Assembly: GCA_020832235.1 (NCBI GenBank)
Contig: JAFIEZ010000007.1
Location: forward strand, 124,001-188,000
DNA from: Bacteroidota bacterium
Lineage (GTDB): Bacteria; Bacteroidota; Rhodothermia; Balneolales; HLUCCA01
Length of the DNA stretch: 64,000 nt
Direction: 5' to 3'
Below the pieces are notes generated by a model. The model was not told where the DNA came from, ran no database searches, and saw nothing but the letters and a program-made list of their open reading frames with translations. How positions within the stretch are numbered: the first letter of the stretch is position 1; the number at the start of each line of letters is the position of its first letter. The position numbers and the translations under genes are program-made. Shown here piece after piece: positions 1 through 64,000 of this stretch.

Positions 1-32
1 TCGAGGTGTTTAATTAATTCTTGTCTGTTCAT
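1..32 (-). CDS. Possible 5' end of a gene leaving the left edge
   Basis: On the minus strand an ATG at 32 opens a frame reading MNRQELIKHL and then leaves the window. Ten residues cannot be assigned to a family. The call rests on position: the roughly 400 bases upstream hold no other gene but do hold a leader hairpin (57-77), a HutC-type operator-like site (108-122) and a LacI-type operator-like site (139-152), which is what a regulated promoter for a leftward gene would look like. There is no clear Shine-Dalgarno sequence, which is normal for this window. The frame could still be accidental. Confidence 0.35.
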   Translation of the reverse strand, partial: MNRQELIKHL

Positions 33-56
33 GTCGAGATAATTTTGAGGTGATAC

Positions 57-77
57 GTTGGGAGAGTATTTCCCAAC
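57..77. promoter_or_regulatory. Inverted repeat in putative 5' leader
   Basis: GTTGGGA (57-63) and TCCCAAC (71-77) form perfect 7-base arms around a 7-base loop. It lies 25 bases upstream of the possible leftward start at 32, so it would be in that gene's leader or operator. No T tract follows on the minus strand, so a terminator is unlikely. Confidence 0.35.
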
Positions 78-107
78 ACAAGTAGTGTGCTCTGTTCCGA
101 TTGTTTG

Positions 108-122
108 GTTGTCTATACAAGT
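108..122 (-). promoter_or_regulatory. Candidate GntR/HutC operator, copy 1
   Basis: Read on the minus strand this is ACTTGTATAGACAAC. It nearly matches ACTTGTATAGTCAAT at 1220-1234, directly upstream of the GntR gene, and resembles known HutC/NagR/DasR-type sites built around GGTATAGACC or GGTCTAGACC. Two near-identical sites flanking the same regulator gene make a functional operator plausible. This is inferred from sequence alone. Confidence 0.5.
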
Positions 123-138
123 TGATAGATGTAATATG

Positions 139-152
139 TGAAACCGCTTCCA
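139..152. promoter_or_regulatory. LacI-family (cre-like) operator candidate
   Basis: TGAAACCGCTTCCA fits the LacI/CcpA-type consensus TGNAANCGNWWNCA at every fixed position. It sits in the promoter region of the possible leftward gene at the window edge. Which LacI-type protein would bind is unknown; the GntR-LacI chimera at 19446-20558 has a GntR DNA-binding domain and so is not an obvious candidate. Confidence 0.4.
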
Positions 153-298
153 TTAAGTCAACTTTTATTTTATGAAATTTGATAATGTCGATGGGGTGGT
201 AGCATTACCTTCGAATTTCTCTTATGTGCAAGATGGTTAAATCATCACAAATCCCTTGCGCTCATCACCGCTAACACAGTCCAGCTACTAGGAATGAT

Positions 299-342
299 GC
301 GTTACACTATGCATACATCTACGTTACACCATGCATACATCC
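299..342. repeat. 22-bp tandem repeat, two copies
   Basis: Bases 299-320 and 321-342 are two adjacent 22-base units sharing CGTTACACYATGCATACATC with three mismatches. They lie in the non-coding stretch 33-436, downstream of the GntR gene. No coding function is visible. Confidence 0.7.
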
Positions 343-436
343 AAGCATGGTTCTCGCATAGAAACCCACCGCAGTTACGATTGGCGTTTGTAACAGGCGC
401 CGGTGTGCATTTTAAGTAGCTAGCTGAAATGTATCG

Positions 437-1216
437 TTACTCGTTTTTCATAAGATCCAGCGGGAGGCCATGCGAGTCGTGCTGGTCTTCATAGGGGAGT
501 GTACGGGTGGTAAAGGTGATGCGGTCGCTACGGTACACATCCTCCGAGTACTGAAAATAGGTGCCGTCTTTGGCCTGAATAAAGCGTTTCATGAGCAACA
601 GGGGAGTGCCCAGGTCTACGTTGAGTAATTTGTGTTCCGACTGACCGGCGGCCATGGCCTCAATACGTTGCATCGCATAACCGAGCCTGGTGGTGGTGTG
701 GCGATATAACAACTCGAAGATGGAGTTTTTCTCAAGGTCCATATCGTAAATGGGTCGAAACAGTTTGTACCGAAAAAAAGACCGTTCAATAATCAGAGGC
801 TCCTTATCTCCATATCGCAGACGAATAATCCGAACTACTTTTTCATCATCTGTAAGCTGCATGACCTGTTTGATGTTCGGTGCCGGATCAATAATTTTTT
901 TTTCGATAATCTTGGCGCTGGCCTTGATACCGTGCTGTGACATGACCTCCGTAAAACCAATCAACTTATACGAGTCTTGTGTGATTTTTTGATAGGTGAT
1001 GAACGTACCTTTGCCTTGCTCTCTTACCAAAAATCCTTGCTGAATGAGTAGTTTAACAGCCTCTCGAATCGTACCTCTGCTAACATTGAATGACTTTACG
1101 AGCTCCGTATCGCTGGGAAAACGATCTCCTTCGCCGAATTCTCCTTGTCGAATCATAGCAAGCAAGTCTTCGTAAATTTGATAATACTTTGGTATCAGGG
1201 GAGGCTGGTAATTCAT
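437..1216 (-). CDS. GntR family regulator, HutC/UTRA subfamily
   Basis: This 259-residue protein has an N-terminal winged helix (about residues 12-75, including LVKSFNVSRGTIREAVKLL and the wing segment GFLVREQGKGTFI). A UTRA effector domain follows (about 95-240), with the family hallmarks of an R/Y-rich core, ERSFFR and a central IFELLY segment. Such regulators bind phosphorylated sugars or similar small effectors and usually repress a catabolic locus. It lies at the end of the leftward glycan gene run. A likely operator at 1220-1235 begins four bases before its start codon, suggesting autoregulation, and a second lies at 108-122. The effector is unknown; a sugar derivative released from the locus's glycan is a reasonable guess. 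Confidence 0.9.
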   Translation of the reverse strand: MNYQPPLIPKYYQIYEDLLAMIRQGEFGEGDRFPSDTELVKSFNVSRGTIREAVKLLIQQGFLVREQGKGTFITYQKITQDSYKLIGFTEVMSQHGIKASAKIIEKKIIDPAPNIKQVMQLTDDEKVVRIIRLRYGDKEPLIIERSFFRYKLFRPIYDMDLEKNSIFELLYRHTTTRLGYAMQRIEAMAAGQSEHKLLNVDLGTPLLLMKRFIQAKDGTYFQYSEDVYRSDRITFTTRTLPYEDQHDSHGLPLDLMKNE

Positions 1217-1219
1217 AAT

Positions 1220-1235
1220 ACTTGTATAGTCAATT
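1220..1235 (-). promoter_or_regulatory. Candidate GntR/HutC operator, copy 2 (autoregulatory)
   Basis: The plus strand reads ACTTGTATAGTCAATT here, close to the ATTGGTATAGACCAAT type of NagR/DasR-like sites and almost the same as the site at 108-122. It ends four bases from the gntR start codon, so bound protein would block initiation of its own gene. Confidence 0.5.
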
Positions 1236-1311
1236 GGTTGTTTAGCAAATTACGGACGTTTATTGTTGTGCGCAAGTAAACAACGCATTATTGCATGATG
1301 TTACCCATCTG

Positions 1312-2469
1312 TCATCCCAGTTCCTCCAGCTTCTTCCACACCAGCCATAGCGCTCTTGGAACATGAAAACAACCTTTGTACGGTCCACCCTTAAACCGAT
1401 GGGTTACTTCACCACGTCGGTTAAGGTATCCAAACCATTCCCCATGGTACGGATCACTGAATTTGCTGAAAGCGTATTCATGCACCTGTAAAAAAGCCGC
1501 TTTGTCTGCCTCATCGCCTGTTATACTGTAATTCAACAAGTGTGCATAGAGCGCCTCACAATGTGGCCACCACAATTTCATATCCCACTCCAGCAGGGAT
1601 GGACTATATCCTTTGGAGTCGAGGAAGTAAAAAATTCCTCCGAATTCCTGATCCCAGCCACGGTCATAACTCCACCGCACCATATCAACAGCGGTTTTGC
1701 TGAGGTCGTCGCGTTTCAAGTATTGAGCCCAGTGTTGTAAAAACCATCCGGCTTCAATAGCATGACCCGGATTCAGCAATCTCCCTTCCAAACTATCGAT
1801 AGGGTCACCATCCGGTGTTACCAGCTCGTAGACGGTTTTGGTTTCGGGATGTACATGCAGCAACATCCGGTTTATGCACGATTCCGCTTCTACCCGGTAG
1901 GTTTCTTTATCATCACCGGCGACCTCTTCAATAAGATTGAGCAAAATCATGGGGATGGCGAGCGACTGGGAGGGCACTTCTCCATCAAAAGAGGGGCGAC
2001 CTACCTTAGAGAGGTCTGTGCTCCAGTCCCACACGTTTTCCAACATAATTTTGGCTTCATTCATGGCCGAAAGGTCACCACTGGCACGGGAATATTCTGC
2101 CAGGGCCATAATCCAGAAACATTCTGAAAATATCTTGCGCTGAAGGTGTACCGGTTTGCCATCTTCTGTCATGCTGAAGTAAACGCGACTGTCGGCTCGA
2201 ACGGCTTTTTCCCGGAGGAATGTTGCCCCCAACCGGGCTATTTCCAGCCACTCGGGGCGTTGCTCAACCGAATTGTATAGCTTGCTGAACATCCATGTTT
2301 GCCGACCATTCAGCCACATGTATTTTTTGGTATCGTACTTGCTGCCATCCCGATCCAGACAATTCCAAAACCCGCCGTTCTTACGGTCGATGGAGTGTTT
2401 CTCCCAAAATGGAACGACATGGTTAAGTAATTCTATTTTATAGACTTCTGTAAGTGAAGATAGGTTCAT
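1312..2469 (-). CDS. AGE-family sugar 2-epimerase
   Basis: This is a cytoplasmic (alpha/alpha)6-barrel epimerase of the N-acylglucosamine 2-epimerase family, which interconverts sugars at C2 (GlcNAc/ManNAc, glucose/mannose, or reducing ends of disaccharides). Family signatures are visible: WLNGRQTWMFS near the N-terminus, NPGHAIEAGWFL with its catalytic His at about residue 236, and WWPHCEALY with a second conserved His at about 303. I chose the ATG at 2469 because the 21 residues available upstream are not family-like; this gives 385 residues, a normal size. It lies 81 bases after the T9SS protein gene in the leftward run with a GH38 mannosidase. A role in feeding mannose or ManNAc-type products into central metabolism fits, but substrate cannot be read from sequence. 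Confidence 0.88.
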   Translation of the reverse strand: MNLSSLTEVYKIELLNHVVPFWEKHSIDRKNGGFWNCLDRDGSKYDTKKYMWLNGRQTWMFSKLYNSVEQRPEWLEIARLGATFLREKAVRADSRVYFSMTEDGKPVHLQRKIFSECFWIMALAEYSRASGDLSAMNEAKIMLENVWDWSTDLSKVGRPSFDGEVPSQSLAIPMILLNLIEEVAGDDKETYRVEAESCINRMLLHVHPETKTVYELVTPDGDPIDSLEGRLLNPGHAIEAGWFLQHWAQYLKRDDLSKTAVDMVRWSYDRGWDQEFGGIFYFLDSKGYSPSLLEWDMKLWWPHCEALYAHLLNYSITGDEADKAAFLQVHEYAFSKFSDPYHGEWFGYLNRRGEVTHRFKGGPYKGCFHVPRALWLVWKKLEELG

Positions 2470-2550
2470 GGGTCCGTGTATTTGCCGAAATAAAAACAGG
2501 CGGCTTTGCCGCCCGTGTTGGATGATGCACAAATGTACGGAATTACGAAA

Positions 2551-4269
2551 TTATTTAATCAGCGTCATTTTTTGGGTTACCGTTTGACCGGCTGCATGTA
2601 ATCTATACATATAAATTCCACTGGCCAGTCCATCTGAAACAAAGGTAACCTGATGCATACCGGCTGGCAGCATATTATCAACAAGGTTCGCTACCAGTTT
2701 TCCGGTAAGGTCAAATACCTGAAGGGTTACAGCGGTATGTTCGGGTAATTCGAATTGAATTTGAGTTGATGGGTTGAATGGATTAGGGAAGTTTTGGTAG
2801 AGTTGAATCGTTACCGGTAAATAGGCTGTCGGTTTCGTAGATGTCTCTACTCGTTCTCCAATAACTTCTCCGGTCAGCCCATCTAATAGAATGGCCATGT
2901 CTTTATAGATGTACGTTCCGAAGACGTTCATATAGGATGCAAACACTTCAGCTACCCAGAATACCCCTGTTTCACTGTCGGCCAGATCTGTATAGTCCCA
3001 CCATAGGTCGGCGAGTTCATAGTCAATCTCAATAAAGAGGTCGTCTGGGGCATTAATCAGGATGTCATTGAGTTTTTGGGTACGAATAATTTCTGCAACC
3101 TGATCGGAGTTTATGAAATGCTCCGGAACGGTTCGCATATCATCTAGCGGAATTCCTGGCAGGTCTTCTTCGTCCAGTTCTGCAACCAGTATGGTTTCAT
3201 GATCGGTAACGGCTTCATCATATATACTGATCAGATGAATGGCTTCTGCCTGCTGATCGTAGAAAACGAACCACCATTCATATGCCAAACCGGTAGGAAA
3301 CGCGCTGTAGCCCTGCTGAGTTGGCGTAGGCAGGTATTTGCTGACCAGGCGATGCATGGTATGCTCGTGCATTCCTGCATGCCTTTCGTAGGTACCAAGT
3401 GCCAGGAGACGAGTACCGGCCTGGTGGTCGTTAATATAGTCGATGGCAATTGCAGCCGACGTTCTGGCATCTGACTTCTCACTTACATCAGGACCATCAT
3501 AGCCTTCATCGGTGAATAAGGTAATGAACTCCCCACTAACAGCGTCAATGAGTGCGATTACCTTGGTGTACTCATATCGGTTGTATTGCTCGTTCCACTC
3601 TCCAAATTCCAGTTTTACTTCCCAGAATGGATGGTCTCCCTCCGATATGTATTCGCTGTAGGCAAACCAAAATGGTATAGCAGCATACGATATTTCGTAG
3701 CCGGGATATGTTCGGGCAACATCAATATAACTTCCCATACCCATGTTTATGGCGGTATTCAGGGCATGTGTGTTGTCAACAAAGTCAACAGGCAAGCCAG
3801 GTAATGTTTCGATGGACACCGGTGGACGTTCGTCTTCCGGTATTTCGCTGATAACCATTCGAATTGATTCAGCTATGCCATCTATATCTACAAAGAACAG
3901 CAATACTTCTTCATGATTTTCTGACACAAATACGGTCATCCATTCTGCCGTTTGGCCTGTTGGTACGGGCCACAAGTCTGTTGAAGGGGCTTGATCGTTG
4001 TCGGCCCAGAAAGCCTCTTTACTGTACAGCTGAAAAAGATAGCTGCCGGGGAGGCTGTCTTGTGCTATAGGTGCCGCATAATTTACGGCTTCACGCGCGG
4101 TTAGCCCCTCTTCAGATGCTACCTTATAGCCGGTTATGATTTCAGCGTGCCTGTTAAGCAACTGCTGTGCATGTGCAAAACTCGAGAAGAGCAATAAACA
4201 AAGCAGCATCAAGCCAAAAACGAGTAAGCGGTGCTGCAGCTTTTGAGGTGAAAACGTTAATGATTTCAT
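2551..4269 (-). CDS. Secreted T9SS cargo with PepSY-like repeats
   Basis: The 572-residue product has a signal peptide (about residues 1-34, ending SSFAHA) and a C-terminal T9SS type A sorting domain (about 485-572) with the QNFPNPFNPSTQIQFELPE motif and a final KMTLIK. The middle contains at least two stretches resembling PepSY-type modules, each ending in a strand-turn pattern such as VIALIDAVSGEFITLF and AILLDGLTGEVIGERV. That assignment is tentative. The protein is probably exported and anchored at or released from the cell surface. It is 212 bases downstream of the DUF4434 gene, with a 7-base inverted repeat in the gap. Its function is not recognised; inhibition or binding of extracellular enzymes is one possibility for PepSY proteins. 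Confidence 0.8.
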   Translation of the reverse strand: MKSLTFSPQKLQHRLLVFGLMLLCLLLFSSFAHAQQLLNRHAEIITGYKVASEEGLTAREAVNYAAPIAQDSLPGSYLFQLYSKEAFWADNDQAPSTDLWPVPTGQTAEWMTVFVSENHEEVLLFFVDIDGIAESIRMVISEIPEDERPPVSIETLPGLPVDFVDNTHALNTAINMGMGSYIDVARTYPGYEISYAAIPFWFAYSEYISEGDHPFWEVKLEFGEWNEQYNRYEYTKVIALIDAVSGEFITLFTDEGYDGPDVSEKSDARTSAAIAIDYINDHQAGTRLLALGTYERHAGMHEHTMHRLVSKYLPTPTQQGYSAFPTGLAYEWWFVFYDQQAEAIHLISIYDEAVTDHETILVAELDEEDLPGIPLDDMRTVPEHFINSDQVAEIIRTQKLNDILINAPDDLFIEIDYELADLWWDYTDLADSETGVFWVAEVFASYMNVFGTYIYKDMAILLDGLTGEVIGERVETSTKPTAYLPVTIQLYQNFPNPFNPSTQIQFELPEHTAVTLQVFDLTGKLVANLVDNMLPAGMHQVTFVSDGLASGIYMYRLHAAGQTVTQKMTLIK

Positions 4270-4317
4270 GATAACCCCACTTTTATTTTACCAAATACTT
4301 TTTCAATCCTGTAAAAT

Positions 4318-4340
4318 GTAAACGTTGATTAAGCGTTTAC
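4318..4340. promoter_or_regulatory. Inverted repeat upstream of T9SS gene
   Basis: GTAAACG (4318-4324) and CGTTTAC (4334-4340) are perfect 7-base arms with a 9-base spacer. The site is about 50 bases upstream of the leftward gene starting at 4269, in the only sizeable gap of the leftward run, so it may be an operator for a secondary promoter. Confidence 0.4.
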
Positions 4341-4481
4341 TTTCCATTATAGTTGCACAATACGTTCAGATAGTGCCACCTATGTCTAACTGTTTAATAA
4401 TATCAGCTTACATATATTTATAAAAAAAGCCAGCAAAAGTCTACAGTTGGCGGTTGGTAAATGCACTAATAAGAGCCTTTT

Positions 4482-5387
4482 TTACACCCCCATCCATTGG
4501 CGGTATTGCCTGTAGAGTCCGTGTGCTGAGGGGTACATCGAATGAGGACTCATAAAGTGAGAGAATTCGAAGGTGATGAGCTTATCTACGCCCGCTTTTT
4601 CGGCTGCCTCCATCTTGAAGCGCAGGTTTTTGAAATGAATAGGAGGAAAGTTCCAGGGCATATCCCGATCGAATGACTCTACATTACTCCAGGTTGTAAG
4701 TCCATGACGGGATGCCAGCTGCTGATTGATGTGCAGGTATTCTTCCAACTCATGGTAATGTACCTGACCATCTTGAAATGCTACGATATCTACGTGACCG
4801 CTGATTCGGGCAAATACCTGCTCCCATTCCTGAGTATGCTGCGATAAGGTGATGGCCTGGTCGCCAAATTGCTTAGACCCTTTTACATACGGAGAAATAA
4901 GGATGGGGATTTGTTTGAGCGATCGGAGGTGGGAGGCCAGCTGTTCATACACCTGCATCATCCCATCGTTGAAAGAGTGTATTTCGTGGGAGATGTACCA
5001 CCCTTTAAAAGCCTTTCGGTGGCCGTACGTTTCCATCACTTCGTCGCAGAATGCCCTGTTGATGTCGCTTTCTTTCTGATATTCACCATGGGTCCAGTAT
5101 TTTCCGGAATCATAGGTGCCAAAATAAAAGTCCATCCCACAACGCTCGGCCTCATCCAGAAAAAGATCAACCAGATCGGTATATACCGGAAAGATCTGCA
5201 TTTCTTTTTGCAGAACGGATGAATTAAACGTGGCTTGTTTGCGATATCCGGCGCGGATTAGTATTACGGTGTCGATGCCAACGGCTTTCATGGCATCGAA
5301 GTCGGCTCTCCATTCGTCGGGGGACCAGTTTTGAGCGGGAATATCGTGGGTTATTTCATCCAGAAAAGTACCGGTAATGGGTTTCAT
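4482..5387 (-). CDS. DUF4434 glycoside hydrolase-like protein
   Basis: The 301-residue protein begins MKPITGTFLDEITHDIPAQN and resembles the DUF4434 family, predicted TIM-barrel proteins related to glycoside hydrolases and found in glycan loci. Supporting segments are WRADFDAMKAVGIDTVILIRAGY, FYFGTYDSGKYW, FKGWYISHEIHSFN (a likely acid/base Glu in the barrel), and VDIVAFQDG. No signal peptide is visible, so it probably works in the cytoplasm. It starts five bases after the parvulin gene and belongs to the same transcript as the GH38 gene. Its substrate is unknown; a small oligosaccharide released by GH38 or GHL10 enzymes would fit the context. Confidence 0.78.
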   Translation of the reverse strand: MKPITGTFLDEITHDIPAQNWSPDEWRADFDAMKAVGIDTVILIRAGYRKQATFNSSVLQKEMQIFPVYTDLVDLFLDEAERCGMDFYFGTYDSGKYWTHGEYQKESDINRAFCDEVMETYGHRKAFKGWYISHEIHSFNDGMMQVYEQLASHLRSLKQIPILISPYVKGSKQFGDQAITLSQHTQEWEQVFARISGHVDIVAFQDGQVHYHELEEYLHINQQLASRHGLTTWSNVESFDRDMPWNFPPIHFKNLRFKMEAAEKAGVDKLITFEFSHFMSPHSMYPSAHGLYRQYRQWMGV

Positions 5388-5392
5388 ATTGA

Positions 5393-7126
5393 TCAGAAAT
5401 AATAGGGGATGAGACGGTCGAGTAATTCGGTATCGATCACAATATCTTCGGGACGGTAGTCGCGCGGCAAGAGCTCTCGATGTGCTACAAATACCCTGCG
5501 CTCGTTGAGCAGCTGCATAACCTGATCGCGGACCTCTTCGAGTGGTACCCAGGTTGTTTGCCGGTCGGTGGCTTTGATGACACCCCAGTTTGCCCGGGCA
5601 AACGGCCCCGTGAGGATTTCAGTACTGTCGGGATGGGATACGGGCAGGGAATGTATAGGGAGGTCGGTGTACTCCAGTGTGGTGGCCACACGGTCTTCTA
5701 CGGTGAAACTTCCTGCCGGCATACCTTGCAGAACCTGTTGCCAGTTTTGCAGGGCCATAAAGCGTTCAACGGCATCGGTTGCGGTGAGGCTGTCGCGAAA
5801 GGTGTACATGCGGTATGACGTAGTGTGATAGGCCACAAACTGTTCGTTTTTCCATACATCGTAGTACGCGTCGACCAAAGGAGCGAGGTTCAGTGTGTCG
5901 GCGCCCTGTTGCAATGCCGCATAGTATAGGGCTGTATATTCGGCAACTCTTCGATTCAGACGAACATCCAGCGTTGTATCGGGGCGTACGCGCTCGGATC
6001 TTGCCGCCAGGATGGAATCTCGAATGGCTATTTCCAATGCATGACGAAAATCGTTAACAATCCATTCTACGGGGATGTCTGGCAGATGGTACATAAACTG
6101 ACCGACGGTAAACTCGGCGCCATCAACTATGGCAACGGTTGTTTGTTCATCAATTTCTGGTTGCATCAGGTTGAGCTCATTGTTGAACCGAATGATTTCT
6201 TCCGGATGGGAGCGTTGAGGCATTGAGGGCTGAATGATATCGTAAAGCGCCCCCAGCACCTGCATATCTACGGCCAGATCTGTGCTTAAGATTTCTTGCT
6301 GAATGAAACGTGCCGTAGCCTCATCAAACCGACGCTGAAACACCTGGAATTCGAGTCGGTCGCGAATATTGTTAAAGGTGGATTCATCCAGGAAAACGGT
6401 CTCTTCTTCGTCCCAGACGCGGAAAATATGCCACCCTCTGAGCGACTGTACTGGTGGAGAAATGTGATGACGGGGCGTTGCAAACAGCACATTTTCGGGC
6501 TCTTCATCCAGATCGTTGAAGGTTATCCATCCCATATGTCCGGCAGTACCCATACCTGAGCCAGCCCGTATCATGCTTTCTTCTGCGAGTTGGTCGAAGT
6601 CGGCTCCTGCATGGAGTTTTCTGTACAGGGAGTCGATTTCGGCCTGACTGGAAGCGTAAATCTGCTGGGCGCGAAGCCGGGCGTTACTGCGGCGGAATGC
6701 GGTATAGATTTCATCCGCACCGGGTTCCTTCACGGTTGGTCGAACTTCGGTGTTGAAGAGGTGTCTGCGTGAAGCCATATCTACGCGGCGTTGTACAGCG
6801 TGGCGTACATGGCGGGTAGTGTCGAGCCCCGCGTCCCGCCCTTTTTCTGCGATAATCATGCGCTCCAGCATTACTCTGGCGTAGTGCCGGCGCACTTCAG
6901 GGGTATCGCGAAAGGGAGCATAGGTACCAAAAAGCTGATATTCCTGTATGAAATGCTCCCCCACAATTTCAATACCGTTCCAGCTGGCTACAGGTGCGAG
7001 TAAGTCGTCGGATGTGTCGCGACTGCACGATGAAAAGACCACAAGCGCCACCACCAGTATCATGAACAATGACTTGGTGATGGCTTGCGGTAGTGACCCC
7101 GTAGCATTTCTGCGGGATTGATTCAT
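5393..7126 (-). CDS. Parvulin-type peptidyl-prolyl isomerase lipoprotein
   Basis: The 577-residue product has a lipoprotein signal (hydrophobic residues 19-32 then FSSC, Cys about 34) and a PpiC/SurA-like parvulin domain (about 145-240), seen in YASSQAEIDSLYRKLHAGADF, GHMGWITFNDL and VQSLRGWHIFRVWDE. A second, degenerate parvulin-like or SurA-type helical part follows to residue 577. Such proteins help fold outer-membrane or secreted proteins in the periplasm. It lies 4 bases after the GH38 gene and 5 bases before DUF4434, so it is surely co-transcribed with glycan enzymes. That setting suggests a chaperone for the TonB receptor or T9SS proteins of the locus, an inference from context only. 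Confidence 0.85.
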   Translation of the reverse strand: MNQSRRNATGSLPQAITKSLFMILVVALVVFSSCSRDTSDDLLAPVASWNGIEIVGEHFIQEYQLFGTYAPFRDTPEVRRHYARVMLERMIIAEKGRDAGLDTTRHVRHAVQRRVDMASRRHLFNTEVRPTVKEPGADEIYTAFRRSNARLRAQQIYASSQAEIDSLYRKLHAGADFDQLAEESMIRAGSGMGTAGHMGWITFNDLDEEPENVLFATPRHHISPPVQSLRGWHIFRVWDEEETVFLDESTFNNIRDRLEFQVFQRRFDEATARFIQQEILSTDLAVDMQVLGALYDIIQPSMPQRSHPEEIIRFNNELNLMQPEIDEQTTVAIVDGAEFTVGQFMYHLPDIPVEWIVNDFRHALEIAIRDSILAARSERVRPDTTLDVRLNRRVAEYTALYYAALQQGADTLNLAPLVDAYYDVWKNEQFVAYHTTSYRMYTFRDSLTATDAVERFMALQNWQQVLQGMPAGSFTVEDRVATTLEYTDLPIHSLPVSHPDSTEILTGPFARANWGVIKATDRQTTWVPLEEVRDQVMQLLNERRVFVAHRELLPRDYRPEDIVIDTELLDRLIPYYF

Positions 7127-7130
7127 ATCG

Positions 7131-9842
7131 TCAGACCGTTTCTCGAGTTCTAAGAACTATGGTTTTAATTTCATGCGGACTCAAATGGAGGTTAATTACC
7201 CCGGGTGTGATGCAATCGCGTATGTCGGCATCATTCCAGCGTTCGTACAAATCGGTTTCACTCCATTTGCTAACTGGTAAATTGCAACGTACGGTAGTTT
7301 CAACCTGTTGATCAGACAAGTTGTACACTCTTAACACGGCTGTATCGCCGTCGGGATGCAGCCTGAACGAAGACAATGCTATTTCGGGGTGCTCGATTTC
7401 AATGATTGATGCCGAACGGGGTAACTGTTCTCCAGATTTCAGGTGGGGGAGATAGGGCATTTCGCGTACCCAGAGCGGATGAGAGAAACTTCTGGCCTGC
7501 TTAATGGCTTCCTCTTTCTGCCCAGAGAGGACGCAGCCGAAGCTGAGTTCCGCACGGATTTCCCTCAGGCACTGTGCGCCCGGAACAGCAATGGCAGGAC
7601 CGGCCTGAACCCGGCGTATGCGTCCGTTTCCGGTTGATAGCAGCCCTACGGAGCGGTTAATCGTGACGGCAACAAGGGTTTGGTCTTCATCTTGAAGAAG
7701 CTCAAATTCATGAAGTCCTCTACCGGCAAGCCAATAGCGGGTGTGTTCATCATCCAGCAAGATGAAATCGTTCATGTGCTGCGTACGGTACTCCAGTTCA
7801 CCCGGATAGGATTTGTAGCGGTCGGGATTGGATTCGGGTGTATGATAGGCTACGGTTTGACGTTCAGCTAATCTGAAATGACCGTCGGCAGCGGCCGTCT
7901 GTGATTGTAGTCCGGCCGGCAGAATGACCCGTAAACGAGAATCCTCGCTATGATTCGTGTAGTTTACCTGCACACTAACCGAACCGTTATGCTGCAGTTC
8001 AAGCGTGGTTTTGATATCTATAACGACAGGGGTTTCATCCTGTAAAGAGCGGGCTATGGTTAAATTATGTGTTAACTCGATTTGGGTTTCGTTTTCTGGA
8101 ACGGGTTTAACAGCAGTAAGCCGTGCCCTTTGTATCCCTTTCTCCGGTACGGGCCCGAAGGTATAGGTATCGCCGTTATCGTGCTCAAATTCGAATAGGA
8201 CAAAATCGGAGTATTTCTTGCCGGTTGCCGCGAAGTGGACTTCATAGCTGGTCTCAGATGCTTTTAATGTGGTTTTGTTCCGCTGTATTTCGAATGGTGC
8301 AGATCCTTTTTTTACCGGCTGTGCGGGTTCGTCTTTTTCGAATATATGCACGATATGGTAACCGCCGGGAGGTACTTCAACTTCGAAGGCAATATGGTAG
8401 CGTCTGCCCCAGCTGGTTTCCAGGAAGTTATTTCGAATACTATGCTCATTGGATGAGAGCGTTTTAACTGCTACCGTGTTGCCATTGGCATCGCAACCGC
8501 TCAACACGCGTTCCGGAGTGCGATCGCCTTGTTCTGCTTTTGCGTTGGCGAAAAGCACACTGGTTGTAACATACTGGGTAACAGGGAAAGGATTAGGATT
8601 ATAGACGAAAACATCGCTGGACTGCAGACCAGTTGTTGCAGGTTTACGGATACCAGTTTTCATCATCGCTTCCAGCTGTTCTACCATGAGCGACTCGGCA
8701 AGCTCCTGAACCTGTCGGAAACGCACTTCATCGTCTTCATGAACCCCATCTGTGCTGCATCCACAAATATCGTCGTGCGGATGATTTTGCAGTAACAGCT
8801 TCCATCCATAGGTCAGAAAGTCAGATACATCGGGCCTTCCGGTGTTAAAGCGAGTCCATAAAGCCAGGGGTTCTATATGTTTCTCCAGCAATGATTGCGA
8901 CCGGTGATTCTGCTGTTTGAGGTATATACGGGTAGAAAAAACACTGGAAAGAATGGGATGGTCGGCATTGCCAAGTAGGTCACCCCGAATGATTTCGTGG
9001 GAATGGCCCTCTGCGCGTACGGCTTCAAAGAAATCGTTGAATGTACCGTGCCTGAAATCAATTTTAGTGCCATTACGATTTATGTGGGCCAGTATTTCCG
9101 GCAGCTCTGGCTGCTCGGGCATGTGATCGAAACCGTTGTTGATAAGGAAAACATGCTCTTTCTGCAATAATTGGAGCTTTTCAATGGCTTCGTTAATGCG
9201 TTTACTGGCCAGTTCAACATCCGGTTTAAGCCCATCAAATCGGCCGTATTGATCTGGGTATCCCAAAGCAGCTCCGTTGAAGTATCCATCAACCAGATAG
9301 GTTGTTAAAACGCTACTTCCGTTGGGACTTTCCCACTCAAAAATACTCCCGGCCTTTTCTTTGCTGTCGGCATCGAGTCCTCTCATGAATATGAACGAGC
9401 GGATACCGAACTGATTGAGCACCTGAGGGAGCTGGGCGAAATGACCGAATGGGTCGGGTACGTATCCTTCCTGCATACTCGAACCATAGCTTCGGGCCGT
9501 GCTTAATCCTATTTGAAGGTTACGAATGACCGATTCCCCGCTTACCAGAAAAAGGTCGGGCAGTATGTACCACGGCCCAACGATTAATTTACCGGTGGAA
9601 ATGAGCTGGCGGAGGATGGTTTTGTTATAAGGTTTGATTTCAAGGTAATCGTCGAGTAGAATAGTCTGACCATCCAGCGTAAAGGAATGGTAATGCTGAT
9701 TTTGTTGCAGCAAGGGTATAAGACGGTCTATCATTCTGACCATTCTGTGGCGGAATTGCTGAAAGGTAAGATACCACGCCCTGTCCCAGTGGGTGTGAGA
9801 TACTACAATTCCGATTTTTTGTTGATGCTGGGTTTCAGGCAT
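7131..9842 (-). CDS. GH38 alpha-mannosidase
   Basis: The 903-residue enzyme is a zinc-dependent retaining alpha-mannosidase of family GH38. The zinc-site motif HTHWDRAWY is at residues 16-24 (His18, Asp20). The nucleophile motif DPFGHF gives Asp130, and HPHDDICGCSTDGVH (354-368) supplies further ligands; this last form is typical of the bacterial MngB-like branch. The C-terminal half (about 400-903) is the beta-sandwich region. There is no signal peptide, so it should act on imported oligosaccharides in the cytoplasm. It is the first gene of the leftward operon and is divergent from the sugar-binding/TonB operon across a 377-base promoter region. Length and motifs are complete. Linkage specificity cannot be told from sequence. 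Confidence 0.93.
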   Translation of the reverse strand: MPETQHQQKIGIVVSHTHWDRAWYLTFQQFRHRMVRMIDRLIPLLQQNQHYHSFTLDGQTILLDDYLEIKPYNKTILRQLISTGKLIVGPWYILPDLFLVSGESVIRNLQIGLSTARSYGSSMQEGYVPDPFGHFAQLPQVLNQFGIRSFIFMRGLDADSKEKAGSIFEWESPNGSSVLTTYLVDGYFNGAALGYPDQYGRFDGLKPDVELASKRINEAIEKLQLLQKEHVFLINNGFDHMPEQPELPEILAHINRNGTKIDFRHGTFNDFFEAVRAEGHSHEIIRGDLLGNADHPILSSVFSTRIYLKQQNHRSQSLLEKHIEPLALWTRFNTGRPDVSDFLTYGWKLLLQNHPHDDICGCSTDGVHEDDEVRFRQVQELAESLMVEQLEAMMKTGIRKPATTGLQSSDVFVYNPNPFPVTQYVTTSVLFANAKAEQGDRTPERVLSGCDANGNTVAVKTLSSNEHSIRNNFLETSWGRRYHIAFEVEVPPGGYHIVHIFEKDEPAQPVKKGSAPFEIQRNKTTLKASETSYEVHFAATGKKYSDFVLFEFEHDNGDTYTFGPVPEKGIQRARLTAVKPVPENETQIELTHNLTIARSLQDETPVVIDIKTTLELQHNGSVSVQVNYTNHSEDSRLRVILPAGLQSQTAAADGHFRLAERQTVAYHTPESNPDRYKSYPGELEYRTQHMNDFILLDDEHTRYWLAGRGLHEFELLQDEDQTLVAVTINRSVGLLSTGNGRIRRVQAGPAIAVPGAQCLREIRAELSFGCVLSGQKEEAIKQARSFSHPLWVREMPYLPHLKSGEQLPRSASIIEIEHPEIALSSFRLHPDGDTAVLRVYNLSDQQVETTVRCNLPVSKWSETDLYERWNDADIRDCITPGVINLHLSPHEIKTIVLRTRETV

Positions 9843-10020
9843 TACACTTGTTAAAAATTATATCCCTTGTGTGATAACGTATGTGCCAGGCTGCTAATTA
9901 ATGTTGATACATACATAAAGTACACAATGGGCTGAATTAATAAAATTACTTTTGAATTGGGCGTGTAAAATGATGTCTACGAATCATATTCATTTAGTTT
10001 TAAATAGTCAATAAGAAACT

Positions 10021-10032
10021 AAAAGCGCTTTT
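10021..10032. promoter_or_regulatory. Palindromic operator candidate AAAAGCGCTTTT
   Basis: AAAAGCGCTTTT is a perfect 12-base palindrome with a central CG, the form expected for a LacI-family site. It lies centrally in the divergent promoter region. A related core, TAAGCGCTTTT, occurs upstream of the metallo-beta-lactamase gene at about 55836-55846. Confidence 0.45.
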
Positions 10033-10081
10033 TTAAAAATTTTAGAATTATTTTTTTGACTTAATGATATAGGTGATATAC

Positions 10082-10100
10082 ATTATGATAAAGTCATAAT
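10082..10100. promoter_or_regulatory. Inverted repeat ATTATGA-N5-TCATAAT
   Basis: Perfect 7-base arms (10082-10088 and 10094-10100) flank the 5-base spacer TAAAG. The 19-base site is 120 bases upstream of the rightward start, a good place for an operator of the GntR-type regulator encoded in the same operon. Confidence 0.45.
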
Positions 10101-10219
10101 AGGCATATGTATTATGCACATTGAGTTGCTTTAATTCGATAATGCTCGATGTGCAATGGTCAACATGTCTTTATTTACGTCTTTTACAATTGAATACCCA
10201 TCACTAATAATAGGTGTAT

Positions 10220-12388
10220 ATGAAACAAATACTACTGTTTGCTTGCGTTTTAGCCTTGAGTTTCGGAAGCGCTTCGAGCGTATTTGCTCAAGGTACGGCA
10301 TCTGCCCACAATCTTATTGACATTGCATACAATGGGATTCCTGTTACCGTAGACGGTGATCTAAGCGACTGGGATGATGCTCATTTTGTATTTATGAGCC
10401 AGGACAGTCCGTTCTTCCTTCAGATTACCAACGGCCAACCTGTACAGGGAGTGCCCGATAGTCCGGCTGATTTCAGCGCGTATTTTGCGTTGAAAATGAC
10501 GGATGAGGCTATTTATGTTGCCGCGCGGGTACGCGATGAGGGGGTTCCGCTCTTTGATCAGCCTGCCGGACCAAACCTGGCCTTCGATTTTGACCATATC
10601 AGTTTATACCTGGGGCTGTACGATATAGGTACCCGTCCCGGCAGTCCTCACATTGAAGGGCCAACTACAACCAACTTCAATCATATCAATCCGGTTACCG
10701 AAGAGTCTTTTGAGTCTAATCGTCATTATCGCATAGCATCACAATATGACGACACCGAATCTACGCTCGGACCAGATTACCAGCTGTTGCTTCGTGCAGT
10801 CGAGCATGATCCTGCAACATTTGTAAGCCGCGATTTTACCTATGCCGGCGCGTATGTAGATACCACTCTCGGTGGTACAACAGCGGCCGTAGTTCTGTGG
10901 GATGATGAACTTGGCTATAATATTGAGTGGAGAATTCCATTCACATCGCTCGCCGGAAAAATTGCTAAAGGGAGCGGGCCATTCGCAGAATTTGAATGGC
11001 CACTGTTTCAGCCTGCAGATGGCATGATTATTCCATTTGATGTAGATATTACCGACCGAGATGAGCCGAGTCCTCCAGACGGCTACATACCGAATACCTA
11101 TCTGCGTGCCGGACAGTACCCTGCATTATGGCGTGATGCGCATAATTTTGGTATGCGTGGACGAATCGTAGACCTTTCTGCTAATCCATGGGACCGTCCT
11201 GATTCTAAATTCTATATTGACTACAAACCGGTTCAGAACGTCACTATTGACGGTGACTTGTCAGACTGGGCTGATGCAATGTTTTACGGAAACAGCCAGG
11301 ATCACCCACACTTTCTTCAAATCACCAACAATATGCCGGTCCAGGGTGTTCCTGCCAGTCCGGCTGATTTCAGTTATTATTTCTCCATGAAGATGGATGA
11401 TGAGCATGTGTATTTCGCTTTGGTAGTTCGCGATGAAGGAACACCCATGATTGAAACGCCTGCTACGCCAAACCTGGCATTCAATTATGACCACATGAGT
11501 GTGTACTTAGGCCTGTTTGATATCGGAAATCGTCCGGGGAGTCCGCATGTAGAGGGTAACAGCCCGGGTGCCACGAACTTTATGTTCACTAACCCGGTAA
11601 CAGAGGAAGAGTTTGAAGCAAGCCGACACTACCGTATTGCACCAGAGTTCGACAACACCGAAACTACGCTTGGTCCTGATTACCAGTTACTGATTCGTGC
11701 ACTCGATTTTGGTGCTATCCCATTTGTGAGTGAAGAATTTACCTACAACGGCGCCTACGTTGACACGACTATTCAGGGAACGGTTGCCGCTACAGCCTTT
11801 TTTGAAGACGAAAATGGTTATTTCCTGGAGTGGAAGGTGCCCTTTGCCTCACTTGCCGGACAAATATCCAAACGTCAGAGTCCGTTCGCAGACTTCACAT
11901 GGCCACTTTTTGAGCCTGCTCCAGGTAAAATCATCGTGTTCGACGCAGATGTAACCGATCTGGATGATGGTGATCGGGGCAACAACCGGTACCTGCGTAT
12001 GGGACGTTACCCTGCACTCTGGCGGGATGCGCACAACTTTGGTATGCGTGGACAGATTATCGAAGCTGGTCTGCCAAGTACCGTGAGTATTGATTACACC
12101 GAGAACCGTACTGCGGAGCGCCCGTCTTCTATCGAGCTCTCTCAGAACTTCCCGAATCCGTTTAATCCGTCTACCACCATTCGTTTCGCATTGCCTGAGT
12201 CACAGCAGGTACGCCTGAGTGTTTACAACATGCTGGGACAGGAAGTAGCTGTACTGGTTAACGGCGTGCAGCCTGCTGGTGTGGCAACGGTTAATTTTGA
12301 TGCATCCAGCTTGAGCAGTGGTATGTACATCTACCGTCTTACGACCGGCGCTGAAACGGTAAGCCGTAAGATGCTATTGCTCAAATAA
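10220..12388 (+). CDS. T9SS-secreted protein with duplicated CBM9/DOMON-like domain
   Basis: I start at the ATG at 10220; a GTG two codons upstream is the only alternative. Residues 1-24 form a signal peptide. Two copies of a roughly 300-residue module follow (about 28-330 and 335-620). Each opens with VDGDLSDWxDAxF and contains SPADFS(A/Y)YF, PNLAFxxDHxSxYLGL, TTLGPDYQLLxRA and YPALWRDAHNFGMRG. This resembles CBM9/DOMON-type carbohydrate-binding sandwiches. The protein ends in a T9SS type A domain (QNFPNPFNPSTTIRFALPE, final KMLLLK). It is the first gene of the rightward operon and is followed by a strong terminator, so it is probably made in excess over the downstream genes. A surface glycan-binding role, replacing the usual SusD/SusE proteins, is a reasonable inference. 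Confidence 0.85.
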   Translation: MKQILLFACVLALSFGSASSVFAQGTASAHNLIDIAYNGIPVTVDGDLSDWDDAHFVFMSQDSPFFLQITNGQPVQGVPDSPADFSAYFALKMTDEAIYVAARVRDEGVPLFDQPAGPNLAFDFDHISLYLGLYDIGTRPGSPHIEGPTTTNFNHINPVTEESFESNRHYRIASQYDDTESTLGPDYQLLLRAVEHDPATFVSRDFTYAGAYVDTTLGGTTAAVVLWDDELGYNIEWRIPFTSLAGKIAKGSGPFAEFEWPLFQPADGMIIPFDVDITDRDEPSPPDGYIPNTYLRAGQYPALWRDAHNFGMRGRIVDLSANPWDRPDSKFYIDYKPVQNVTIDGDLSDWADAMFYGNSQDHPHFLQITNNMPVQGVPASPADFSYYFSMKMDDEHVYFALVVRDEGTPMIETPATPNLAFNYDHMSVYLGLFDIGNRPGSPHVEGNSPGATNFMFTNPVTEEEFEASRHYRIAPEFDNTETTLGPDYQLLIRALDFGAIPFVSEEFTYNGAYVDTTIQGTVAATAFFEDENGYFLEWKVPFASLAGQISKRQSPFADFTWPLFEPAPGKIIVFDADVTDLDDGDRGNNRYLRMGRYPALWRDAHNFGMRGQIIEAGLPSTVSIDYTENRTAERPSSIELSQNFPNPFNPSTTIRFALPESQQVRLSVYNMLGQEVAVLVNGVQPAGVATVNFDASSLSSGMYIYRLTTGAETVSRKMLLLK

Positions 12389-12423
12389 TACATTTTCATA
12401 GCGAGTCTCTCTCAAACCAAATA

Positions 12424-12464
12424 CCGGTACAGGGTTGAACGCCCTGTGCCGGATTATTTCTTTT
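12424..12464 (+). terminator. Intrinsic terminator after the sugar-binding protein gene
   Basis: CCGGTACAGGG (12424-12434) pairs with CCCTGTGCCGG (12442-12452), an 11-base stem with one G-T pair and a 7-base loop. The T-rich tail ATTATTTCTTTT follows. It stands between the first gene and the TonB gene and probably lowers, rather than abolishes, downstream transcription, since only 35 bases separate it from the next start. Confidence 0.8.
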
Positions 12465-12498
12465 CTAGCCATAATCATCCAAAAATCTTGCGGTATTC

Positions 12499-15153
12499 AT
12501 GGTACGTATCCGATTGTTCTTACTCTTGCTTATTACCATCCTCACAGCAGGCTCTGCACTGGCTCAATCCGGTAAAATTGAGGGGCGTGTTGTTGATCAG
12601 GACGGGGAGCCGCTCATAGGTGTCAACGTTATTGTGGAAGGTACAACCCGAGGGGCATCTACCGATCTGGACGGGTTCTACTTTATTCTGAATGTTCGTC
12701 CCGGCACCTACAATCTGGTGGCCTCTTACCTGGGCTTTGATAGTGTCACCATCACAGATGTAGAGGTTTCTACCGACAGAACAACCACCATAAACTTCGA
12801 AATGTTTGAATCGGGACTGATGCTCGGTGAGGTCGTGGTGTCGGCACAGGCTAATATGATCGTACGCGACCGAACCTCGGCTTCTGCGCGGGTGAGCGGT
12901 GAAGACCTGGCTATTTTACCGGTCGACAATTTCCAGCAGGCCGTTTCACTTCAGGCGGGCGTAACTCGTGGACAGGGCGGTTCTATTCATATCCGTGGTG
13001 GTCGTGCCAGCGAAGTTAAATACTATGTGGACGGAATCGCTGTTTCGAATCCCTTCAATTTCGGACTTTCCGTACCCGTCGAGAATACAGCTATACAGGA
13101 AGTAGAGGTAATCAGCGGTAGTTTCAATGCAGAGTTTGGTCAAGCCAACTCAGGAATTATCAATATTGTTACCCGTGAAGGCGGCGACAATTTTCGGGGT
13201 ACTTTCGTAGGCAGCACCGGCGGCTACTTCTCAAATCGAGACGATATTTTCTTTCAGATTGGCGAAGCAAGTCCGGTAGGAATACGCTCATTCGAAGGAT
13301 CATTCTCGGGCCCCACACCGTACCGACCGATCAAGTTTTTTATCAACGCACGGTATTCTGAAGACCAGGGGCACCTGTTCGGAAGACGTGTATTTATGCC
13401 AGCCGACAGCTCTAATTTCAGCAGTGCGAATCCGAATTCATGGAACATTGTGACTACCGGCGATTCATCGGTAGTTTCTATGAACGATCGGGTTGGATTA
13501 ACTACATTGGGCAAACTTACCTGGGATGTAACCCGCGACGTTAAGTTGTCTTATTCATTCACCAGGGGCTACACCAGAGCTAAGTTTTACAACCATAATT
13601 ACCGGCTGAATCCCGGTTTTATGCCAACGCAGCGCAGCGAGAACTTCAATCATTTGGTGACATTGAACCATGTATTATCGAACCGGTTATTTTATAATCT
13701 CCGGCTGACAGCGAATATGACCAATTTCACACAGTATGTCTACGAAGACCCATTTGATCCGCGATACCGCAACATCTTTGGACGAGGGAATCAGCCCGCA
13801 TTTATGTTTAACACCGGTGGGGTAGATAATTACTACCTCGACAGAAGCAGCGCCACCTATGCTGTTCGATTTGATATTACCCGTAAAACAGGTCGGTACC
13901 ATCTGATTAAGGCTGGGTTTGAGTACCGACATAACGAGTTGAATTACGAAGACTTCCGCATTCAGGTAAATCCTTTTACCTTCGGCGATTTTACCCCTCG
14001 CATTCAGTTTAATGATGCACGGTTATATCGACAGTATAATCGAACACCATTAGAGGTTTCAGCGTACATCCAGGACAAAATTGAAATCCGTGATCTTATC
14101 ATCAATGTAGGGCTTCGCTTCGATTATTTTGATCCGCAGGCCGATGTGCCCACCGATTTACGTGATCCGGATAACTCGCTCACGAATCGTCCTGCCGAGG
14201 AAGCTTTCACCCGGGCCAGTGCCAAATGGCAGTTTAGTCCTCGCCTGGGCTTTGCGTTTCCTATTACGGCTAACGGTGTAATTTATGCCTCTTATGGGCA
14301 GTTTTTTCAGATACCCGAATTTCAGCGGCTGTACGAGAATCCGCGTTTTGCTGTTCGCGGTGGTACCTTTAATACTATTTTGGGCAATGCTGATCTGGAA
14401 GCACAACGTTCTGTACTCTATGAAATCGGCTTGCAACAACAGTTAACTCCTTTTCTCGCAGTTGATCTGACGGTTTATCACCGAGACATCCGAAACCTGC
14501 TGGGCACCGAGTTGTTTGAGGCCTATTCCGGCGGAGATTCGTATGGCGTGTATCGAAATGTTGACTTTGGCTCTGTTCGAGGAGTAACCGCAGCATTTTC
14601 TGTCTTTGAACCTACATCAGGTCTTTCGGCATCTATCAACTACACGTATCAGTCGGTTCGTGGGAATGGGTCGGATCCTCAGCAGGCATTTTTTGATGCC
14701 CAGAACAATACCGAGGCCACATCTGTGCTGGTGCCGCTGGCCTGGGATTTACGTCACAACGTAGCCGGTACCATTGCCATGCGGTTGCAAAACTGGAATG
14801 TGGGTATTACCGGTGAGTACCGAACGGGCTATCCGTTCACGCCCCGCGATATTGTAGGGTCGTCGATTACCGAACAGCGCAACGCCGCCCGATACAAGCC
14901 CGAAACGTATTTCGACATTCGTATGTCGCGCATAGTACGCATTGGTGATACCAAAGCTCAGTTATTTATCATTGGTGAGAATATTCTGGATTTCTACCGC
15001 ACCGATCGTTACCCGAATCTGCGACGCGATGAAATCGAGGCCAGTAGGGCCAGTGGAATTGAACGGGTGAATACCCGCGAAGACTTTGTGCGCAATCCCC
15101 TCGTGCAACCTACGCCCAGAGTTGTCCGTGCCGGGCTACAGTTTGACTTTTAA
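12499..15153 (+). CDS. TonB-dependent receptor with carboxypeptidase-regulatory domain
   Basis: The 884-residue protein has a signal peptide (1-22), a CarboxypepD_reg-like domain (about 25-110, GKIEGRVVDQDGEPLIGVNV), a plug domain (about 125-235, with ISGSFNAEFGQANSGIINIVTREGG) and a 22-strand-type barrel ending RAGLQFDF with terminal Phe. This is the SusC-like layout of outer-membrane importers energised by TonB. No SusD follows. Instead the next genes, 12 bases away and then overlapping, encode a large secreted protein and a PorV/PorQ-like protein, a trio that recurs in Balneolota and Ignavibacteria to my knowledge. Ligand specificity is unknown; oligosaccharide uptake fits the surrounding glycosidases. 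Confidence 0.9.
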   Translation: MVRIRLFLLLLITILTAGSALAQSGKIEGRVVDQDGEPLIGVNVIVEGTTRGASTDLDGFYFILNVRPGTYNLVASYLGFDSVTITDVEVSTDRTTTINFEMFESGLMLGEVVVSAQANMIVRDRTSASARVSGEDLAILPVDNFQQAVSLQAGVTRGQGGSIHIRGGRASEVKYYVDGIAVSNPFNFGLSVPVENTAIQEVEVISGSFNAEFGQANSGIINIVTREGGDNFRGTFVGSTGGYFSNRDDIFFQIGEASPVGIRSFEGSFSGPTPYRPIKFFINARYSEDQGHLFGRRVFMPADSSNFSSANPNSWNIVTTGDSSVVSMNDRVGLTTLGKLTWDVTRDVKLSYSFTRGYTRAKFYNHNYRLNPGFMPTQRSENFNHLVTLNHVLSNRLFYNLRLTANMTNFTQYVYEDPFDPRYRNIFGRGNQPAFMFNTGGVDNYYLDRSSATYAVRFDITRKTGRYHLIKAGFEYRHNELNYEDFRIQVNPFTFGDFTPRIQFNDARLYRQYNRTPLEVSAYIQDKIEIRDLIINVGLRFDYFDPQADVPTDLRDPDNSLTNRPAEEAFTRASAKWQFSPRLGFAFPITANGVIYASYGQFFQIPEFQRLYENPRFAVRGGTFNTILGNADLEAQRSVLYEIGLQQQLTPFLAVDLTVYHRDIRNLLGTELFEAYSGGDSYGVYRNVDFGSVRGVTAAFSVFEPTSGLSASINYTYQSVRGNGSDPQQAFFDAQNNTEATSVLVPLAWDLRHNVAGTIAMRLQNWNVGITGEYRTGYPFTPRDIVGSSITEQRNAARYKPETYFDIRMSRIVRIGDTKAQLFIIGENILDFYRTDRYPNLRRDEIEASRASGIERVNTREDFVRNPLVQPTPRVVRAGLQFDF

Positions 15154-15165
15154 GAATTTAACCCC

Positions 15166-18100
15166 ATGAGTATTCAATCAGCTATGCATGTTTCCCTTGT
15201 TCATAAACTTATTGCCTGTGCTTTTTTTGCTTCGGCATTCGTTTTAAGCTCAGACGTTGCAGTGGCACAGGATAATACCGGAGTATTTGTTGATCCCAAC
15301 AGAAGTGAACGGCAGTTCCGAACCAATCTGAATATCGCTGGTAACGATGTGGAGTCTATTATTACCAATTTCGGTACCATCGGCCGCGGAAACGAAAGTA
15401 TAAATCAGGCTGGGGTCTGGCCAAGAGGAACCGGGCATGGTCACCTGCATGAAATGACCGGATTTATCGGCGCCGAGGTGAATCTGAATCGAGGCGGTGT
15501 CATTGGACCGAAACAGGTTGTAATCTCCGATGGCTATCGAGATGGCGGTGAAACTATAGATCCTGAAACGGGTATTGAGTGGAAATTTCAACCTTTACCC
15601 GGTTATTTGAACCTGAGCGCTACACAGGTTCAGATTGCCAATTCCCAAAATCCGAACAGCTGGCCCACAACATGGCCCGGTCGTGATGCCACCTGGGATG
15701 GCGCCTGGAATGGTTTCTTCGGATTAAATCAGTTTAATGCCGATCAGGAAGTTTTCTATGTAATGGATGATGCCTGGAACCGCGAGTATCAGTTTTATCC
15801 CGATTCGCGCGACTCTACCAAACGTGGACTTGGCGTACAGGTAAATGTGCGGCTTTTTCAGTGGAGTCAGGCCCTGGCTAAAGACATCCTGTTCATGCAG
15901 TATGAGGTTACCAATACTGGTACAACCAACTACACGTATAACATGAACGATAACCCCATCTTTTTCGGAGGATATACGGATGTAAACCCATCGGGAGCCG
16001 GAGCAACGGATGATGCCGCTGCTTTCGATAGGTCTCAGAATATTGTGTACGGCTGGTCGGCCACCGGAGTAGGTTTGTGGACACAGTTTCGAGAAATCCC
16101 ACCCGGATATATTGGCTGGAAGTTTCTCGAGAGCCCGGGTATAGCTGATGATGGTATTGATAACGACGGTGACGGTATCATCGACGAACGGCGGGATAAC
16201 CCGGCGGGGGAGTATGTATTCGGTCCTTGTGGCATCTATGATGAGCCTCAGTTTCGCTGGGAGGGGGATGAAAACTGCAACTGGAATCCGCTCACCGACG
16301 ATGTGGGCTCCGATGGCATCGGTCCGCTGGACCCGAACTATCCCGGACCTGATCCCGATGGAACCGAAGGCAACGGCAGGCCAGACCAGGGAGAACCGAA
16401 CTTTGGCCGCCTCGACAAAAATGAGTCGGACCAGATTGGTCTTACCTCATTTTTTGCACCGCTTTTTGGCACAGTGAATATCAACAATGAAGAGCAGATG
16501 TGGCCTCGCATGCAACCTGGTTTCTTCGACATCCCGCAGCAGGCCGTAAACCAGTACTGGATTTTTGCATCCGGACCGTTTACACTGAGGCCAAATCAAA
16601 CAGAGCGCTTCTCTACGTCTTTTGTTTTTGGCGCCAATGAGCGTGAAATGTTTCGAAACGCTCAGGTAGCCCAACGTATTTACGATGCTGATTACCGCTT
16701 TGCACGTCCGCCACTGCCACCAACACTTACAGCTATTCCGGGGGATGGTCGTGTCGTGTTACAGTGGGATGAAACGGCTGAGTTTTCATTCGACCCAATT
16801 TACGGGTTTGATTTTGAAGGGTATCGGGTGATTAAAGCTACGGATCCGAGTTTCAGAGATGCCCGTGATATCACCGATGCCTTGGGTACACCCCGATACA
16901 AGGTAGCCATCGCCCAGTTCGACATCGTGAATGGGCTTGTTGGTCCGCATCCGCTTCAATTGGGCGAGGAAATTGGGCAGCCCACCGGAGTACATTACTA
17001 CATGGGTGATGACACCGGCCTGCAGCATTACTTTATTGATGAGGACGTGATTAACGGCAGAACGTATTACTATGCTGTTGTTTCTTACGATCAGGGCTAC
17101 GATCTGGACTTTTTTGAGCGGGGCATATCGGAGTTGGATAACCTGTTCCGGATTTCCCCATCAGAATCGCCGGCCAGTATTACGGTAACCAACGGAGTTA
17201 TCACCTCCTTTTCGCCGAATACGGCGGCGGCACGTCCAAACACGCAACCCAGTGACCTGGTTGAAGGCAGCCTCGATACCGATGCTCAGAATCGCATCGT
17301 ACGAACTGGGGGGGTCGCCACCGGAAATATTCGTGCTATTGCCGTATCGCCGCAATTGTTCGAGGATGCCGCCTTTACGGTGATTTTTGAGGAGGCGCGT
17401 CGGCCCGGAAGACCATCGGTTGAAACCACCACCACTACCTATACCGTAGTAGATGATTTGGGTAATATCATTGTAGACGCAGCCGAAGTTCCACGTCGCC
17501 TGAATGGTGATCCACAGCGGATGTGGACCCACGAGTTACTTGATCGTGGATTCATCCTGCAATTCGATAATCAGGAGCCGTCATTGGCGAACACCCAACA
17601 GAACTCAGGCTGGGTTGAGGGCAGTCAGTCGAACTTGAGAACCATCATCAGTACTGTTCCAACCTTTGCCTATCCTGATGCGCCAATCTGGCCCTTATCG
17701 GTTGTGGTTGAGTTTTTTGATCCGGAAGGAGAGCCGGTTGACTCGCACTTTACCTCAACAACAGGGAATATTTCGCGTCCTGTTTTCTTCAAGGTGTACG
17801 AATATGAAACCGGCCGTCCGCTCGATTTCATATTGAATGAACCTACGGCTACCAGGAACAACGGCGTAATCGACCTGAACGAAAATATTCAGATTGTATT
17901 CAAGGATAATCCTACCGATACGCGCTACATCCCTTCCTGGCAAATTACTTTTGAGCGCCCCCGCAATAGTGCCGGTGACGACCTGCCTGATGAGCAAGTC
18001 ATACTTCCGCAGGCGGGTGATAAGTTCATCCTCCGCTCACAGATTCCCTTTGGAGCACGTGACGCTTATGCGTTCAGGTCCAGCGCGCGGGTAGCCGATC

Positions 18101-18420
18101 CCAATGCTGATGAGTCGCTACTAGACAAGATTCGGGTGGTACCCAATCCGTATGTTGCAGCTACTATCACAGAAGGGCGGCCGTTTCTGCAGGGCAGAGG
18201 TGAGCGCAGAATTGAGTTCAGAAACCTGCCCTCCCAGAGTACAATACGCATCTACACAGTAAACGGAACCTTCGTTCGTGAACTGCCCGAAAGCGCCGGT
18301 TTTGCCGTATGGGACCTCCGAACCAAAGATAATCTTGAAGCTGCTTTCGGACTATACTTCTATCACGTCAGAGCAGAAGGAATCGGCGAAAAAGTTGGCA
18401 AATTTGCGATAATTAACTGA
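15166..18420 (+). CDS. Large secreted partner of the TonB receptor, atypical C-terminal domain
   Basis: The 1084-residue product has a signal peptide (about 1-35, ending AVAQ). An N-terminal beta-rich region follows. An Asp/Asn-rich segment (about 325-345), DDGIDNDGDGIIDERR, looks like a calcium-binding loop, and a fibronectin-III-like part (about 520-660) contains PPTLTAIPGDGRVVLQWDE and GRTYYYAVVSYD. The C-terminus begins VVPNPYVA and continues with IRIYTVNGTFVREL to the end, a T9SS-like sorting domain lacking the FNPST box. It starts 12 bases after the TonB receptor gene and its stop codon overlaps the next start by one base. I do not recognise a biochemical function. Co-translation with the receptor suggests a surface subunit of the same uptake complex. 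Confidence 0.72.
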   Translation: MSIQSAMHVSLVHKLIACAFFASAFVLSSDVAVAQDNTGVFVDPNRSERQFRTNLNIAGNDVESIITNFGTIGRGNESINQAGVWPRGTGHGHLHEMTGFIGAEVNLNRGGVIGPKQVVISDGYRDGGETIDPETGIEWKFQPLPGYLNLSATQVQIANSQNPNSWPTTWPGRDATWDGAWNGFFGLNQFNADQEVFYVMDDAWNREYQFYPDSRDSTKRGLGVQVNVRLFQWSQALAKDILFMQYEVTNTGTTNYTYNMNDNPIFFGGYTDVNPSGAGATDDAAAFDRSQNIVYGWSATGVGLWTQFREIPPGYIGWKFLESPGIADDGIDNDGDGIIDERRDNPAGEYVFGPCGIYDEPQFRWEGDENCNWNPLTDDVGSDGIGPLDPNYPGPDPDGTEGNGRPDQGEPNFGRLDKNESDQIGLTSFFAPLFGTVNINNEEQMWPRMQPGFFDIPQQAVNQYWIFASGPFTLRPNQTERFSTSFVFGANEREMFRNAQVAQRIYDADYRFARPPLPPTLTAIPGDGRVVLQWDETAEFSFDPIYGFDFEGYRVIKATDPSFRDARDITDALGTPRYKVAIAQFDIVNGLVGPHPLQLGEEIGQPTGVHYYMGDDTGLQHYFIDEDVINGRTYYYAVVSYDQGYDLDFFERGISELDNLFRISPSESPASITVTNGVITSFSPNTAAARPNTQPSDLVEGSLDTDAQNRIVRTGGVATGNIRAIAVSPQLFEDAAFTVIFEEARRPGRPSVETTTTTYTVVDDLGNIIVDAAEVPRRLNGDPQRMWTHELLDRGFILQFDNQEPSLANTQQNSGWVEGSQSNLRTIISTVPTFAYPDAPIWPLSVVVEFFDPEGEPVDSHFTSTTGNISRPVFFKVYEYETGRPLDFILNEPTATRNNGVIDLNENIQIVFKDNPTDTRYIPSWQITFERPRNSAGDDLPDEQVILPQAGDKFILRSQIPFGARDAYAFRSSARVADPNADESLLDKIRVVPNPYVAATITEGRPFLQGRGERRIEFRNLPSQSTIRIYTVNGTFVRELPESAGFAVWDLRTKDNLEAAFGLYFYHVRAEGIGEKVGKFAIIN

Positions 18421-19436
18421 TGAAAACCATGAGAACACTGAGTTTATTATTGATATCAACAGCGCTGATCGTAAGTTTGCCCTCGCTGGTGCATAGTCAG
18501 AGCAAAGTAGGTACAACAGCCGGCGGGTTTCTTGAAATTGGTGTGGGGGCCCGGGGAGTTGCCATGGGTGAAACCATTGTAGCCGCAACCGATGACGTGA
18601 TGTCGCTGTATTGGAATCCGGCAGGCATAACCTCCATAACGAACGGTCAGGCAACGTTTCATCATACCAGCTGGATTGCCGGAACTCAGTTGAACTATGC
18701 TGCGGTTGCCCTGAATGTGCCGAATATTGCACATTTCGGAGCCCAGATTTACATCTTCGATTCCGGTGAGATGGAAGTAACCGACATTTTATTCCCCGAT
18801 GGAACCGGTGAAAACTTCAACGTACAAGACATTATGATTGGCCTCACGGCCGCCCGTCAGCTAACGGCGAACTTCTCTATCGGCGGATCGGTGAAATATA
18901 TCAACTCTACAATCTGGCGGATGTCGGCCTCAACCATTGGTCTGGATCTGGGGATGCAGTACCACACTCCACTAGAAAACCTGCGCATTGGTTTCAATAT
19001 TTCAAACTTTGGAGGAGAAATGATGCTCAGTGGTGATAACACCCTCAAACGCATCGACCTCGACCCGAATTCATCCGGAAATAATGATGGTCTTTTAGCC
19101 AATTTAGCCTTACGTTCGTGGGATATTCCGTTAACATTTCGTCTTGGAATGGGGTACACGGTATTTGAAACATCCTGGCACCGACTGCTTATCGTTGCCG
19201 ATGCACTATACCCGAACAGTAACAACCCATACATGAATGTCGGTGCGGAATATGGGTTTAACAACCTCCTGTTTGTACGTGGCGGAGTCTCACAGGTTTT
19301 TCTGGACGATGCTGAAGGACTGCTTCGAATGGGTTTTGGTCTGAATATTATGAATCGTATTAGGGCAGACTATGCATGGAGCGACCGTGGGCTTCTTGGC
19401 AGTACAAATATGGTAGGGGTATCTATTGCTTTTTAA
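18420..19436 (+). CDS. PorV/PorQ-family outer-membrane beta-barrel protein
   Basis: The 338-residue protein has a signal peptide ending LVHS and the family's N-terminal signature GGFLEIGVGARGVAMG, followed by YWNPAGI. It looks like an FadL-like small barrel. PorV shuttles T9SS cargo to the attachment complex and PorQ assists; many paralogs in this group sit beside TonB receptors instead. The start overlaps the upstream stop (TGATG), pointing to translational coupling with the 1084-residue protein. In this setting it may carry or anchor the secreted partner proteins of this locus, rather than being the general PorV. That specific role is an inference. Confidence 0.85.
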   Translation: MKTMRTLSLLLISTALIVSLPSLVHSQSKVGTTAGGFLEIGVGARGVAMGETIVAATDDVMSLYWNPAGITSITNGQATFHHTSWIAGTQLNYAAVALNVPNIAHFGAQIYIFDSGEMEVTDILFPDGTGENFNVQDIMIGLTAARQLTANFSIGGSVKYINSTIWRMSASTIGLDLGMQYHTPLENLRIGFNISNFGGEMMLSGDNTLKRIDLDPNSSGNNDGLLANLALRSWDIPLTFRLGMGYTVFETSWHRLLIVADALYPNSNNPYMNVGAEYGFNNLLFVRGGVSQVFLDDAEGLLRMGFGLNIMNRIRADYAWSDRGLLGSTNMVGVSIAF

Positions 19437-19445
19437 TCCACACAC

Positions 19446-20558
19446 ATGATTCTAGAAGATACATCCGAAAAACTATATAACCAGGTAGCTGAAGACATTC
19501 GCAATAAAATTATGTCGAATGGGTATGGCTCCGACGGTCGACTGCCTAATTTCAAAGAGCTGGCCGTATCGTATGATGTGAGCATGTCTACCATCAAAAA
19601 AGCCATGCAGATTCTCAGTGAACAGAATCTGATTGTGGCTCGTGTAGGCAGGGGCACCTATGCGAATATGCCCGATAACGGAAGTGCACGTTCGGTACGA
19701 CCGCGACGTAAAGTTACCCAAGACGCTATAGGTCTGTTGGTTCGCGATATTGACGGCCCTTACTTTTCCGGCATCCATAAGGGCCTGGCTGACTCGGCCA
19801 AAGCCTTGGACAAACGCCTGTTGGTAACCGTAGCTGTAGATGACCATCATCATGAAGACATGATGTATCAGATGCTGCAGGAGCAAGTTGAAGGGGTTAT
19901 GGTCACAACCATGCGCAAATCACTGCATGGAGTAACGATATTCGACAAGCTTTCTACTATGCAAGCTCCCTTTGTGATGCTACAGGATGTGTACGATACC
20001 CCTACGTTCTGCTTTGATGTAGATAATTACAAGGGTGGAAGACTTGCAGCCGAACAACTGCTAAAAAGAAACCTGAAAAAGTATGCCGCTATTGTCGGTG
20101 AAATCGGTTACCGCGTGGACGATATGCGTTTGAAGGGGTTTACAGACGGTTTGCGCGATGGTGGCGTGAACATTGACGAAGATTGTTTTGTACTTCGATG
20201 TTCGCTTGGTTCAGAAGCAACAGCATTTGATGAAGGGTACAAACTCGGGATGAGCCTCGATATTAAAGGGATTGGCTTCGAGGGCATTCTCCTGTTCAAC
20301 GATCTTGTGGCAATGGGCTTCCAGAAAGCACTCCTCGAACGGGGACTCTCCATTCCGGAAGACGTCGCCGTTGTGGGCTTCGATAACATCGACCGATGTT
20401 CAGAAGCCCGTGTACCCCTTACAACCATATCGGTCCCACGTCGGGAAATTGGTCAGGCAGCCCTCAAAAAGCTGGTCGAAATCATTAACAATGAAGTAAA
20501 AATCCAACCTGAACGCATTCTGCTGGAACCCGAACTGGTCGTTCGCAGCTCAGCATAA
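19446..20558 (+). CDS. GntR-LacI chimeric transcriptional regulator
   Basis: The 370-residue protein joins a GntR winged helix (about 5-75, LYNQVAEDIRNKIMSNGYG and LIVARVGRGTYA) to a periplasmic-binding-protein-like sensor of the LacI type (about 95-365, AIGLLVRDIDGPYFSGIHKGL, VEGVMVTTM, PEDVAVVGFDNIDR and TTISVPRREIGQAAL). AraR of Bacillus has the same architecture and responds to a free sugar. It is 9 bases after the PorV-like gene and upstream of the glycosidases, so it is co-transcribed with the system it likely controls. Its operator is not known; the inverted repeat at 10082-10100 is a candidate. The locus thus has two GntR-type regulators with different sensor domains. Confidence 0.9.
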   Translation: MILEDTSEKLYNQVAEDIRNKIMSNGYGSDGRLPNFKELAVSYDVSMSTIKKAMQILSEQNLIVARVGRGTYANMPDNGSARSVRPRRKVTQDAIGLLVRDIDGPYFSGIHKGLADSAKALDKRLLVTVAVDDHHHEDMMYQMLQEQVEGVMVTTMRKSLHGVTIFDKLSTMQAPFVMLQDVYDTPTFCFDVDNYKGGRLAAEQLLKRNLKKYAAIVGEIGYRVDDMRLKGFTDGLRDGGVNIDEDCFVLRCSLGSEATAFDEGYKLGMSLDIKGIGFEGILLFNDLVAMGFQKALLERGLSIPEDVAVVGFDNIDRCSEARVPLTTISVPRREIGQAALKKLVEIINNEVKIQPERILLEPELVVRSSA

Positions 20559-20579
20559 TGCATTACGGAGTCACTATTT

Positions 20580-22076
20580 ATGTATCGTATTTTGTTTTTT
20601 CTATTAGGGATGGGGATGTTCACACAAGCCTGTTCAACAGCTACGGTTGATGTAGCCGACGATCGCCTGCGGGAGATGAGAGGGGTGTGGGTAACCAATG
20701 TAGACAGCGAAGTGCTGTTTAGCCCGGAGGGTATTATTGAAGCCATGGACTACCTCGCCGACCGTGGATTTAATCTGATTTTTCCTGTAGTCTGGAATAA
20801 AGGCTATACACTGTACCCAAGTCAGGTGATGGCCGATTATTTTGGAGAAGAATATCGCATTGACCCTCTTTTTGCCGAACAAGGTCGTGACCCGCTGGCA
20901 GAGCTCATTGTAGAGGCGCACCGTCGGGGAATGGAGGTGATGCCCTGGTACGAGTTCGGTTTTGCCTCCTCGTTTGAATCGGATGGTGGTCACCTTATAG
21001 CGATGCGACCGCATTGGGCGGCAAGAGACAGTTCCGGTGCGTTGCTTAAGAAAAATGGATTTGAATGGCTCAATGCCATACATCCGGAAGTACAGGATTT
21101 CATGCTGGCGCTCATTCAGGAAGTGGTTGAGAACTACGATATCGACGGCATCCAGGGCGACGACCGCCTGCCGGCCATGCCAAGTGAGGGCGGATACAGC
21201 GAATTCACCCGCGAGCTTTACCTGCAGGAAACGGGTAGAGAAGTTCCTTCGTACTCCAGAGAAGAGCATTTTCTGCAATGGAAGTCGGACAAACTCAGTG
21301 ATTTCGGGGGGCGTCTGTACGAAATGGTGAAATCGCATAACGAAGACCTGATTGTGTCGCTTTCGCCCAGTGTGTACGATTGGTCGAAGCGTGAATATCT
21401 GCAAGACTCTCCCGAATGGATTCGCCGCAATCAGGTCGACATCCTGCACCCTCAGGCGTACCGTTATGAAATTGAGCGGTATCTCACCACTGTGGATGAT
21501 GTAGCACGATTTTCCGGTTATATCCCCATGGAAGATGGAAGCTTTTATGTAGAACGCGGCAATGCTCTTGTTTCCCCGGGAGTCTTGATTAAGTCTGGTC
21601 CCCGCTACAATGGTCCGGAATATGTGCTCCGTGCCATGGAATATCATCGGGAACTCGGACTTCATGGGGAGGTTTTCTTCTTTTACGAAGGCCTCCATCA
21701 TGCCAATCAATACCTGGCCGATTCCATCTACACACATTTTTATCATGAACCGGCTGTGTTGCCCTACCGTGAAAACCCAGACTGGCGCTTTCCGGGTATT
21801 CTATTGGATGCAGACCATGACCGTGCTCAGATTCCGCAGAGCGGGACTTACCGCGTGATGGCTGCGTTTCCCGTTGGCGAGCATTTCGATGGCGCCGTGG
21901 GTATAACGCTGAATATTGACGGAAGTGATCGTCGTGTGTCGCATTCTGCATTCACCTCCGATGGAGGCTGGACAGAAATAGCTCAATTAGACTTCAACAA
22001 TGGTGCAACTGTTCGGCTGAGTGAAACAGAAGGGTTATCCGAAGCCCGTATCATGTTCCTTATACGGCGTAATTAA
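20580..22076 (+). CDS. GHL10 glycosidase-like lipoprotein
   Basis: The 498-residue protein has a short lipoprotein signal with MFTQAC (Cys18). A GHL10 (DUF187) TIM-barrel domain follows (about 32-360). Motifs are RGVWVTNVDSEVLFS, FPVVWNKGYTLYPS, GMEVMPWYEFGF, the probable active-site segment YDIDGIQGDDRLPAMPS, and VDILHPQAYRYEIERY. A smaller beta-rich domain ends the protein (about 400-498). GHL10 proteins are related to glycoside hydrolase clans and act on polysaccharide or peptidoglycan-like substrates, but few are characterised. It would be tethered in the periplasm or on the outer membrane. Its neighbour at 22099 is a closely related paralog with a different export mode. Confidence 0.85.
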   Translation: MYRILFFLLGMGMFTQACSTATVDVADDRLREMRGVWVTNVDSEVLFSPEGIIEAMDYLADRGFNLIFPVVWNKGYTLYPSQVMADYFGEEYRIDPLFAEQGRDPLAELIVEAHRRGMEVMPWYEFGFASSFESDGGHLIAMRPHWAARDSSGALLKKNGFEWLNAIHPEVQDFMLALIQEVVENYDIDGIQGDDRLPAMPSEGGYSEFTRELYLQETGREVPSYSREEHFLQWKSDKLSDFGGRLYEMVKSHNEDLIVSLSPSVYDWSKREYLQDSPEWIRRNQVDILHPQAYRYEIERYLTTVDDVARFSGYIPMEDGSFYVERGNALVSPGVLIKSGPRYNGPEYVLRAMEYHRELGLHGEVFFFYEGLHHANQYLADSIYTHFYHEPAVLPYRENPDWRFPGILLDADHDRAQIPQSGTYRVMAAFPVGEHFDGAVGITLNIDGSDRRVSHSAFTSDGGWTEIAQLDFNNGATVRLSETEGLSEARIMFLIRRN

Positions 22077-22098
22077 TCATCTACAAAACGTATTTCTC

Positions 22099-24093
22099 GT
22101 GCATTATTTTAAATCAATAGCCTTCATTTCGGTAGCTCTAACGATGCTGTTAACCGTGGCACCCCTTTCAGCGCAGACCCCACCGCCAGAAACAGCGTAC
22201 GCCGAGGAAATCCGTGGTGTTTGGGTTACCAATGTAGCCTCGCCTATGCTCTACAACAAAGATAACATCGCCTTCGCGATGGATTATCTTGCGGCGAATG
22301 GCATCAACGTGATTTTTCCTGTGGTGTGGAACAAGGCCGAGACGCAATATCGTAGCCAGATCATGCTCGATCGCTTCGGTATTGAAATTGAGGATGTATT
22401 TGCAACCCAGGGGCGTGATCCGCTGGCAGAGCTTATTGTGGAAGCTCACCGAAACGGTATGGAGGTGATTCCGTGGTTTGAGTATGGATTTGCCGCTACT
22501 TTTGGTGATGAGACGGGCGGTCGACTTATTCGCGAAAATCCGCACTGGAAAACGCGCAACGTTGACGGACAATTTTTTTCGAAGAATGGATTTTTCTGGA
22601 TGAATGCGCTGCATCCGGAAGTGCAGGAGCTGCTGATGAGCCTGATTCATGAAGTCATCGACAATTACGACATTGACGGAATTCAGGGCGATGACCGTCT
22701 GCCAGCCATGCCTTCAGAAGCCGGTTACGATGAGTTTACCGTTGAACTATACAGAAGTGAGCACGATGGTGCAAATCCACCACTGGGCTATCTGAATAAC
22801 AGCTGGCTGCTTTGGCGAGCCGATAAACTGACCAATTTCCTGGGCCGACTCTACACCAGTGTGAAAGAGAAAGATGAGCACCTTATTGTTTCTATGTCAC
22901 CCAGCCATTATAATTTTTCCCTGCGTGAGTATCTGCAGGATGTTCCCCGCTGGCTAGATTCCGCCTATGTAGATATGATACATCCGCAGCTGTATCCTGC
23001 ACAGCGAACGGCTGAGCAGTACCTGCAGCGACTCCGAGAAACGGTTGGTCCGGCACCCGGCTCAACCGGAGGCTACATCCGCCCGGAATTTCGACATAAA
23101 TTAGCACCCGGAATGCTAATTCGCGCCGGTAACGAAGTGGTGGCACCGTCGGTGGTACGGCAAATGGTGGCGTATAACCGTGAGTATGGAATCAATGGAG
23201 AGGTGTACTTTTTCTACGAGGGGATGGGATCAGCCAATCAGTTTCTGGCCGATACACTTGGAGCTACGTTTTATTCTCAACCAGCCATTCTTCCGTTCAG
23301 AAAAGGTCAGCTCCGTCGGCCGCCGGCAACTATTGTTAATGAAACCGATTCGGGGGTAAGCAGAACAGGAAGCTGGCAGGCCGTAATTCCCACGCCCGCT
23401 CCACCGGGGTACGAAGGTCGCTCGCTGCGCGGTCAGGCTGGAAGCGGAGCAACCATTACATATAATATCGATGTTCCCTACGATGCCTGGTACCGGGTTT
23501 ATGCCTACACGCCCTGGGATGGTCAGCTAAATCCGGGTACTGCAACCCGCATGGCCCCTTATAAGGTTTTCTACAACGGCGGAAAAGACTCGGTAGTTAC
23601 AACCGTAGATCAGTCTGCTTTCCGAAACCGAGGATGGGTGCCCATTGGAAATGTATACCTGAATGCCGGTACCAAGCCTGTTGTACGTATTGAAACCAAC
23701 GACATCACCGATAATCGTCCTGTTTTTGCCGATGCCGTTATGCTCATTTTAGACCGAAGCAAATCGCCGGATGTACAGATTCCCGTTGCAACGAGCATAC
23801 CTAACGAACGTTTGGAAATTGAACGACCCAGGGCAACCGCTTTGCACGCGGCTTTCCCAAATCCTTTCAATCCTTCAACAACCATTCGCTATCAGCTGGA
23901 AGAATCGTTGCCGGTGAAGGTAAGTGTATATGACGTTCTGGGCAGAGAAGTCGCAACTTTAGTAAATCAGGTAATGCCTTCAGGTACACATCAGGTTGTA
24001 TTCAATGGAGATCAGCTGGCCAGCGGGATGTATATCTACCGACTGCAAGCCGGCAATGAAGTCTTTACACGCAAGATGATGTTGCTGAAGTAA
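22099..24093 (+). CDS. GHL10 glycosidase-like protein with T9SS domain
   Basis: I choose the GTG at 22099 because it begins a good signal peptide (VHYFKSIAFISVALTML, cut after LSAQ); an ATG at 22021 lies inside the upstream gene. The product has 664 residues: a GHL10 barrel (about 35-375) with DIDGIQGDDRLPAMPSEAGY almost as in the upstream paralog; a golvesin/xanthan-lyase C-terminal-like sandwich (about 410-560, GYEGRSLRGQAGSGATITY and AWYRVYAYTPWDG); and a T9SS type A domain (FPNPFNPSTTIRYQLEES, final KMMLLK). It should therefore be displayed on the surface, while its paralog is a lipoprotein. The pair may cut the same glycan at two cell locations. Confidence 0.87.
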   Translation: MHYFKSIAFISVALTMLLTVAPLSAQTPPPETAYAEEIRGVWVTNVASPMLYNKDNIAFAMDYLAANGINVIFPVVWNKAETQYRSQIMLDRFGIEIEDVFATQGRDPLAELIVEAHRNGMEVIPWFEYGFAATFGDETGGRLIRENPHWKTRNVDGQFFSKNGFFWMNALHPEVQELLMSLIHEVIDNYDIDGIQGDDRLPAMPSEAGYDEFTVELYRSEHDGANPPLGYLNNSWLLWRADKLTNFLGRLYTSVKEKDEHLIVSMSPSHYNFSLREYLQDVPRWLDSAYVDMIHPQLYPAQRTAEQYLQRLRETVGPAPGSTGGYIRPEFRHKLAPGMLIRAGNEVVAPSVVRQMVAYNREYGINGEVYFFYEGMGSANQFLADTLGATFYSQPAILPFRKGQLRRPPATIVNETDSGVSRTGSWQAVIPTPAPPGYEGRSLRGQAGSGATITYNIDVPYDAWYRVYAYTPWDGQLNPGTATRMAPYKVFYNGGKDSVVTTVDQSAFRNRGWVPIGNVYLNAGTKPVVRIETNDITDNRPVFADAVMLILDRSKSPDVQIPVATSIPNERLEIERPRATALHAAFPNPFNPSTTIRYQLEESLPVKVSVYDVLGREVATLVNQVMPSGTHQVVFNGDQLASGMYIYRLQAGNEVFTRKMMLLK

Positions 24094-24215
24094 ACGCGTT
24101 GATGAAGTTTATCTGGCGAGAAATTTTGCGGACTGCAAATGGAGTAGCCCCAGTTCGCCTAGTCGGTACAATTAGGTCGGAGAAAAAAATAACCATTGGA
24201 TAGTGGAGATCATTT

Positions 24216-26000
24216 GTGATTTTAATTGATTACATCATCATTGTCGGTTACCTGCTGATTCTTATCGGAATCGGTATATACCTGCAGCATCGAGCCTCTC
24301 GCAGCACCGACAGCTTCTTTCTGGGCGATCGTGGACTCCCATGGTGGGCGCTGGGCGCCTCAGGGATGGCCTCCAACCTGGATGTGTCGGGAACCATGAT
24401 TATTGCCGCGCTGGTGTATGCTATGGGCGTACAGGGCTTTTTCATTGAAATCCGCGGCGGGGTAGTTCTGATTCTGGCCTTTTTCATGATTTTTATGGGG
24501 AAATGGAACCGTCGCGCTGAGGTGATGACGATTGCCGAGTGGATGGAGTTCCGGTTCGGTAAGAATAAACAGGGGGAAGCTGCACGAATTCTGGCGGCTG
24601 TTGCCCAGCTCACCTTCGCCATCTGGGCGATTTCGTATTTCATACAAGGCGCAGGAATTTTTCTGAGTCAGTTACTGGACATTTCGCCTGACCTGGCTGC
24701 CATCCTCATGATTACATTGTGTGCTTTTTATGCGGCTTTGAGTGGATTGTATGGTGTGGTGTATACGGAAGTGTTTCAGGGAGCTCTCATCATGGTGGTG
24801 ATTATTTACGTGGTGTATACAGTAATGACAACCATAACCCTACCGGAAACATTTGTGGTTTCGGTACCAATGGGCGATGGAACATTCCGCCAAATTACGC
24901 ATCAGCTGTCCGACTGGGCGAATTTTATGCCGAAATGGGAGATGAATATGCCCGGTGAGTATAGTCAGTACAACCTTATCGGACTGGCAACTATGTTCTA
25001 TCTGCTGCGCTCTACCATCGACGGAATGTGCGGATCGGGCGGATATATGATCCAGCGTTTTATGGCCGCAAAAAATGAGCGTGAAGTGGGTTTGCTCAGT
25101 GTGTTCTGGATCTTCCTGCTTTCTTTCCGGTGGCCATTTATCATGAGTATTGCCATACTGGCGATATCGCTCAGTGCTGCTGGTCAGGTTATTGAAAACC
25201 CGGAGGTTGTTCTGCCTACGGTGCTTATGGAGCTGTTTCCGGCCGGAGTGAAAGGACTGCTGGTGGCGGGACTGCTGGCCGCGGCCATGTCGACCTATGT
25301 TGCTATTGTGAACTCGGGAGCCGCATATTGGGTAAATGATCTTTATCAGCGTTTTTTACGCCCGGATGCTGACCGAAAACAGCTCATATTTCAAAGTCGA
25401 CTCGCATCGGTGGCCATTGTTCTTTTCGGGTTAATGTCTACCTACATGTTCGATAGCCTCAACGACGTTTGGGGATTTCTGACTATGGGGTTCGGTGTGG
25501 GGCTCATTGTTCCTCAGTTCATCCGCTGGTACTGGTGGCGATTTAATGGTTATGGCTATGCCGGAGGCACGTTTGTGGGCATGTTCACGGCCATTTTTGT
25601 ACGCTTTTCTGGGCTGGTATCGCTCACCGAGATTCAGATGTTCTTTGTTACAGCCCTTGTAACCTTCATTGGCAGCATCGTGATTGCCCTCATGACGCAG
25701 CCAACCGATGACGAAACCTTGCGGGAGTTCTACAAAAAAACCCGTCCCTTCGGATTTTGGGGTCGAATTCGCGACAACCTCACCGATATCGATATGGATG
25801 CGGTACATCGTGAGAACCGTCGTGATATCTGGTCCACCGTCATTGCGGTACCCTGGATGTTATTCATGGGTATAACCCCCATGCTTTTTGTTACCAAGCA
25901 GTGGGAGTATTTCGGGTATGCCTCAGCGCTGCTTGTCGTGCTGAGTATCTTTCTATATTTCAACTGGTATCGCCACCTCAGCAAAGAAGGGATGGAGTAA
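24216..26000 (+). CDS. Sodium:solute symporter (SSS family), sugar-type
   Basis: The 594-residue membrane protein starts with GTG preceded by GGAG at a good distance. It has about 13-14 hydrophobic segments, and family patterns include FFLGDRGLPWWALGASGMASNLD near TM1-TM2, YAALSGLYGVVYTEVFQG and GLLVAGLLAAAMSTYVAIVNSGAAYWVNDLYQRF. The last segment is the core sodium-site region of SGLT-like transporters. The closest broad class is sugar or related solute transport. It sits between GHL10 and a T9SS protein gene and is the only cytoplasmic-membrane importer in the glycan locus, so it probably imports the mono- or oligosaccharide product with sodium. Confidence 0.9.
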   Translation: MILIDYIIIVGYLLILIGIGIYLQHRASRSTDSFFLGDRGLPWWALGASGMASNLDVSGTMIIAALVYAMGVQGFFIEIRGGVVLILAFFMIFMGKWNRRAEVMTIAEWMEFRFGKNKQGEAARILAAVAQLTFAIWAISYFIQGAGIFLSQLLDISPDLAAILMITLCAFYAALSGLYGVVYTEVFQGALIMVVIIYVVYTVMTTITLPETFVVSVPMGDGTFRQITHQLSDWANFMPKWEMNMPGEYSQYNLIGLATMFYLLRSTIDGMCGSGGYMIQRFMAAKNEREVGLLSVFWIFLLSFRWPFIMSIAILAISLSAAGQVIENPEVVLPTVLMELFPAGVKGLLVAGLLAAAMSTYVAIVNSGAAYWVNDLYQRFLRPDADRKQLIFQSRLASVAIVLFGLMSTYMFDSLNDVWGFLTMGFGVGLIVPQFIRWYWWRFNGYGYAGGTFVGMFTAIFVRFSGLVSLTEIQMFFVTALVTFIGSIVIALMTQPTDDETLREFYKKTRPFGFWGRIRDNLTDIDMDAVHRENRRDIWSTVIAVPWMLFMGITPMLFVTKQWEYFGYASALLVVLSIFLYFNWYRHLSKEGME

Positions 26001-26041
26001 ACAGCTGCATCCTGCCACAAAAACACGAAGCTTCAATACGT

Positions 26042-28069
26042 ATGAAATCCATTTTACTTACGCTCACCCTGTTGTTTTCAACAGTTACGTTTACGGCAGC
26101 TCAGACGTTGGAGCTAAAAAACCATGGGGACCTACACCGGTTTTGGAATCTGCCCGTTACCGCCGATGGCACGGTTGGTTTTGATGGTTTTCCCGGAACA
26201 GGACTGAATTTCATCAACCAAATGGCAACCCGGTTTACAGCTGAAGAAGGACAATTTTCGGCGGTTAACTTGTATATAGATGGTATTACGTCTGGCGTAA
26301 GGGACTCGGTGATTGGTTATGCCGGTGAGGCTGCAGCCTTTGCCTGGCCCATGCCATTCAATCACGTACCGCAGACGTTCCTGAAACATGCTACCCGATT
26401 CACGGCGCCCGGTGAGTCCCGTTTAACGGAGGTATCCATTTTTGCCGGTGCCAACAGTGCTTCATCAGACGGTTTCAACGATACGCTGAAGGTGTCGTTT
26501 TTCCGGCCGTTTCAGCCGGCTACTACAACCGTAAAATATGGCAACGAAAATGCGGAGAATAATCCAACATGGGAGTTTAATTTTCCGGTAGGGGAATCGC
26601 GCAGTGCCTATGGTACCCGGGTAACTTTACCGGGTGGATCGTTACTGGTGGCCACTGAATTCTGGGTTCAGAATATGAATCATAATACGTTTTTGCCTGA
26701 AGGCGATGCACAGCCCAACGATGTATTCGTTGTGAAGGTGTGGACCTCCTCCGAGGGATTGCCCGGCACCCAACTGGGTGAGGTACGCTTGAACCTGGCC
26801 GATTTAACCATCAAAGAATGGAACCGTGTCACGTTGCAATCGCTGAATATTGTAACCGAAGTGGAAACGGATTTCGTGATAACCTTTGAGCTGGAACGTG
26901 TTGACTTGCAAGATCATGTGGCGTTTTCCGCAGGTGCGGCTACTTCCCCTGTTATCGGGCGCTCTGTGGTTCGGGAAAACGGTAACTGGATTACCATTTC
27001 TGAGTCGGCCTCTTTCGGTACTACTGCTGCAAAAGGATCCGAACTTTGGATACGTGCGCAGTACACACCCGTATCGCAAATCGTAAATGACCCTGGAACT
27101 CCCGACAATACCCTGCCAGTTGGCGAACCCATAAAAGTAGTACTCAGCGATCTTGAACGCAACGATTGGAATAGCCTGCGATTACCCGGTAATGGGATTG
27201 AATTAAAAAGAAATGAAGATGTGTGGATGGTTACGGAGTTAATTACGGTGGGATCTGTAGACGTTCTGGATTTAATCTCAGCAGGGGCCGAACCACAGGT
27301 CCGCAACCGCACGGCCGTTTTTCTTATAGACGAGCAGGGAGTGATACGCTGGCGATTCATGCAGAACACGCAGTTCAATAACGAATACCTGCTACGCAAA
27401 CGGGCCACCTTCACAACCGAAGACAATACTCAAATCACAGATACCATTTTCCTGGTTCTCTACGACGACAGCGATGGTCTACCCGGGGACTTCCTCGAAC
27501 TGGTTGAGCTCCCGCTTGCCGGAGTGCAGCAAGGGACTTTTAACCGCATCGATGTGTCAAGCTGGGGCGCTTTGCGACCCGTATTTCATATCGGGGTAAC
27601 CTCCGCTTTTCAGAACAACCCTTTTGCTCTGGCAACAGACGATGGTACTTTTGCCAGCGGTGATGAACACACCACCAGCGTCTATCTAACCGGAACCGAA
27701 GAATGGGTGAAACTGTCATCACTGGAGGGCGAAACCGACGGAAATCTCTTGCTCAATGTAGAATATGTGAAGGGTACTAATCTGGAAACCCGAGATCAGC
27801 TGCCGTCGGAGGTACAACTCATAGGCAACTTTCCGAATCCGTTTAATCCCACAACTACCATCCACTTTTCCCTGCCGGAATCCAGCCATGTATTGGTGGA
27901 AGTGTTTGATATGATGGGCCGACCCGTTGCTAAGCTTCAGGATGCTCCACTAGGCGCCGGTGTGCATCAGCTCGAATTCAATGCTGCCACACTGGCCTCG
28001 GGCACTTATCTGCTCCGACTGCAGGCAAGCGGTCAAGTGATTACCTCCAAAATGTTGCTCATTAAATAA
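26042..28069 (+). CDS. Secreted T9SS protein of unknown function
   Basis: I start at the ATG at 26042, which opens a clear signal peptide (MKSILLTLTLLFSTVTFTAA); the frame is open further upstream but overlaps the symporter gene. The 675-residue product contains three or four beta-rich repeats of about 150-180 residues with the shared pattern TRFTAxGESRLTEVSIF or RKRATFTTEDNTQITDTIF, each followed by a DSxGLPGxxL turn, then a T9SS type A domain (GNFPNPFNPTTTIHFSLPESS, final KMLLIK). No catalytic motif is recognised. The repeats suggest a binding or adhesive surface protein. It follows the symporter gene by 41 bases and precedes the DUF5009 gene by 11. Confidence 0.8.
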   Translation: MKSILLTLTLLFSTVTFTAAQTLELKNHGDLHRFWNLPVTADGTVGFDGFPGTGLNFINQMATRFTAEEGQFSAVNLYIDGITSGVRDSVIGYAGEAAAFAWPMPFNHVPQTFLKHATRFTAPGESRLTEVSIFAGANSASSDGFNDTLKVSFFRPFQPATTTVKYGNENAENNPTWEFNFPVGESRSAYGTRVTLPGGSLLVATEFWVQNMNHNTFLPEGDAQPNDVFVVKVWTSSEGLPGTQLGEVRLNLADLTIKEWNRVTLQSLNIVTEVETDFVITFELERVDLQDHVAFSAGAATSPVIGRSVVRENGNWITISESASFGTTAAKGSELWIRAQYTPVSQIVNDPGTPDNTLPVGEPIKVVLSDLERNDWNSLRLPGNGIELKRNEDVWMVTELITVGSVDVLDLISAGAEPQVRNRTAVFLIDEQGVIRWRFMQNTQFNNEYLLRKRATFTTEDNTQITDTIFLVLYDDSDGLPGDFLELVELPLAGVQQGTFNRIDVSSWGALRPVFHIGVTSAFQNNPFALATDDGTFASGDEHTTSVYLTGTEEWVKLSSLEGETDGNLLLNVEYVKGTNLETRDQLPSEVQLIGNFPNPFNPTTTIHFSLPESSHVLVEVFDMMGRPVAKLQDAPLGAGVHQLEFNAATLASGTYLLRLQASGQVITSKMLLIK

Positions 28070-28080
28070 AGGGTACAGGT

Positions 28081-29487
28081 ATGCCGCCGGGCCGCGCCTA
28101 CAGTCTTGATGCTTTACGTGGTCTGGCCATACTGCTGATGGTGCTTTCCGGAATTGTACCGTTTCGGGTCCTGCCGGCGTGGATGTATCATGCCCAACTA
28201 CCTCCTCCAACCCATGCGTTTGATCCACTCCTCGCCGGACTCACCTGGGTTGATCTGGTCTTTCCCATGTTTCTGTTCGCCATGGGTGCGGCTATTCCCC
28301 TGGCTTTAGGACGAAAGCTAAGTCAAAACCTGCCCCGGTACACACTTCATGCCGGTATTTTATCGCGCGGGGCTATGCTGGCTTTTTTTGCGATTTTTCT
28401 GCAGCATGTACGGCCGTTTACGCTCAATCCCGAGCCGGAAGGGCTAACCTGGCTCACCGCACTTGCCGGATTTGTGGCTCTTTTTCTGGTCTATACGAAG
28501 TTGCCCGTATCGTGGTCTTTCTCCAGGCGATTTACCGTTAGAATACTGGGGTGGGGGTTCGCTTTCTATTTGCTGTGGCAGGCTAGCTTTCCCGATGGCA
28601 GTGGCTTCCGGCTGACACGCAGCGATATTATCATCATCGTTCTGGCGAATATGGCCGTTTTCGGCGCATGGGTCTGGCTGTGGACCCGTGAGCAGTTACT
28701 CCTCCGTCTGGGGGTGATGGGCATACTGCTTGCTGCAATATTGTCGGCCTCTGTGGAAGGAAGCTGGTTACATACCCTCTGGAATACCTCCCCGGTCCCT
28801 TGGGTGTTTCGCCTTTATTACCTCAAATACCTGTTCATTATCATTCCCGGGATTATAGCCGGGGAATACCTGATCAAATGGCAACAGGTATTAAACGATT
28901 CTACGTCCGGCTCATGGTCCACCCCTCGCTATACGGCTATAGTATTCATTTCTATATGCTTAGTGCTGGTTTGTCTTTTCGGACTGCAGATGCGGTACTC
29001 GTTTATCACGTTTGTTCTTTGCTGCACTGCTGTGGGCGGCATGTGGTTGGTGGTAAGGCAAGCCTCCTCAAAAGGGGAAGAGATTATTCGATCTTTGGTA
29101 GGCTGGGCGGCATTCTGGCTTGTACTTGGTCTGGTTTTTGAGCCTTTTGAAGGCGGGATCAAGAAAGATTGGAGTACGTTCAGCTACTATTTTGTAACCA
29201 GTGGGCTATCGTTGTTCATGCTCATTGCATTTATGGTTGTGCTGGACCATTTTCAGCGACAAAAATGGTGTCGATGGCTCATTGAAAGTGGTCAGAACCC
29301 GATGATCGCTTATGTTGGGATGATGAATGTAATCTACCCCGTTTTGGGTATAACGGGACTGGATGTTCTTATTCAATCCATTACACCCGCACCGTGGGCC
29401 GGCGTTTTTCGTGCGCTGATGTACACCTTGCTGTTGGCATGGGGTGTTTCATTGCTCACACGTCGAGGCATATTCTGGAAAACGTGA
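28081..29487 (+). CDS. DUF5009 / NagX-like membrane acyltransferase
   Basis: The 468-residue membrane protein begins RAYSLDALRGLAILLMVLSG, the signature of the DUF5009 group related to heparan-alpha-glucosaminide N-acetyltransferase (NagX-like). About 10-12 hydrophobic segments are spread over the length, with the conserved LVFPMFLFAMGAAIPLALGRK and SGQNPMIAYVGMMNVIYP. Members probably transfer acyl groups to sugars at the membrane; NagX genes occur in GlcNAc and glycan loci. It is the last gene of the rightward operon. The actual substrate is unknown, but its presence with an AGE epimerase suggests an amino sugar or acetylated sugar somewhere in the pathway. Confidence 0.8.
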   Translation: MPPGRAYSLDALRGLAILLMVLSGIVPFRVLPAWMYHAQLPPPTHAFDPLLAGLTWVDLVFPMFLFAMGAAIPLALGRKLSQNLPRYTLHAGILSRGAMLAFFAIFLQHVRPFTLNPEPEGLTWLTALAGFVALFLVYTKLPVSWSFSRRFTVRILGWGFAFYLLWQASFPDGSGFRLTRSDIIIIVLANMAVFGAWVWLWTREQLLLRLGVMGILLAAILSASVEGSWLHTLWNTSPVPWVFRLYYLKYLFIIIPGIIAGEYLIKWQQVLNDSTSGSWSTPRYTAIVFISICLVLVCLFGLQMRYSFITFVLCCTAVGGMWLVVRQASSKGEEIIRSLVGWAAFWLVLGLVFEPFEGGIKKDWSTFSYYFVTSGLSLFMLIAFMVVLDHFQRQKWCRWLIESGQNPMIAYVGMMNVIYPVLGITGLDVLIQSITPAPWAGVFRALMYTLLLAWGVSLLTRRGIFWKT

Positions 29488-29680
29488 TGCGCTGATCTGC
29501 TGATGTGTAGCATATGATGTAAGTTCATTCAGTGTGCTTATTCTTAACGCTTACCTCATCGAGGGTTTCTATACGTTACGCTAACCTGTAGTCTCATCGA
29601 GAGTTTCTCGCACCCTGTTGCTACATCGAGGTACCGCTAACCCCCGACGCTAAATTCAGGGCCATCTTATACTATACCCA
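29488..29680. repeat. Convergent intergenic region with degenerate short repeats
   Basis: Between two convergent genes lie CTCATCGAGGGTTTCT (29555-29570), CTCATCGAGAGTTTCT (29593-29608), a partial CTACATCGAG (29621-29630), and CGCTAACC twice (29579-29586, 29635-29642). TCTC-ATC-GAGA can form a tiny hairpin. No strong terminator or gene is visible. Confidence 0.5.
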
Positions 29681-31300
29681 TCATCCTTTCGGTTCATCCA
29701 GCATCGATTTCAGACTTCGACGAGCGAACACTATCAGTGCAACCGATAACATGCAAAGCAACAGCGCCACCACAGCCAGCACGTAACTGCTGGCAGCGAA
29801 ATTTTTCCAGGCAAAAATCGCCAGAGAAGTAATGGTCACTACAAACATGAAAACCATTGGAATGAGGGTAAACAGGGGATTAATGCCCGACTTGTATAAC
29901 CAAACCGTGGCCGTAAGCAAGGCGATGGCAGCCAGAAGCTGATTGGCCGACCCGAAAATAGGCCAAAGCTGTTGAAATTGCCCGGTAAACAGAAGGGCAC
30001 AGCTAAACAGAATCACAATGCCGGTGGCCAGGTATCGATTTTCACTCAATACTCTCGCGCCGATGGAAGATTGCTTCTGAAATTGCTCTTGTACCAGAAA
30101 CCGAGCCAGACGCGTACAGGTGTCCAGTGTGGTCACTGCAAAAGCTGAAACCGTTAGGGCAACAAAGGCAATGGCCAGTGGCGCAGCAATACCCAAAGAG
30201 GAGATAAATCCGCCAAGTCCCTGCGAGTATAACGTTACCGGACCCAGCTCTGCCAGCGAGCTCATATACTCTTCCCGGGTGAGAATAATTACCGTGCCGA
30301 CCGAAACCACAGCCAGCATCGACTCAATAAGCATGCCTCCGAAGCCAACTTTTTTGGCATCAGTTTCGCGATTGATCTGCTTACTCGTTGTTCCCGAAGC
30401 CACCATCGAATGAAATCCCGAGATCGCACCGCAGGCAATAGTCACAAACAGCACAGGGAAAATATAACCGAGTGTATCTACCTCAAATTCAACGGCTGTG
30501 GTCATTTCAATCTGAGGGTTGGCCCAGAAAATACCCAGCAGACCAAACAGCATCATCCCATACAGCAGAAACGAGTTCAGGTAGTCGCGCGGCTGCAGTA
30601 ACACCCAAAGCGGCGCAATTGCGGCCAGGAAAATGTATCCCATCAGAATAAGTATCCATGTCCAGTAACTCAATTCCATCGGATATATCGTACCCAGGTA
30701 CACCATGAAATACATGATAGCCACACCCGCTATCGTAAGCACAGCAAACGGAATACGAGCACGTTTCATAACCACACCAAATACCAACGCCAGACCCATA
30801 AACATGACCGACGCACTGGCCGCAGATGGTACGCTCACGAAGGTGCGGGCCACAATATCCATAAATACAGCAATGATGAGAATGAGCGTGGCAAAGGCAA
30901 AAATCATAAACAGATTTTTGCCGGATATGCCGATATAGCGCTCAATGACCTCCCCAATCGACTTGCCCTGGTGACGGATGGATGCCATCATGGAGGTCAG
31001 GTCGTGCACCGCTCCGAAGAAGATTCCTCCAACGATAATCCAGATTAAAGCGGGAATCCATCCGAACGCCACTGCAATGATAGGACCAACTATAGGGCCA
31101 GCCCCGGCAATAGATGCGAAGTGATGTCCCAGAACAATGGGAGTTTTTGTGGGCATATAATCAACATCATCACGTAGTTTGTGCGCCGGAGTGATGTTTT
31201 CATCGTTGATTTTGAGCTTATTACTCACAAAGGTGCCATACGTGAAATAGGCGATTGTGAGCAGAATAATAGCAATGACGATAATCGGAATCAGACTCAT
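29681..31300 (-). CDS. cstA: CstA-family transporter (carbon starvation protein)
   Basis: I start at the ATG at 31300 (MSLIPIIVIAIILLTIAYF), because the 29 residues available upstream are hydrophilic and unlike the family; this gives 539 residues. About 15 hydrophobic segments are present. Family patterns include TPAHKLRDDVDYMPTKTPIV, HHFASIAGAGPIVGPIIAV and GFHSMVASGTTSKQINRE, plus TLDTCTRLARFLVQEQF. CstA/BtsT proteins take up pyruvate or peptides under carbon limitation. The protein is the shorter form without the long C-terminal extension of Escherichia coli CstA. It stands alone, convergent to the glycan operon. Confidence 0.9.
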   Translation of the reverse strand: MSLIPIIVIAIILLTIAYFTYGTFVSNKLKINDENITPAHKLRDDVDYMPTKTPIVLGHHFASIAGAGPIVGPIIAVAFGWIPALIWIIVGGIFFGAVHDLTSMMASIRHQGKSIGEVIERYIGISGKNLFMIFAFATLILIIAVFMDIVARTFVSVPSAASASVMFMGLALVFGVVMKRARIPFAVLTIAGVAIMYFMVYLGTIYPMELSYWTWILILMGYIFLAAIAPLWVLLQPRDYLNSFLLYGMMLFGLLGIFWANPQIEMTTAVEFEVDTLGYIFPVLFVTIACGAISGFHSMVASGTTSKQINRETDAKKVGFGGMLIESMLAVVSVGTVIILTREEYMSSLAELGPVTLYSQGLGGFISSLGIAAPLAIAFVALTVSAFAVTTLDTCTRLARFLVQEQFQKQSSIGARVLSENRYLATGIVILFSCALLFTGQFQQLWPIFGSANQLLAAIALLTATVWLYKSGINPLFTLIPMVFMFVVTITSLAIFAWKNFAASSYVLAVVALLLCMLSVALIVFARRSLKSMLDEPKG

Positions 31301-31588
31301 AGAGGTGATATTTAGGGGAAGACCTTGTACTGACGCAGTTGGATGATTTTCTAAGCGCAGATTAGTGAAAATTGACGGGATTCTCAAAGCTGAATTCGTA
31401 TGGACGTATATTTTGGCACATCAATTTGTTACCTTGCAACGTTACCCATTTGAACTTTTTTCACGTGAGGATGTAAGATTTTCCAATCTGCAGACTCATT
31501 ATAAAGACCGGAGATACGCATGAAGGATTTGACAGGAACGTTACTACCCATTACATCAGGCGTTTCTCTGCAATAACAGAATTAGATT

Positions 31589-34500
31589 ATGAAAATATTT
31601 TTACGAATCGCGGCGGTGCTGGCAGGCTTATTGGTCGTTATCATCATAGCCCTGAACCTTTATCTTACCGATGAACGGCTCAAAGAACTCATCATTCCGC
31701 CGGTCAACGAAGCGCTGGGTACGGAAGTTGAAGTCAGCCGTATCGGATTTACCATATTTCGGACGTTCCCGAACTTTGGTCTGGTAATGGAAGGGTTTAA
31801 CCTGCCTGATGAAACCGGCGAATCGGTTGTGCGCTTCGATGAGTTGCTGCTTTCGGTGAATCTACTTCCCTTGCTAGGTGGCGAGGTAAACATTAATCGG
31901 CTGGATGTCATTCGTGCTGAGGTACTCTATCATGTACGCGCCGATGGTACTACCAATATCGACTTTTTACTCGGAGAACCGGTTGAACAAGAAGAGCCTG
32001 CCGGAAGTATGGTGATTGACGTCAATCAGATCAGAATTGTGGATGCCAATATCCGCTATCTGGATGATGCCGAACATATGGAGGCTTTGCTGCGTGATCT
32101 CGATGTAACCATGTCGGTACGACTGGGTGAATTTATTGAAACGGATGTAGATGCGCGTCTGGCTGGACTTACCTTCCGCTCGGAGGGAACAACTTTGGTG
32201 AATGATCTGGCCCTGCGACTCGAACAGACCTCCACATTGGATCTGGAGGGGGAAGTATTGGAGATCGCCTCAGGGGTGTTCAGTATTCGAGGCCTCGGGC
32301 TCAGTATGAGCGGGTCTATCGCCGATTGGTCGCAAGATGTGATGCAGATGAATCTGGATTTCCAGTCGAGCTCCGATAATTTTGGAGCATTGCTTGACCT
32401 GGTGCCCGATGAATACCGCGAATATGTAGCCGGGATTGAATCCCGCGGACAGTTGCAGCTATCGGCCTCTGTAAATGGAGGTCTGGGCGAAGATCAGATC
32501 CCCGATTTCCTTGTGAATCTGCAGGTAGAAGATGGTTTTCTACGACACCCTCAGGCAGAAAAACCGGTTGAAAACGTCTTTATCTCACTGCAGGCCAACA
32601 ATAATCTGATTGAGCTTCGACAGTTTTCAGCTGTAGCGGATGGCAACCGTGTTTCAGTGCAAGGCCGGGTTGATAATCCATTAAGCGACAATCCTGCGTT
32701 TACGCTGGATGCCGATATGAATATTGATCTTGCTACCATCGAGTCGTTCTACCCTGTATCGGAGCTCGGTGTTGAGTTGCGTGGTCGTCTGGCAGTTGTA
32801 GCCGATGCCCGCGGTGTTGCTGAGGATGTGGAAAATACCCGATTTAATGCCAATGTAACTCTTGAGAATGGATTTTTCCGTTATACAGAAGCACCCCAGC
32901 CCGTAGAGGACATCCAAATTCAGCTCACGGCTAATCAAGACCGTATCGATATCGAGTCGTTCCGGGCCCGTGCCTCACAAAACACCCTTCAGCTCAGCGG
33001 CTCGATAACGCAACCTTTGGATGAAGCCCGTACGGCATTTAACATGAATGCTGATGCACGCTTTGATTTGGCTACCATCAAAGATTTCTATCCGATTGAT
33101 GAAGATACCCTACTCGTGCGAGGAATGTTTGTCTTTGATGGTTCGGCTCGTGGTACCTTGGCGGCGCTGGACAATGCGGCCATCAGCGGAACCATGAATC
33201 TGACCGACGGGTACATTCGTCACCGGGATATTGCACACCCGATTGAAAATATTCGTATCCGTTCGCAGCTCACCGCAACCGAGGTGCGCCTGTCGGATTT
33301 CGGCCTGAAAGCAGCCGATAATACCTTCGAAGGCAGTGGAACCATACGCAATTACATGCGTGGTACACCTGAGGTGAATATTTCAATGAAGGCGGCTATG
33401 AACCTGGATCAGGTGGAAGAATTTTACAGCCTGGAAGAGTTTATGATGACCATCGGCGGACGTGTTGATGCCGACCTGACTATTCGTGGTCCGATCGATG
33501 ATTTCGACAGAATTCGTTTCAATGGTGGTGTACAGGTACGCAATGTTCATATTCAGGCCGACTCATTGTTGCCGGTGCCTTTGCGCGAGATGAACGGTAG
33601 TCTGACCTTCACCGAGCAGGATGTTCGGCTTCAGGAGTTTGCGATGTTGATGGGAAGGTCTGACTTCTTCTTTGAAGGAAATCTGGCACGATGGCGTAAC
33701 CTGCTGGAAGAACCGGGTACTGTACAGCCGGCTATGTTAACCGCCACGTACCGCAGCAGGAAGGTAGACATCGATGAGTTTATCAACTGGGACGAAGAAA
33801 CGGAGTCCGAGCCATTTATTCTGGAATTGCCGAATCTGGAGACCCGACTAACCGCCTCCGTTGATACGCTTATTATGATGGGTATTGAAATCACCGAAAT
33901 ACGCGGCCGGGCAGAGTCCGACACCCGTTCCATTCGTATGCCCGAGGCAACGGCCCGTATGTATGATGGTGGGATTGGTGGTCGACTCGTTTGGGATGTA
34001 ACCCGACCCGATTACTTTGACATTCACTTTGTTGGTGAACTTAATGATGTTCGTGCCGAGACGTTTCTTCGCGACTTCCAGATGGGTGGTGCCGGTAAGC
34101 TCCATGAATACCTGAGCGGTGGATTTTCTGCCACCACTGACTACAAAGTGGGCATGGATGCCATGTTTGAGCAGGATACAGCCAGTATAGTCGCCAGTGG
34201 CAACTTCGGCGTGGCTCGTGCGCGTATGCGCAACCATCCTATTCAAAATGGTTTGGCCGACCTGCTTGGGAATAATGAATTTCGCGATATGTCGCTGGAT
34301 ACATTCGATGCACAGTACACCATACGTGATGGTATTTTGACCTTAACCGACCTGAATATTACCAGTCGTGATATCGGGATGGTGATGAATGGCACCCAAA
34401 ACCTCATTGAAGACCGCCTCAATTATAAAATCAGGTTGCGCCTGCCGGAGCGTTACGATGCCCAGCTCGGTCGACTCCTTACCGCTCAGGTGGTGGAAGC

Positions 34501-34684
34501 GCTTAAAGCCCAGGAGGGGATCGTGGTATTGCCGCTGGCGCTGGTAGGCAGCAGCGAAAACCCGAGAATTACCATCGATCAGGATGAGGTACAGCGTATT
34601 GCAGCAGAGTACCTTCGACAGCGTGGTGTTGACTCGGTAGAGGATGCAGCCCGTAGGCTCATTCGTGGTCTTCAACGAAATTAA
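31589..34684 (+). CDS. AsmA-family / bridge-like envelope protein
   Basis: The 1031-residue protein has an N-terminal membrane anchor (about residues 4-26) and long beta-rich AsmA-type repeats to the end. Repeats of about 100-110 residues are visible, each with a pattern like LENGFFRYTEAPQPVEDIQIQL then FxFxATIxDFYPI (about residues 310-640, at least three times). The C-terminus has the AsmA_2-like GGFSATTDYKVGMDAM and MNGTQNLIEDRLNYKIRLRLP. AsmA-like proteins span the periplasm and are thought to shuttle phospholipids or help outer-membrane assembly. It is followed 19 bases later by a helicase gene, with no functional link apparent. Confidence 0.88.
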   Translation: MKIFLRIAAVLAGLLVVIIIALNLYLTDERLKELIIPPVNEALGTEVEVSRIGFTIFRTFPNFGLVMEGFNLPDETGESVVRFDELLLSVNLLPLLGGEVNINRLDVIRAEVLYHVRADGTTNIDFLLGEPVEQEEPAGSMVIDVNQIRIVDANIRYLDDAEHMEALLRDLDVTMSVRLGEFIETDVDARLAGLTFRSEGTTLVNDLALRLEQTSTLDLEGEVLEIASGVFSIRGLGLSMSGSIADWSQDVMQMNLDFQSSSDNFGALLDLVPDEYREYVAGIESRGQLQLSASVNGGLGEDQIPDFLVNLQVEDGFLRHPQAEKPVENVFISLQANNNLIELRQFSAVADGNRVSVQGRVDNPLSDNPAFTLDADMNIDLATIESFYPVSELGVELRGRLAVVADARGVAEDVENTRFNANVTLENGFFRYTEAPQPVEDIQIQLTANQDRIDIESFRARASQNTLQLSGSITQPLDEARTAFNMNADARFDLATIKDFYPIDEDTLLVRGMFVFDGSARGTLAALDNAAISGTMNLTDGYIRHRDIAHPIENIRIRSQLTATEVRLSDFGLKAADNTFEGSGTIRNYMRGTPEVNISMKAAMNLDQVEEFYSLEEFMMTIGGRVDADLTIRGPIDDFDRIRFNGGVQVRNVHIQADSLLPVPLREMNGSLTFTEQDVRLQEFAMLMGRSDFFFEGNLARWRNLLEEPGTVQPAMLTATYRSRKVDIDEFINWDEETESEPFILELPNLETRLTASVDTLIMMGIEITEIRGRAESDTRSIRMPEATARMYDGGIGGRLVWDVTRPDYFDIHFVGELNDVRAETFLRDFQMGGAGKLHEYLSGGFSATTDYKVGMDAMFEQDTASIVASGNFGVARARMRNHPIQNGLADLLGNNEFRDMSLDTFDAQYTIRDGILTLTDLNITSRDIGMVMNGTQNLIEDRLNYKIRLRLPERYDAQLGRLLTAQVVEALKAQEGIVVLPLALVGSSENPRITIDQDEVQRIAAEYLRQRGVDSVEDAARRLIRGLQRN

Positions 34685-34703
34685 TCACCCGTAAACAATA
34701 CAC

Positions 34704-36890
34704 GTGCTCGAGTATTCCGATAAGAACCCGTCTATCCGTGAACCATTAAAAGGGCAGGACTTTGATAAAGTCACCAAGTTGCTCAAAGATTTTCAGTTTG
34801 CTCTGGACGAGGAGATTGCTGCTGTAAAAGAGCGCCCCTCTCAGGATACACTGGAGTCGGGGACGTACACCTCCAACGGCTCGGGTAAAGACAGTGATGA
34901 GCACGATTATAAATTTAAGTCGGGTAATTCGGGTTTGCGCTTTGCCGAAGTTATTCGCGCCAAAGCCGGTGACAAAGCCTATACCATCAGCTATGTGGAT
35001 GCCAAGGAAGACGAAATAACCCTTCGCTTTCCGGAGCATCTGGGTCCGCAGATTACCACCATCGATCTGGAGTGGGAAAATGATTTTGTACTTCGCAAAA
35101 TGCAGGATCAGCTCAGACTCATTCAGACAGCCGAAAGGGATGAGCATTTCATGCGCATCCGTGATTTATTTTATCCCACACCGGTCTCGCGCATAGAACC
35201 GGCCAAAACGGAGTATGCCCGTAAACTCTACGAAATGGGCGAGATTGAAGTCACACATGATGGAAAACGTAACGAAGCCCAGTTGGAAGCCGTGCAAAAA
35301 GCCCTGTATAATCCGGTCAGCTTTGTCTGGGGACCGCCTGGTACCGGTAAAACCAGTACGCTTGGATACATTGTAGCCAACTTTATGCAACGCGGCGACA
35401 GAGTGCTCTTTGTTAGTAACACCAATCGCGCCGTGGATGTGGGTATGCTCAGCGTGATGGAGGCGCTCATGGCCACCGGAGCTTCCGCCGATATCCCCAA
35501 CATTACCCGTTTCGGCGATATTGCGTTGAGCAGCGAATCGTTGGACCGTATTCATCATGCCCGTCAGGCAGATGCTCGAAGAACCCGTCTGCGTCAACGT
35601 GCTCAGCGTTTCCAGGAGCTGCTGTCGCGATTCAAAGTATTGCAGGACGAATTGGAAGCTCTTGAGCTGGCCGGCGACGTTCCTCCGGAAGAACTGGAAG
35701 TGCAGATTGATGCTTCTCTCAGTGAAATCCGGCGCTACGGTGGCATCCGAAAAATGGAAGACCTGGTCGATAATCTACAGCAGCAGCTTCAAAATGCCGA
35801 CTATTACGAACTTATCTCCAAGAAGGCCGTGGGGACTACACTGGCTAAAGTGTGTACCTCAGACCTGTTCTTCGACCTCGAGTTCGATGCGGTAGTGATA
35901 GACGAATCTTCCATGGCGTCACTGCCATACTTGGCTATTATGGCCAGCCGCTGTGCGAAACATCTGGTTGTAGCCGGTGACCCTATGCAGTTACCGCCTA
36001 TTGCCATCACATCTAACAAAGAAGCATCGCAGTTGCTGGAACAAGATGTGTTTGCATTTGCCGCCCGGGCCGAACAGGTTAGTGAGCTGTTCGACTGGCA
36101 CGATTTCAACCCCTTACAAACCACGTTCTTTGATGTTCAATATCGCCTCAAAGAAGACCTCGCCGAAATCATAAGTGAAGTCTTTTACGAAGGCAGGCTT
36201 CGAACCGGTGTACCCTCGAAACGATTAGCTCTTTCAACGGACAAGACCATCGAAAGCGACCTGTCTGTAAATAAAACGCACGAATCACCCGAACCATCGA
36301 CCCCAGTTAAAAAGCGAAAAAAATCGTCGGCTGCATCGAAGTCAGCCAACCTAAAAACAGAGGTGGAAGGTAACCTAACCGCATCCTACACCGTTGTAGA
36401 TACCAGTTTCTTCGAGCCGGTTCTCACTAAACGCAATAACGACTATGGGTTTAGTCCTATCAACGAAATGCACCAGAAGGTGCTCACCGATACCGTGTAT
36501 CAGCTCGTGGCCAAAGACCTCATCCCGATGGAGCATATTGGTGTTATTGTGCCCTTCCGTTCGGCCGTCTGGGACTTACGTCGGGCCTTGAACAAGAAAG
36601 GACTCACTGAAGTGGAGGTAGGAACCATCCACACATTTCAGGGACGAGAAAAGCGGGTTATCGTTTTCGATACGGTAATGTCGGGAATGGCCGAACGGGG
36701 TCAGAAAAGACACTTTACCGTAAGGCCGTTCGATGAAACCAAGAACGGACTCAGTGTACCGCGCCTGTTGAATGTGGCCTTTTCGAGAGCGAAAGAACAG
36801 CTTATTATACTGGCCGATATGCAACACATCCGCAAAGTGTACTCCGGGAAGTTTCTGGGCAAACTACTCGATCGCTTGTCCGGTATCTGA
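34704..36890 (+). CDS. UPF1/DNA2-like superfamily 1 helicase
   Basis: A GTG start gives 728 residues. Superfamily 1 motifs are complete: Walker A WGPPGTGKTST (about 209-219), Ia SNTNRAVD, motif II VVIDESSMA, motif III VVAGDPMQLPPI, motif V EVGTIHTFQGRE and motif VI LNVAFSRAKEQL. A coiled-coil-like segment (about 285-370) is inserted between Ia and II. A Lys/Ser-rich low-complexity linker (about 505-555, around PVKKRKKSSAASKS) splits the second RecA domain. The family covers DNA and RNA helicases of repair and RNA processing; the specific role is unknown. It may be co-transcribed with the AsmA-like gene, only 19 bases upstream. Confidence 0.9.
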   Translation: MLEYSDKNPSIREPLKGQDFDKVTKLLKDFQFALDEEIAAVKERPSQDTLESGTYTSNGSGKDSDEHDYKFKSGNSGLRFAEVIRAKAGDKAYTISYVDAKEDEITLRFPEHLGPQITTIDLEWENDFVLRKMQDQLRLIQTAERDEHFMRIRDLFYPTPVSRIEPAKTEYARKLYEMGEIEVTHDGKRNEAQLEAVQKALYNPVSFVWGPPGTGKTSTLGYIVANFMQRGDRVLFVSNTNRAVDVGMLSVMEALMATGASADIPNITRFGDIALSSESLDRIHHARQADARRTRLRQRAQRFQELLSRFKVLQDELEALELAGDVPPEELEVQIDASLSEIRRYGGIRKMEDLVDNLQQQLQNADYYELISKKAVGTTLAKVCTSDLFFDLEFDAVVIDESSMASLPYLAIMASRCAKHLVVAGDPMQLPPIAITSNKEASQLLEQDVFAFAARAEQVSELFDWHDFNPLQTTFFDVQYRLKEDLAEIISEVFYEGRLRTGVPSKRLALSTDKTIESDLSVNKTHESPEPSTPVKKRKKSSAASKSANLKTEVEGNLTASYTVVDTSFFEPVLTKRNNDYGFSPINEMHQKVLTDTVYQLVAKDLIPMEHIGVIVPFRSAVWDLRRALNKKGLTEVEVGTIHTFQGREKRVIVFDTVMSGMAERGQKRHFTVRPFDETKNGLSVPRLLNVAFSRAKEQLIILADMQHIRKVYSGKFLGKLLDRLSGI

Positions 36891-37222
36891 GTAAGATCGT
36901 TGCTACAGCGACAACGCAAGGAGGCCTTCGATCTGCGGTACACGTATTCTGTTGGGAATCCCTTCTACAGCGCAATTTGTGTGCGTTCTCTAATAGGCAT
37001 ACATCTGGATAAACGGTCTGCCATTTTTACGATAGAAAACAGGTTACGTACTATCCCGGTAAGACGGCACGCAAAAGCCTGTTAAGCACTGTATAATCAT
37101 GTAAATCCCTGACTACCTGCAATTAGGACTTAAATTGCAAGTACTTGTTTCCGTTTGATTTCAGTAGTATAGAACGATTGAAAAAGTAGAAACACGTAAG
37201 CATTGATTAAAAGGAGTTAGGT
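36891..37222. promoter_or_regulatory. Promoter region of the arginine operon
   Basis: This 332-base gap has no credible gene. Its notable feature is TGCAAT (37118-37123) and ATTGCA (37134-37139), perfect 6-base arms with a 10-base spacer, about 85 bases before argB and followed by AGTACTTG. The site could bind an arginine-responsive regulator, but it does not match the classical ARG box. An AAGGAG Shine-Dalgarno at 37211-37216 supports the TTG start of argB. Confidence 0.45.
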
Positions 37223-38116
37223 TTGCCGGAAACAACCGGAATATCACCAGCTATTACATCCCATACGCACCCTGAAAACGACCCGCAAAAAGAGCATTTA
37301 TCACCGACCAATCCCATTCTGTTATTCAAGTACGGTGGCAACGCCATGACCGACAGCACCCTGCAGATAGAAGTTCTGCACCGCATTGCCCTGCTGAAAT
37401 CCGACGGATATGACGTCGTAATTGTTCATGGCGGAGGTCCTTTTATCAAGGAAGCCCTCAGCCGCGCCGGAATCCAGTCAGAGTTTATAGATGGTCACCG
37501 CATAACGACCCCCGAAGCCTATGCCTATGTGGAAATGGCCCTGAAAGGTCAGGTCAACAGCACCCTCACGGGTATTCTCAACAACCTTGGTTTCAAAGCC
37601 GTCGGTCTCTCCGGAAAAGACGCCCATATGGTCACAGCGGCCAAGCGCTGGCATTATCGTCACTCTGAAAAAGGTCGGGAACAGATCGATATCGGGCTAG
37701 TAGGCGATGTGAAATCCGTGGATACCTCGTTCATTAATCTATTGTTGCAAAACGACATCATTCCCGTAATTACCTGTCTGGCAGCCGGTGACGAGGGTAA
37801 TAGTTACAATATCAACGGTGACATGTTTGCCGGACATATCGCCGGAGCCCTCGGTGCCCGCGAGTATATTATCCTCACCGATGTGGACGGACTCCTTCGC
37901 GACATCAGCGACCCTGCCTCACTCATTTCCGACCTTCGCAGCAATGATATCCATGAAATGATTCGCGATGGGGTTATCGCAGGAGGGATGTTGCCCAAAA
38001 TAGAGAGTTGTACCATTGCCTTGAAACTGGGCTGCGCCGCCGCACGCATCATTAACGGCACCCAGCCCGACCAAATCAACAATTTACCGCAAAGCGGAAC
38101 ACGTATCACCTTATGA
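37223..38116 (+). CDS. argB: Acetylglutamate kinase
   Basis: ArgB phosphorylates N-acetylglutamate, the second step of arginine synthesis. The 297-residue product has KYGGNAM (36-42), the GHGGG-type loop as VIVHGGGPFIKEAL, GLSGKD, the strand PVITCLAAGDEG, and YNINGDMFAGHIAGAL with ILTDVDGLL and GGMLPKIESC. The start is TTG at 37223, chosen because AAGGAG lies eight bases upstream; it adds a non-conserved, hydrophilic extension of about 30 residues. The last four bases overlap argD (ATGA). Confidence 0.96.
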   Translation: MPETTGISPAITSHTHPENDPQKEHLSPTNPILLFKYGGNAMTDSTLQIEVLHRIALLKSDGYDVVIVHGGGPFIKEALSRAGIQSEFIDGHRITTPEAYAYVEMALKGQVNSTLTGILNNLGFKAVGLSGKDAHMVTAAKRWHYRHSEKGREQIDIGLVGDVKSVDTSFINLLLQNDIIPVITCLAAGDEGNSYNINGDMFAGHIAGALGAREYIILTDVDGLLRDISDPASLISDLRSNDIHEMIRDGVIAGGMLPKIESCTIALKLGCAAARIINGTQPDQINNLPQSGTRITL

Positions 38117-39342
38117 AAACCCTCTTAGAGCCTGAAATGGACATCCAGAACAACGAAAATCAAGATCTGCACACCTCCGATCAGGATCATTATCTGCAGA
38201 CATTCCGCCGTTTTCCCATCACCATTGACCGTGGGGAGGGCGCTACCGTGTGGGATATCAACGGCAAATCGTACATCGATATGCTTGCCGGAATCGCCGT
38301 AAATAACGTGGGTCACGCCCATCCGAAGGTTGTAGGAACCATCCGCGAACAGGCCGGAAAAATCACACATATATCCAATTTTTATCTGAGTCGACCACAA
38401 GCTGAGTTATCCGAGCGGTTGGTGCGGCTCTCCGGGCTCGACCGTGTATTTTTCACCAATAGCGGCGCTGAGTCGGTGGAGGGTGCCATCAAAATAGCCC
38501 GGAAGTACGCTTACAGTAAAGGACGGGGCGGAACCATTATTTCCATGGATGGATGCTTTCATGGCAGAACCATCGCCACCATCAGCACCGGTAAAGCATC
38601 GATGCAGACCGGGTTTGGTCCCTTGCCGGAAGGTTTCGTGAAGGTTCCATTTAACGATATTCAGGCCGTACATGACGCCATCGTCGAAGCCGGGCCGGAT
38701 CAGATCGCGGCTGTGCTTATTGAACTGATTCAAGGCGAGGGAGGCATCAACGTGGCCAGTCCTGAGTTCGTCGCCGGACTCCGAAGCCTGTGCGACAATC
38801 ACGACATCCTGCTCATCGTCGATGAAATCCAGTCTGGCGTGGGGCGAACCGGCAAATGGTTCGCCAGCGAACATTACGGTATCAAACCCGATATCATGAC
38901 CCTGGCCAAAGGACTTGGCGGGGGTGTACCGATTGGCGCAATTTTATCTACACAGAACGTTAGTGACGCCATGGACTACGGCGATCATGGAACAACTTTC
39001 GGTGGTAATCCGCTTGTCACCGCCACTTCACTAGCCGTGCTGGATGTCATCGAAGAAGAACAGCTGCTGGAGGCCGCAACAGCAATGGGAGAATACATCC
39101 GGCAGCGCATCACAGCCATGAATCATCCGGCAGTGTTGCAGATCAAAGGCATAGGACTCATGCTGGGCATCGAGTTCGCGCACGAAACCAAACCCATGGT
39201 AGCCGCCTTGCTGGAAGAAGGGGTACTGGCCAACGCAACGGCCGGCAATGTACTTCGATTGGTACCGCCGCTGAACATCACCCATGAAGAGCTGGAAAAA
39301 GCCATGGATGCCATCGAAAAAGTAATCGGAGCGCTGTCATGA
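38113..39342 (+). CDS. argD: Acetylornithine aminotransferase
   Basis: ArgD makes N-acetylornithine from the semialdehyde using glutamate and PLP; it can also serve in lysine synthesis. The 409-residue protein shows the class III pattern: GIAVNNVGHAHP, FFTNSGAESVEGAIKIARKY, GCFHGRT, LLIVDEIQSGVGRTG and TLAKGLGGGVPIGA with the PLP lysine at about 266. Both ends overlap neighbours by four bases (ATGA), so argB, argD and argC are translationally coupled. A second ATG at codon 9 is a possible alternative start. Confidence 0.96.
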   Translation: MKTLLEPEMDIQNNENQDLHTSDQDHYLQTFRRFPITIDRGEGATVWDINGKSYIDMLAGIAVNNVGHAHPKVVGTIREQAGKITHISNFYLSRPQAELSERLVRLSGLDRVFFTNSGAESVEGAIKIARKYAYSKGRGGTIISMDGCFHGRTIATISTGKASMQTGFGPLPEGFVKVPFNDIQAVHDAIVEAGPDQIAAVLIELIQGEGGINVASPEFVAGLRSLCDNHDILLIVDEIQSGVGRTGKWFASEHYGIKPDIMTLAKGLGGGVPIGAILSTQNVSDAMDYGDHGTTFGGNPLVTATSLAVLDVIEEEQLLEAATAMGEYIRQRITAMNHPAVLQIKGIGLMLGIEFAHETKPMVAALLEEGVLANATAGNVLRLVPPLNITHEELEKAMDAIEKVIGALS

Positions 39343-40523
39343 AGAAGTTTAAGATTGGCATTATCGGCGCAACCGGGTATACCGGATCGGAGCTGGTGCG
39401 CTGGCTGCAATATCATCCTGCCGTGACCATCAATGCCATAACATCGGAGTCACGAACGGGCGAGCTGTTTTCGGATGTGCATTCATCGTTTGCCGGAGTG
39501 GCGGATTTCAAGCTCATAAGCGCTGCTGATGCACTGGAAATGTCGCTCGATCTGGTCTTTCTGGCGCTGCCGCATGGTGTTTCGATGGGCTTTGCCCGCC
39601 AGTTTTTAGAGAAGAACATCCCGGTTGTGGACCTTTCCGGAGACTTCCGACTATCGTCTGCCGCGGTATACACGCACTGGTACAACAAAACGCATACCTA
39701 TCCTGAGGGACTGGAAATGGCGGAGTATGGTATGCCCGAGCTGAACCGGGTGCATATTGCCGGCGCTCGCCTCGTGTCTTGTCCGGGATGTTATCCAACC
39801 GGAAGCATTCTGCCGCTGACGCCCTTGCTAAAAAAAGGAGTAATCCGCTCAGGGAGCATCATTATTGACGCGAAATCCGGCACCACCGGTGCCGGCGTAA
39901 AAGCCTCCGAAACCACCCATTTTTCGAATGTGAACGACAATTTTCGTGCATACGGACTCAAAAATCACCGCCATACCGTCGAAATCGAGGAAAAATTGCA
40001 GGAGGCGGCTTCTCGCCAAACATCGGAGCTGAGTAGTACTGCGGTTCATATGCCGGAGGCCGGTAATGTAGATGCCTTGTCGCACAGGGCGCATACGGGC
40101 ACGAACAAAGGTCAAGCAGATAACAAACGCGATAATTATCAAAACGGTACTATCGGACCGGTTCAATTCACGCCTCATTTACTGCCCGTCGATAGAGGAA
40201 TCCTGAGTACGATCTACGCGGAACCATCCGAAGCGGCAGCCGGCAGCATGACTCGGACATTTCTCACCGACATCCTCACCGAAGCCTACGTCAGTGAACC
40301 CTTCATCCGAATCGGTAAAACACCCCCATCCCTCAAAGACATCCGGGGCACGAACCTGGTGCGCATTTACGCCGATTTTGATGAGCGAACCAACCGAATG
40401 ATACTCGTCAGTGCGATCGACAACCTCGTTAAAGGCTCGTCAGGACAGGCCATTCAATGCATGAACCTCATGCTGGGACTGCCCGAAGCCACTGCACTGC
40501 AATCCACCGCATTATACCCCTAA
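39339..40523 (+). CDS. argC: N-acetyl-gamma-glutamyl-phosphate reductase with internal insert
   Basis: ArgC reduces acetylglutamyl phosphate with NADPH. The 394-residue protein has GATGYTGSELVRWL at the N-terminus, the catalytic Cys151 in SCPGCYPTGS and the conserved LKNHRHTVEIE, then FTPHLLPVDRGILST. Between the last two lies an insert of about 48 residues (225-272), hydrophilic and low in complexity, absent from typical ArgC proteins, which run about 345 residues. It lies in a surface loop of the substrate domain judging by flanking motifs, so the enzyme is probably active. Confidence 0.95.
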   Translation: MKKFKIGIIGATGYTGSELVRWLQYHPAVTINAITSESRTGELFSDVHSSFAGVADFKLISAADALEMSLDLVFLALPHGVSMGFARQFLEKNIPVVDLSGDFRLSSAAVYTHWYNKTHTYPEGLEMAEYGMPELNRVHIAGARLVSCPGCYPTGSILPLTPLLKKGVIRSGSIIIDAKSGTTGAGVKASETTHFSNVNDNFRAYGLKNHRHTVEIEEKLQEAASRQTSELSSTAVHMPEAGNVDALSHRAHTGTNKGQADNKRDNYQNGTIGPVQFTPHLLPVDRGILSTIYAEPSEAAAGSMTRTFLTDILTEAYVSEPFIRIGKTPPSLKDIRGTNLVRIYADFDERTNRMILVSAIDNLVKGSSGQAIQCMNLMLGLPEATALQSTALYP

Positions 40524-40527
40524 CACC

Positions 40528-41745
40528 ATGTCAATGATTAAAAATATTACGAACGTACGCGGCATCCGATGCTGGGGTGCTCACTCCGGTGTGAAATCCC
40601 TGCGCCGTGACCTGGCCATCATTTATTCCAAGGTTCCCGCCACAGCCGCCGCCGTTTTTACCCAGAATCAGGTCGTGGCCGAACCGGTGAAAATATCGCG
40701 TGAACACATCAAAAATGGCCGGCTTCAGGCCATAGTCTGCAACGCCGGAAACGCCAATGCCTGCACCGGTGAACAAGGTTATGCCGGTGCCGTGGCCATG
40801 GTAGATGCCGCCGCGGAAGAGATGGATATTCCCAAAGAGGATGTGCTTGTTGCCAGCACGGGTGTTATCGGTGAAACCTTCCCTACCGAAGATATCGTGA
40901 AAGGAATACGCAAATCGGTGCCGAAACTCACGAACAAGTCGAGCGCCGGATCCTTTGCCGCGAACGCCATTCTAACCACCGATACCTTCGCCAAAGAAGG
41001 ATTTCTGGAGTTTCAGGTAGACGGGAGGGAAGTAAACATGGGTGGTATCGCCAAAGGGTCGGGGATGATTCACCCGAATATGGCTACCATGCTTGGATTT
41101 ATCGTGACCGACGTGGCCATCGAAGCGCCGCTATTGCAGAAAGCTGTGAAACAGGCCGTGGACCGCACGTTCAACATGATAACCGTAGACGGAGATACCT
41201 CCACCAACGATATGGTGGTGGTTATGGCGAACGGACTGGCCGAAAACGAAATCCTCAAAAGCGAATCCGATGAGGGATACGGTATGTTTTATGCCAAACT
41301 CCTCGAAATGATGGAGCATTTGGCGAAACTAATTGTGAGTGATGGCGAAGGGTCGTCAAAATTCGTGGAATATCAGGTGGTTAACGCTGCCTCTGGAAAA
41401 GATGCGAGAATCATGGCTCGAGGGATTTCTGCATCCTCACTTGTAAAAACGGCTATGTTTGGGCGTGACCCGAACTGGGGTCGTATCGTCTGCGCGGCTG
41501 GTAATGCCGGAGTACCATTTGATTACACCAAAGCCGATCTATTCATGGGCTCCGAGAAAGAACTCGTGATGGTGCTGGAGCAAGGAAAACCCGTTTCCTA
41601 CGACCGGAACTATATGAAAAAGTTGCTTCGTGAGTCGCATATTTTCGTGAAGCTGGACTTGCACTCAGGTGAGGCCAAAGCCACAGCGTGGGGGACCGAC
41701 CTCACCACCGATTATGTACTGTTTAACTCGGTGTATACAACGTAA
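40528..41745 (+). CDS. argJ: Glutamate N-acetyltransferase / amino-acid acetyltransferase
   Basis: ArgJ recycles the acetyl group from acetylornithine to glutamate; some forms also use acetyl-CoA. The 405-residue product has the self-cleavage site HPNMATMLG (182-190), where cleavage occurs between Ala186 and Thr187, the new N-terminal nucleophile. It also has GNANACTG, VDGDTSTNDM and the final FNSVYTT. The gene starts four bases after argC. Genes for argA, argF, argG and argH are not in the window. Confidence 0.95.
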   Translation: MSMIKNITNVRGIRCWGAHSGVKSLRRDLAIIYSKVPATAAAVFTQNQVVAEPVKISREHIKNGRLQAIVCNAGNANACTGEQGYAGAVAMVDAAAEEMDIPKEDVLVASTGVIGETFPTEDIVKGIRKSVPKLTNKSSAGSFAANAILTTDTFAKEGFLEFQVDGREVNMGGIAKGSGMIHPNMATMLGFIVTDVAIEAPLLQKAVKQAVDRTFNMITVDGDTSTNDMVVVMANGLAENEILKSESDEGYGMFYAKLLEMMEHLAKLIVSDGEGSSKFVEYQVVNAASGKDARIMARGISASSLVKTAMFGRDPNWGRIVCAAGNAGVPFDYTKADLFMGSEKELVMVLEQGKPVSYDRNYMKKLLRESHIFVKLDLHSGEAKATAWGTDLTTDYVLFNSVYTT

Positions 41746-41906
41746 ACGGTTCTCTGGCCACATCGTAACAGTTCACGTTATCAAGTCCATCAATTGGCAT
41801 TTGATGACGGAACGCATAGATGACCAGAACTGCTAGCACATGCGCAAGAACGGGTCAATCTTACGAAACTCCCTGCTATCTCCACAAAATGTACCTCCGA
41901 GCAATG

Positions 41907-44438
41907 CTACGCAGATCGCAGTACCGCCAGCGGACTCTTTCGGTAGATATCCCGGCTGTTAGCCAGTCCGATTGCTACCGTAATGCCCATAACTCCGGCG
42001 ATAAGCGCTAATAGCGTTATCCAATTAGGAACAAACGTGGTTTCAAAAACCACCAGTGATAGTCCCCATGCCGCGCCGTATGCCAGCAGGATGCCCGTCA
42101 GTGCCGAAATCAACCCGAGCACCAGATACTCAACCGACATAATCCCGAGTACCTGCTTACCCTGAGCCCCCAGTGTTTTCAAAAGAACACTCTCCTGAAT
42201 CCGCTGAAAACGACTCGAAACCACCGCTCCCGTAAGTACAATTAACCCCGTGAAGATGCTGAACAAAGCCATAAACTGAATCACAAAACTCACCCTCGAC
42301 AAGATGGCATCTACAGTCCCTAATACCAGATCCAGATCGATGATGGAAATATTCGGAAACGCATTGATCATGTCACGCTGCAGCTCTGCGCCCGTTTCCC
42401 GGTCAGGCACACGGGTCACAAATACGTGAAATTGAGGGGCATATTCCAGCACCCCCGCCGGGAAAGTAAATATGAAATTAGGCTGCACCTGTTGCCAGTC
42501 CACCTCCCGTAAACTTGCTACGTAGGTCTGCATAGGCACACCCTGCACGTTGAAGGTGAACTCATCGCCCAGTGATATACCCATCTGACCGGCAACACCT
42601 TCTTCCATGGAAATGGGCACCAGTCCGTCGAAATCGTCAAAGTAACCAATCCACTCGCCGCTGGTGATTTTCTCGGCATCGGTAATCTCCTCCCGGTAGG
42701 TCGCACGAACTTCCCGTTGATACAGCCAGTTGGGAATGCGAACATCGCCGGTATCGCGTAAAGCCTCCGCACGAACCCCGTTGATGTGGGTCATACGCAT
42801 GGTGACAATAGGTACATCCTGACGAACCTCTAACCCATAATCACGTTCCAGCAGATCACGAAGCCCCTCACGCTGGTCCGACTGTATATCAAAAGCCACG
42901 AAATTTGCTTGATTCTGGGTAAATCCGGTATCCAGCTGGGTGAGCAGCATGTCGCGACTCAAAAACAAGGTTGCCAGCAGAAACGTGCTGAATCCAAGCG
43001 TTACCACCATGGCCAGCGTCTGATTATTCGGTCGGTATAGATTGGCAAGTCCCTGCCGGACCACATACCGGCTGTTTCGGGGGAACCACTTTCTGAGGGC
43101 ACGGGTAAGGCCAACCCCGATGAGCGAAAGCAAGGCAAAGGCGGTAATTACCGCCCCGAAGAAACCAAGGCCAATGTCGATGCGGTCGGTAAGCAGGATG
43201 GATGTCAGTAAAATTCCTCCTGCGGTAATGGCGTAGATCGCCCAACGGAGCGGATCGGACGGCTGACGTGCTCCTCCCGATTCAAACCGTCGTCTGATGG
43301 CCAGAAGGGGTGAAATGCGTCGGACTTCCAGCAGGGGCTGCAAGGCAAACAAGGCTGTAATTACCATACCAATCAAAAATCCCGTTGCAATAGCCATCCA
43401 TGAGATTCCAAAATCAATATCCACAGGCAAGAAATCGGCTAAAACAATTGGAACCAGACGCTGTATGCCCACGCCCAAAGCAGAACCAATGGCCGCGCCG
43501 ATGAGTCCCATACCCATCGATTGTACCACATAAATGCCAATGGCCTGTCGCGTTGAAACGCCAATACAGCGCATAACGGCAACGGTATTCACCTTCCGTT
43601 GAATGTACACATGTACCGCGCTGGCAATGCCCACACCACCCAACAACAAGGCGATAAATCCAACCAGATTTAGAAACCGTGTGAGGTTGGTAAGTGCGCG
43701 CCCCAGTGCCAGTTTTCGGTCTTCAACCGTGTCGGCATCCACCCGAAGTTCGTTGAGCTTGCCTTCAATGCTGCTCACAAGGGCATCTACGTCGCGGTCG
43801 TCATCAAAGCGGAAGTATTGGTAGAAATACAGCTGACTCCCGCGCTGTATGAGTCCTGTGGCATCGAGCGTTGATTCCGGAATAAACACCCTCGGACCGG
43901 CCAGTCCTTGCGCCAGACTTTCCCCGGGAATGGAAAGCAGCCTGCCGGCAATCACATAGGTGACGTTGCCCACACGAATACTATCGCCTACTTCGATGCC
44001 AAATTGCATCATCATGCTGTCGTCTACCAGGGCGGCTGTATCGCTGTTATGAAACGTGGTTGCGGCATTTTCGGGAATGGTTTCCAGTTCGCCATAAAAG
44101 GGAAATCCGCCGCGCAATGCCCGGATCTGACCCAGTCGGGTGCCGCCATTAGAGGGGAATTGCACCATGGAGGTAAAGCGTACTTCGTAGGCCTGCTCTC
44201 CGCCGAGGGAATCGAACAGGGCCAGGGCAACCTCATCAAAGGGCATGCGACCGTCAATGACTAAATCTGCCCCAAGCAGGGTTTTGGCCTGGTCTTCGAT
44301 AGCTTTGTCGAGGTTTTCGCCAAAGGAGGTGATGGATACCAACGCCGCTACGCCCATTACAATGGCCGCTATGAACAGCAACAACTTACTTATGCTGCTG
44401 CGCGTCTCACGCCAGGCCATTTTCCAAATGAACCTCAT
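41907..44438 (-). CDS. ABC transporter permease, YbbP/FtsX type
   Basis: The 843-residue membrane protein has an N-terminal transmembrane segment (about 17-38) followed by a large periplasmic MacB-like region. FtsX-type helices fall at about 265-385 and 725-835, with four more hydrophobic segments near 395-490. Length and layout match E. coli YbbP, the permease of the YbbA-YbbP transporter. The start overlaps the ATPase gene by four bases. YbbA-YbbP function is poorly known; similarity to LolCDE and MacB suggests extraction of a lipophilic or envelope substrate. Its ATPase partner and the divergent tesA homolog reproduce the E. coli arrangement. Confidence 0.88.
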   Translation of the reverse strand: MRFIWKMAWRETRSSISKLLLFIAAIVMGVAALVSITSFGENLDKAIEDQAKTLLGADLVIDGRMPFDEVALALFDSLGGEQAYEVRFTSMVQFPSNGGTRLGQIRALRGGFPFYGELETIPENAATTFHNSDTAALVDDSMMMQFGIEVGDSIRVGNVTYVIAGRLLSIPGESLAQGLAGPRVFIPESTLDATGLIQRGSQLYFYQYFRFDDDRDVDALVSSIEGKLNELRVDADTVEDRKLALGRALTNLTRFLNLVGFIALLLGGVGIASAVHVYIQRKVNTVAVMRCIGVSTRQAIGIYVVQSMGMGLIGAAIGSALGVGIQRLVPIVLADFLPVDIDFGISWMAIATGFLIGMVITALFALQPLLEVRRISPLLAIRRRFESGGARQPSDPLRWAIYAITAGGILLTSILLTDRIDIGLGFFGAVITAFALLSLIGVGLTRALRKWFPRNSRYVVRQGLANLYRPNNQTLAMVVTLGFSTFLLATLFLSRDMLLTQLDTGFTQNQANFVAFDIQSDQREGLRDLLERDYGLEVRQDVPIVTMRMTHINGVRAEALRDTGDVRIPNWLYQREVRATYREEITDAEKITSGEWIGYFDDFDGLVPISMEEGVAGQMGISLGDEFTFNVQGVPMQTYVASLREVDWQQVQPNFIFTFPAGVLEYAPQFHVFVTRVPDRETGAELQRDMINAFPNISIIDLDLVLGTVDAILSRVSFVIQFMALFSIFTGLIVLTGAVVSSRFQRIQESVLLKTLGAQGKQVLGIMSVEYLVLGLISALTGILLAYGAAWGLSLVVFETTFVPNWITLLALIAGVMGITVAIGLANSRDIYRKSPLAVLRSA

Positions 44439-45286
44439 ACCGTTTGCTCCCGGCTTACGGTTGAATCAGATGGAGCATCATCGACAATAGTTTCCTCCTC
44501 AGCTGAGGGTGCTGAGCTCGTTTGCGACGCATCATCTGTTTGAGAACCCGCAGTAGGGTTAGTATCGGTTGATTCACTTGGTTTCTGTGCCGCTTGTTGA
44601 GCAACAGGAGCGTTTTCGGTGAGTTCATCCGATAAAATATGACCACTGCGTAATCGAATGACCCGATGTGTGCGCGCGGCCAGTTCAAGGTCGTGCGTTA
44701 CCATAACCAAGGTCGTTCCGGCATCACGATTCAGCTCAAACAACAGTTCCACAATGCTTTCCGAAGTGTCGGAGTCGAGGTTTCCAGTGGGTTCGTCGGC
44801 AAACATCAGCACGGGTCGATTTATAAATGCCCGTGCAATGGCGACCCGCTGTTGCTCTCCGCCCGAAAGCTGGGCCGGATAATGATCCAGCCGGTCGGCC
44901 AGTCCTACCCGGGTGAGCAACTCCGCAGCCATTTTGTCAGCCCCTCGCTCCCCGCGAAGCTCCAACGGAACCATCACGTTTTCAATGGCCGTGAGGGTTG
45001 GAATCAGTTGAAAACTCTGAAACACAAATCCCACCAGCTCGTTACGCAGGGCCGAGAGCTGGTCTTCGCTCAGACCAGTTAATCGTCGATTGTTGATATA
45101 CACATCACCGGATGTAGGGGTGTCCAGACCTGCACAGAGTCCCAGCAAGGTCGTCTTTCCGCTGCCTGAAGGACCTACAATCGCGCACATTTGTCCCTGA
45201 GGGATGGAAAAACTAATATCATGCAGCACTTTGAGCGATCGCTCGCCGCTTTGATATACTTTGGTAATCTGATCAACGTTTAACAT
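44435..45286 (-). CDS. ABC transporter ATPase, YbbA/LolD type, with long acidic tail
   Basis: The 283-residue ATPase has Walker A GPSGSGKTT (38-46), the Q-loop FVFQSFQLIPTLTA, the signature LSGGEQQRVAIARAF, Walker B VLMFADEPTGNLDSDTS and the H-loop VTHD. Normal family members end at about 225-235. Here a tail of roughly 55 residues (228-283), rich in Ala, Gln, Ser, Thr, Asp and Glu, follows the catalytic domain and is predicted disordered. The gene pairs with the permease by a four-base overlap. It is divergent from the TesA-like gene across 194 bases. Confidence 0.92.
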   Translation of the reverse strand: MLNVDQITKVYQSGERSLKVLHDISFSIPQGQMCAIVGPSGSGKTTLLGLCAGLDTPTSGDVYINNRRLTGLSEDQLSALRNELVGFVFQSFQLIPTLTAIENVMVPLELRGERGADKMAAELLTRVGLADRLDHYPAQLSGGEQQRVAIARAFINRPVLMFADEPTGNLDSDTSESIVELLFELNRDAGTTLVMVTHDLELAARTHRVIRLRSGHILSDELTENAPVAQQAAQKPSESTDTNPTAGSQTDDASQTSSAPSAEEETIVDDAPSDSTVSREQTV

Positions 45287-45480
45287 AAGGATAGAATAAA
45301 ATTCGGGGGATGTGTACAGGGTTGAACGGTAACGCTTTCATAACGTTGCACTATTCTTGCATAAATCCCGGTCGATAATAACTTTTTACCTCCATTGCAA
45401 CAAAGCCGGAATCCATATTGGTTCCGTCAACGTTATAATCATTGTAATTCACGTTTGTCACGGCTATTATTACCTCAAAC

Positions 45481-46227
45481 ATGCTAAAAGAAGTACTCGA
45501 CATTATTAAAAACTGGATCAGCGGTCAAAAACCCGTTCCCATACCCATCCCTGTAGATTCCGGCAGTCGTCGCTCAGGATCTGCAAAAAGCTCGCATCCT
45601 GGCACGTATCGTTTCATGCAATGGCTCCCCATTGCCATGTTGCTGGTCTTTCTTTTTCGGGTGGATGTTGCCGCGCAGTCAGGAACCATCCTATTTCTGG
45701 GCGACAGCCTCACGGCGGGTTATGGAATTGACGAAAATCAGGCTTATCCGGCCCTCATCCAGGAACGCCTCGACGAAATGCAGAAAGACTGGACGGTTAT
45801 CAATGCCGGACTATCAGGCGAGACCAGCAGCGGAGGACTTCGACGTATTAATTGGTTGCTCCGCACCGAAATTGATGTGTTGGTTCTGGCTCTCGGAGCC
45901 AATGATGGACTCCGCGGCGTTGATTTAAGCCTAACAGAATCGAATTTACAGTCCATTATTGACCGTGTGCGCGAAAAAAATCCCGATGTACGTGTTGTAC
46001 TGGCCGGTATGCAGGTCCCACCCAACCTTGGCACCAGCTATACCGAGCAGTTTAGAACGATGTTCCCCCGACTGGCTCAGAAAAATGATGCGGTGCTGAT
46101 TCCTTTTTTGCTGGAGGATGTGGCTGGTATTCCCGAATTGAATTTACCTGACGGAATACATCCCACACCTAAGGGACATGAAATCATGGCTGAAACCGTG
46201 TGGACGTATCTGAGCCAGGTTCTCTAG
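45481..46227 (+). CDS. TesA-like SGNH/GDSL esterase
   Basis: This is a secreted or periplasmic arylesterase/thioesterase of the TesA type. Block I is ILFLGDSLTAGYG with the nucleophilic Ser, block III is LGANDGLRG with Asn, and block V is PDGIHPTPKGHEIM with Asp and His. The annotated start at 45481 gives 248 residues with a 50-residue leader. An ATG at 45616 would start directly at the signal-like MQWLPIAMLLVFLFRVDVAAQ and give 203 residues, closer to E. coli TesA (208). I favour neither strongly. The 3' end, including the stop codon, is the first unit of a 24-base tandem repeat. Confidence 0.9.
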   Translation: MLKEVLDIIKNWISGQKPVPIPIPVDSGSRRSGSAKSSHPGTYRFMQWLPIAMLLVFLFRVDVAAQSGTILFLGDSLTAGYGIDENQAYPALIQERLDEMQKDWTVINAGLSGETSSGGLRRINWLLRTEIDVLVLALGANDGLRGVDLSLTESNLQSIIDRVREKNPDVRVVLAGMQVPPNLGTSYTEQFRTMFPRLAQKNDAVLIPFLLEDVAGIPELNLPDGIHPTPKGHEIMAETVWTYLSQVL

Positions 46228-46283
46228 GATGAGGTGAGCCGGGTTCTTTAGGATGAGGTCAGCCAGGTTCTTTAGGATGAGGA
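46212..46283. repeat. 24-bp tandem repeat, three copies, overlapping a stop codon
   Basis: The units 46212-46235, 46236-46259 and 46260-46283 share GAGCCAGGTTCTTTAGGATG with one to three changes each. The first contains the last five codons and the TAG stop of the TesA-like gene; the other two carry copies of that stop. This looks like slippage amplification of a gene's 3' end. Confidence 0.85.
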
Positions 46284-46489
46284 CAAATTTACGGAATAAC
46301 GATGTTGTGTTAGAAATAGCCGATACCCATGAGGCGGGTGCGAATACCTTGACCATTGAATATTGACGCGACGGCTGTAATCTGAGCACAATTTTACTTC
46401 TCTTTACGCTCAGTACTTGCAACTAAATTGCACTTAGTTCGTTCTATAGCTATCTTGCACACAATTATAAACAAATATTTTAGCTAACT

Positions 46490-46939
46490 ATGAAACGAAT
46501 AGCATCATTTTTCATCCCATCCATAGCCGCATTACTACTTATTTCAGCTTGTTCGAGCGGTCATGATCACCTTGATGTGAACGGGTTCGATGTTTTCCTA
46601 GATAACGAAATCGTAGTATCTCAGCGTGGTACTACATTAACGGGAAATGTGAGTGTGAATACCGGAAGTACATCACCGGAAATGCGTGTTGTTTTTATTG
46701 ATCCCGATGGTGCCGAAATGGTGATTACAGACTCCGATTACCGTCTTGAGGTCAGCAGCTCAAATGAAGATGTGCTTGTCGCCAACCGAACCGGACTTTG
46801 GACGTTCACTTTGCAAGGCATTTCGGCGGGGACAGCCGAATTAAGTATAGGTATTATGCACGGGTCTCACTTTGACTTTGAGTCACGTCCCGTTCCCGTT
46901 TCGGTTGTACAAACACAGCAGGTATCTGCTTCTAATTAA
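46490..46939 (+). CDS. Small His-containing lipoprotein beside a TonB receptor
   Basis: The 149-residue protein has a lipoprotein signal with LLLISAC (Cys about 21). The mature N-terminus starts with GHDH, a possible metal ligand cluster; the rest looks like a small beta-sandwich, with a second His motif MHGSHFDFE near residue 125. I recognise no named family. The gene is 26 bases upstream of a TonB receptor whose C-terminus also carries HGTHMH, so the two probably work together. A role in binding a metal such as zinc or a metal complex is a guess based on these His clusters. Confidence 0.72.
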   Translation: MKRIASFFIPSIAALLLISACSSGHDHLDVNGFDVFLDNEIVVSQRGTTLTGNVSVNTGSTSPEMRVVFIDPDGAEMVITDSDYRLEVSSSNEDVLVANRTGLWTFTLQGISAGTAELSIGIMHGSHFDFESRPVPVSVVQTQQVSASN

Positions 46940-46965
46940 AACGTACACAACGCTCAGGTACGCGT

Positions 46966-49428
46966 GTGAAAACAAATCTCTATAAAGTGGCAATTACAAC
47001 CGTATTTGCCACTTTTTTTATGGTGGCAGGGATTAAAGCGGATGGGTTAACTGTTTCCCAACAATCGCCTTATGAATCAGGGTATCAGGAGGCTGATGTT
47101 GCCGAGTATTTCCTGACAGATGTTGTTGCCGGTGTTGAACAACCCTTTGAGACCATTGAATTGCGTGAAACGGCTGCAGTTGAACAGCCCCTGACGCATG
47201 CTGTTGCCGGTGAAGCCGCCCTTGACCAACCCTTGGAGGCCGTAGATTTGCGTGAAACAGCTGCTGTTGAACAGCCCCAACGCGGATCAGTTACAGGTAC
47301 AGCTACCGACGCTGAAACCGGTGCGCCCGTTGCCTACGTAACGGTTGTCATCTTAGAACTGAACAGGGCAGGCACCGGTCATGAAGACGGTTCGTTCATC
47401 GTGCCCAATCTTGCCCCTGGCGTGTATACCCTGCGCGTACATAGGGTAGGCTACGCTGTTCAGACCAGAAATGTGCGAGTTGAGGCCGGACAAGCCACCC
47501 GAATTGACTTCAAGCTACGTCCCAGCGCCTTTCAGTCCAGGGCAATAGAAGTAACCGGTCGGCGAATCAACAATGGCGAAGTGTACACCCCTGAAATCCG
47601 TATTTCTGGTCGCGAACTTCGTCAACACTTAGGCCGAACCTTAGCCGAAACGCTGCAAAACGAGCCGGGCATGGCGCAGAGCACGATGGGTCCGGCCCCG
47701 GCTCGACCCGTACTTCGTGGACTCAGCGGTGATCGTCTTGTACTGCTCGAGGATGGCCGTACCACGGGCGATGTATCTACCTCGGCGCCCGATCACGCAG
47801 TCACCATCGACCCGATCAACTCTCAATACATTGAAATCCTGCGCGGCCCGTCGGCGCTGATTTACACGTCCAACGCCATGGCTGGAGTGGTTAACGTGGT
47901 ACGCGGACAAATTCCTACCGAGCTTCCCGAGCACTTTCATGGTGCGGCCAGTGTGCAGGGTGAAACGGTGAATCAGGGCCTATCTGCCGGACTCGCCACG
48001 TACACTTCCCGCGGAAACCTGGGTATTCGCGGCGATTTGGGACTTCGACTGGCATCCGATATCCAAACACCAGAGGGTAGTCTCGACAACACCGCCATCC
48101 AAAGTCTGCACGGCGGATTAGGTTTGTCGCGCATCGACCATCGCGGACTCCTCGGTTTCTCGGCCAACGCTTTCTTATCCTCGTATGGAATTCCGGGTGA
48201 TTTTATAGGGTCACATCCAAACGGAGTAAAAATCAATTTGCAGCGCTATCAGGCTGATGTGCGGCGCGATATTGATGCCAGGGCCCCCTGGCTACGGAAT
48301 ATTCGACTGAATTACACCTTTTCGTATTACTTTCATGAAGAACTGGAGTTCTCGCCTCAACGGCAGGCCTTCGACATCGTGGGATACCAGGCAGAGCTGC
48401 TTACCAATACCTTCACGGCTCGATTTACGCATGATGAACTTGGTTTGGCCACACGAGGTACATTCGGGGTATACGCCCAGCATCAGTACAACCGTCCTGG
48501 TGGATTTACCTTTACACCCCTCACGAATGATCTGAGTCTGGCATTATTCGGATATCAGGATATCCGCCTGGGCGACTGGAATCTGCATGCCGGACTGCGC
48601 GCCGACGTGATGACCATTATTCCTATCGAGGAAGTGGAAACGGCCATTGGTCTTCGCCGTCAGCGAACCCTGGCCAATGTATCGGGTGGACTTCAGGCCA
48701 TGTATCCGCTGAGCTCCCGCCTTTCGACATCCATCTCGCTGATGCGAACCGTTCGCATGCCCGGTGTGGAGGAGCTCTTTTCGGAAGGTCCACACCTGCC
48801 GGCTTACTCCTATGAAACCGGCAACCCCGATCTGAACGAAGAAATTGGTCACGGCGCCGATTGGATGCTTCGTTTTGCCGCCGAGCATTTCGGTCTGCAG
48901 GCCTCGGTCTTTTATTACACCTACAGCAATTATCTATATCCTCGTGCCACCGGAGAGGAGAGCGTTCGCAGGCCACTTCCCATTTATCAATTCACCGGCG
49001 AACCGGCCCGTTTGATGGGTGCAGAAGTACTGGCGGAGGTAGATATTTTCAACGGACTTCGTCTTACAGGGACATTGAGCTATGTGGAGGGCGACCTCAC
49101 CCGACGCAATGAACCCATCCCGTTTATTCCCCCTCTAACAGGTAAGGTCGACCTGAAATACACTCGCGGCGTGTACACCGTCGGCAGCAGTGCGCGGTTT
49201 GCCTCTGCCCAGAATCGACTGGGAGAATTTGAGGAGCCTACAGACGGGTATCGTGTGTTCGACGCCTTTGCTCAGGCACACTTCACGCACGGAACCCACA
49301 TGCACACGTTTTCGCTCACCCTCGAAAACATCGCCGATACCACCTATCGCATGCACCTTTCGCGGGTAAAAGCTATTATGCCGGAGCCTGGCCGCAATAT
49401 AAAATTGCTCTACCGTATGTACTTTTAG
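46966..49428 (+). CDS. TonB-dependent receptor with N-terminal repeat
   Basis: A GTG start gives 820 residues. After a signal peptide (about 1-26) comes an unusual, acidic region (about 45-105) with two imperfect copies of a 25-30-residue unit ending LRETAAVEQP. A CarboxypepD_reg domain (about 106-190, GSVTGTATDAETGAPVAYVT), a plug (about 205-315, RPVLRGLSGDRLVLLEDG) and a barrel ending RNIKLLYRMYF follow. The C-terminal YRMHLSRVKAIMPEPGRN is typical of a receptor group that includes the zinc receptor ZnuD. Metal or metal-chelate uptake is therefore the best guess, consistent with the His-containing lipoprotein next to it. Confidence 0.88.
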   Translation: MKTNLYKVAITTVFATFFMVAGIKADGLTVSQQSPYESGYQEADVAEYFLTDVVAGVEQPFETIELRETAAVEQPLTHAVAGEAALDQPLEAVDLRETAAVEQPQRGSVTGTATDAETGAPVAYVTVVILELNRAGTGHEDGSFIVPNLAPGVYTLRVHRVGYAVQTRNVRVEAGQATRIDFKLRPSAFQSRAIEVTGRRINNGEVYTPEIRISGRELRQHLGRTLAETLQNEPGMAQSTMGPAPARPVLRGLSGDRLVLLEDGRTTGDVSTSAPDHAVTIDPINSQYIEILRGPSALIYTSNAMAGVVNVVRGQIPTELPEHFHGAASVQGETVNQGLSAGLATYTSRGNLGIRGDLGLRLASDIQTPEGSLDNTAIQSLHGGLGLSRIDHRGLLGFSANAFLSSYGIPGDFIGSHPNGVKINLQRYQADVRRDIDARAPWLRNIRLNYTFSYYFHEELEFSPQRQAFDIVGYQAELLTNTFTARFTHDELGLATRGTFGVYAQHQYNRPGGFTFTPLTNDLSLALFGYQDIRLGDWNLHAGLRADVMTIIPIEEVETAIGLRRQRTLANVSGGLQAMYPLSSRLSTSISLMRTVRMPGVEELFSEGPHLPAYSYETGNPDLNEEIGHGADWMLRFAAEHFGLQASVFYYTYSNYLYPRATGEESVRRPLPIYQFTGEPARLMGAEVLAEVDIFNGLRLTGTLSYVEGDLTRRNEPIPFIPPLTGKVDLKYTRGVYTVGSSARFASAQNRLGEFEEPTDGYRVFDAFAQAHFTHGTHMHTFSLTLENIADTTYRMHLSRVKAIMPEPGRNIKLLYRMYF

Positions 49429-49557
49429 TGGCGTAAGGGTCAATATGCCTTAGCCGGATTACATTACTTCATCACAGAGGTTTCTTTGATTGTTTAAAGT
49501 CATCGTACCAGTTCAGTGGCTACTATTAAAATATTCTGTCTGAGGTACTTTTAGTGG
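49419..49557. repeat. Spaced 13-bp repeat of a gene 3' end
   Basis: GTACTTTTAGTGG at 49419-49431 covers the last codons and stop of the TonB receptor gene and recurs exactly at 49545-49557 in the intergenic region. The region 49429-49666 otherwise holds no gene that I can support. Confidence 0.5.
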
Positions 49558-49666
49558 GGGATGGCCGTTCTTGACAGTGAATCATGTTTACGTAAATCCA
49601 TATCTCTTCACGTCTTAAAGCTAAATAGGCGGTAATGAGATTTCTCACTTTAATCAACGAGCGCCT

Positions 49667-51055
49667 ATGTTTACCACCATCCGCATCGTACTGGCCACCG
49701 CGCTGGTTACACTTCTATCGTTGCCGCTTACGCTTACGGCCCAAGAACATCAGCACGGAGAACTCACCCTCACCATCTATCAGAACGGGGTGACCCTCGT
49801 TCGCGATGCACGGGAGGTTACCTTATCGGCGGGGACCAATCAGGTTTCCTTGTTCGGACTCCCTCAGCAGCTACAGTTTAATTCGATTCTGCCCTTATTA
49901 AACGGCTCGGTTCAGTCTGTTAGGCTAGATATACAGCGTCCCGGATTTTCGTCGCTTATGGAGCATCTGGTTGGCAGCGAAGTCCGGCTCGACCATACAG
50001 ATGGGGCCTCCATTTCGGGTATTCTTGTGCATTTTCGCAATAATCTGGTCATTGTGGAGCAGACGGATGGAAGTCGGGTAATCCTGCCCGGACTTGACGG
50101 GTATCGCATTTCCGCCCGCGAGGTCCCTAATCCTGATGCGCCATTCCCGCGAATCGACCTGGATCTGAATGCAGAGCGTCGCGGTACGCAGTCGTTGGAG
50201 CTATATTATCTCACGCACGGACTTCGTTGGGAGACCGAGTTCACCCTTGAGATTTCCGAGGATGAGCGCTCTGCGGTGTTTAACGGCTGGAATGTGCTGG
50301 AAAATCGCAGTGATTTTGCCTTTAATCAGGCCCGTGTGCACCTTATTGCCGGTGAACTGAATATGGGTCGAGGCGGGTCTGCGCCCCGAAACGATATGAT
50401 GATGCGTGCGGCTGTGGCCGAGTCGGTTGCCTTCGACGGTGGACAGGAAGCCTCATCCTTCTTCGAGTTCCAGCGGTTTACGCTGCCGGGCCGGGTTAGT
50501 TTTAGTCCGAACGAAACCGTTAAGCGGGCGCTCATCCCTCAGCGGATGGTCCCGGTAACCAAGCGTTATCGCTATGCCAGTTCCGACCGTCGCATGGAGC
50601 TCGCCCAGTCGGGAATGGTACAGGTGCAGTTCGACATCGATAATGCCCGGGACGGAGCGCTGGGGATGGCGATTCCCTCCGGACTCGTACGCATGTTCCA
50701 ACACGACGGAGAGTCGCTGCAGCTTATCGGACAGGACCAGATTGCCAACACATCTGTAGGAGGGGTGCTCCGACTCACCACCGGCATGGCTTTTGATGTG
50801 CTTGTGCAGGAAAATGTGATGCAGCAGAACCGAATCAGCGATCGCATCCATGAACAAACCAACGCTCTGGTACTCACCAATGAGCGGAGTGAGGCCATTA
50901 CGGTGCAGGTAACCCGCACGGTGCATACCAATCAGCGTATTACCCAAAGCTCGTTGCCGTATACCATGGCTTCGGCAGGGCAGGCCGTATTCGAGGTGGC
51001 CATTCCGGCCGGAGGCAGTACGGCGTTGGAGTTCACCCTCCGAACTGAGCGCTGA
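49667..51055 (+). CDS. DUF4139 domain secreted protein
   Basis: The 462-residue protein has a signal peptide (1-24, ending LTLTAQ) and then the DUF4139 pattern: an N-terminal strand region with LTIYQNGVTLVRDAREVTLSAG, then YLTHGLRWETEFTLEI, and NGWNVLENRSDFAFNQARVHLIAGELN. The 'mucoidy inhibitor A' group has the same domain. The function of DUF4139 is not established; the proteins are exported and beta-rich. It stands alone on the plus strand. The last codons with the stop are partly duplicated downstream (51067-51099). Confidence 0.82.
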   Translation: MFTTIRIVLATALVTLLSLPLTLTAQEHQHGELTLTIYQNGVTLVRDAREVTLSAGTNQVSLFGLPQQLQFNSILPLLNGSVQSVRLDIQRPGFSSLMEHLVGSEVRLDHTDGASISGILVHFRNNLVIVEQTDGSRVILPGLDGYRISAREVPNPDAPFPRIDLDLNAERRGTQSLELYYLTHGLRWETEFTLEISEDERSAVFNGWNVLENRSDFAFNQARVHLIAGELNMGRGGSAPRNDMMMRAAVAESVAFDGGQEASSFFEFQRFTLPGRVSFSPNETVKRALIPQRMVPVTKRYRYASSDRRMELAQSGMVQVQFDIDNARDGALGMAIPSGLVRMFQHDGESLQLIGQDQIANTSVGGVLRLTTGMAFDVLVQENVMQQNRISDRIHEQTNALVLTNERSEAITVQVTRTVHTNQRITQSSLPYTMASAGQAVFEVAIPAGGSTALEFTLRTER

Positions 51056-51099
51056 GATGCATATAACGTTGGAGTTCACGCTATATGCCGAGCGCTGAG
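51024..51099. repeat. Direct repeat of a gene 3' end
   Basis: Bases 51024-51056, which include the TGA stop of the DUF4139 gene, recur at 51067-51099 with offset 43. Both begin CGTTGGAGTTCAC and end GAGCGCTGAG; the ten bases between these blocks have diverged. Confidence 0.75.
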
Positions 51100-51162
51100 G
51101 GGGAAGAGTGATATCGTCACTCATCCCTTCTGAACTAACACAAAAACCCAGATAATAACAAT

Positions 51163-52311
51163 CTATCCCTCCGGATTATACTCCCGCCAGATTTCACCGC
51201 CATACGCCTGTACTTCGATGTACTCCCCATCCCGCTTCTTGAATCCGTTCGGGGTGAGGGGAACCTTCCCGTGGGGCGTGTCGAGCACGTAGGTGGGTAT
51301 GGCAAAACCCGATATGCGTCCGCGCAGCTGCTCCATGAGCTCCATGCCTTCCTCGATGGTGGTGCGAAAGTGACGGGTGCCGCCAATGAGCTGAGCCTGA
51401 TACAGATAGTAAGGTCGCACACGCATTTTTACCAGGTCTTTGAACAGGGTTTTGAGGACGTCGGCGTTGTTGTTGATGCCTTTTAGCAGCACGGTCTGGT
51501 TACCTAGCGGCGCTCCGGCCCGGGTTATGCGGTCGCAGGCCAGTGCCGCATCTGCCGTGAGTTCTTTGGGATGGTTGTAATGCGTGTTGATCCAGACCGG
51601 ATGATACTTCCCAATCATTTCGCAGAATTCAGGCGTGAAGCGATACGGATTCAACACAGGAAAGCGGGTACCAATGCGGATGAGCTCTACATGAGGTATG
51701 GCCCGAAGTCGGGAGAGTATCCATTCGAGGTTGGCATCGTTTAAAATCATGGGATCGCCGCCGGTGAGCAACACATCGCGGATTTCAGGGTGGGCGGCAA
51801 TGTAATCGATACCTTCCTGAAGCTCGGTTTTATTCATAGCATATTCGCCGTCGCCAACCATACGTTTTCGCAGGCAGTACCGGCAGTACACCGCGCATTC
51901 GGCCGCCACGCAAAACGCCACACGATCGTTGTAGTTGTGCACCAGATTCTTGACCGGACTATGCGCCAGTTCCTCGAGCGGATCCAGAGAGAGAATATCA
52001 AAGTCATCATCCATTTCGTCCATCTGGGGTACAACCTGCCTCCGAACCGGACAGGTTGGGTCATCACGGTCCATCAGCGAAGCATAGTACGGCGTAATCT
52101 GCCATCTGAAGTAGGCTTTGGTGGCCTCAATGGCCTGAATTTCGCTGTCCGTAAGATTGATCCAGCGCGCGAGCTCTTCAGCTGTGCGGATGCGGTTGCG
52201 AAGCTGCCATTTCCAGTCCGACCACTCGGGGCGGGATTTCAGTTCGGTGATGTCAACGGCGGGTATGTCAGCGATATTCACAGGATAAACGTTTTTGCGT
52301 GATGGGGTCAT
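51163..52311 (-). CDS. KamA-family radical SAM aminomutase (lysine 2,3-aminomutase-like)
   Basis: The 382-residue protein has the cluster motif CAVYCRYC (CxxxCxxC), preceded by NDRVAFCVAAE, and the downstream LLTGGDPMILNDA that binds SAM. The C-terminal PTYVLDTPHGKVPLTPN contains the probable PLP lysine and substrate Asp. The family interconverts alpha- and beta-lysine; close relatives act on other amino acids or on EF-P lysine (EpmB, shorter). Length matches KamA more than EpmB (about 342). It is divergent from a lipoprotein gene, and an ATP-grasp ligase gene follows beyond that, so beta-lysine could be ligated or used as an osmolyte. That link is speculative. Confidence 0.88.
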   Translation of the reverse strand: MTPSRKNVYPVNIADIPAVDITELKSRPEWSDWKWQLRNRIRTAEELARWINLTDSEIQAIEATKAYFRWQITPYYASLMDRDDPTCPVRRQVVPQMDEMDDDFDILSLDPLEELAHSPVKNLVHNYNDRVAFCVAAECAVYCRYCLRKRMVGDGEYAMNKTELQEGIDYIAAHPEIRDVLLTGGDPMILNDANLEWILSRLRAIPHVELIRIGTRFPVLNPYRFTPEFCEMIGKYHPVWINTHYNHPKELTADAALACDRITRAGAPLGNQTVLLKGINNNADVLKTLFKDLVKMRVRPYYLYQAQLIGGTRHFRTTIEEGMELMEQLRGRISGFAIPTYVLDTPHGKVPLTPNGFKKRDGEYIEVQAYGGEIWREYNPEG

Positions 52312-52447
52312 CTAAAAAATACGGAATATTTCAGCCAGCTCAGATAGGGTAATCACTCTGCATTGGTTTTACTATTACCACCCCTGAGTCATATGTGTTA
52401 TATTGATGCAATCAGGTAATAGTCATTTTTAAAAACAATCAGGTCTT

Positions 52448-53071
52448 ATGTCCACTTTTTTTACCCGCACAAATGCCGGAATTTCGGTCCTTATAGCTAC
52501 AGTTCTCTTAATTTCTGCCTGCGGACAGGCCGATGAGTCCGCAACAGCCTCCACTCTTCAACCCTATGAAGCCTGGTTTGCATCCATGGCCTCCCATTGC
52601 GGTAATGCCTATGCCGGTGGACTAACCACCATGCCGCCGGGAGATGACATGATTACCTTTGACGACTACCTCGTGGTGCACTTCAGGGAATGCAGCGATG
52701 ATATACTCAAGGTTCCCTTTCACATTCAGACCGTAGCCGACGGTCAGTGGGACCGGTCGCGTACCTGGATTTTCACCAAGCACGAAGACGGACTCGAATT
52801 GCGTCATGATCACCGCAAGCCCGATGGCAGTGACGACGAGGTGACGATGTATGGCGGATTTCAATACGGAGTTAACGAAGCCGGCATGCAGATTTTTCAG
52901 TCCGTACCCCGTACCGAAGAAACCGGTATTTTCCGCGGATGGAGAATTGAAATCGATCCCGGAGTTCGCTACACCTACGGCACCGTACGTGGCGACGACT
53001 GGAGCTGGCGTATTGATTTTGACCTCACCCAGCCTATTGATACCCCGCCGGCGCCCTGGGGACATGAATAA
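52448..53071 (+). CDS. Conserved hypothetical lipoprotein
   Basis: The 207-residue protein has a lipoprotein signal with LLISAC (Cys25) and a mature beta-rich domain with motifs SHCGNAYAGGLTTMPPGDD, VVHFRECSDDILKVPFHI, WTF-like RTWIFTKHEDGLELRHDHRKPDGSDD and a final IDFDLTQPIDTPPAPWGHE. Two Cys in the mature part (about 57 and 84) may form a disulphide. I recognise no characterised family, though similar lipoproteins are widespread in marine Bacteroidota. It is divergent from kamA and ends 62 bases before a strong inverted repeat. Confidence 0.75.
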   Translation: MSTFFTRTNAGISVLIATVLLISACGQADESATASTLQPYEAWFASMASHCGNAYAGGLTTMPPGDDMITFDDYLVVHFRECSDDILKVPFHIQTVADGQWDRSRTWIFTKHEDGLELRHDHRKPDGSDDEVTMYGGFQYGVNEAGMQIFQSVPRTEETGIFRGWRIEIDPGVRYTYGTVRGDDWSWRIDFDLTQPIDTPPAPWGHE

Positions 53072-53132
53072 GAACCGGTACAGAATCTACCAGCACCCTG
53101 TCGCCGACTTTTTTTGGCGCGAGCAGAATCAG

Positions 53133-53175
53133 ATAATGCAACAATAAACAAGTGGCCTGCCTATTGTTGCATTAT
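53133..53175 (+). terminator. Perfect 14-bp inverted repeat, terminator-like
   Basis: ATAATGCAACAATA (53133-53146) and TATTGTTGCATTAT (53162-53175) are perfect 14-base arms around a 15-base loop. The site is downstream of the lipoprotein gene and is AT-rich with only a short T run (TTTAT). It may terminate in both directions, since the toxin-antitoxin relic ends from the other side at 53184. Confidence 0.55.
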
Positions 53176-53183
53176 TTATCAGT

Positions 53184-53371
53184 TCAAATTCTTTTCTTCC
53201 AGTCCTCGGTGCTCTTACGCGTATTGAAAACAGCTAACACTTGAAGGTTAGCTGTTTGCGGGCTTCATCCCAGGGAATTAGCTTTTCTTCACTCAATGAC
53301 GCGATACGTTCCCTCACGATGGCTTTATGCTCTTCTTGGATAGACGGCTCTGCTACTATTTCAAGACCCAC
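53184..53371 (-). pseudogene. Decayed RelE/ParE toxin-antitoxin relic
   Basis: Two fragments of a toxin-antitoxin pair are fused in different frames. From a possible GTG at 53371 to the stop at 53234, a frame encodes 45 residues including EEHKAIVRERIASLSEE and PWDEARKQL, the C-terminal half of the addiction-module antitoxin family (usually about 70 residues). In another frame, up to a stop at 53184, QVLAVFNTRKSTEDWKKRI matches the C-terminal tail typical of RelE/ParE-type toxins. The antitoxin N-terminus and most of the toxin are missing, so an internal deletion near 53240 has joined the remains. Its 5' end overlaps the ATP-grasp gene's 3' end by 11 bases. Confidence 0.65.
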
Positions 53372-54413
53372 CCAATAAGGCCTCTGAAAGCACCCGGGCG
53401 AGAAAGTCTTCGTAAGCCACACCCTCAAGCTCAGCCAGAATGGCAAAGGTGTTGTCAACGGCAAACGTAGGAAGGGGATTGATTTCAAGAAAGAATGGAT
53501 TACCCTCCGCGTCGCATTTGAAGTCGAGTCGGGCAAAGTGTCGCACACCCATCGCAGCGCAAAGCTGCAGCGACCATCCCTTTAAATTGTCTTCCAGCTG
53601 CGTTGTAAGACGGTTTTCGAGCCTATAATCACCCGCTCTACCCAATACATCCATCACATGAAATCCAATACCGGTAGCCGCGTCAACGCCACGTTCCAGC
53701 ACCGGATGCGCTCGTAAAGGACTCCCCGTAACCGCAACAGTGTACTCCGCACCCGGCAAAAATTGCTCAATGAGGAGGTCCTGATTGTATAAAGACTGAA
53801 GTCGTTCAACCTCAGTGTTCATCTGAGCGGCATCCCGAACAATACTCGATTCGGTGATGCCTTTGGCCGTGCCTTCGTAGCGGGGCTTGATAAACAGTGG
53901 GATGTCGGAGGTGGGCACTAACGGTTTGATAGTGGCGGGATGAATGGAGGTGGAATTAACGTGTGCTATCTGCCGGTCGGACGGAGGCGCGAATGACTTG
54001 CTAGTGGCGGGATGAATGGAGGCGGTATTATAGCCAATAACCTGCCAGTCGGAGGTGGGAATGCCCAGCGAACGAGCCAGCTGCTTGGTCAGGGCTTTAT
54101 CCAGACTCCAGCTCAACGTAAGCGCATCGCTGCCCAGAAAAGGAATGCCATACAGTTCGCACAGCACAGGTACCCATCCCTCACGATTTCGGGTTCCGTA
54201 TCCCTCAGCAATGTTCCAGATCAGGTCTACATCCGGCTTCCCGCCCAGCAGTGCGTATGGTCCGCCCAGTCGAACCGGCTCGTGACCACAACCGCGCACT
54301 GCCGCCTCCATAGCCAAAATGGTCGACTCCGGCTCAAATTCAGCAAAGCGATCGGCCGGACCATCAATGTGGTCGTATTCTTCAACACGATCGTAACAAA
54401 TTCCTATGCGCAC
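53361..54413 (-). CDS. D-Ala-D-Ala ligase-like ATP-grasp protein with internal duplication
   Basis: The 350-residue protein has the ATP-grasp pattern: PDVDLIWNIAEGYGTRNREGWVP, ELYGIPFLGSDALTLSWSLDK, LFIKPRYEGTAKGI, LLIEQFLPGAEYTVAV and the metal site ARLDFKCDAEGNPFFLEINPLP. Substrate is not D-Ala by default: many relatives ligate other amino acids. Between GIPTSDWQVI and LFIKPRYEG is a 48-residue insert made of a 24-residue unit (xxSDxQxxxxNxxSIHPATxKxxx) occurring twice, from a 72-base in-frame tandem duplication (53905-54060). This is in the loop before the ATP-binding strand. Whether the enzyme is still active is uncertain, but the reading frame and catalytic residues are intact. Confidence 0.87.
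   Translation of the reverse strand: MRIGICYDRVEEYDHIDGPADRFAEFEPESTILAMEAAVRGCGHEPVRLGGPYALLGGKPDVDLIWNIAEGYGTRNREGWVPVLCELYGIPFLGSDALTLSWSLDKALTKQLARSLGIPTSDWQVIGYNTASIHPATSKSFAPPSDRQIAHVNSTSIHPATIKPLVPTSDIPLFIKPRYEGTAKGITESSIVRDAAQMNTEVERLQSLYNQDLLIEQFLPGAEYTVAVTGSPLRAHPVLERGVDAATGIGFHVMDVLGRAGDYRLENRLTTQLEDNLKGWSLQLCAAMGVRHFARLDFKCDAEGNPFFLEINPLPTFAVDNTFAILAELEGVAYEDFLARVLSEALLGGS
53905..54060. repeat. 72-bp in-frame tandem duplication
   Basis: Starts of the unit (TCGGAGG/TCGGACGG) fall at 53905, 53977 and 54049, giving two full 72-base units and a partial third. The segment GTGGCGGGATGAATGGAGG is exact in both full units. It encodes the 24-residue repeat inside the ATP-grasp protein. 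Confidence 0.85.
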
Positions 54414-54709
54414 TGCAGATTAATTTACGTTCTGGTTACTTTAGTGAGGCAGCCTTATCAGTTTTTGGGGCTAATATAAAAGGGTATTCAATAAAGAACA
54501 GTACTGTTATAAGGATGAATTTCTTAGCGTCATACCTGCGCCTTGGACTCGACTTCATTTCTGCGATCACATGACACAAACGCCGCTGTCACAAAACTGC
54601 CGCCACCAATACATCCCGAAAGATCATGTAAATTTACACATAGTTGTAAGCTTCCCCAGCCTCCGTTTATCACTTCTCGGATTGTCTGAAATCTTGCTAC
54701 CTTTCCGCT
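54414..54709. promoter_or_regulatory. Divergent promoter region with palindrome
   Basis: The 296-base gap between the ATP-grasp gene and the GntR gene contains TGTAAATTTACA (54627-54638), a perfect 12-base palindrome 72 bases before the regulator's start. It is a candidate autoregulatory operator. A related TGTAAAATTACG occurs at 55672-55683, upstream of the next gene. No gene is credible here. Confidence 0.5.
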
Positions 54710-55600
54710 ATGAAAACCGCCAAACACATAGCCGACCGCATCCGACTGATGATCTCTACCAAACAGTTTCAGGTGGGAGAGACGCTGCCAAGCACTCGGG
54801 AGTTGGGCAAACAGCTGAATTCCAGCTTTCATACCGTGCGAAAAGCCTATCAGATGCTGGTGGAGGAGGGGTTGCTGCGCAGTGAGCGAGGCAGCGGATA
54901 TGTGGTGCACCGCCAGTCCACCTTGCTCGATAAGTCCGCCCGACTCGAAATGGGTGCCGAAAAACTACGCTCCGTGCTCGAAGAGCTCGTAGGGTACGGA
55001 CTGGATGAAGACGAGGTTGAAACGCTTTTTGAAGAACAGCTCATGTTTATGGAGTGGCCCGATCGCTTAAATACCAGCGCCACGGTAGGCGCTACCCGCG
55101 AAATAGGCGACATGATATCCAGAGCTATCCGCGATCAAGTTGGCGTTAAAAGCAAAATCATTACCATCATGGACTATGAAAAAGCCGTGAACTACGACGC
55201 GCTTTTTGTACCCCTGCAATATGTAAGGCAATTCAAAGGTGAATCCGATTCAGGACTCGTACTTCCCGTTGTCTACAGCCTGGATGCCGCTATGCTCATC
55301 GCCATAACCGACCGCGCCGCCGTGAACAACATAGCACTGGTTGCCCGCGAGCAGGGATCATTAACCGTACTCAGCAACGAACTTAAAAATGCCCTGCAGT
55401 TCCCGGGAAGTATCGTTGCAGGCGTTACCGATGGTCGATTCCTCCCGCCTTTTGTTAAGGAAGCAGACCTCGTACTCTACACTCCTGACTGTGCTTCGCT
55501 GGTAGAAAGAGCCCTGCCCGAACGCAAACGCCTGCTGCTGGCCTACCAGATATCCGGGAATACCTCCGAAATCATTCGTTCCGAGCTCTGGGATAATTGA
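54710..55600 (+). CDS. GntR-type regulator of the itaconate-like locus
   Basis: The 296-residue protein has a GntR winged helix (about 1-68, KTAKHIADRIRLMISTKQFQVG, STRELGKQLNSSFHTVRKAYQML and SERGSGYVVHR). A linker and an unrecognised C-terminal domain follow (about 75-296), without UTRA, FCD or aminotransferase signatures. The C-terminal half reads like an alpha/beta sensor fold (SKIITIMDYEKAVNYDALFVPL, GLVLPVVYSLDAAMLIAI, RFLPPFVKEADLVLYTPD), possibly periplasmic-binding-like. It is the first gene in the direction of the CoA-pathway cluster and likely controls it. The effector could be itaconate or a related C5 acid, which is an inference from context. Confidence 0.85.
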   Translation: MKTAKHIADRIRLMISTKQFQVGETLPSTRELGKQLNSSFHTVRKAYQMLVEEGLLRSERGSGYVVHRQSTLLDKSARLEMGAEKLRSVLEELVGYGLDEDEVETLFEEQLMFMEWPDRLNTSATVGATREIGDMISRAIRDQVGVKSKIITIMDYEKAVNYDALFVPLQYVRQFKGESDSGLVLPVVYSLDAAMLIAITDRAAVNNIALVAREQGSLTVLSNELKNALQFPGSIVAGVTDGRFLPPFVKEADLVLYTPDCASLVERALPERKRLLLAYQISGNTSEIIRSELWDN

Positions 55601-55906
55601 GAAAAACTGGCAACACCATTCGTTTCATGCGTAACCAACCCGCTGAAAATCGGTACAGCACTGTTGACTATTGTAAAATTACGTTATGAAAAATCCAGCA
55701 TCATAATCGTGGTGTGCAAATAAAACAAGAATTTAAAGAAAGAGTAGAACCCAAACACAAGTCAAGTTTCCGACGAGAACCTATCTTTTTTTTGTGATTA
55801 CTTGCGATGCCGATTTCCATTATGTACTTTCGTTGTAAGCGCTTTTCCAGGGTCAGTTGGATTCAACAGTGCGAATCAACACGAATCAATAGATTAGAGG
55901 TTTACT
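55601..55906. promoter_or_regulatory. Promoter region upstream of the MBL-fold hydrolase
   Basis: This 306-base gap has two palindromic candidates: TGTAAAATTACG (55672-55683), near-palindromic and like the TGTAAATTTACA before the GntR gene, and TAAGCGCTTTT (55836-55846), containing the palindrome AAGCGCTT. No gene is supported. Confidence 0.45.
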
Positions 55907-56770
55907 ATGAAGATGAAGTCTTGCATTGCAGCTATAGCAATGGTGGCTGTGGGACTGTCTATGGCAGCACCGGCACAGGCACAATCGCCCGAGGGTATGA
56001 AACTCTACATCACCAGCAGTGGTGAACTGAATCTAGATCAGGGCTGGCTAACGGCTATGACCAACCACGGAAATCGAATCGATATTCCAGTCCCCATGTA
56101 CATCATCGATCACCCGGACGGACTCGTTGTCTTCGATACCGGTATGAATATCGCTGTTGTTCCCGACAATGGCGCCGAATACTGGGGACCGGTTGCCGGA
56201 GCTTTTACCCCAACCATGTCACGTGAGCAGGGAATCGATCGTCAGCTCAACCGCATTGGTAAATCGGTTGAAGATGTACGCTATGTAGTGCACTCTCACC
56301 TTCACCTCGACCATGCCGGTAATATCAGCATGTTCCCGAACGCTACACATATCATCCGTAAAGCCGAGCTCCAGAATGCATGGTGGCCCGAGCGATTTCA
56401 GCGCGCCGCATATGTGATGGACGATTTCAAGAGTACCTATCAGCTGAATATCATCGAATTAACCCGCGATCTTGATCTCTTCGGCGACGGAAGTGTAGAA
56501 CTTATAGATACCAAAGGTCATACCAAGGGCCACCAGTCCATGATTGTGCGACTGCCCAACAGCGGCACCATGATTCTGGCTTCCGATGCAGCCTACATGG
56601 CTGAGAACCTGCAAGGGACCGTTCCAGGTATCGTATGGAATGTGGAATACGCTATGGACGCCATCGAGCGTATGAAACTTATCCGCGATATTGAAGGAGG
56701 TAAGATCATTCTCTCTCACTCTATGGAGATGTATAACACACTCAGACATCTGCCACAGTATTATGATTGA
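55907..56770 (+). CDS. Secreted MBL-fold hydrolase, lactonase-like
   Basis: The 287-residue protein has a signal peptide (about 1-25, ending APAQAQ) and a metallo-beta-lactamase fold. The metal motif HSHLHLDHAG (129-138; HxHxDH) is intact, and later ligands are in LIDTKGHTKGHQSM, ILASDAAYM and ILSHSMEMY. Sequence style is nearest to AHL-lactonase/AttM-type and related enzymes that hydrolyse lactones or esters. It should act in the periplasm or outside. A terminator follows the gene, so it is partly separated from the operon downstream. It may open a lactone form of the growth substrate before uptake, or it may quench signals; neither is shown by sequence. Confidence 0.85.
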   Translation: MKMKSCIAAIAMVAVGLSMAAPAQAQSPEGMKLYITSSGELNLDQGWLTAMTNHGNRIDIPVPMYIIDHPDGLVVFDTGMNIAVVPDNGAEYWGPVAGAFTPTMSREQGIDRQLNRIGKSVEDVRYVVHSHLHLDHAGNISMFPNATHIIRKAELQNAWWPERFQRAAYVMDDFKSTYQLNIIELTRDLDLFGDGSVELIDTKGHTKGHQSMIVRLPNSGTMILASDAAYMAENLQGTVPGIVWNVEYAMDAIERMKLIRDIEGGKIILSHSMEMYNTLRHLPQYYD

Positions 56771-56795
56771 TTACCATTTGATGTAACAATTCCTA

Positions 56796-56832
56796 TGTGC
56801 CGGTTGTATCTCGCAGCCGGCACATTTTTTTT
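56796..56832 (+). terminator. Strong intrinsic terminator before the symporter operon
   Basis: TGTGCCGG (56796-56803) pairs with CCGGCACA (56817-56824) around a 13-base loop, followed by eight T (56825-56832). The Shine-Dalgarno of the small protein gene begins only a few bases later (56838), leaving no room for a promoter between. Confidence 0.85.
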
Positions 56833-56846
56833 AACCGGAGGATGTG

Positions 56847-56936
56847 ATGAATCTGCTTACACTTCTCGCTATTATCATTGCCGTGTATTGGGTAGTAATG
56901 ATGATTTACGTTTACAAAAAAGAAGATTGGACCTAG
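56847..56936 (+). CDS. 29-residue membrane protein, symporter accessory subunit
   Basis: An ATG at 56847 preceded by GGAGG (56838-56842) opens a 29-codon gene encoding one hydrophobic helix (MNLLTLLAIIIAVYWVVMMI) followed by a charged YVYKKEDWT tail. It ends 18 bases before the symporter start. The Shine-Dalgarno is among the best in the window. Small accessory proteins of this kind, upstream of SSS-type symporters, are known in several bacteria. A helix with positive charge on the cytoplasmic side, C-terminal to it, suggests N-out topology. I consider it a likely stabilising or regulatory subunit of the transporter. Confidence 0.8.
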   Translation: MNLLTLLAIIIAVYWVVMMIYVYKKEDWT

Positions 56937-56954
56937 ATTTAAAGGAGTCTGATA

Positions 56955-58472
56955 TTGGAAGAGTTTAGCATTGGTAACTGGGCGTGGTTCTGGCTCGTTT
57001 TCTTCGTAGGAGGTACGATGGGTCTGGGCTTATATGCCATGACTAAAACAAAAACGGATGAAGATTTTGCAGTTGCAAGGAATTCATACGGTCCCTGGCT
57101 GCTGGTTCTCGCCTTAGCCTCCACTATTGCCAGCGGCGCTACATTTATGGGTATCCCGGGAATGGCCTACTCGAAAGGTTTTCCAGCGCTCTGGTACCCT
57201 GCCATTTATCCCATCGGAATTTATATCGGCCTCATACTTTCGGTCCAGTTAATAAAACGCGCCGGCGATATGTTCCGCTCGAACTCCCTGCCCGAGTTTT
57301 TAGGACAGCGGTTTAACAGCGATTTTCTTCGCATTGGCTTTGCCCTTCTCTCTTTGCTGCTCATTTACTACATCGCGGCACAGGTTGTTGCCGCTGCCAC
57401 CACTTTCGAAGTACTCCTTGGTGTAGATTATCGTATCGGAGTAGTGGTTACCGTACTCGTGATTGGTGTCTACATTACCATTGGCGGATCTCATGCCGAC
57501 ATCCTAACCGATGCCTTTCAAGGATTTCTGATGGTGCTCATCGCTTTGCTCATTACCGGACTTTTCATCTTTGGTGTGGGTTTCGATGGAGGAGGAGTTT
57601 CAGCTATTAATGCCTCACTGGAATCGCAGGACCCAACCCTGGGCTGGAGTAATTATTTTTCACCGGGCGATCCTATTTTTGGCAGCTTCCTGTTGGTTAT
57701 GCTCATGTTTATTGCCCACCTGCCATTTTCCATGAATCCCCATATCGGCAATAAAGCATTTGCCCTGAAAGACTCTAAACAGCTTCGCACCTTCCTGCTG
57801 CTGGCCATTCCGATTGGCTCTATTCTCGGCTTTGCAGTACTCGGTGGACTACACTCCCGTGCACTTTTAGGACCAGACCTGCGTCCAGACGCTGCTATTC
57901 CCGCTTTATTTGTAGAGCTTTTCCCACCTGCTTTTGCCGGTTTTCTGGGTATAGCCATTTTATCGGCTATTGTGTCTACTGCCGACGGTTTATTTGTATC
58001 GGTTGCGGTTATTTTTAGTAATGACTTATACCGCAAAACATTTGCCCAGAGAATACATCCTCATAAATCCCAGAAAGAAATTGACCGTATCGCCCTGAAC
58101 ATCTCGCGCGTGGCTACCGTTGGGACGGTTCTGGCAGCCATTGCCATTGCCTGGAACCCACCGGAATTTTTGGCGATACTGCTCTGGGTTGGGGTTGGAG
58201 GAATCATGTCGGGTGCGGCCGGTCCGCTGGTAATTGGTTCAATGTGGCGTCGTTCTACACCCACTGCAGCTATTGCTTCCTTCCTTACAGGTGTAATAGC
58301 CTACGGTGTTATTTATGTAATCATCGGATGGCAGAATCCCTTTGCTGTAGCCGGTGTGTGTACCATTATGGGTAGTGTAGTGATGGTGGTAGTCAGTTTG
58401 TTTACCAAACCAATGGAGGAAGAAAAACTCAATGAAATTTTCTCTCCGGTACGAGAACCTCTCGACTCATAA
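56955..58472 (+). CDS. Sodium:solute symporter of the CoA-pathway operon
   Basis: A TTG start with AAGGAG eight bases upstream gives 505 residues and about 13 transmembrane segments. Family signatures include WFWLVFFVGGTMGLGLYAM, the sodium-site region ASTIASGATFMGIPGMAYSKG and AGFLGIAILSAIVSTADGLFVSVAVIFSNDLYRK, plus GGSHADILTDAFQGFLMV. It is clearly different from the other symporter at 24216, being closer in style to pantothenate/proline/monocarboxylate types. Position in the operon points to a carboxylic acid substrate such as itaconate, mesaconate or citramalate. In Pseudomonas aeruginosa the same pathway uses a TRAP transporter instead. Confidence 0.9.
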   Translation: MEEFSIGNWAWFWLVFFVGGTMGLGLYAMTKTKTDEDFAVARNSYGPWLLVLALASTIASGATFMGIPGMAYSKGFPALWYPAIYPIGIYIGLILSVQLIKRAGDMFRSNSLPEFLGQRFNSDFLRIGFALLSLLLIYYIAAQVVAAATTFEVLLGVDYRIGVVVTVLVIGVYITIGGSHADILTDAFQGFLMVLIALLITGLFIFGVGFDGGGVSAINASLESQDPTLGWSNYFSPGDPIFGSFLLVMLMFIAHLPFSMNPHIGNKAFALKDSKQLRTFLLLAIPIGSILGFAVLGGLHSRALLGPDLRPDAAIPALFVELFPPAFAGFLGIAILSAIVSTADGLFVSVAVIFSNDLYRKTFAQRIHPHKSQKEIDRIALNISRVATVGTVLAAIAIAWNPPEFLAILLWVGVGGIMSGAAGPLVIGSMWRRSTPTAAIASFLTGVIAYGVIYVIIGWQNPFAVAGVCTIMGSVVMVVVSLFTKPMEEEKLNEIFSPVREPLDS

Positions 58473-58483
58473 GTAAACCTTTT

Positions 58484-59044
58484 ATGTTGATACAATGTGC
58501 ATCGGAGCAAGACTGGTCTGATGCCGAAATCCGGCATCAGATTAAGCGGTTGTACCCAATGCGGTACATGCTCAGGAGGCCTGCGTTCCGTGAGCCTTAC
58601 GTACTCTGGTATCCCTGGTATATTTGTCCTGCCGTGGTAAAAATGGATACCGCCTTGATGCGAGGACAAGTTCATGCCGACCGCGTAGCTGTAGACTCGG
58701 TAAGGCCTATGCGCGAGCGACTAGACCGTGTACCAGATATTATTCCAAGGGAAATTGATGATGTCTGTGTTGTACCTTTTCGCCTCCGCTGTGAGCAAGC
58801 CCGTGAAGAAGCACACGATTTGCTAACCACAGTTGTTATTAATCGTAATAAACTCCTTATTTCGCATGAAATTTCAGTAGGAGAACCACAACTTGTGTAC
58901 TTTCGGGTCTTAATTATTCCTGTAGAAGGACTCGAAGAAGATGACTGGCCTGTAATGGAAGAATTTTTTGGAAACTCCTATCGCCTTGCAAGACGACGCG
59001 AACTACGTTCTGTCTTGAAGGAAAACATGCTAACTATGCCATGA
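58484..59044 (+). CDS. Unknown 186-residue protein in CoA-pathway operon
   Basis: I do not recognise this 186-residue protein. It has no signal peptide, no transmembrane segment and few Cys (3). It is rich in Arg and Glu. Segments that may define it are WYPWYICPAVVKMDTALMRG, PREIDDVCVVPFRLRCEQAR, VINRNKLLISHEISVGEPQ and FFGNSYRLARRRELRSVL. It starts 12 bases after the symporter gene and its stop overlaps the lyase start (ATGA), so it is tightly tied to the pathway. It might be a regulatory or adaptor protein; no enzyme motif is visible. Confidence 0.75.
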   Translation: MLIQCASEQDWSDAEIRHQIKRLYPMRYMLRRPAFREPYVLWYPWYICPAVVKMDTALMRGQVHADRVAVDSVRPMRERLDRVPDIIPREIDDVCVVPFRLRCEQAREEAHDLLTTVVINRNKLLISHEISVGEPQLVYFRVLIIPVEGLEEDDWPVMEEFFGNSYRLARRRELRSVLKENMLTMP

Positions 59045-59892
59045 ATATAGACTTAACTACACTTCGGTCGCTGCTTTTTGTGCCAGCCACCAAGCTCAAC
59101 AAGATTACACAGGTGTCTGAAAGCGGCACAGATCTCATTATCATTGATCTGGAAGACAGTGTAAACGTGGCAGAAAAAGACAGCATGCGACAGGCCGTAA
59201 CTACGTTCTTCGAAGAGTGGGAGCCTGAGAAATTCGGCGCAGCAATCGGGGTACGTATTAATTCGGTGCGATCTATCGATGGAGTGCTCGATTTTCTTTC
59301 CATCATGGATACTCCTAATCTGCCCGATGCCCTGATGCTGCCAAAGGTTGATTCTGTAATGGAAATTGATCTGGTGGCTGACTGGATGGAAGACATTGAC
59401 ATCCTCATGCCCGTGATTCCGATCTTCGAGACCCTCGCTGTGTGGGATGAAATCGACGAAATCATGGCCCACGACCTGGTACCCTGTGGCGTTTTTGGCG
59501 GTATTGATCTGGCAGCGGAGTTGGCAAGCGACCGTTCGTGGGAAAGTATGCAGCTGTATCGTAACCTCTTGCTTCGTGCAGCCCGAAGAAGCGATAAGGC
59601 CTGTCTGGATATGCCCTGGTTCGACCTGAACGACGAGGCCGGACTGCGCAAAGAAACCCTACGCCTGCAGTCTATGGGTTACGATGGCCGCGTTGCCATT
59701 CATCCGGCTCAAGTAGCGGTCATTCATGAATGTTTTCGTCCCGACGACCAGGCGGTAGTAGACGCACGCGCCATGATCGATGCGTTTGAACAAAGCAGCA
59801 CCGGCGTAGTAACCTTCAAAGGTAAAGTAGTAGAAAAACCCGTCCTTATGCACGCATATAAATTAATTGAACGCGCGCAGCGCTTCACTTGA
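59041..59892 (+). CDS. CitE-like citramalyl-CoA lyase candidate
   Basis: The 283-residue protein belongs to the HpcH/HpaI-CitE aldolase family. It shows RSLLFVPATKLNKI, TDLIIIDLEDSVNVAEKDSMR (metal and substrate site), VRINSVRS, LPKVDSVMEI, the metal Glu/Asp in VIPIFETLAVWDEI and FGGIDLAAELA, and MGYDGRVAIHPAQVAVI. Such lyases split malyl-, citramalyl- or citryl-type CoA thioesters. Next to a class III CoA-transferase and a MaoC hydratase the best reading is (S)-citramalyl-CoA lyase (Ccl), yielding acetyl-CoA and pyruvate, the last step of itaconate breakdown. Malyl-CoA or beta-methylmalyl-CoA lyase is the alternative. Start and stop overlap neighbours by four bases at the 5' end. Confidence 0.87.
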   Translation: MNIDLTTLRSLLFVPATKLNKITQVSESGTDLIIIDLEDSVNVAEKDSMRQAVTTFFEEWEPEKFGAAIGVRINSVRSIDGVLDFLSIMDTPNLPDALMLPKVDSVMEIDLVADWMEDIDILMPVIPIFETLAVWDEIDEIMAHDLVPCGVFGGIDLAAELASDRSWESMQLYRNLLLRAARRSDKACLDMPWFDLNDEAGLRKETLRLQSMGYDGRVAIHPAQVAVIHECFRPDDQAVVDARAMIDAFEQSSTGVVTFKGKVVEKPVLMHAYKLIERAQRFT

Positions 59893-59918
59893 AACTAACC
59901 TATATCAGAAAGAAGTCC

Positions 59919-61082
59919 ATGCAAATTGATCTCAGTAATAATTTTGATGCATTACGGCAACGCGTACGTGCCATTACAGACAAATATCCCGGTGAATATT
60001 GGAGAGAACTGGACGCTGAACGCAAATATCCGTCCGAATTTGTAGACGAGTTTAGCAAAAGCGGTCTCCTCTCCGTGCTGATTCCCACCGAATACGGCGG
60101 CGAAGGCAGAAGCTTGAGTGAGGCGGCGGTTATCATGGAAGAAATTCAGGCTGCAGGATGCAACGGGGGCACCTGCCATGCCCAGATGTATATCATGGGT
60201 ACGCTGCTTCGTTATGGCAACGAAGACCAGAAGCAACGTTACCTTACTAAAGTCGCGGCCGGAGAGCTGCGCCTTCAGGTATTTGGCGTCACTGAGGAGC
60301 ATACCGGCACCGACACCACCAAACTGCGCACCTTTGCTGAAAAGGTTGATGGCGGATTCAAGGTTAACGGTCATAAATTTTATATTGGTCGGGGACAACA
60401 TTCCGATCTTATGTTGCTGCTTGCCCGCACCACGCCGCTCGACCAGGTTAAGAAAAAAACCGAGGGGTTGTCCATTTTCCTGGTAGACATGCGTGAGGTG
60501 CGCGGGAAAGAGTTGGATATACGTCCCATCCGCACCACTATGAATCACTCGTTGACTGAAATCTTCATCAAGGATTTATTTATTCCCGATGAAAACCTCG
60601 TGGGCGAGCTTGGTAAAGGCTTCCGTTATATTCTCGACAGCATGAACGCCGAGCGGCTGCTGATTGCCGGTGAGTGCATTGGCGATGCCCGATATTTTAT
60701 TGATCAGGCAACCGACTGGGCCAATAAGCGCGAGCTTTTTGGCAGGAAAATAGGTCAGAACCAAGGCATTCAGTTCCCAATCGCCCGAGCCTATGCCAGC
60801 ATGAGAGCTGCCGAAATGATCGTTAAAAAAGGAACGGCCATGTTTGATGCAGGTCAGAAAGTTGGGGAGGAAGCCAATATGGCCCTGCTGCTGGCATCAG
60901 AGGCATCGTGGGAAGCAGGCAATGCGGCAATTCAGACTTTTGGTGGCCGGGGATTTGATGCCAATTATGATATTGAACGTAAATTTCGCGAAACCCGTCT
61001 CTATCAGGTGGCCCCCATATCAAAGAATATGATACTTGCATACCTTTCCGAACATGTTTTGGGTCTTCCGCGCTCGTATTAA
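59919..61082 (+). CDS. Acyl-CoA dehydrogenase
   Basis: I start at ATG 59919 (MQIDLSNNFDALRQRV) with AGAAAGAAG upstream; a TTG at 59889 overlapping the previous stop as TTGA is an alternative. The 387-residue protein has the family's three domains: helical N-terminus, the flavin-binding VFGVTEEHTGTDTTKLRTF, and the C-terminal GGRGFDANYDIERKFRETR with YQVAPISKNMI. An acyl-CoA dehydrogenase gene (PA0879) also accompanies the P. aeruginosa itaconate genes, where its role is unclear. Here it might oxidise methylsuccinyl-CoA to mesaconyl-CoA, widening the range of C5 acids, but this is an inference. Confidence 0.9.
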   Translation: MQIDLSNNFDALRQRVRAITDKYPGEYWRELDAERKYPSEFVDEFSKSGLLSVLIPTEYGGEGRSLSEAAVIMEEIQAAGCNGGTCHAQMYIMGTLLRYGNEDQKQRYLTKVAAGELRLQVFGVTEEHTGTDTTKLRTFAEKVDGGFKVNGHKFYIGRGQHSDLMLLLARTTPLDQVKKKTEGLSIFLVDMREVRGKELDIRPIRTTMNHSLTEIFIKDLFIPDENLVGELGKGFRYILDSMNAERLLIAGECIGDARYFIDQATDWANKRELFGRKIGQNQGIQFPIARAYASMRAAEMIVKKGTAMFDAGQKVGEEANMALLLASEASWEAGNAAIQTFGGRGFDANYDIERKFRETRLYQVAPISKNMILAYLSEHVLGLPRSY

Positions 61083-61197
61083 CGTAAACACGTGGCAACA
61101 GGAATCATCCTGCCGCTTCGCAACCTAAAACATCGCTTCGCAACCTAAAACAGATAGAGATAATCGCAGTGTTTATCATACTTATTAACAGGTATTT
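61083..61197. repeat. 20-bp tandem repeat between operon genes
   Basis: CGCTTCGCAACCTAAAACAT (61114-61133) and CGCTTCGCAACCTAAAACAG (61134-61153) are adjacent direct copies differing in the last base. They fill much of the 115-base gap before the CoA-transferase gene, the only real gap within the operon. A preceding hairpin-like GCAACAGGAATCATCCTGC at 61095-61113 may weakly terminate. Confidence 0.8.
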
Positions 61198-62328
61198 ATG
61201 AAAGTTTTTCGTCCTCTTGAAGGATTAACGGTAGTTTCCATTGAGCAGGCTGTCTCTGCGCCGTATGCTTCGTGCCGACTGGCCGATGCGGGTGCACGCG
61301 TCATAAAGATAGAGCGCGATACGGGAGATTTTGCCCGACAATACGACGAGGCTGTAAATGGTCTGGCGACCTACTTCGTGTGGATCAACCGTGGTAAAGA
61401 ATCAATCCGGCTGAACATCAAGGATGATGCCGACCGTACTATATTTCTGAATATGATCGACCGCGCCGACGTATTTATTCAGAACCTGGCTCCCGGAGCC
61501 CTTGAGAAAATCGGTCTGCATTCCGCCGCCCTGCGCGATCGCAACAATCAACTCATTACCGTTGATATTTCAGGGTATGGTGAGGAAGGCGATTACAGCA
61601 AGATGAAAGCCTACGACAACCTGGTTCAATGCGAGAGCGGACTGGTGGATGTAACCGGCGACGGGGAAATGCGTTCTAAGGTGGGTATTTCCATAGCCGA
61701 TATTTCAGCAGGTGTACATGCCTACTCCGCCGTTCTGGAAGCACTGCACGAGCGAAATAGAACCGGAAAAGGTGTAGGCATTAAAATCTCCATGTTCGAC
61801 TGCATGGCCGACTGGATGATGGTTCCGTATCTGCATCAGGAATATGCCGGAAAAGCACCATCCCGAACAGGCGTACATCATGCCGCCATTTCTCCATATG
61901 GGCCATTTCATACGCGGGAAAACAAGCAGGTTGTGATTGCCATCCAGAATGAAAGGGAGTGGGTGCGCTTTTGCGAAACCGTAACGAATGGGGCAATCCG
62001 TTCCGACGATGCGCGTTACATACGTAATTCGGCACGTGTTGCCAACCGTGATGAACTCAATGCTACTATACAACAGGTATTGCAAGAACTTTCGCATGAG
62101 GAAGTTATTTCCCGACTTGAGCAGGGTTCCATCGCTTATGCCAGGCTGAATACGGTAGCTGATTTTGCGCGGCACCCTCAGTTGCGGATAAAACCGGTTG
62201 ATTCGGAGGCGGGCCCAGTGCGTATCGTCGACCGTCCGGCAAAATTTGTAGGATATACAACATCCTTCGAGCGTATTCCGGATCTGGGCGAACATGAAGA
62301 AGCATTGAAAAAGGAGTTCACCATATGA
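61198..62328 (+). CDS. Class III CoA-transferase, itaconate CoA-transferase candidate
   Basis: The 376-residue protein is a CaiB/BaiF-type CoA-transferase. It begins FRPLEGLTVVSIEQAVSAPYASCRLADAG and continues with VIKIERDTGDFARQYD, FVWINRGKESI, LAPGALEKIG, KAYDNLVQCESGL and the catalytic Asp168 in ISIADISAGVHA. Members exchange CoA between acids such as succinyl-CoA and itaconate (Ict), mesaconate or formate. The YDNLVQCESGL form and the adjacent hydratase and lyase favour itaconate or mesaconate as acceptor. Its stop overlaps the hydratase start (ATGA). Confidence 0.9.
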   Translation: MKVFRPLEGLTVVSIEQAVSAPYASCRLADAGARVIKIERDTGDFARQYDEAVNGLATYFVWINRGKESIRLNIKDDADRTIFLNMIDRADVFIQNLAPGALEKIGLHSAALRDRNNQLITVDISGYGEEGDYSKMKAYDNLVQCESGLVDVTGDGEMRSKVGISIADISAGVHAYSAVLEALHERNRTGKGVGIKISMFDCMADWMMVPYLHQEYAGKAPSRTGVHHAAISPYGPFHTRENKQVVIAIQNEREWVRFCETVTNGAIRSDDARYIRNSARVANRDELNATIQQVLQELSHEEVISRLEQGSIAYARLNTVADFARHPQLRIKPVDSEAGPVRIVDRPAKFVGYTTSFERIPDLGEHEEALKKEFTI

Positions 62329-63302
62329 ATAAACCGTTCAGCGAATGGATTGGTAAAACCCGGCAGTCGTACGATAGTATGGCCGCTGAGACCATGAAAC
62401 GTTACGCTGCAACCATGGACCGCAATCCGGCCCTGGTAGTAGATGACGACCCGCTGTCGCCATGTGCTCATTGGTTCTATTTCACTCCGATGGAAGCTCT
62501 TTCAGAGCTCGCTGAAGACGGACACCCGCATAAGGGAGACTTCCTGCCACCTATTGAGCTTCCACGAAGAATGTGGGCCGGAGGCAGGGTGAAAAACTTG
62601 TCTGCATTACGTACGGGGCGCCCTGCCACCAAAACATCAACCATTACGCGCGTTGAGCAGAAAAACGGTCGAACCGGCTCGCTTTGTTTTGTAACTGTAG
62701 TGCATCAGCTCGAGCAGGGTGGTGTACTTTGCGTAGAGGAAGAACAGGATATCGTTTATCGCGAAGCAGCGCCCAAAGGGGTGGCTCCCAAAAGAGGACA
62801 AGCTATGCCGGGCCGTACCGACTGGACGGAAGTATGGAAGCCCGATGCGGTACAGCTGTTTCGATTTTCAGCCATCACGTTTAATGCGCACCGCATTCAT
62901 TATGATGCCGATTACTGCCGCGATGTAGAGGGATATCCAGCTCCGGTAGTCCACGGACCGCTGTTACTGCACCGTATATTACAAGCATTCACATCCCGCC
63001 ATACTTCCCGTTGTGTCACCCATATCAGCTACCGGGCGATGGGACCGGTTTATCTCGGTGAGACGGTGAAGGTAGGCGGGATTGATGCTTCTGCCCAAAC
63101 CCAGCCTGAATCTCGCAACACAGCTTCCTCCGAAACAGCCGATGTGGCTGGAAAAAAGCTTCCTTCCGATACGCCCGGAGCAAGCGATGCATCCCCAAAA
63201 GGCGATTCAACCGTTCATAGCGGAGTAACAACCATGTTTATATTTGGCTCAGAAGGTAATATCGGCATGCAGGCCGAACTGAGCTGGGAGGAGTCTATTT
63301 AA
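62325..63302 (+). CDS. MaoC-type mesaconyl-C4/itaconyl-CoA hydratase with insert
   Basis: The 325-residue protein has the double hotdog layout of the mesaconyl-C4-CoA hydratase/itaconyl-CoA hydratase (Meh/Ich) group: HWFYFTPMEALSELAEDG and LPPIELPRRMWAGGR in the first part, then FSAITFNAHRIHYDADYCRD and APVVHGPLLLHRIL (about 178-215) in the second. The active-site His/Asp of the hydratase motif are present. The region about 252-300 is a hydrophilic, low-complexity insert rich in Ser, Thr, Ala and Asp, unlike the family. It is bounded by overlaps with both neighbours (ATGA, TAATG). In the itaconate pathway it would hydrate itaconyl-CoA to citramalyl-CoA. Confidence 0.9.
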   Translation: MNKPFSEWIGKTRQSYDSMAAETMKRYAATMDRNPALVVDDDPLSPCAHWFYFTPMEALSELAEDGHPHKGDFLPPIELPRRMWAGGRVKNLSALRTGRPATKTSTITRVEQKNGRTGSLCFVTVVHQLEQGGVLCVEEEQDIVYREAAPKGVAPKRGQAMPGRTDWTEVWKPDAVQLFRFSAITFNAHRIHYDADYCRDVEGYPAPVVHGPLLLHRILQAFTSRHTSRCVTHISYRAMGPVYLGETVKVGGIDASAQTQPESRNTASSETADVAGKKLPSDTPGASDASPKGDSTVHSGVTTMFIFGSEGNIGMQAELSWEESI

Positions 63303-64000
63303 TGAAAACAACCCTGTCACTAACCCGGCTGCTCAGTCGTGAGATGCGCGATCGTGTCATTCGTCGCAAAGATCTCGACGTTGCACTCTATTATACCCTG
63401 GATGTTCTGGGGTCGTATGTGGCCGGAGGTGTAACGGATCAAGGTCAGAAGCTGCGAGAGTATCACCGAATTAACACATTGAAAGGGGTAGAGGCCGAAG
63501 CATTCCTTGCAGCAGCCTTATGCCATATTACTGAAACCGACGACTTGCACAGAAGCTCGGTGACACACCCTGGCTGCGTGGTCATACCGGCCGCTCTTGA
63601 AATGGCCCGCCATCTGGATCTCACCGGAAAAATGGCTCTGGAAGCCGTCGTGGTGGGTTATGAAGTGATGATTCGCATTGGCGATGCTCTGGGCGACAAG
63701 CACTACACGATTTTTCATAATACGGCCACGGCCGGTGTTTTCGGTGCAGCAGCGGCGGCGGCTTATCTGCTAGAACTCAACGAAGACCAATGGGTCTGGG
63801 CACTTGGTAACGCCGGTACACAAGCGGCAGGGCTCTGGCAGTTTAACGTAGATGCAACGATGAGTAAGCATCTGCACGCGGGTCACGCAGCGCAAAGTGG
63901 CATACGAGCTGCTTTGCTGGCCATGCGCGGATTTACAGGTCCGGAACAGATACTGGAGGGCGAGAAAGGGTTTTTCAAAGCGATGTGTCCGGATGCCCGA
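63302..64000 (+). CDS. MmgE/PrpD family protein, 3' end beyond window
   Basis: The frame begins at ATG 63302, overlapping the upstream TAA, and reads through the right edge (233 codons seen of a usual 450-500). It shows the family pattern: LDVALYYTLDVLGSYVAGG, CHITETDDLHRSSVTHPGCVVIPAAL, VVGYEVMIRIGDALG, FHNTATAGVFGAAAAAAYLL and GTQAAGLWQFN with SKHLHAGHAAQSGIRAALLA. The family includes 2-methylcitrate dehydratase (PrpD), cis-aconitate decarboxylase and isomerases. A PrpD-family gene (PA0881) also lies in the P. aeruginosa itaconate operon with uncertain role. The active-site Asp-His segment is complete in the visible part. Confidence 0.9.
   Translation, partial: MKTTLSLTRLLSREMRDRVIRRKDLDVALYYTLDVLGSYVAGGVTDQGQKLREYHRINTLKGVEAEAFLAAALCHITETDDLHRSSVTHPGCVVIPAALEMARHLDLTGKMALEAVVVGYEVMIRIGDALGDKHYTIFHNTATAGVFGAAAAAAYLLELNEDQWVWALGNAGTQAAGLWQFNVDATMSKHLHAGHAAQSGIRAALLAMRGFTGPEQILEGEKGFFKAMCPDAR

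Follow-up and report, generated by a model that had tools for sequence, protein, structure and literature searches.

The operon described here lies at the end of the window, the 64,000-nucleotide stretch of a Balneolales contig that was analysed, and all of its genes within the window are on the forward strand. It starts with an exported lactonase (55907) and ends beyond the window. The reading frame of the MmgE/PrpD protein (PrpD; 63302..64000) is cut by the window end; contig sequence beyond this point gives a full length of 443 residues, with the stop at window-equivalent position 64633. It is followed by an aldehyde dehydrogenase (ALDH; window-equivalent 64732-66159) and then a Zn-type alcohol dehydrogenase (ADH; window-equivalent 66169-67227), both outside the window. 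The genes listed in the earlier note were all confirmed, but the operon is longer than was proposed there. Its packing is tight and non-uniform. Overlaps of four, four and one bases occur at the U186/CitE, CaiB/Meh and Meh/PrpD junctions, respectively, while the intergenic gaps elsewhere are 11, 26, 115 and 98 bases, so that the earlier picture of genes mostly joined by overlaps of four bases or fewer holds for these three junctions but not throughout. We note that the genes for the secreted MBL-fold lactonase (55907..56770) and a GntR-family regulator (54710..55600) lie upstream of the interval 56847-64000 in which the operon was originally placed.

The operon is carried by 13 of the 245 genomes of the class, in two genera from two families of the Balneolaceae order. 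Wherever the fetched carrier contigs reach, ALDH and ADH included, the shared order is lactonase, 29-residue peptide (P29), SSS-family symporter, 186-residue protein (U186), CitE-like lyase (CitE), acyl-CoA dehydrogenase (ACAD), class III CoA-transferase (CaiB), hydratase (Meh), PrpD, ALDH and ADH. Because this order is conserved in two families, the arrangement is not a product of chance. The GntR regulator adjoins the operon in its own genus only, where it is also present in L024, and is not beside the operon in the Balneolaceae carriers. Its HTH matches Pfam PF00392 with 60.6 bits, and its C-terminal domain has no Pfam match.

The lactonase is an MBL-fold protein of the AiiA/AttM type with a signal peptide, a feature shared by its relatives. 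In the alignment its metal ligands and Tyr line up with those of the AiiA structures, the relevant sites being HLHLDH at residues 131-136 and Asp-Ala-Ala-Tyr at 227-230. AHL lactonases are its best matches among both the curated families and the solved relatives, which could point to a quorum-quenching enzyme that is a mere neighbour of a C5-diacid operon. In our view this is very improbable. The NCBIfam AttM score is 214 bits against a curated cut-off of 390 bits (AiiA, 157 against 375 bits), the gene is found directly before the symporter in all carriers, from two families, whose contigs reach that far, and AttM/BlcC is itself part of a gamma-butyrolactone operon. Elsewhere in the phylum, the search for this lactonase returned the same two genera only, plus one 31% homolog.

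The operon thus combines an AiiA/AttM-type lactonase with an alcohol and an aldehyde dehydrogenase, the latter two from broad families. The same combination is found in the blcABC (attKLM) gamma-butyrolactone operon of Agrobacterium, where a lactone is known to be turned into a hydroxy acid and then a semialdehyde (PMC5924552). The Balneolales lactonase differs in being exported. Furthermore, the blcABC pathway ends at succinate without CoA enzymes, whereas the Balneolales operon holds five C5-CoA genes; a branched diacid is therefore implied rather than succinate.

The CoA-transferase (61198..62328) is 46% identical to P. aeruginosa Ict and has Asp168 in an IADISAG motif. It lies inside the Ict clade with support of 100/99, and the exclusion of E. 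coli YfdE and Frc from this clade led us to reject a role with oxalate or formyl-CoA. ACAD (59919..61082), the proposed methylsuccinyl-CoA dehydrogenase, is 56% identical to P. aeruginosa Mcd, with which it shares the RETRLYQVAPIS motif in the alignment. This match alone is not specific, because homologs at 60-65% identity occur in other bacteria without the other pathway genes. ETF genes are present in the genome. The Ich/Meh-type mesaconyl/itaconyl-CoA hydratase-like protein (62325..63302), of the FAS1_DH/MaoC type (Pfam FAS1_DH, 28.2 bits), is 46% identical to P. aeruginosa Ich over 252 residues, and its placement in the tree is weakly supported. A low-complexity insert is found near its C-terminus.

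The lyase (59041..59892), a proposed citramalyl-CoA lyase, has Arg72, Glu130 and Asp156 in alignment with the CitE family. It scores 193 bits against NCBIfam RipC_Ccl (NF038242), below the curated cut-off of 375 bits; none of the operon enzymes reaches an NCBIfam equivalog cut-off. It is 32% identical to P. aeruginosa Ccl and falls outside the Ccl clade, its nearest relatives being RipC (best solved relative 3QLL) and an Azospirillum lyase. Although it is not a Ccl ortholog, it could still carry out a Ccl-type reaction. Of the two proteins whose grouping with another pathway was to count against the earlier proposal, CaiB groups with Ict, while the lyase branches apart from P. aeruginosa Ccl. 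RipC is nearest to this lyase among both curated families and solved structures, and belongs to the Y. pestis RipABC itaconate operon; the Balneolales operon differs from the latter in having a class III CoA-transferase together with ACAD and PrpD.

PrpD, the proposed methylsuccinate isomerase, keeps all seven of the residues proposed for Msi (His75, Glu78, His89, Tyr135, His139, Lys189 and Lys252, corresponding to His88, Glu91, His102, Tyr148, His152, Lys202 and Lys266 in the reference); the Glu and Tyr are lacking in both an Azospirillum MmgE and E. coli PrpD. It is 36% identical to P. aeruginosa Msi and closer (42-46%) to uncharacterised Aminobacter and Chelatococcus proteins. This last comparison would suit the same chemistry acting on a different 2-substituted succinate, one that carries another alkyl or a larger group and has another lactone, hydroxy acid or diol as its precursor. 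The Msi pocket may indeed admit larger C3-modified substrates (PMC12290011), and CitE, U186, the hydratase and PrpD diverge strongly between the genera (approximately 28-52% identity), whereas ACAD and the symporter remain near 80% (79-90 and 78-93%, respectively, among the operon relatives). However, CaiB lies in the Ict clade, PrpD has the full set of Msi residues and ACAD an intact Mcd motif, and we consider such a different 2-substituted succinate unlikely.

The closest overall comparison is with the itaconate-methylsuccinate cluster of P. aeruginosa and C. necator (Ich, Mcd, Msi, Ict, Ccl). Each of these five enzymes has a homolog in the operon, and the Ict-clade CoA-transferase, the Mcd motif and the Msi residues are in common. 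On this comparison the C5-branched-dicarboxylate core put forward in the earlier note (CoA-transferase, hydratase, citramalyl-CoA-type lyase, ACAD and PrpD) is well supported. The two systems differ in that the cluster, from Pseudomonadota, has a TRAP transporter and a LysR regulator, whereas the Balneolales operon has an SSS unit and GntR, adds the exported MBL lactonase, ALDH and ADH, and has a RipC-like lyase. As judged from the sequences, the operon looks like a new variant that extends the known methylsuccinate/itaconate pathway.

We put at about even the chance that this is a catabolic operon that takes in the 4-hydroxy acid from an opened lactone and converts it, most likely by way of methylsuccinate, into acetyl-CoA and pyruvate. 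The family, active site and signal peptide of the lactonase suggest that it would open a small gamma-lactone in the periplasm, and the sodium symporter unit of P29, SSS protein and U186 would bring in the resulting 4-hydroxy acid. Oxidation of the terminal alcohol by ADH and ALDH may then yield a dicarboxylate, for which methylsuccinate is the likeliest candidate. Judging from their characterised homologs, PrpD would interconvert the methylsuccinate stereoisomers, CaiB would form the CoA ester, ACAD would desaturate it to mesaconyl-C4-CoA, the hydratase would convert this to citramalyl-CoA and CitE would cleave the latter to acetyl-CoA and pyruvate. PA0879-type enzymes act on methylsuccinyl-CoA and PA0881-type enzymes on methylsuccinate (PMC12290011). 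The combination of lactonase, ADH, ALDH and C5 module suggests alpha- or beta-methyl-gamma-butyrolactone, or the corresponding hydroxy acid (4-hydroxy-methylbutanoate), as the entry compound; methylsuccinate or itaconate could join lower down. Our literature search found no paper describing methyl-lactone catabolism by this route.

Itaconate is less likely as the entry substrate. Under such a reading of the locus as an itaconate/mesaconate operon, the lactonase would serve for a lactone derivative, for example fungal 2-hydroxyparaconate or alpha-methylene-butyrolactone, with ADH and ALDH as accessories. Ict, Ich and Ccl-type homologs are present, P. aeruginosa Ict accepts itaconate as well as (R)-methylsuccinate, and the P. 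aeruginosa cluster itself contains a 2-hydroxyparaconate lactonase gene (PMC9875883). That lactonase, however, is a VOC protein and not an exported MBL protein, ADH and ALDH are left largely unexplained, and every complete operon retains ACAD and PrpD, which itaconate does not require. We therefore give this reading a rather small chance. The lactone or hydroxy acid route to methylsuccinate fits better, because ACAD and PrpD match methylsuccinate enzymes and an exported lactonase, ADH and ALDH accompany them; the earlier suggestion of itaconate from immune cells or fungi is the poorer fit on the same grounds. A literature search on Balneolaceae and itaconate found nothing relevant. Independently, Rubrobacter pairs ADH/ALDH genes with Msi/Mcd-type genes. 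Where methylsuccinate comes from in nature was described as unclear until recently, and 96.2% of methylsuccinate isomerases were reported from Pseudomonadota (PMC12290011). If the lactone or hydroxy acid route is correct, the operon represents a concrete, testable source of methylsuccinate in another phylum.

The symporter (56955..58472; Pfam SSF, 154.9 bits) is the probable substrate importer. Immediately upstream lies P29 (56847..56936), a single-span peptide that is exactly 29 residues long in 12 loci and ends in KEDWT. Its synonymous:nonsynonymous ratio is 4.1, compared with 0.26 expected without selection, and the peptide is under purifying selection. Downstream lies U186 (58484..59044), an orphan soluble protein with no match in Pfam, NCBIfam or the PDB sequences; its AF2 model has a pLDDT of 91, and a fold search of the PDB with this model returned nothing with E under 0.001. 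All Balneolales carriers with contigs reaching there have the small membrane ORF upstream and the U186-like ORF downstream of the symporter. On four haloarchaeal plasmid loci (including Halomarina, Halalkalicoccus and Natrinema), symporters 41-43% identical to this one are likewise followed by a U186-like ORF (4/4) and preceded by an ORF of 43-45 residues resembling P29 (annotated in 3/4). The profile match of U186 to its archaeal counterparts is weak, and direct tblastn of U186 on the plasmids gave no match, the counterparts being reached only via the symporter. Since these counterparts flank the same type of symporter, P29 and U186 are probably transporter partners. Both ORFs singled out in the earlier note are real, and U186 is probably not a pathway enzyme. 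U186 was also considered as a partner of CitE (the genes are adjacent, with a four-base overlap, and both evolve fast); this was set aside, as the haloarchaeal homologs follow the symporter and no CitE is found in the fetched stretches.

We tentatively propose, at somewhat less than an even chance, that membrane peptide, symporter and soluble partner form a three-component sodium symporter that occurs in both Balneolales and haloarchaea and is specialised for short-chain hydroxylated compounds, and which in Balneolales would feed a previously undescribed pathway from methyl-gamma-butyrolactone through methylsuccinate to acetyl-CoA and pyruvate. If so, this unit of a symporter and two small partners, conserved in bacteria and archaea alike, would be a transporter architecture for which the libraries searched contain no described family, and the orphan U186 would acquire a testable role. 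The haloarchaeal units are independently paired with alcohol and aldehyde dehydrogenases nearby. A haloarchaeal Fe-ADH annotated as 'hydroxyacid-oxoacid transhydrogenase' was examined as a 4-hydroxybutyrate enzyme and dropped as substrate evidence, its NCBIfam support not being above cut-off. The haloarchaeal loci differ from the Balneolales operon in their enzyme subfamilies, in a class I CoA-transferase and in having no AiiA-type lactonase directly beside them; the Halomarina locus also contains PrpD, ACAD, MaoC and CoA-transferase genes.

The operon belongs with the itaconate/methylsuccinate degradation clusters, of which it forms a new variant; it is probably fed by a lactone, and the architecture of its symporter unit is possibly new. 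An itaconate/mesaconate-type operon had been claimed at 56847-64000 in the earlier note; the core of that finding is sound and the named genes are all present, but the extent was too short, as contig sequence past the window (which covers 124001-188000 of its contig, in a source genome of 3.38 Mb) adds genes. In this sequence PrpD has a full length of 443 residues and is followed by an aldehyde dehydrogenase (ALDH; 475 residues) and a zinc alcohol dehydrogenase (ADH; 352 residues), after which come a gap of 172 bases and unrelated ABC-transporter genes. On its 5' side the operon core is preceded by the gene for a GntR regulator and that for an exported MBL-fold protein. Three junctions overlap, by 4, 4 and 1 bases, and the remaining intergenic gaps, counted from the lactonase onward, span 9-115 bases. 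The gap between the acyl-CoA dehydrogenase (ACAD) and CaiB genes (61083-61197) holds a tandem repeat with a unit of about 20 bases (ATCGCTTCGCAACCTAAAAC-like), which may be an internal regulatory element. Repeated GAATCAA motifs between the GntR and lactonase genes (55860-55895) could be operator sites for the regulator.

The core enzymes were compared with a P. aeruginosa record, a large plasmid carrying the known cluster, and share 56% (Mcd), 46% (Ict), 46% (Ich), 36% (Msi) and 32% (Ccl) identity with their counterparts. In the tree, the CoA-transferase CaiB and Ict form one clade (support 100/99) with YfdE and Frc apart. The motif RETRLYQVAPIS is common to the ACAD and P. aeruginosa Mcd. 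The seven residues that have been proposed for methylsuccinate isomerase are all conserved in PrpD; two of them, a Glu and a Tyr, are absent from both the PrpD of E. coli and an MmgE of Azospirillum. According to published work, the substrates degraded by the five-gene cluster include both itaconate and methylsuccinate, and its dehydrogenase and isomerase are required for methylsuccinate only (PMC12290011). The lyase is the weak link of the C5-core assignment: its best profile score (RipC, 193 bits) is below the cut-off of 375, its best structure match is 3QLL and in the tree it does not fall within the P. aeruginosa Ccl clade. Enzyme assignments across the operon rest on homology, and no operon enzyme reached an equivalog cut-off. 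Close to the C-terminus of the hydratase (62325-63302) there is a low-complexity insert, which is short or absent in relatives.

The MBL protein and its relatives have a signal peptide, and its HxHxDH site and Asp-Ala-(Ala/Ser)-Tyr segment align with AiiA structures; its AttM score is 214 bits, under the 390-bit cut-off. In the AttM/BlcC operon, the pathway encoded starts with the opening of gamma-butyrolactone, and the ring-opened product is then oxidised to the semialdehyde (PMC5924552). Exported lactonase, ADH, ALDH and methylsuccinate module would together form a coherent route from a methyl-gamma-butyrolactone; our literature search found no paper describing a route of such design.

The small ORF of the symporter unit has exactly 29 residues and a C-terminal KEDWT in 12 loci, with a synonymous:nonsynonymous ratio of 4.1 (0.26 expected without selection). 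The closest plasmid relatives of the symporter are haloarchaeal (about 40-43% identity); a membrane ORF of 43-45 residues lies 5' of it in Natrinema (two records) and Halomarina, and a protein of about 190-204 residues lies 3' of it in all four haloarchaeal loci. The profile of U186, the 186-residue protein between symporter and lyase, scored 26, 19 and 11 bits against three of these proteins, and a profile-profile comparison put the probability at 90% (with a pairwise E of 1.6e-6 across 120 columns). The scores point to modest predicted homology, which is strengthened by the shared position next to the symporter. The U186 model is confident (pLDDT 91) and has no convincing match in the PDB.

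Carriers were sought with U186 and the lyase as markers, own-phylum searches being samples. U186 occurs in 13 of 245 genomes of the class: all three from the genus to which the window belongs and ten from a single genus of the Balneolaceae, including Balneolaceae bacterium coassembly_bin.57. None was found outside these two genera in a phylum-wide sample of 395 genomes. Among the regions fetched, the order MBL, SSS, U186, CitE, ACAD, CaiB, hydratase, PrpD, ALDH, ADH is constant wherever contigs reach. Between genera, identity is about 80% for the symporter and ACAD, 51% for PrpD, 48% for the hydratase, 37% for CitE and 31% for U186. The ABC gene 3' of the operon resembles that at the same place in one Balneolaceae carrier, a hint that the location is old and common to both. 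In an ACAD scan of named genomes the added symporter, U186, ALDH and ADH genes appeared only at the Balneolaceae locus; since these were the best 80 loci only, the distribution may be wider.

Alcohol or aldehyde dehydrogenases are also present in the haloarchaeal symporter loci, and in Rubrobacter both are paired with Msi/Mcd-type genes. A Halomarina plasmid locus (L152:503-12350) carries two ACADs, a Zn-ADH, MmgE/PrpD, MaoC and a succinate-CoA-transferase-like gene, then a small ORF, SSS, a U186-like gene and an Fe-ADH; this is a possible archaeal version of the pathway. On a Skermanella rosea plasmid (L153:8001-15640) an ALDH 59% identical to that of the operon lies alongside TRAP transporter, zinc dehydrogenase (ADH), CaiB and CitE-like genes; these may make up a related pathway that runs from an alcohol to a CoA-ester lyase with neither ACAD nor hydratase. 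In two genomes from the order of the window (L032:8364-10510 and L033:2153-4351), a small MaoC-like gene lies between two CitE-like genes, and the surroundings, with sugar nucleotidyltransferase and aminotransferase genes, resemble a surface-polysaccharide locus.

Follow-up and report, generated by a model that had tools for sequence, protein, structure and literature searches.

The 186-residue protein encoded at positions 58,484 to 59,044 of the window (the whole 64,000-nucleotide stretch of DNA analysed here) is probably the soluble component, located in the cytoplasm, of a sodium symporter cassette that has three parts; there it would have an accessory or regulatory role. Its gene, called the orphan below, is shown to pair exclusively with one clade of sodium:solute symporter family (SSF) transporters in two domains of life, and the other SSF genes examined are without both partners. 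It travels with one kind of symporter and with a micropeptide in bacteria as well as in archaea, and therefore the protein is most likely a helper of the pump and not an enzyme of the pathway. The features of the locus are as follows.

54710..55600, + strand: GntR-type regulator, likely local (PF00392, E 1.1e-16)
55907..56770, + strand: metallo-beta-lactamase-fold lactonase-like protein, first structural gene of the conserved operon (PF00753, E 1.2e-15)
56847..56936 (stop included), + strand: 29-aa single-helix micropeptide MNLLTLLAIIIAVYWVVMMIYVYKKEDWT, proposed membrane accessory peptide (conservation, codon pattern)
56955..58472, + strand: SSF transporter, 505 aa, TTG start (PF00474, E 3.8e-45)
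58484..59044, + strand: soluble protein of 186 aa, proposed to serve the SSF symporter as a cytoplasmic accessory subunit (open reading frame, conservation, purifying selection, haloarchaeal relatives, AlphaFold2 model)
59041..59892, + strand: CitE/RipC-like CoA-ester lyase (PF03328, E 1.9e-26)
59919..61082, + strand: acyl-CoA dehydrogenase (PF00441/PF02770/PF02771)
61198..62328, + strand: family III (CaiB/BaiF) CoA-transferase (PF02515, E 1.5e-92)
62325..63302, + strand: MaoC/FAS1-DH type hydratase (PF13452, E 2.3e-6)

The orphan gene and its operon in Balneolota

The open reading frame of 186 codons occupies exactly 58484-59044 on the forward strand. The stop of the symporter ends at 58472, and so the gap between both genes is 11 bases and not 12 as given in the original prediction. 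On the other side, the TGA of the orphan (59042-59044) overlaps the ATG of the lyase gene (59041-59043), which confirms the ATGA coupling (59041-59044) claimed in the same place. The relative from the same genus retains this overlap, but the ten genomes of the other genus are without it, their lyase starting 2 to about 50 bases later. A GGAGG...CCTCC inverted repeat was also seen in the symporter-orphan gap of some relatives (loci L041 and L044), just before the orphan start codon.

With a three-row profile, the orphan was found in 12 of the 128 genomes of the order, namely the window genome, one genome of the same genus and ten of one other genus; the carriers thus belong to two genera of halophilic Balneolota. 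A 16-row profile applied to 124 genomes of the order returned the same 12 together with weak matches that were judged to be chance. When a single sequence was searched against 394 genomes across the phylum, 3 genomes matched strongly and 15 weakly (E 0.007-0.1). All 15 were treated as chance; the two that were read (G324 and G270) lie inside 300-codon open reading frames with unrelated neighbours. Other weak genome matches were treated likewise (G175, G304, G443 and a second match in G326). In the genome contigs the single-sequence scan gave no match. All matches of the three-row profile there were from Balneolota, in records named as Balneolaceae MAGs and Bacteroidetes bacterium HLUCCA01. The viral contigs searched gave no match.

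Identity to the window protein is 61-63% in the same-genus genome (G001) and 28-34% in the ten genomes of the other genus. The dN/dS ratio was estimable in four pairs, with values of 0.22, 0.066, 0.157 and 0.075 (range 0.07-0.22); a fifth pair, the window against G001, has saturated dS and was left out of the estimates. The conserved blocks of the family include WYP, MDT, VAVD and RNKLL. The 186-aa gene is therefore real, conserved and under purifying selection.

As the original prediction had it, the protein is without a known family and without a membrane segment. No Pfam or NCBIfam family was found for the window protein (E up to 1 and 0.1, respectively), and the 12 Balneolota members gave only stray matches at E 0.044 or worse, none of them common to more than two members. 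The maximum Kyte-Doolittle mean over 19 residues is 1.05 in the window protein, and no membrane segment is present in any of 16 members of the family (12 from Balneolota and 4 from the haloarchaea described below). No nucleotide-binding motif was recognised in the family either. Over the 16 members only Y43, P44, D71, P84, A106, E109, L137 and E173 are invariant, and these do not appear to form a catalytic set.

The expected linkage with CitE-type and symporter genes holds in all the Balneolota carriers: the order SSF symporter, orphan, CitE-like lyase and acyl-CoA dehydrogenase is present in 12 of 12 genomes (the window and 11 others). The lactonase-like gene precedes in 11 of 11 loci, and the CoA-transferase and MaoC genes come after in 8 of 8, counting the loci whose contig extends that far. 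A GntR gene upstream is found only in the window and in G001. The symporter (E<=1e-40) occurs in 12 of the 124 genomes searched in the order, and it is precisely these that give a strong match to the orphan. The members of the operon differ in their rate of change. Identity across the two genera is 32% for the orphan and 39% for the CitE-type lyase, both diverging much faster than the symporter (80%) and the acyl-CoA dehydrogenase (79-81%).

For the enzymes, the best PDB match of the lyase is 3qll (E 3.3e-41), which we take to be RipC, and the lyase matches the RipC model NF038242 over its full length with 193 bits, below the cut-off of 375. The acyl-CoA dehydrogenase frame is open from a TTG at 59889, and its relatives start at the position of the ATG at 59919. 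The lactonase-like protein scores 214 bits against NF045700 (AttM-type lactonase), below the cut-off of 390; it has a signal-peptide-like start and may open a lactone, e.g. a paraconate, before uptake and outside the cytoplasm. All the window enzymes stay below the NCBIfam equivalog cut-offs, and the substrate is therefore one that we infer. Cupriavidus and Pseudomonas employ enzymes of these kinds on methylsuccinate and itaconate (PMC12290011); mesaconyl-C4-CoA is the product of the dehydrogenase there, and acetyl-CoA and pyruvate are released by the lyase. The pseudomonad cluster also carries a lactonase (PMC9875883). The enzymes of the operon fit such C5-dicarboxylate catabolism, and the Balneolota operon most likely converts a branched C5 dicarboxylate (methylsuccinate or itaconate, for example) into acetyl-CoA and pyruvate.

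The previously unlisted micropeptide gene is situated between the lactonase-like gene and that of the symporter; an in-frame GTG at 56844 is a possible alternative start. Wherever the upstream DNA of a Balneolota locus is readable (11 of 11), the 29-aa peptide, with substitutions, is present at this place; the contig of the twelfth (G440) is cut upstream, and this locus is outside the count. Summed over the 55 pairs of the Balneolota set, the codon differences are 333, 196 and 762 at positions 1, 2 and 3. By this pattern the micropeptide is under coding constraint, with synonymous substitutions prevailing. No named family was found for it in Pfam or NCBIfam, and TIGR03647 matched neither the window peptide nor one haloarchaeal peptide (NCBIfam, E<=10). 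Elsewhere in the window genome, on contig 11 (L071:1194-1394), a membrane peptide of about 66 aa upstream of another SSF gene does match TIGR03647 (E 1.8e-27).

Haloarchaeal relatives and the symporter clade

The symporter passes the gathering score of PF00474 (154.9 bits vs 22.8). A tblastn search with it (E<=1e-25) returned 6 of 72,556 plasmid records, all of them haloarchaeal. The closest symporters on named plasmids are four haloarchaeal ones, 40-43% identical to the window SSF, and directly downstream of all four there is an unnamed protein of 189-204 aa. Two further haloarchaeal SSFs at 34% identity have neither the orphan nor the micropeptide beside them.

When the 12 Balneolota orphans were compared with the four haloarchaeal ones by hhalign, the score was 41 (P 9e-6) over 119 collinear columns; the relation is remote, with an hhalign probability of 83% and an identity of 15-22%. 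As a control we took every open reading frame of at least 130 codons in the six plasmid loci (216 in total), and the four proteins rank 1 to 4 among them (scores 40.1, 33.0, 31.0 and 28.1, the next being 20.2). The maximum of 100 column shuffles of the profile was 22.6, and the reversed profile gave 21.1. A tblastn search of all plasmids with the first haloarchaeal orphan (E<=0.01) returned the same four records and no other. The profile of the haloarchaeal orphans matched 0 of 198 genomes of the phylum, but it missed the window's own genome too. The net charge of the haloarchaeal members is -11 to -26, and such negative charge is usual for haloarchaeal cytoplasmic proteins. The archaeal sample consists of four loci from three genera, two of the loci being near-copies, and this distribution is that on plasmids.

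The micropeptide is present in the archaea as well. In 4 of 4 haloarchaeal loci a peptide of 43-46 aa can be read from an ATG, and a gap-free alignment of the bacterial and archaeal peptides is possible from the first residue on (M-N, Y at 14, E-D at 26-27). The cross-domain profile scores higher than 1000 of 1000 column shuffles.

The association was also followed on the side of the symporter. The window genome has nine SSF genes (ten matches, with one gene split). Neither partner occurs within about 1.3 kb on each side of the eight other SSF loci, where the best hhalign score is 21.3. A tree of 19 SSF proteins groups the nine partnered SSFs in a single clade, with support 96/95 and recovered in 95% of 200 bootstrap trees; this clade unites the window-type symporters with the haloarchaeal ones.

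On the other hand, the catabolic genes differ. No CoA-ester lyase is annotated within about 8 kb of the four haloarchaeal orphans, and their neighbourhoods carry acetyl-CoA hydrolase/transferase, aldehyde dehydrogenase and histidinol dehydrogenase-like genes, to which the Halomarina locus adds acyl-CoA dehydrogenases, MmgE/PrpD and MaoC. The constant partner of the orphan is the symporter, because the haloarchaeal relatives follow a homologous SSF without an annotated CoA-ester lyase. As to Halomarina, the cassette on plasmid NZ_CP100449.1 (locus 154222-171730) adjoins its acyl-CoA dehydrogenase, MmgE/PrpD and MaoC genes together with CoA-transferase-like genes; these neighbours suggest the same kind of substrate in archaea.

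We account for one claim of the original prediction differently in this light. There the protein was a candidate for a new component of a C5-acid pathway, and part of this stands: the gene is real, family-less, linked to symporter and lyase, and situated in a C5-type operon. However, the haloarchaeal relatives tie it to the symporter and not to the CoA pathway. The orphan gene marks the transporter rather than CoA chemistry, which corrects the first reading.

Predicted fold and possible roles of the protein

Two AlphaFold2 models were obtained. The one with the window protein first has pLDDT 85.9 and pTM 0.80, and the one with a 30%-identical relative first has 86.7 and 0.81; the two models agree. 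The predicted fold consists of an N-terminal helix, a long beta hairpin, a long helix, a second strand pair, two short strands and a C-terminal helix. An internal duplication, prompted by the strand order, was unsupported when the N half was compared with the C half (score 10, P 0.35). In Foldseek searches against the PDB, the best E values of the two models were 0.054 and 0.22, the matches being mostly MHC and viral glycoprotein chains with a probability of at most 0.23. The best VIA-align matches were two PurS structures, 2zw2 (Z 4.2, rmsd 2.8, 57 aligned) and 1vq3 (Z 3.9, rmsd 2.3, 59 aligned), both too weak to use. PII proteins are not among the matches listed in these fold searches, and sequence profiles of the family against the PDB gave nothing below E 0.83. 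Profile search and structure prediction agree with the original prediction in giving no confident match to a known family, and the predicted fold has no convincing match, to a known regulator or otherwise, among the solved structures listed.

As we picture it, the cassette consists, in gene order, of a predicted single-helix membrane peptide of 29-46 aa, an SSF symporter of the LeuT-fold type and an alpha/beta protein of about 180-205 aa. In Balneolota it would feed a catabolic operon with the lactonase-like protein, CoA-transferase, acyl-CoA dehydrogenase, MaoC hydratase and CitE/RipC-type lyase. The orphan protein would bind the symporter from the cytoplasm and control or stabilise its transport cycle; for example, it could block or allow uptake depending on a cytosolic ligand, in the manner of SbtB on SbtA. 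The micropeptide would sit beside the symporter in the membrane. Both small proteins accompany the symporter whatever the enzymes are, and because of this they most likely serve it. A stronger version of the proposal is that the SSF clade of halophilic bacteria and haloarchaea is an obligate three-component transporter, in which a soluble protein of unseen fold gates or allosterically controls transport together with the 29-46-residue peptide; we put this forward only tentatively.

Several observations count against a role at the symporter. The orphan (32%) evolves far faster than the SSF (80%) and at a pace like that of the lyase (39%), and this would be equally in keeping with a tie to the lyase; rapid change in a subunit of a slowly changing transporter can occur, but it is not typical. 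Also, in the window the coupling overlap joins the orphan to the lyase and not to the symporter. The remoteness of the haloarchaeal homology, seen in four proteins from three genera, and a fold for which no known regulator was matched weigh on the same side.

Among the other explanations, the one that survives best, although we consider it rather unlikely, is a cytoplasmic enzyme (isomerase, epimerase or hydrolase) acting on the imported acid, so that the link to the symporter would come through the substrate and not through binding. Such an enzyme could well accompany a substrate-specific symporter clade in two domains, and the Balneolota operon is without the MmgE/PrpD methylsuccinate isomerase that is present in pseudomonad clusters. 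Nevertheless, the invariant residues over 16 members are few and give no evident catalytic motif, the protein diverges fast beside well-conserved enzymes, and the haloarchaeal loci differ in their catabolic genes. A replacement of the MmgE isomerase was considered specifically and rejected: in Halomarina an MmgE/PrpD gene is annotated beside the cassette, and the orphan is therefore no simple replacement.

It is quite improbable that the protein is a subunit or chaperone of the adjoining CitE/RipC-type lyase. The ATGA overlap in one genus would agree with it, as would the similarly fast divergence of the two proteins and the position of the lyase gene next to the orphan in every Balneolota carrier (12 of 12). 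However, the overlap is absent from the other genus, the four haloarchaeal relatives lie beside the symporter in loci where the annotation shows no CoA-ester lyase for about 8 kb, and an Aminobacter plasmid operon has lyase, hydratase, CoA-transferase and dehydrogenase without the orphan.

We give slightly less credence still to a sensor of the imported compound or of a CoA ester that controls a target other than the symporter, e.g. transcription of the operon. The constant pairing of a soluble protein with an uptake gene is what a sensor would show, but no DNA-binding family is matched in Pfam or NCBIfam, and the window and 3 of 4 haloarchaeal loci have separate regulators of the GntR or IclR type. 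Finally, a chance open reading frame or decaying remnant, which the restricted distribution and the lack of a database family might suggest, is hardly conceivable and already contradicted by a frame that stays open in all 12 genomes, with identities of 28-63%, dN/dS of 0.07-0.22 and conserved blocks.

Comparison with known systems

Returning to the symporter cassette and the operon that it would feed, we compared both with systems that have been described. The itaconate/methylsuccinate cluster of pseudomonads and Cupriavidus (ict, ich, ccl, mcd, mmgE and 2-hydroxyparaconate lactonase) resembles the window operon in combining its enzyme set with a lactonase and a dedicated transporter (PMC12290011, PMC9875883). 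The window operon likewise brings together genes for a CoA-transferase, a hydratase, a lyase and an acyl-CoA dehydrogenase. The two differ in that the window has the SSF cassette instead of the pseudomonad transporter and has no mmgE, and in that its lactonase-like protein has the metallo-beta-lactamase fold whereas the pseudomonad lactonase is of the 127-aa PA0880 type.

In the open-licence PMC literature no report was found of the cassette, or of the operon in Balneolota, the nearest topics being SbtA/SbtB and ActP/YjcH. SSF symporters are usually studied as single proteins or with one small membrane subunit. If the proposal is true, it would offer a tractable system for post-synthesis control of sodium-driven uptake in bacteria and archaea, and two unannotated gene families would be named and tied to carboxylate uptake in hypersaline habitats.

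SbtA, the Na+/bicarbonate symporter of cyanobacteria, and its soluble regulator SbtB have adjoining genes; SbtA is of another transporter family and is not known to belong to PF00474. The pair is the nearest model for the proposed cassette, in that a soluble protein works on a sodium symporter from the cytoplasmic side (PMC10710835). SbtB is PII-like, whereas PII-type family profiles matched none of the 12 Balneolota and 4 haloarchaeal members of the orphan family (hmmscan, Pfam, E<=10), so this is a working analogy and not a family relation. The micropeptide, for its part, resembles the TIGR03647 proteins ("sodium/substrate symporter small subunit") in that its gene, which codes for a small membrane protein, stands immediately before an SSF gene. 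However, TIGR03647 is a model of about 77 positions, while the cassette peptide has 29-46 residues and no match to it, and the cassette has a soluble second partner in addition. As judged from its genes, the cassette is an SSF symporter with putative accessory subunits, which adds a micropeptide and a soluble protein to the known pattern.
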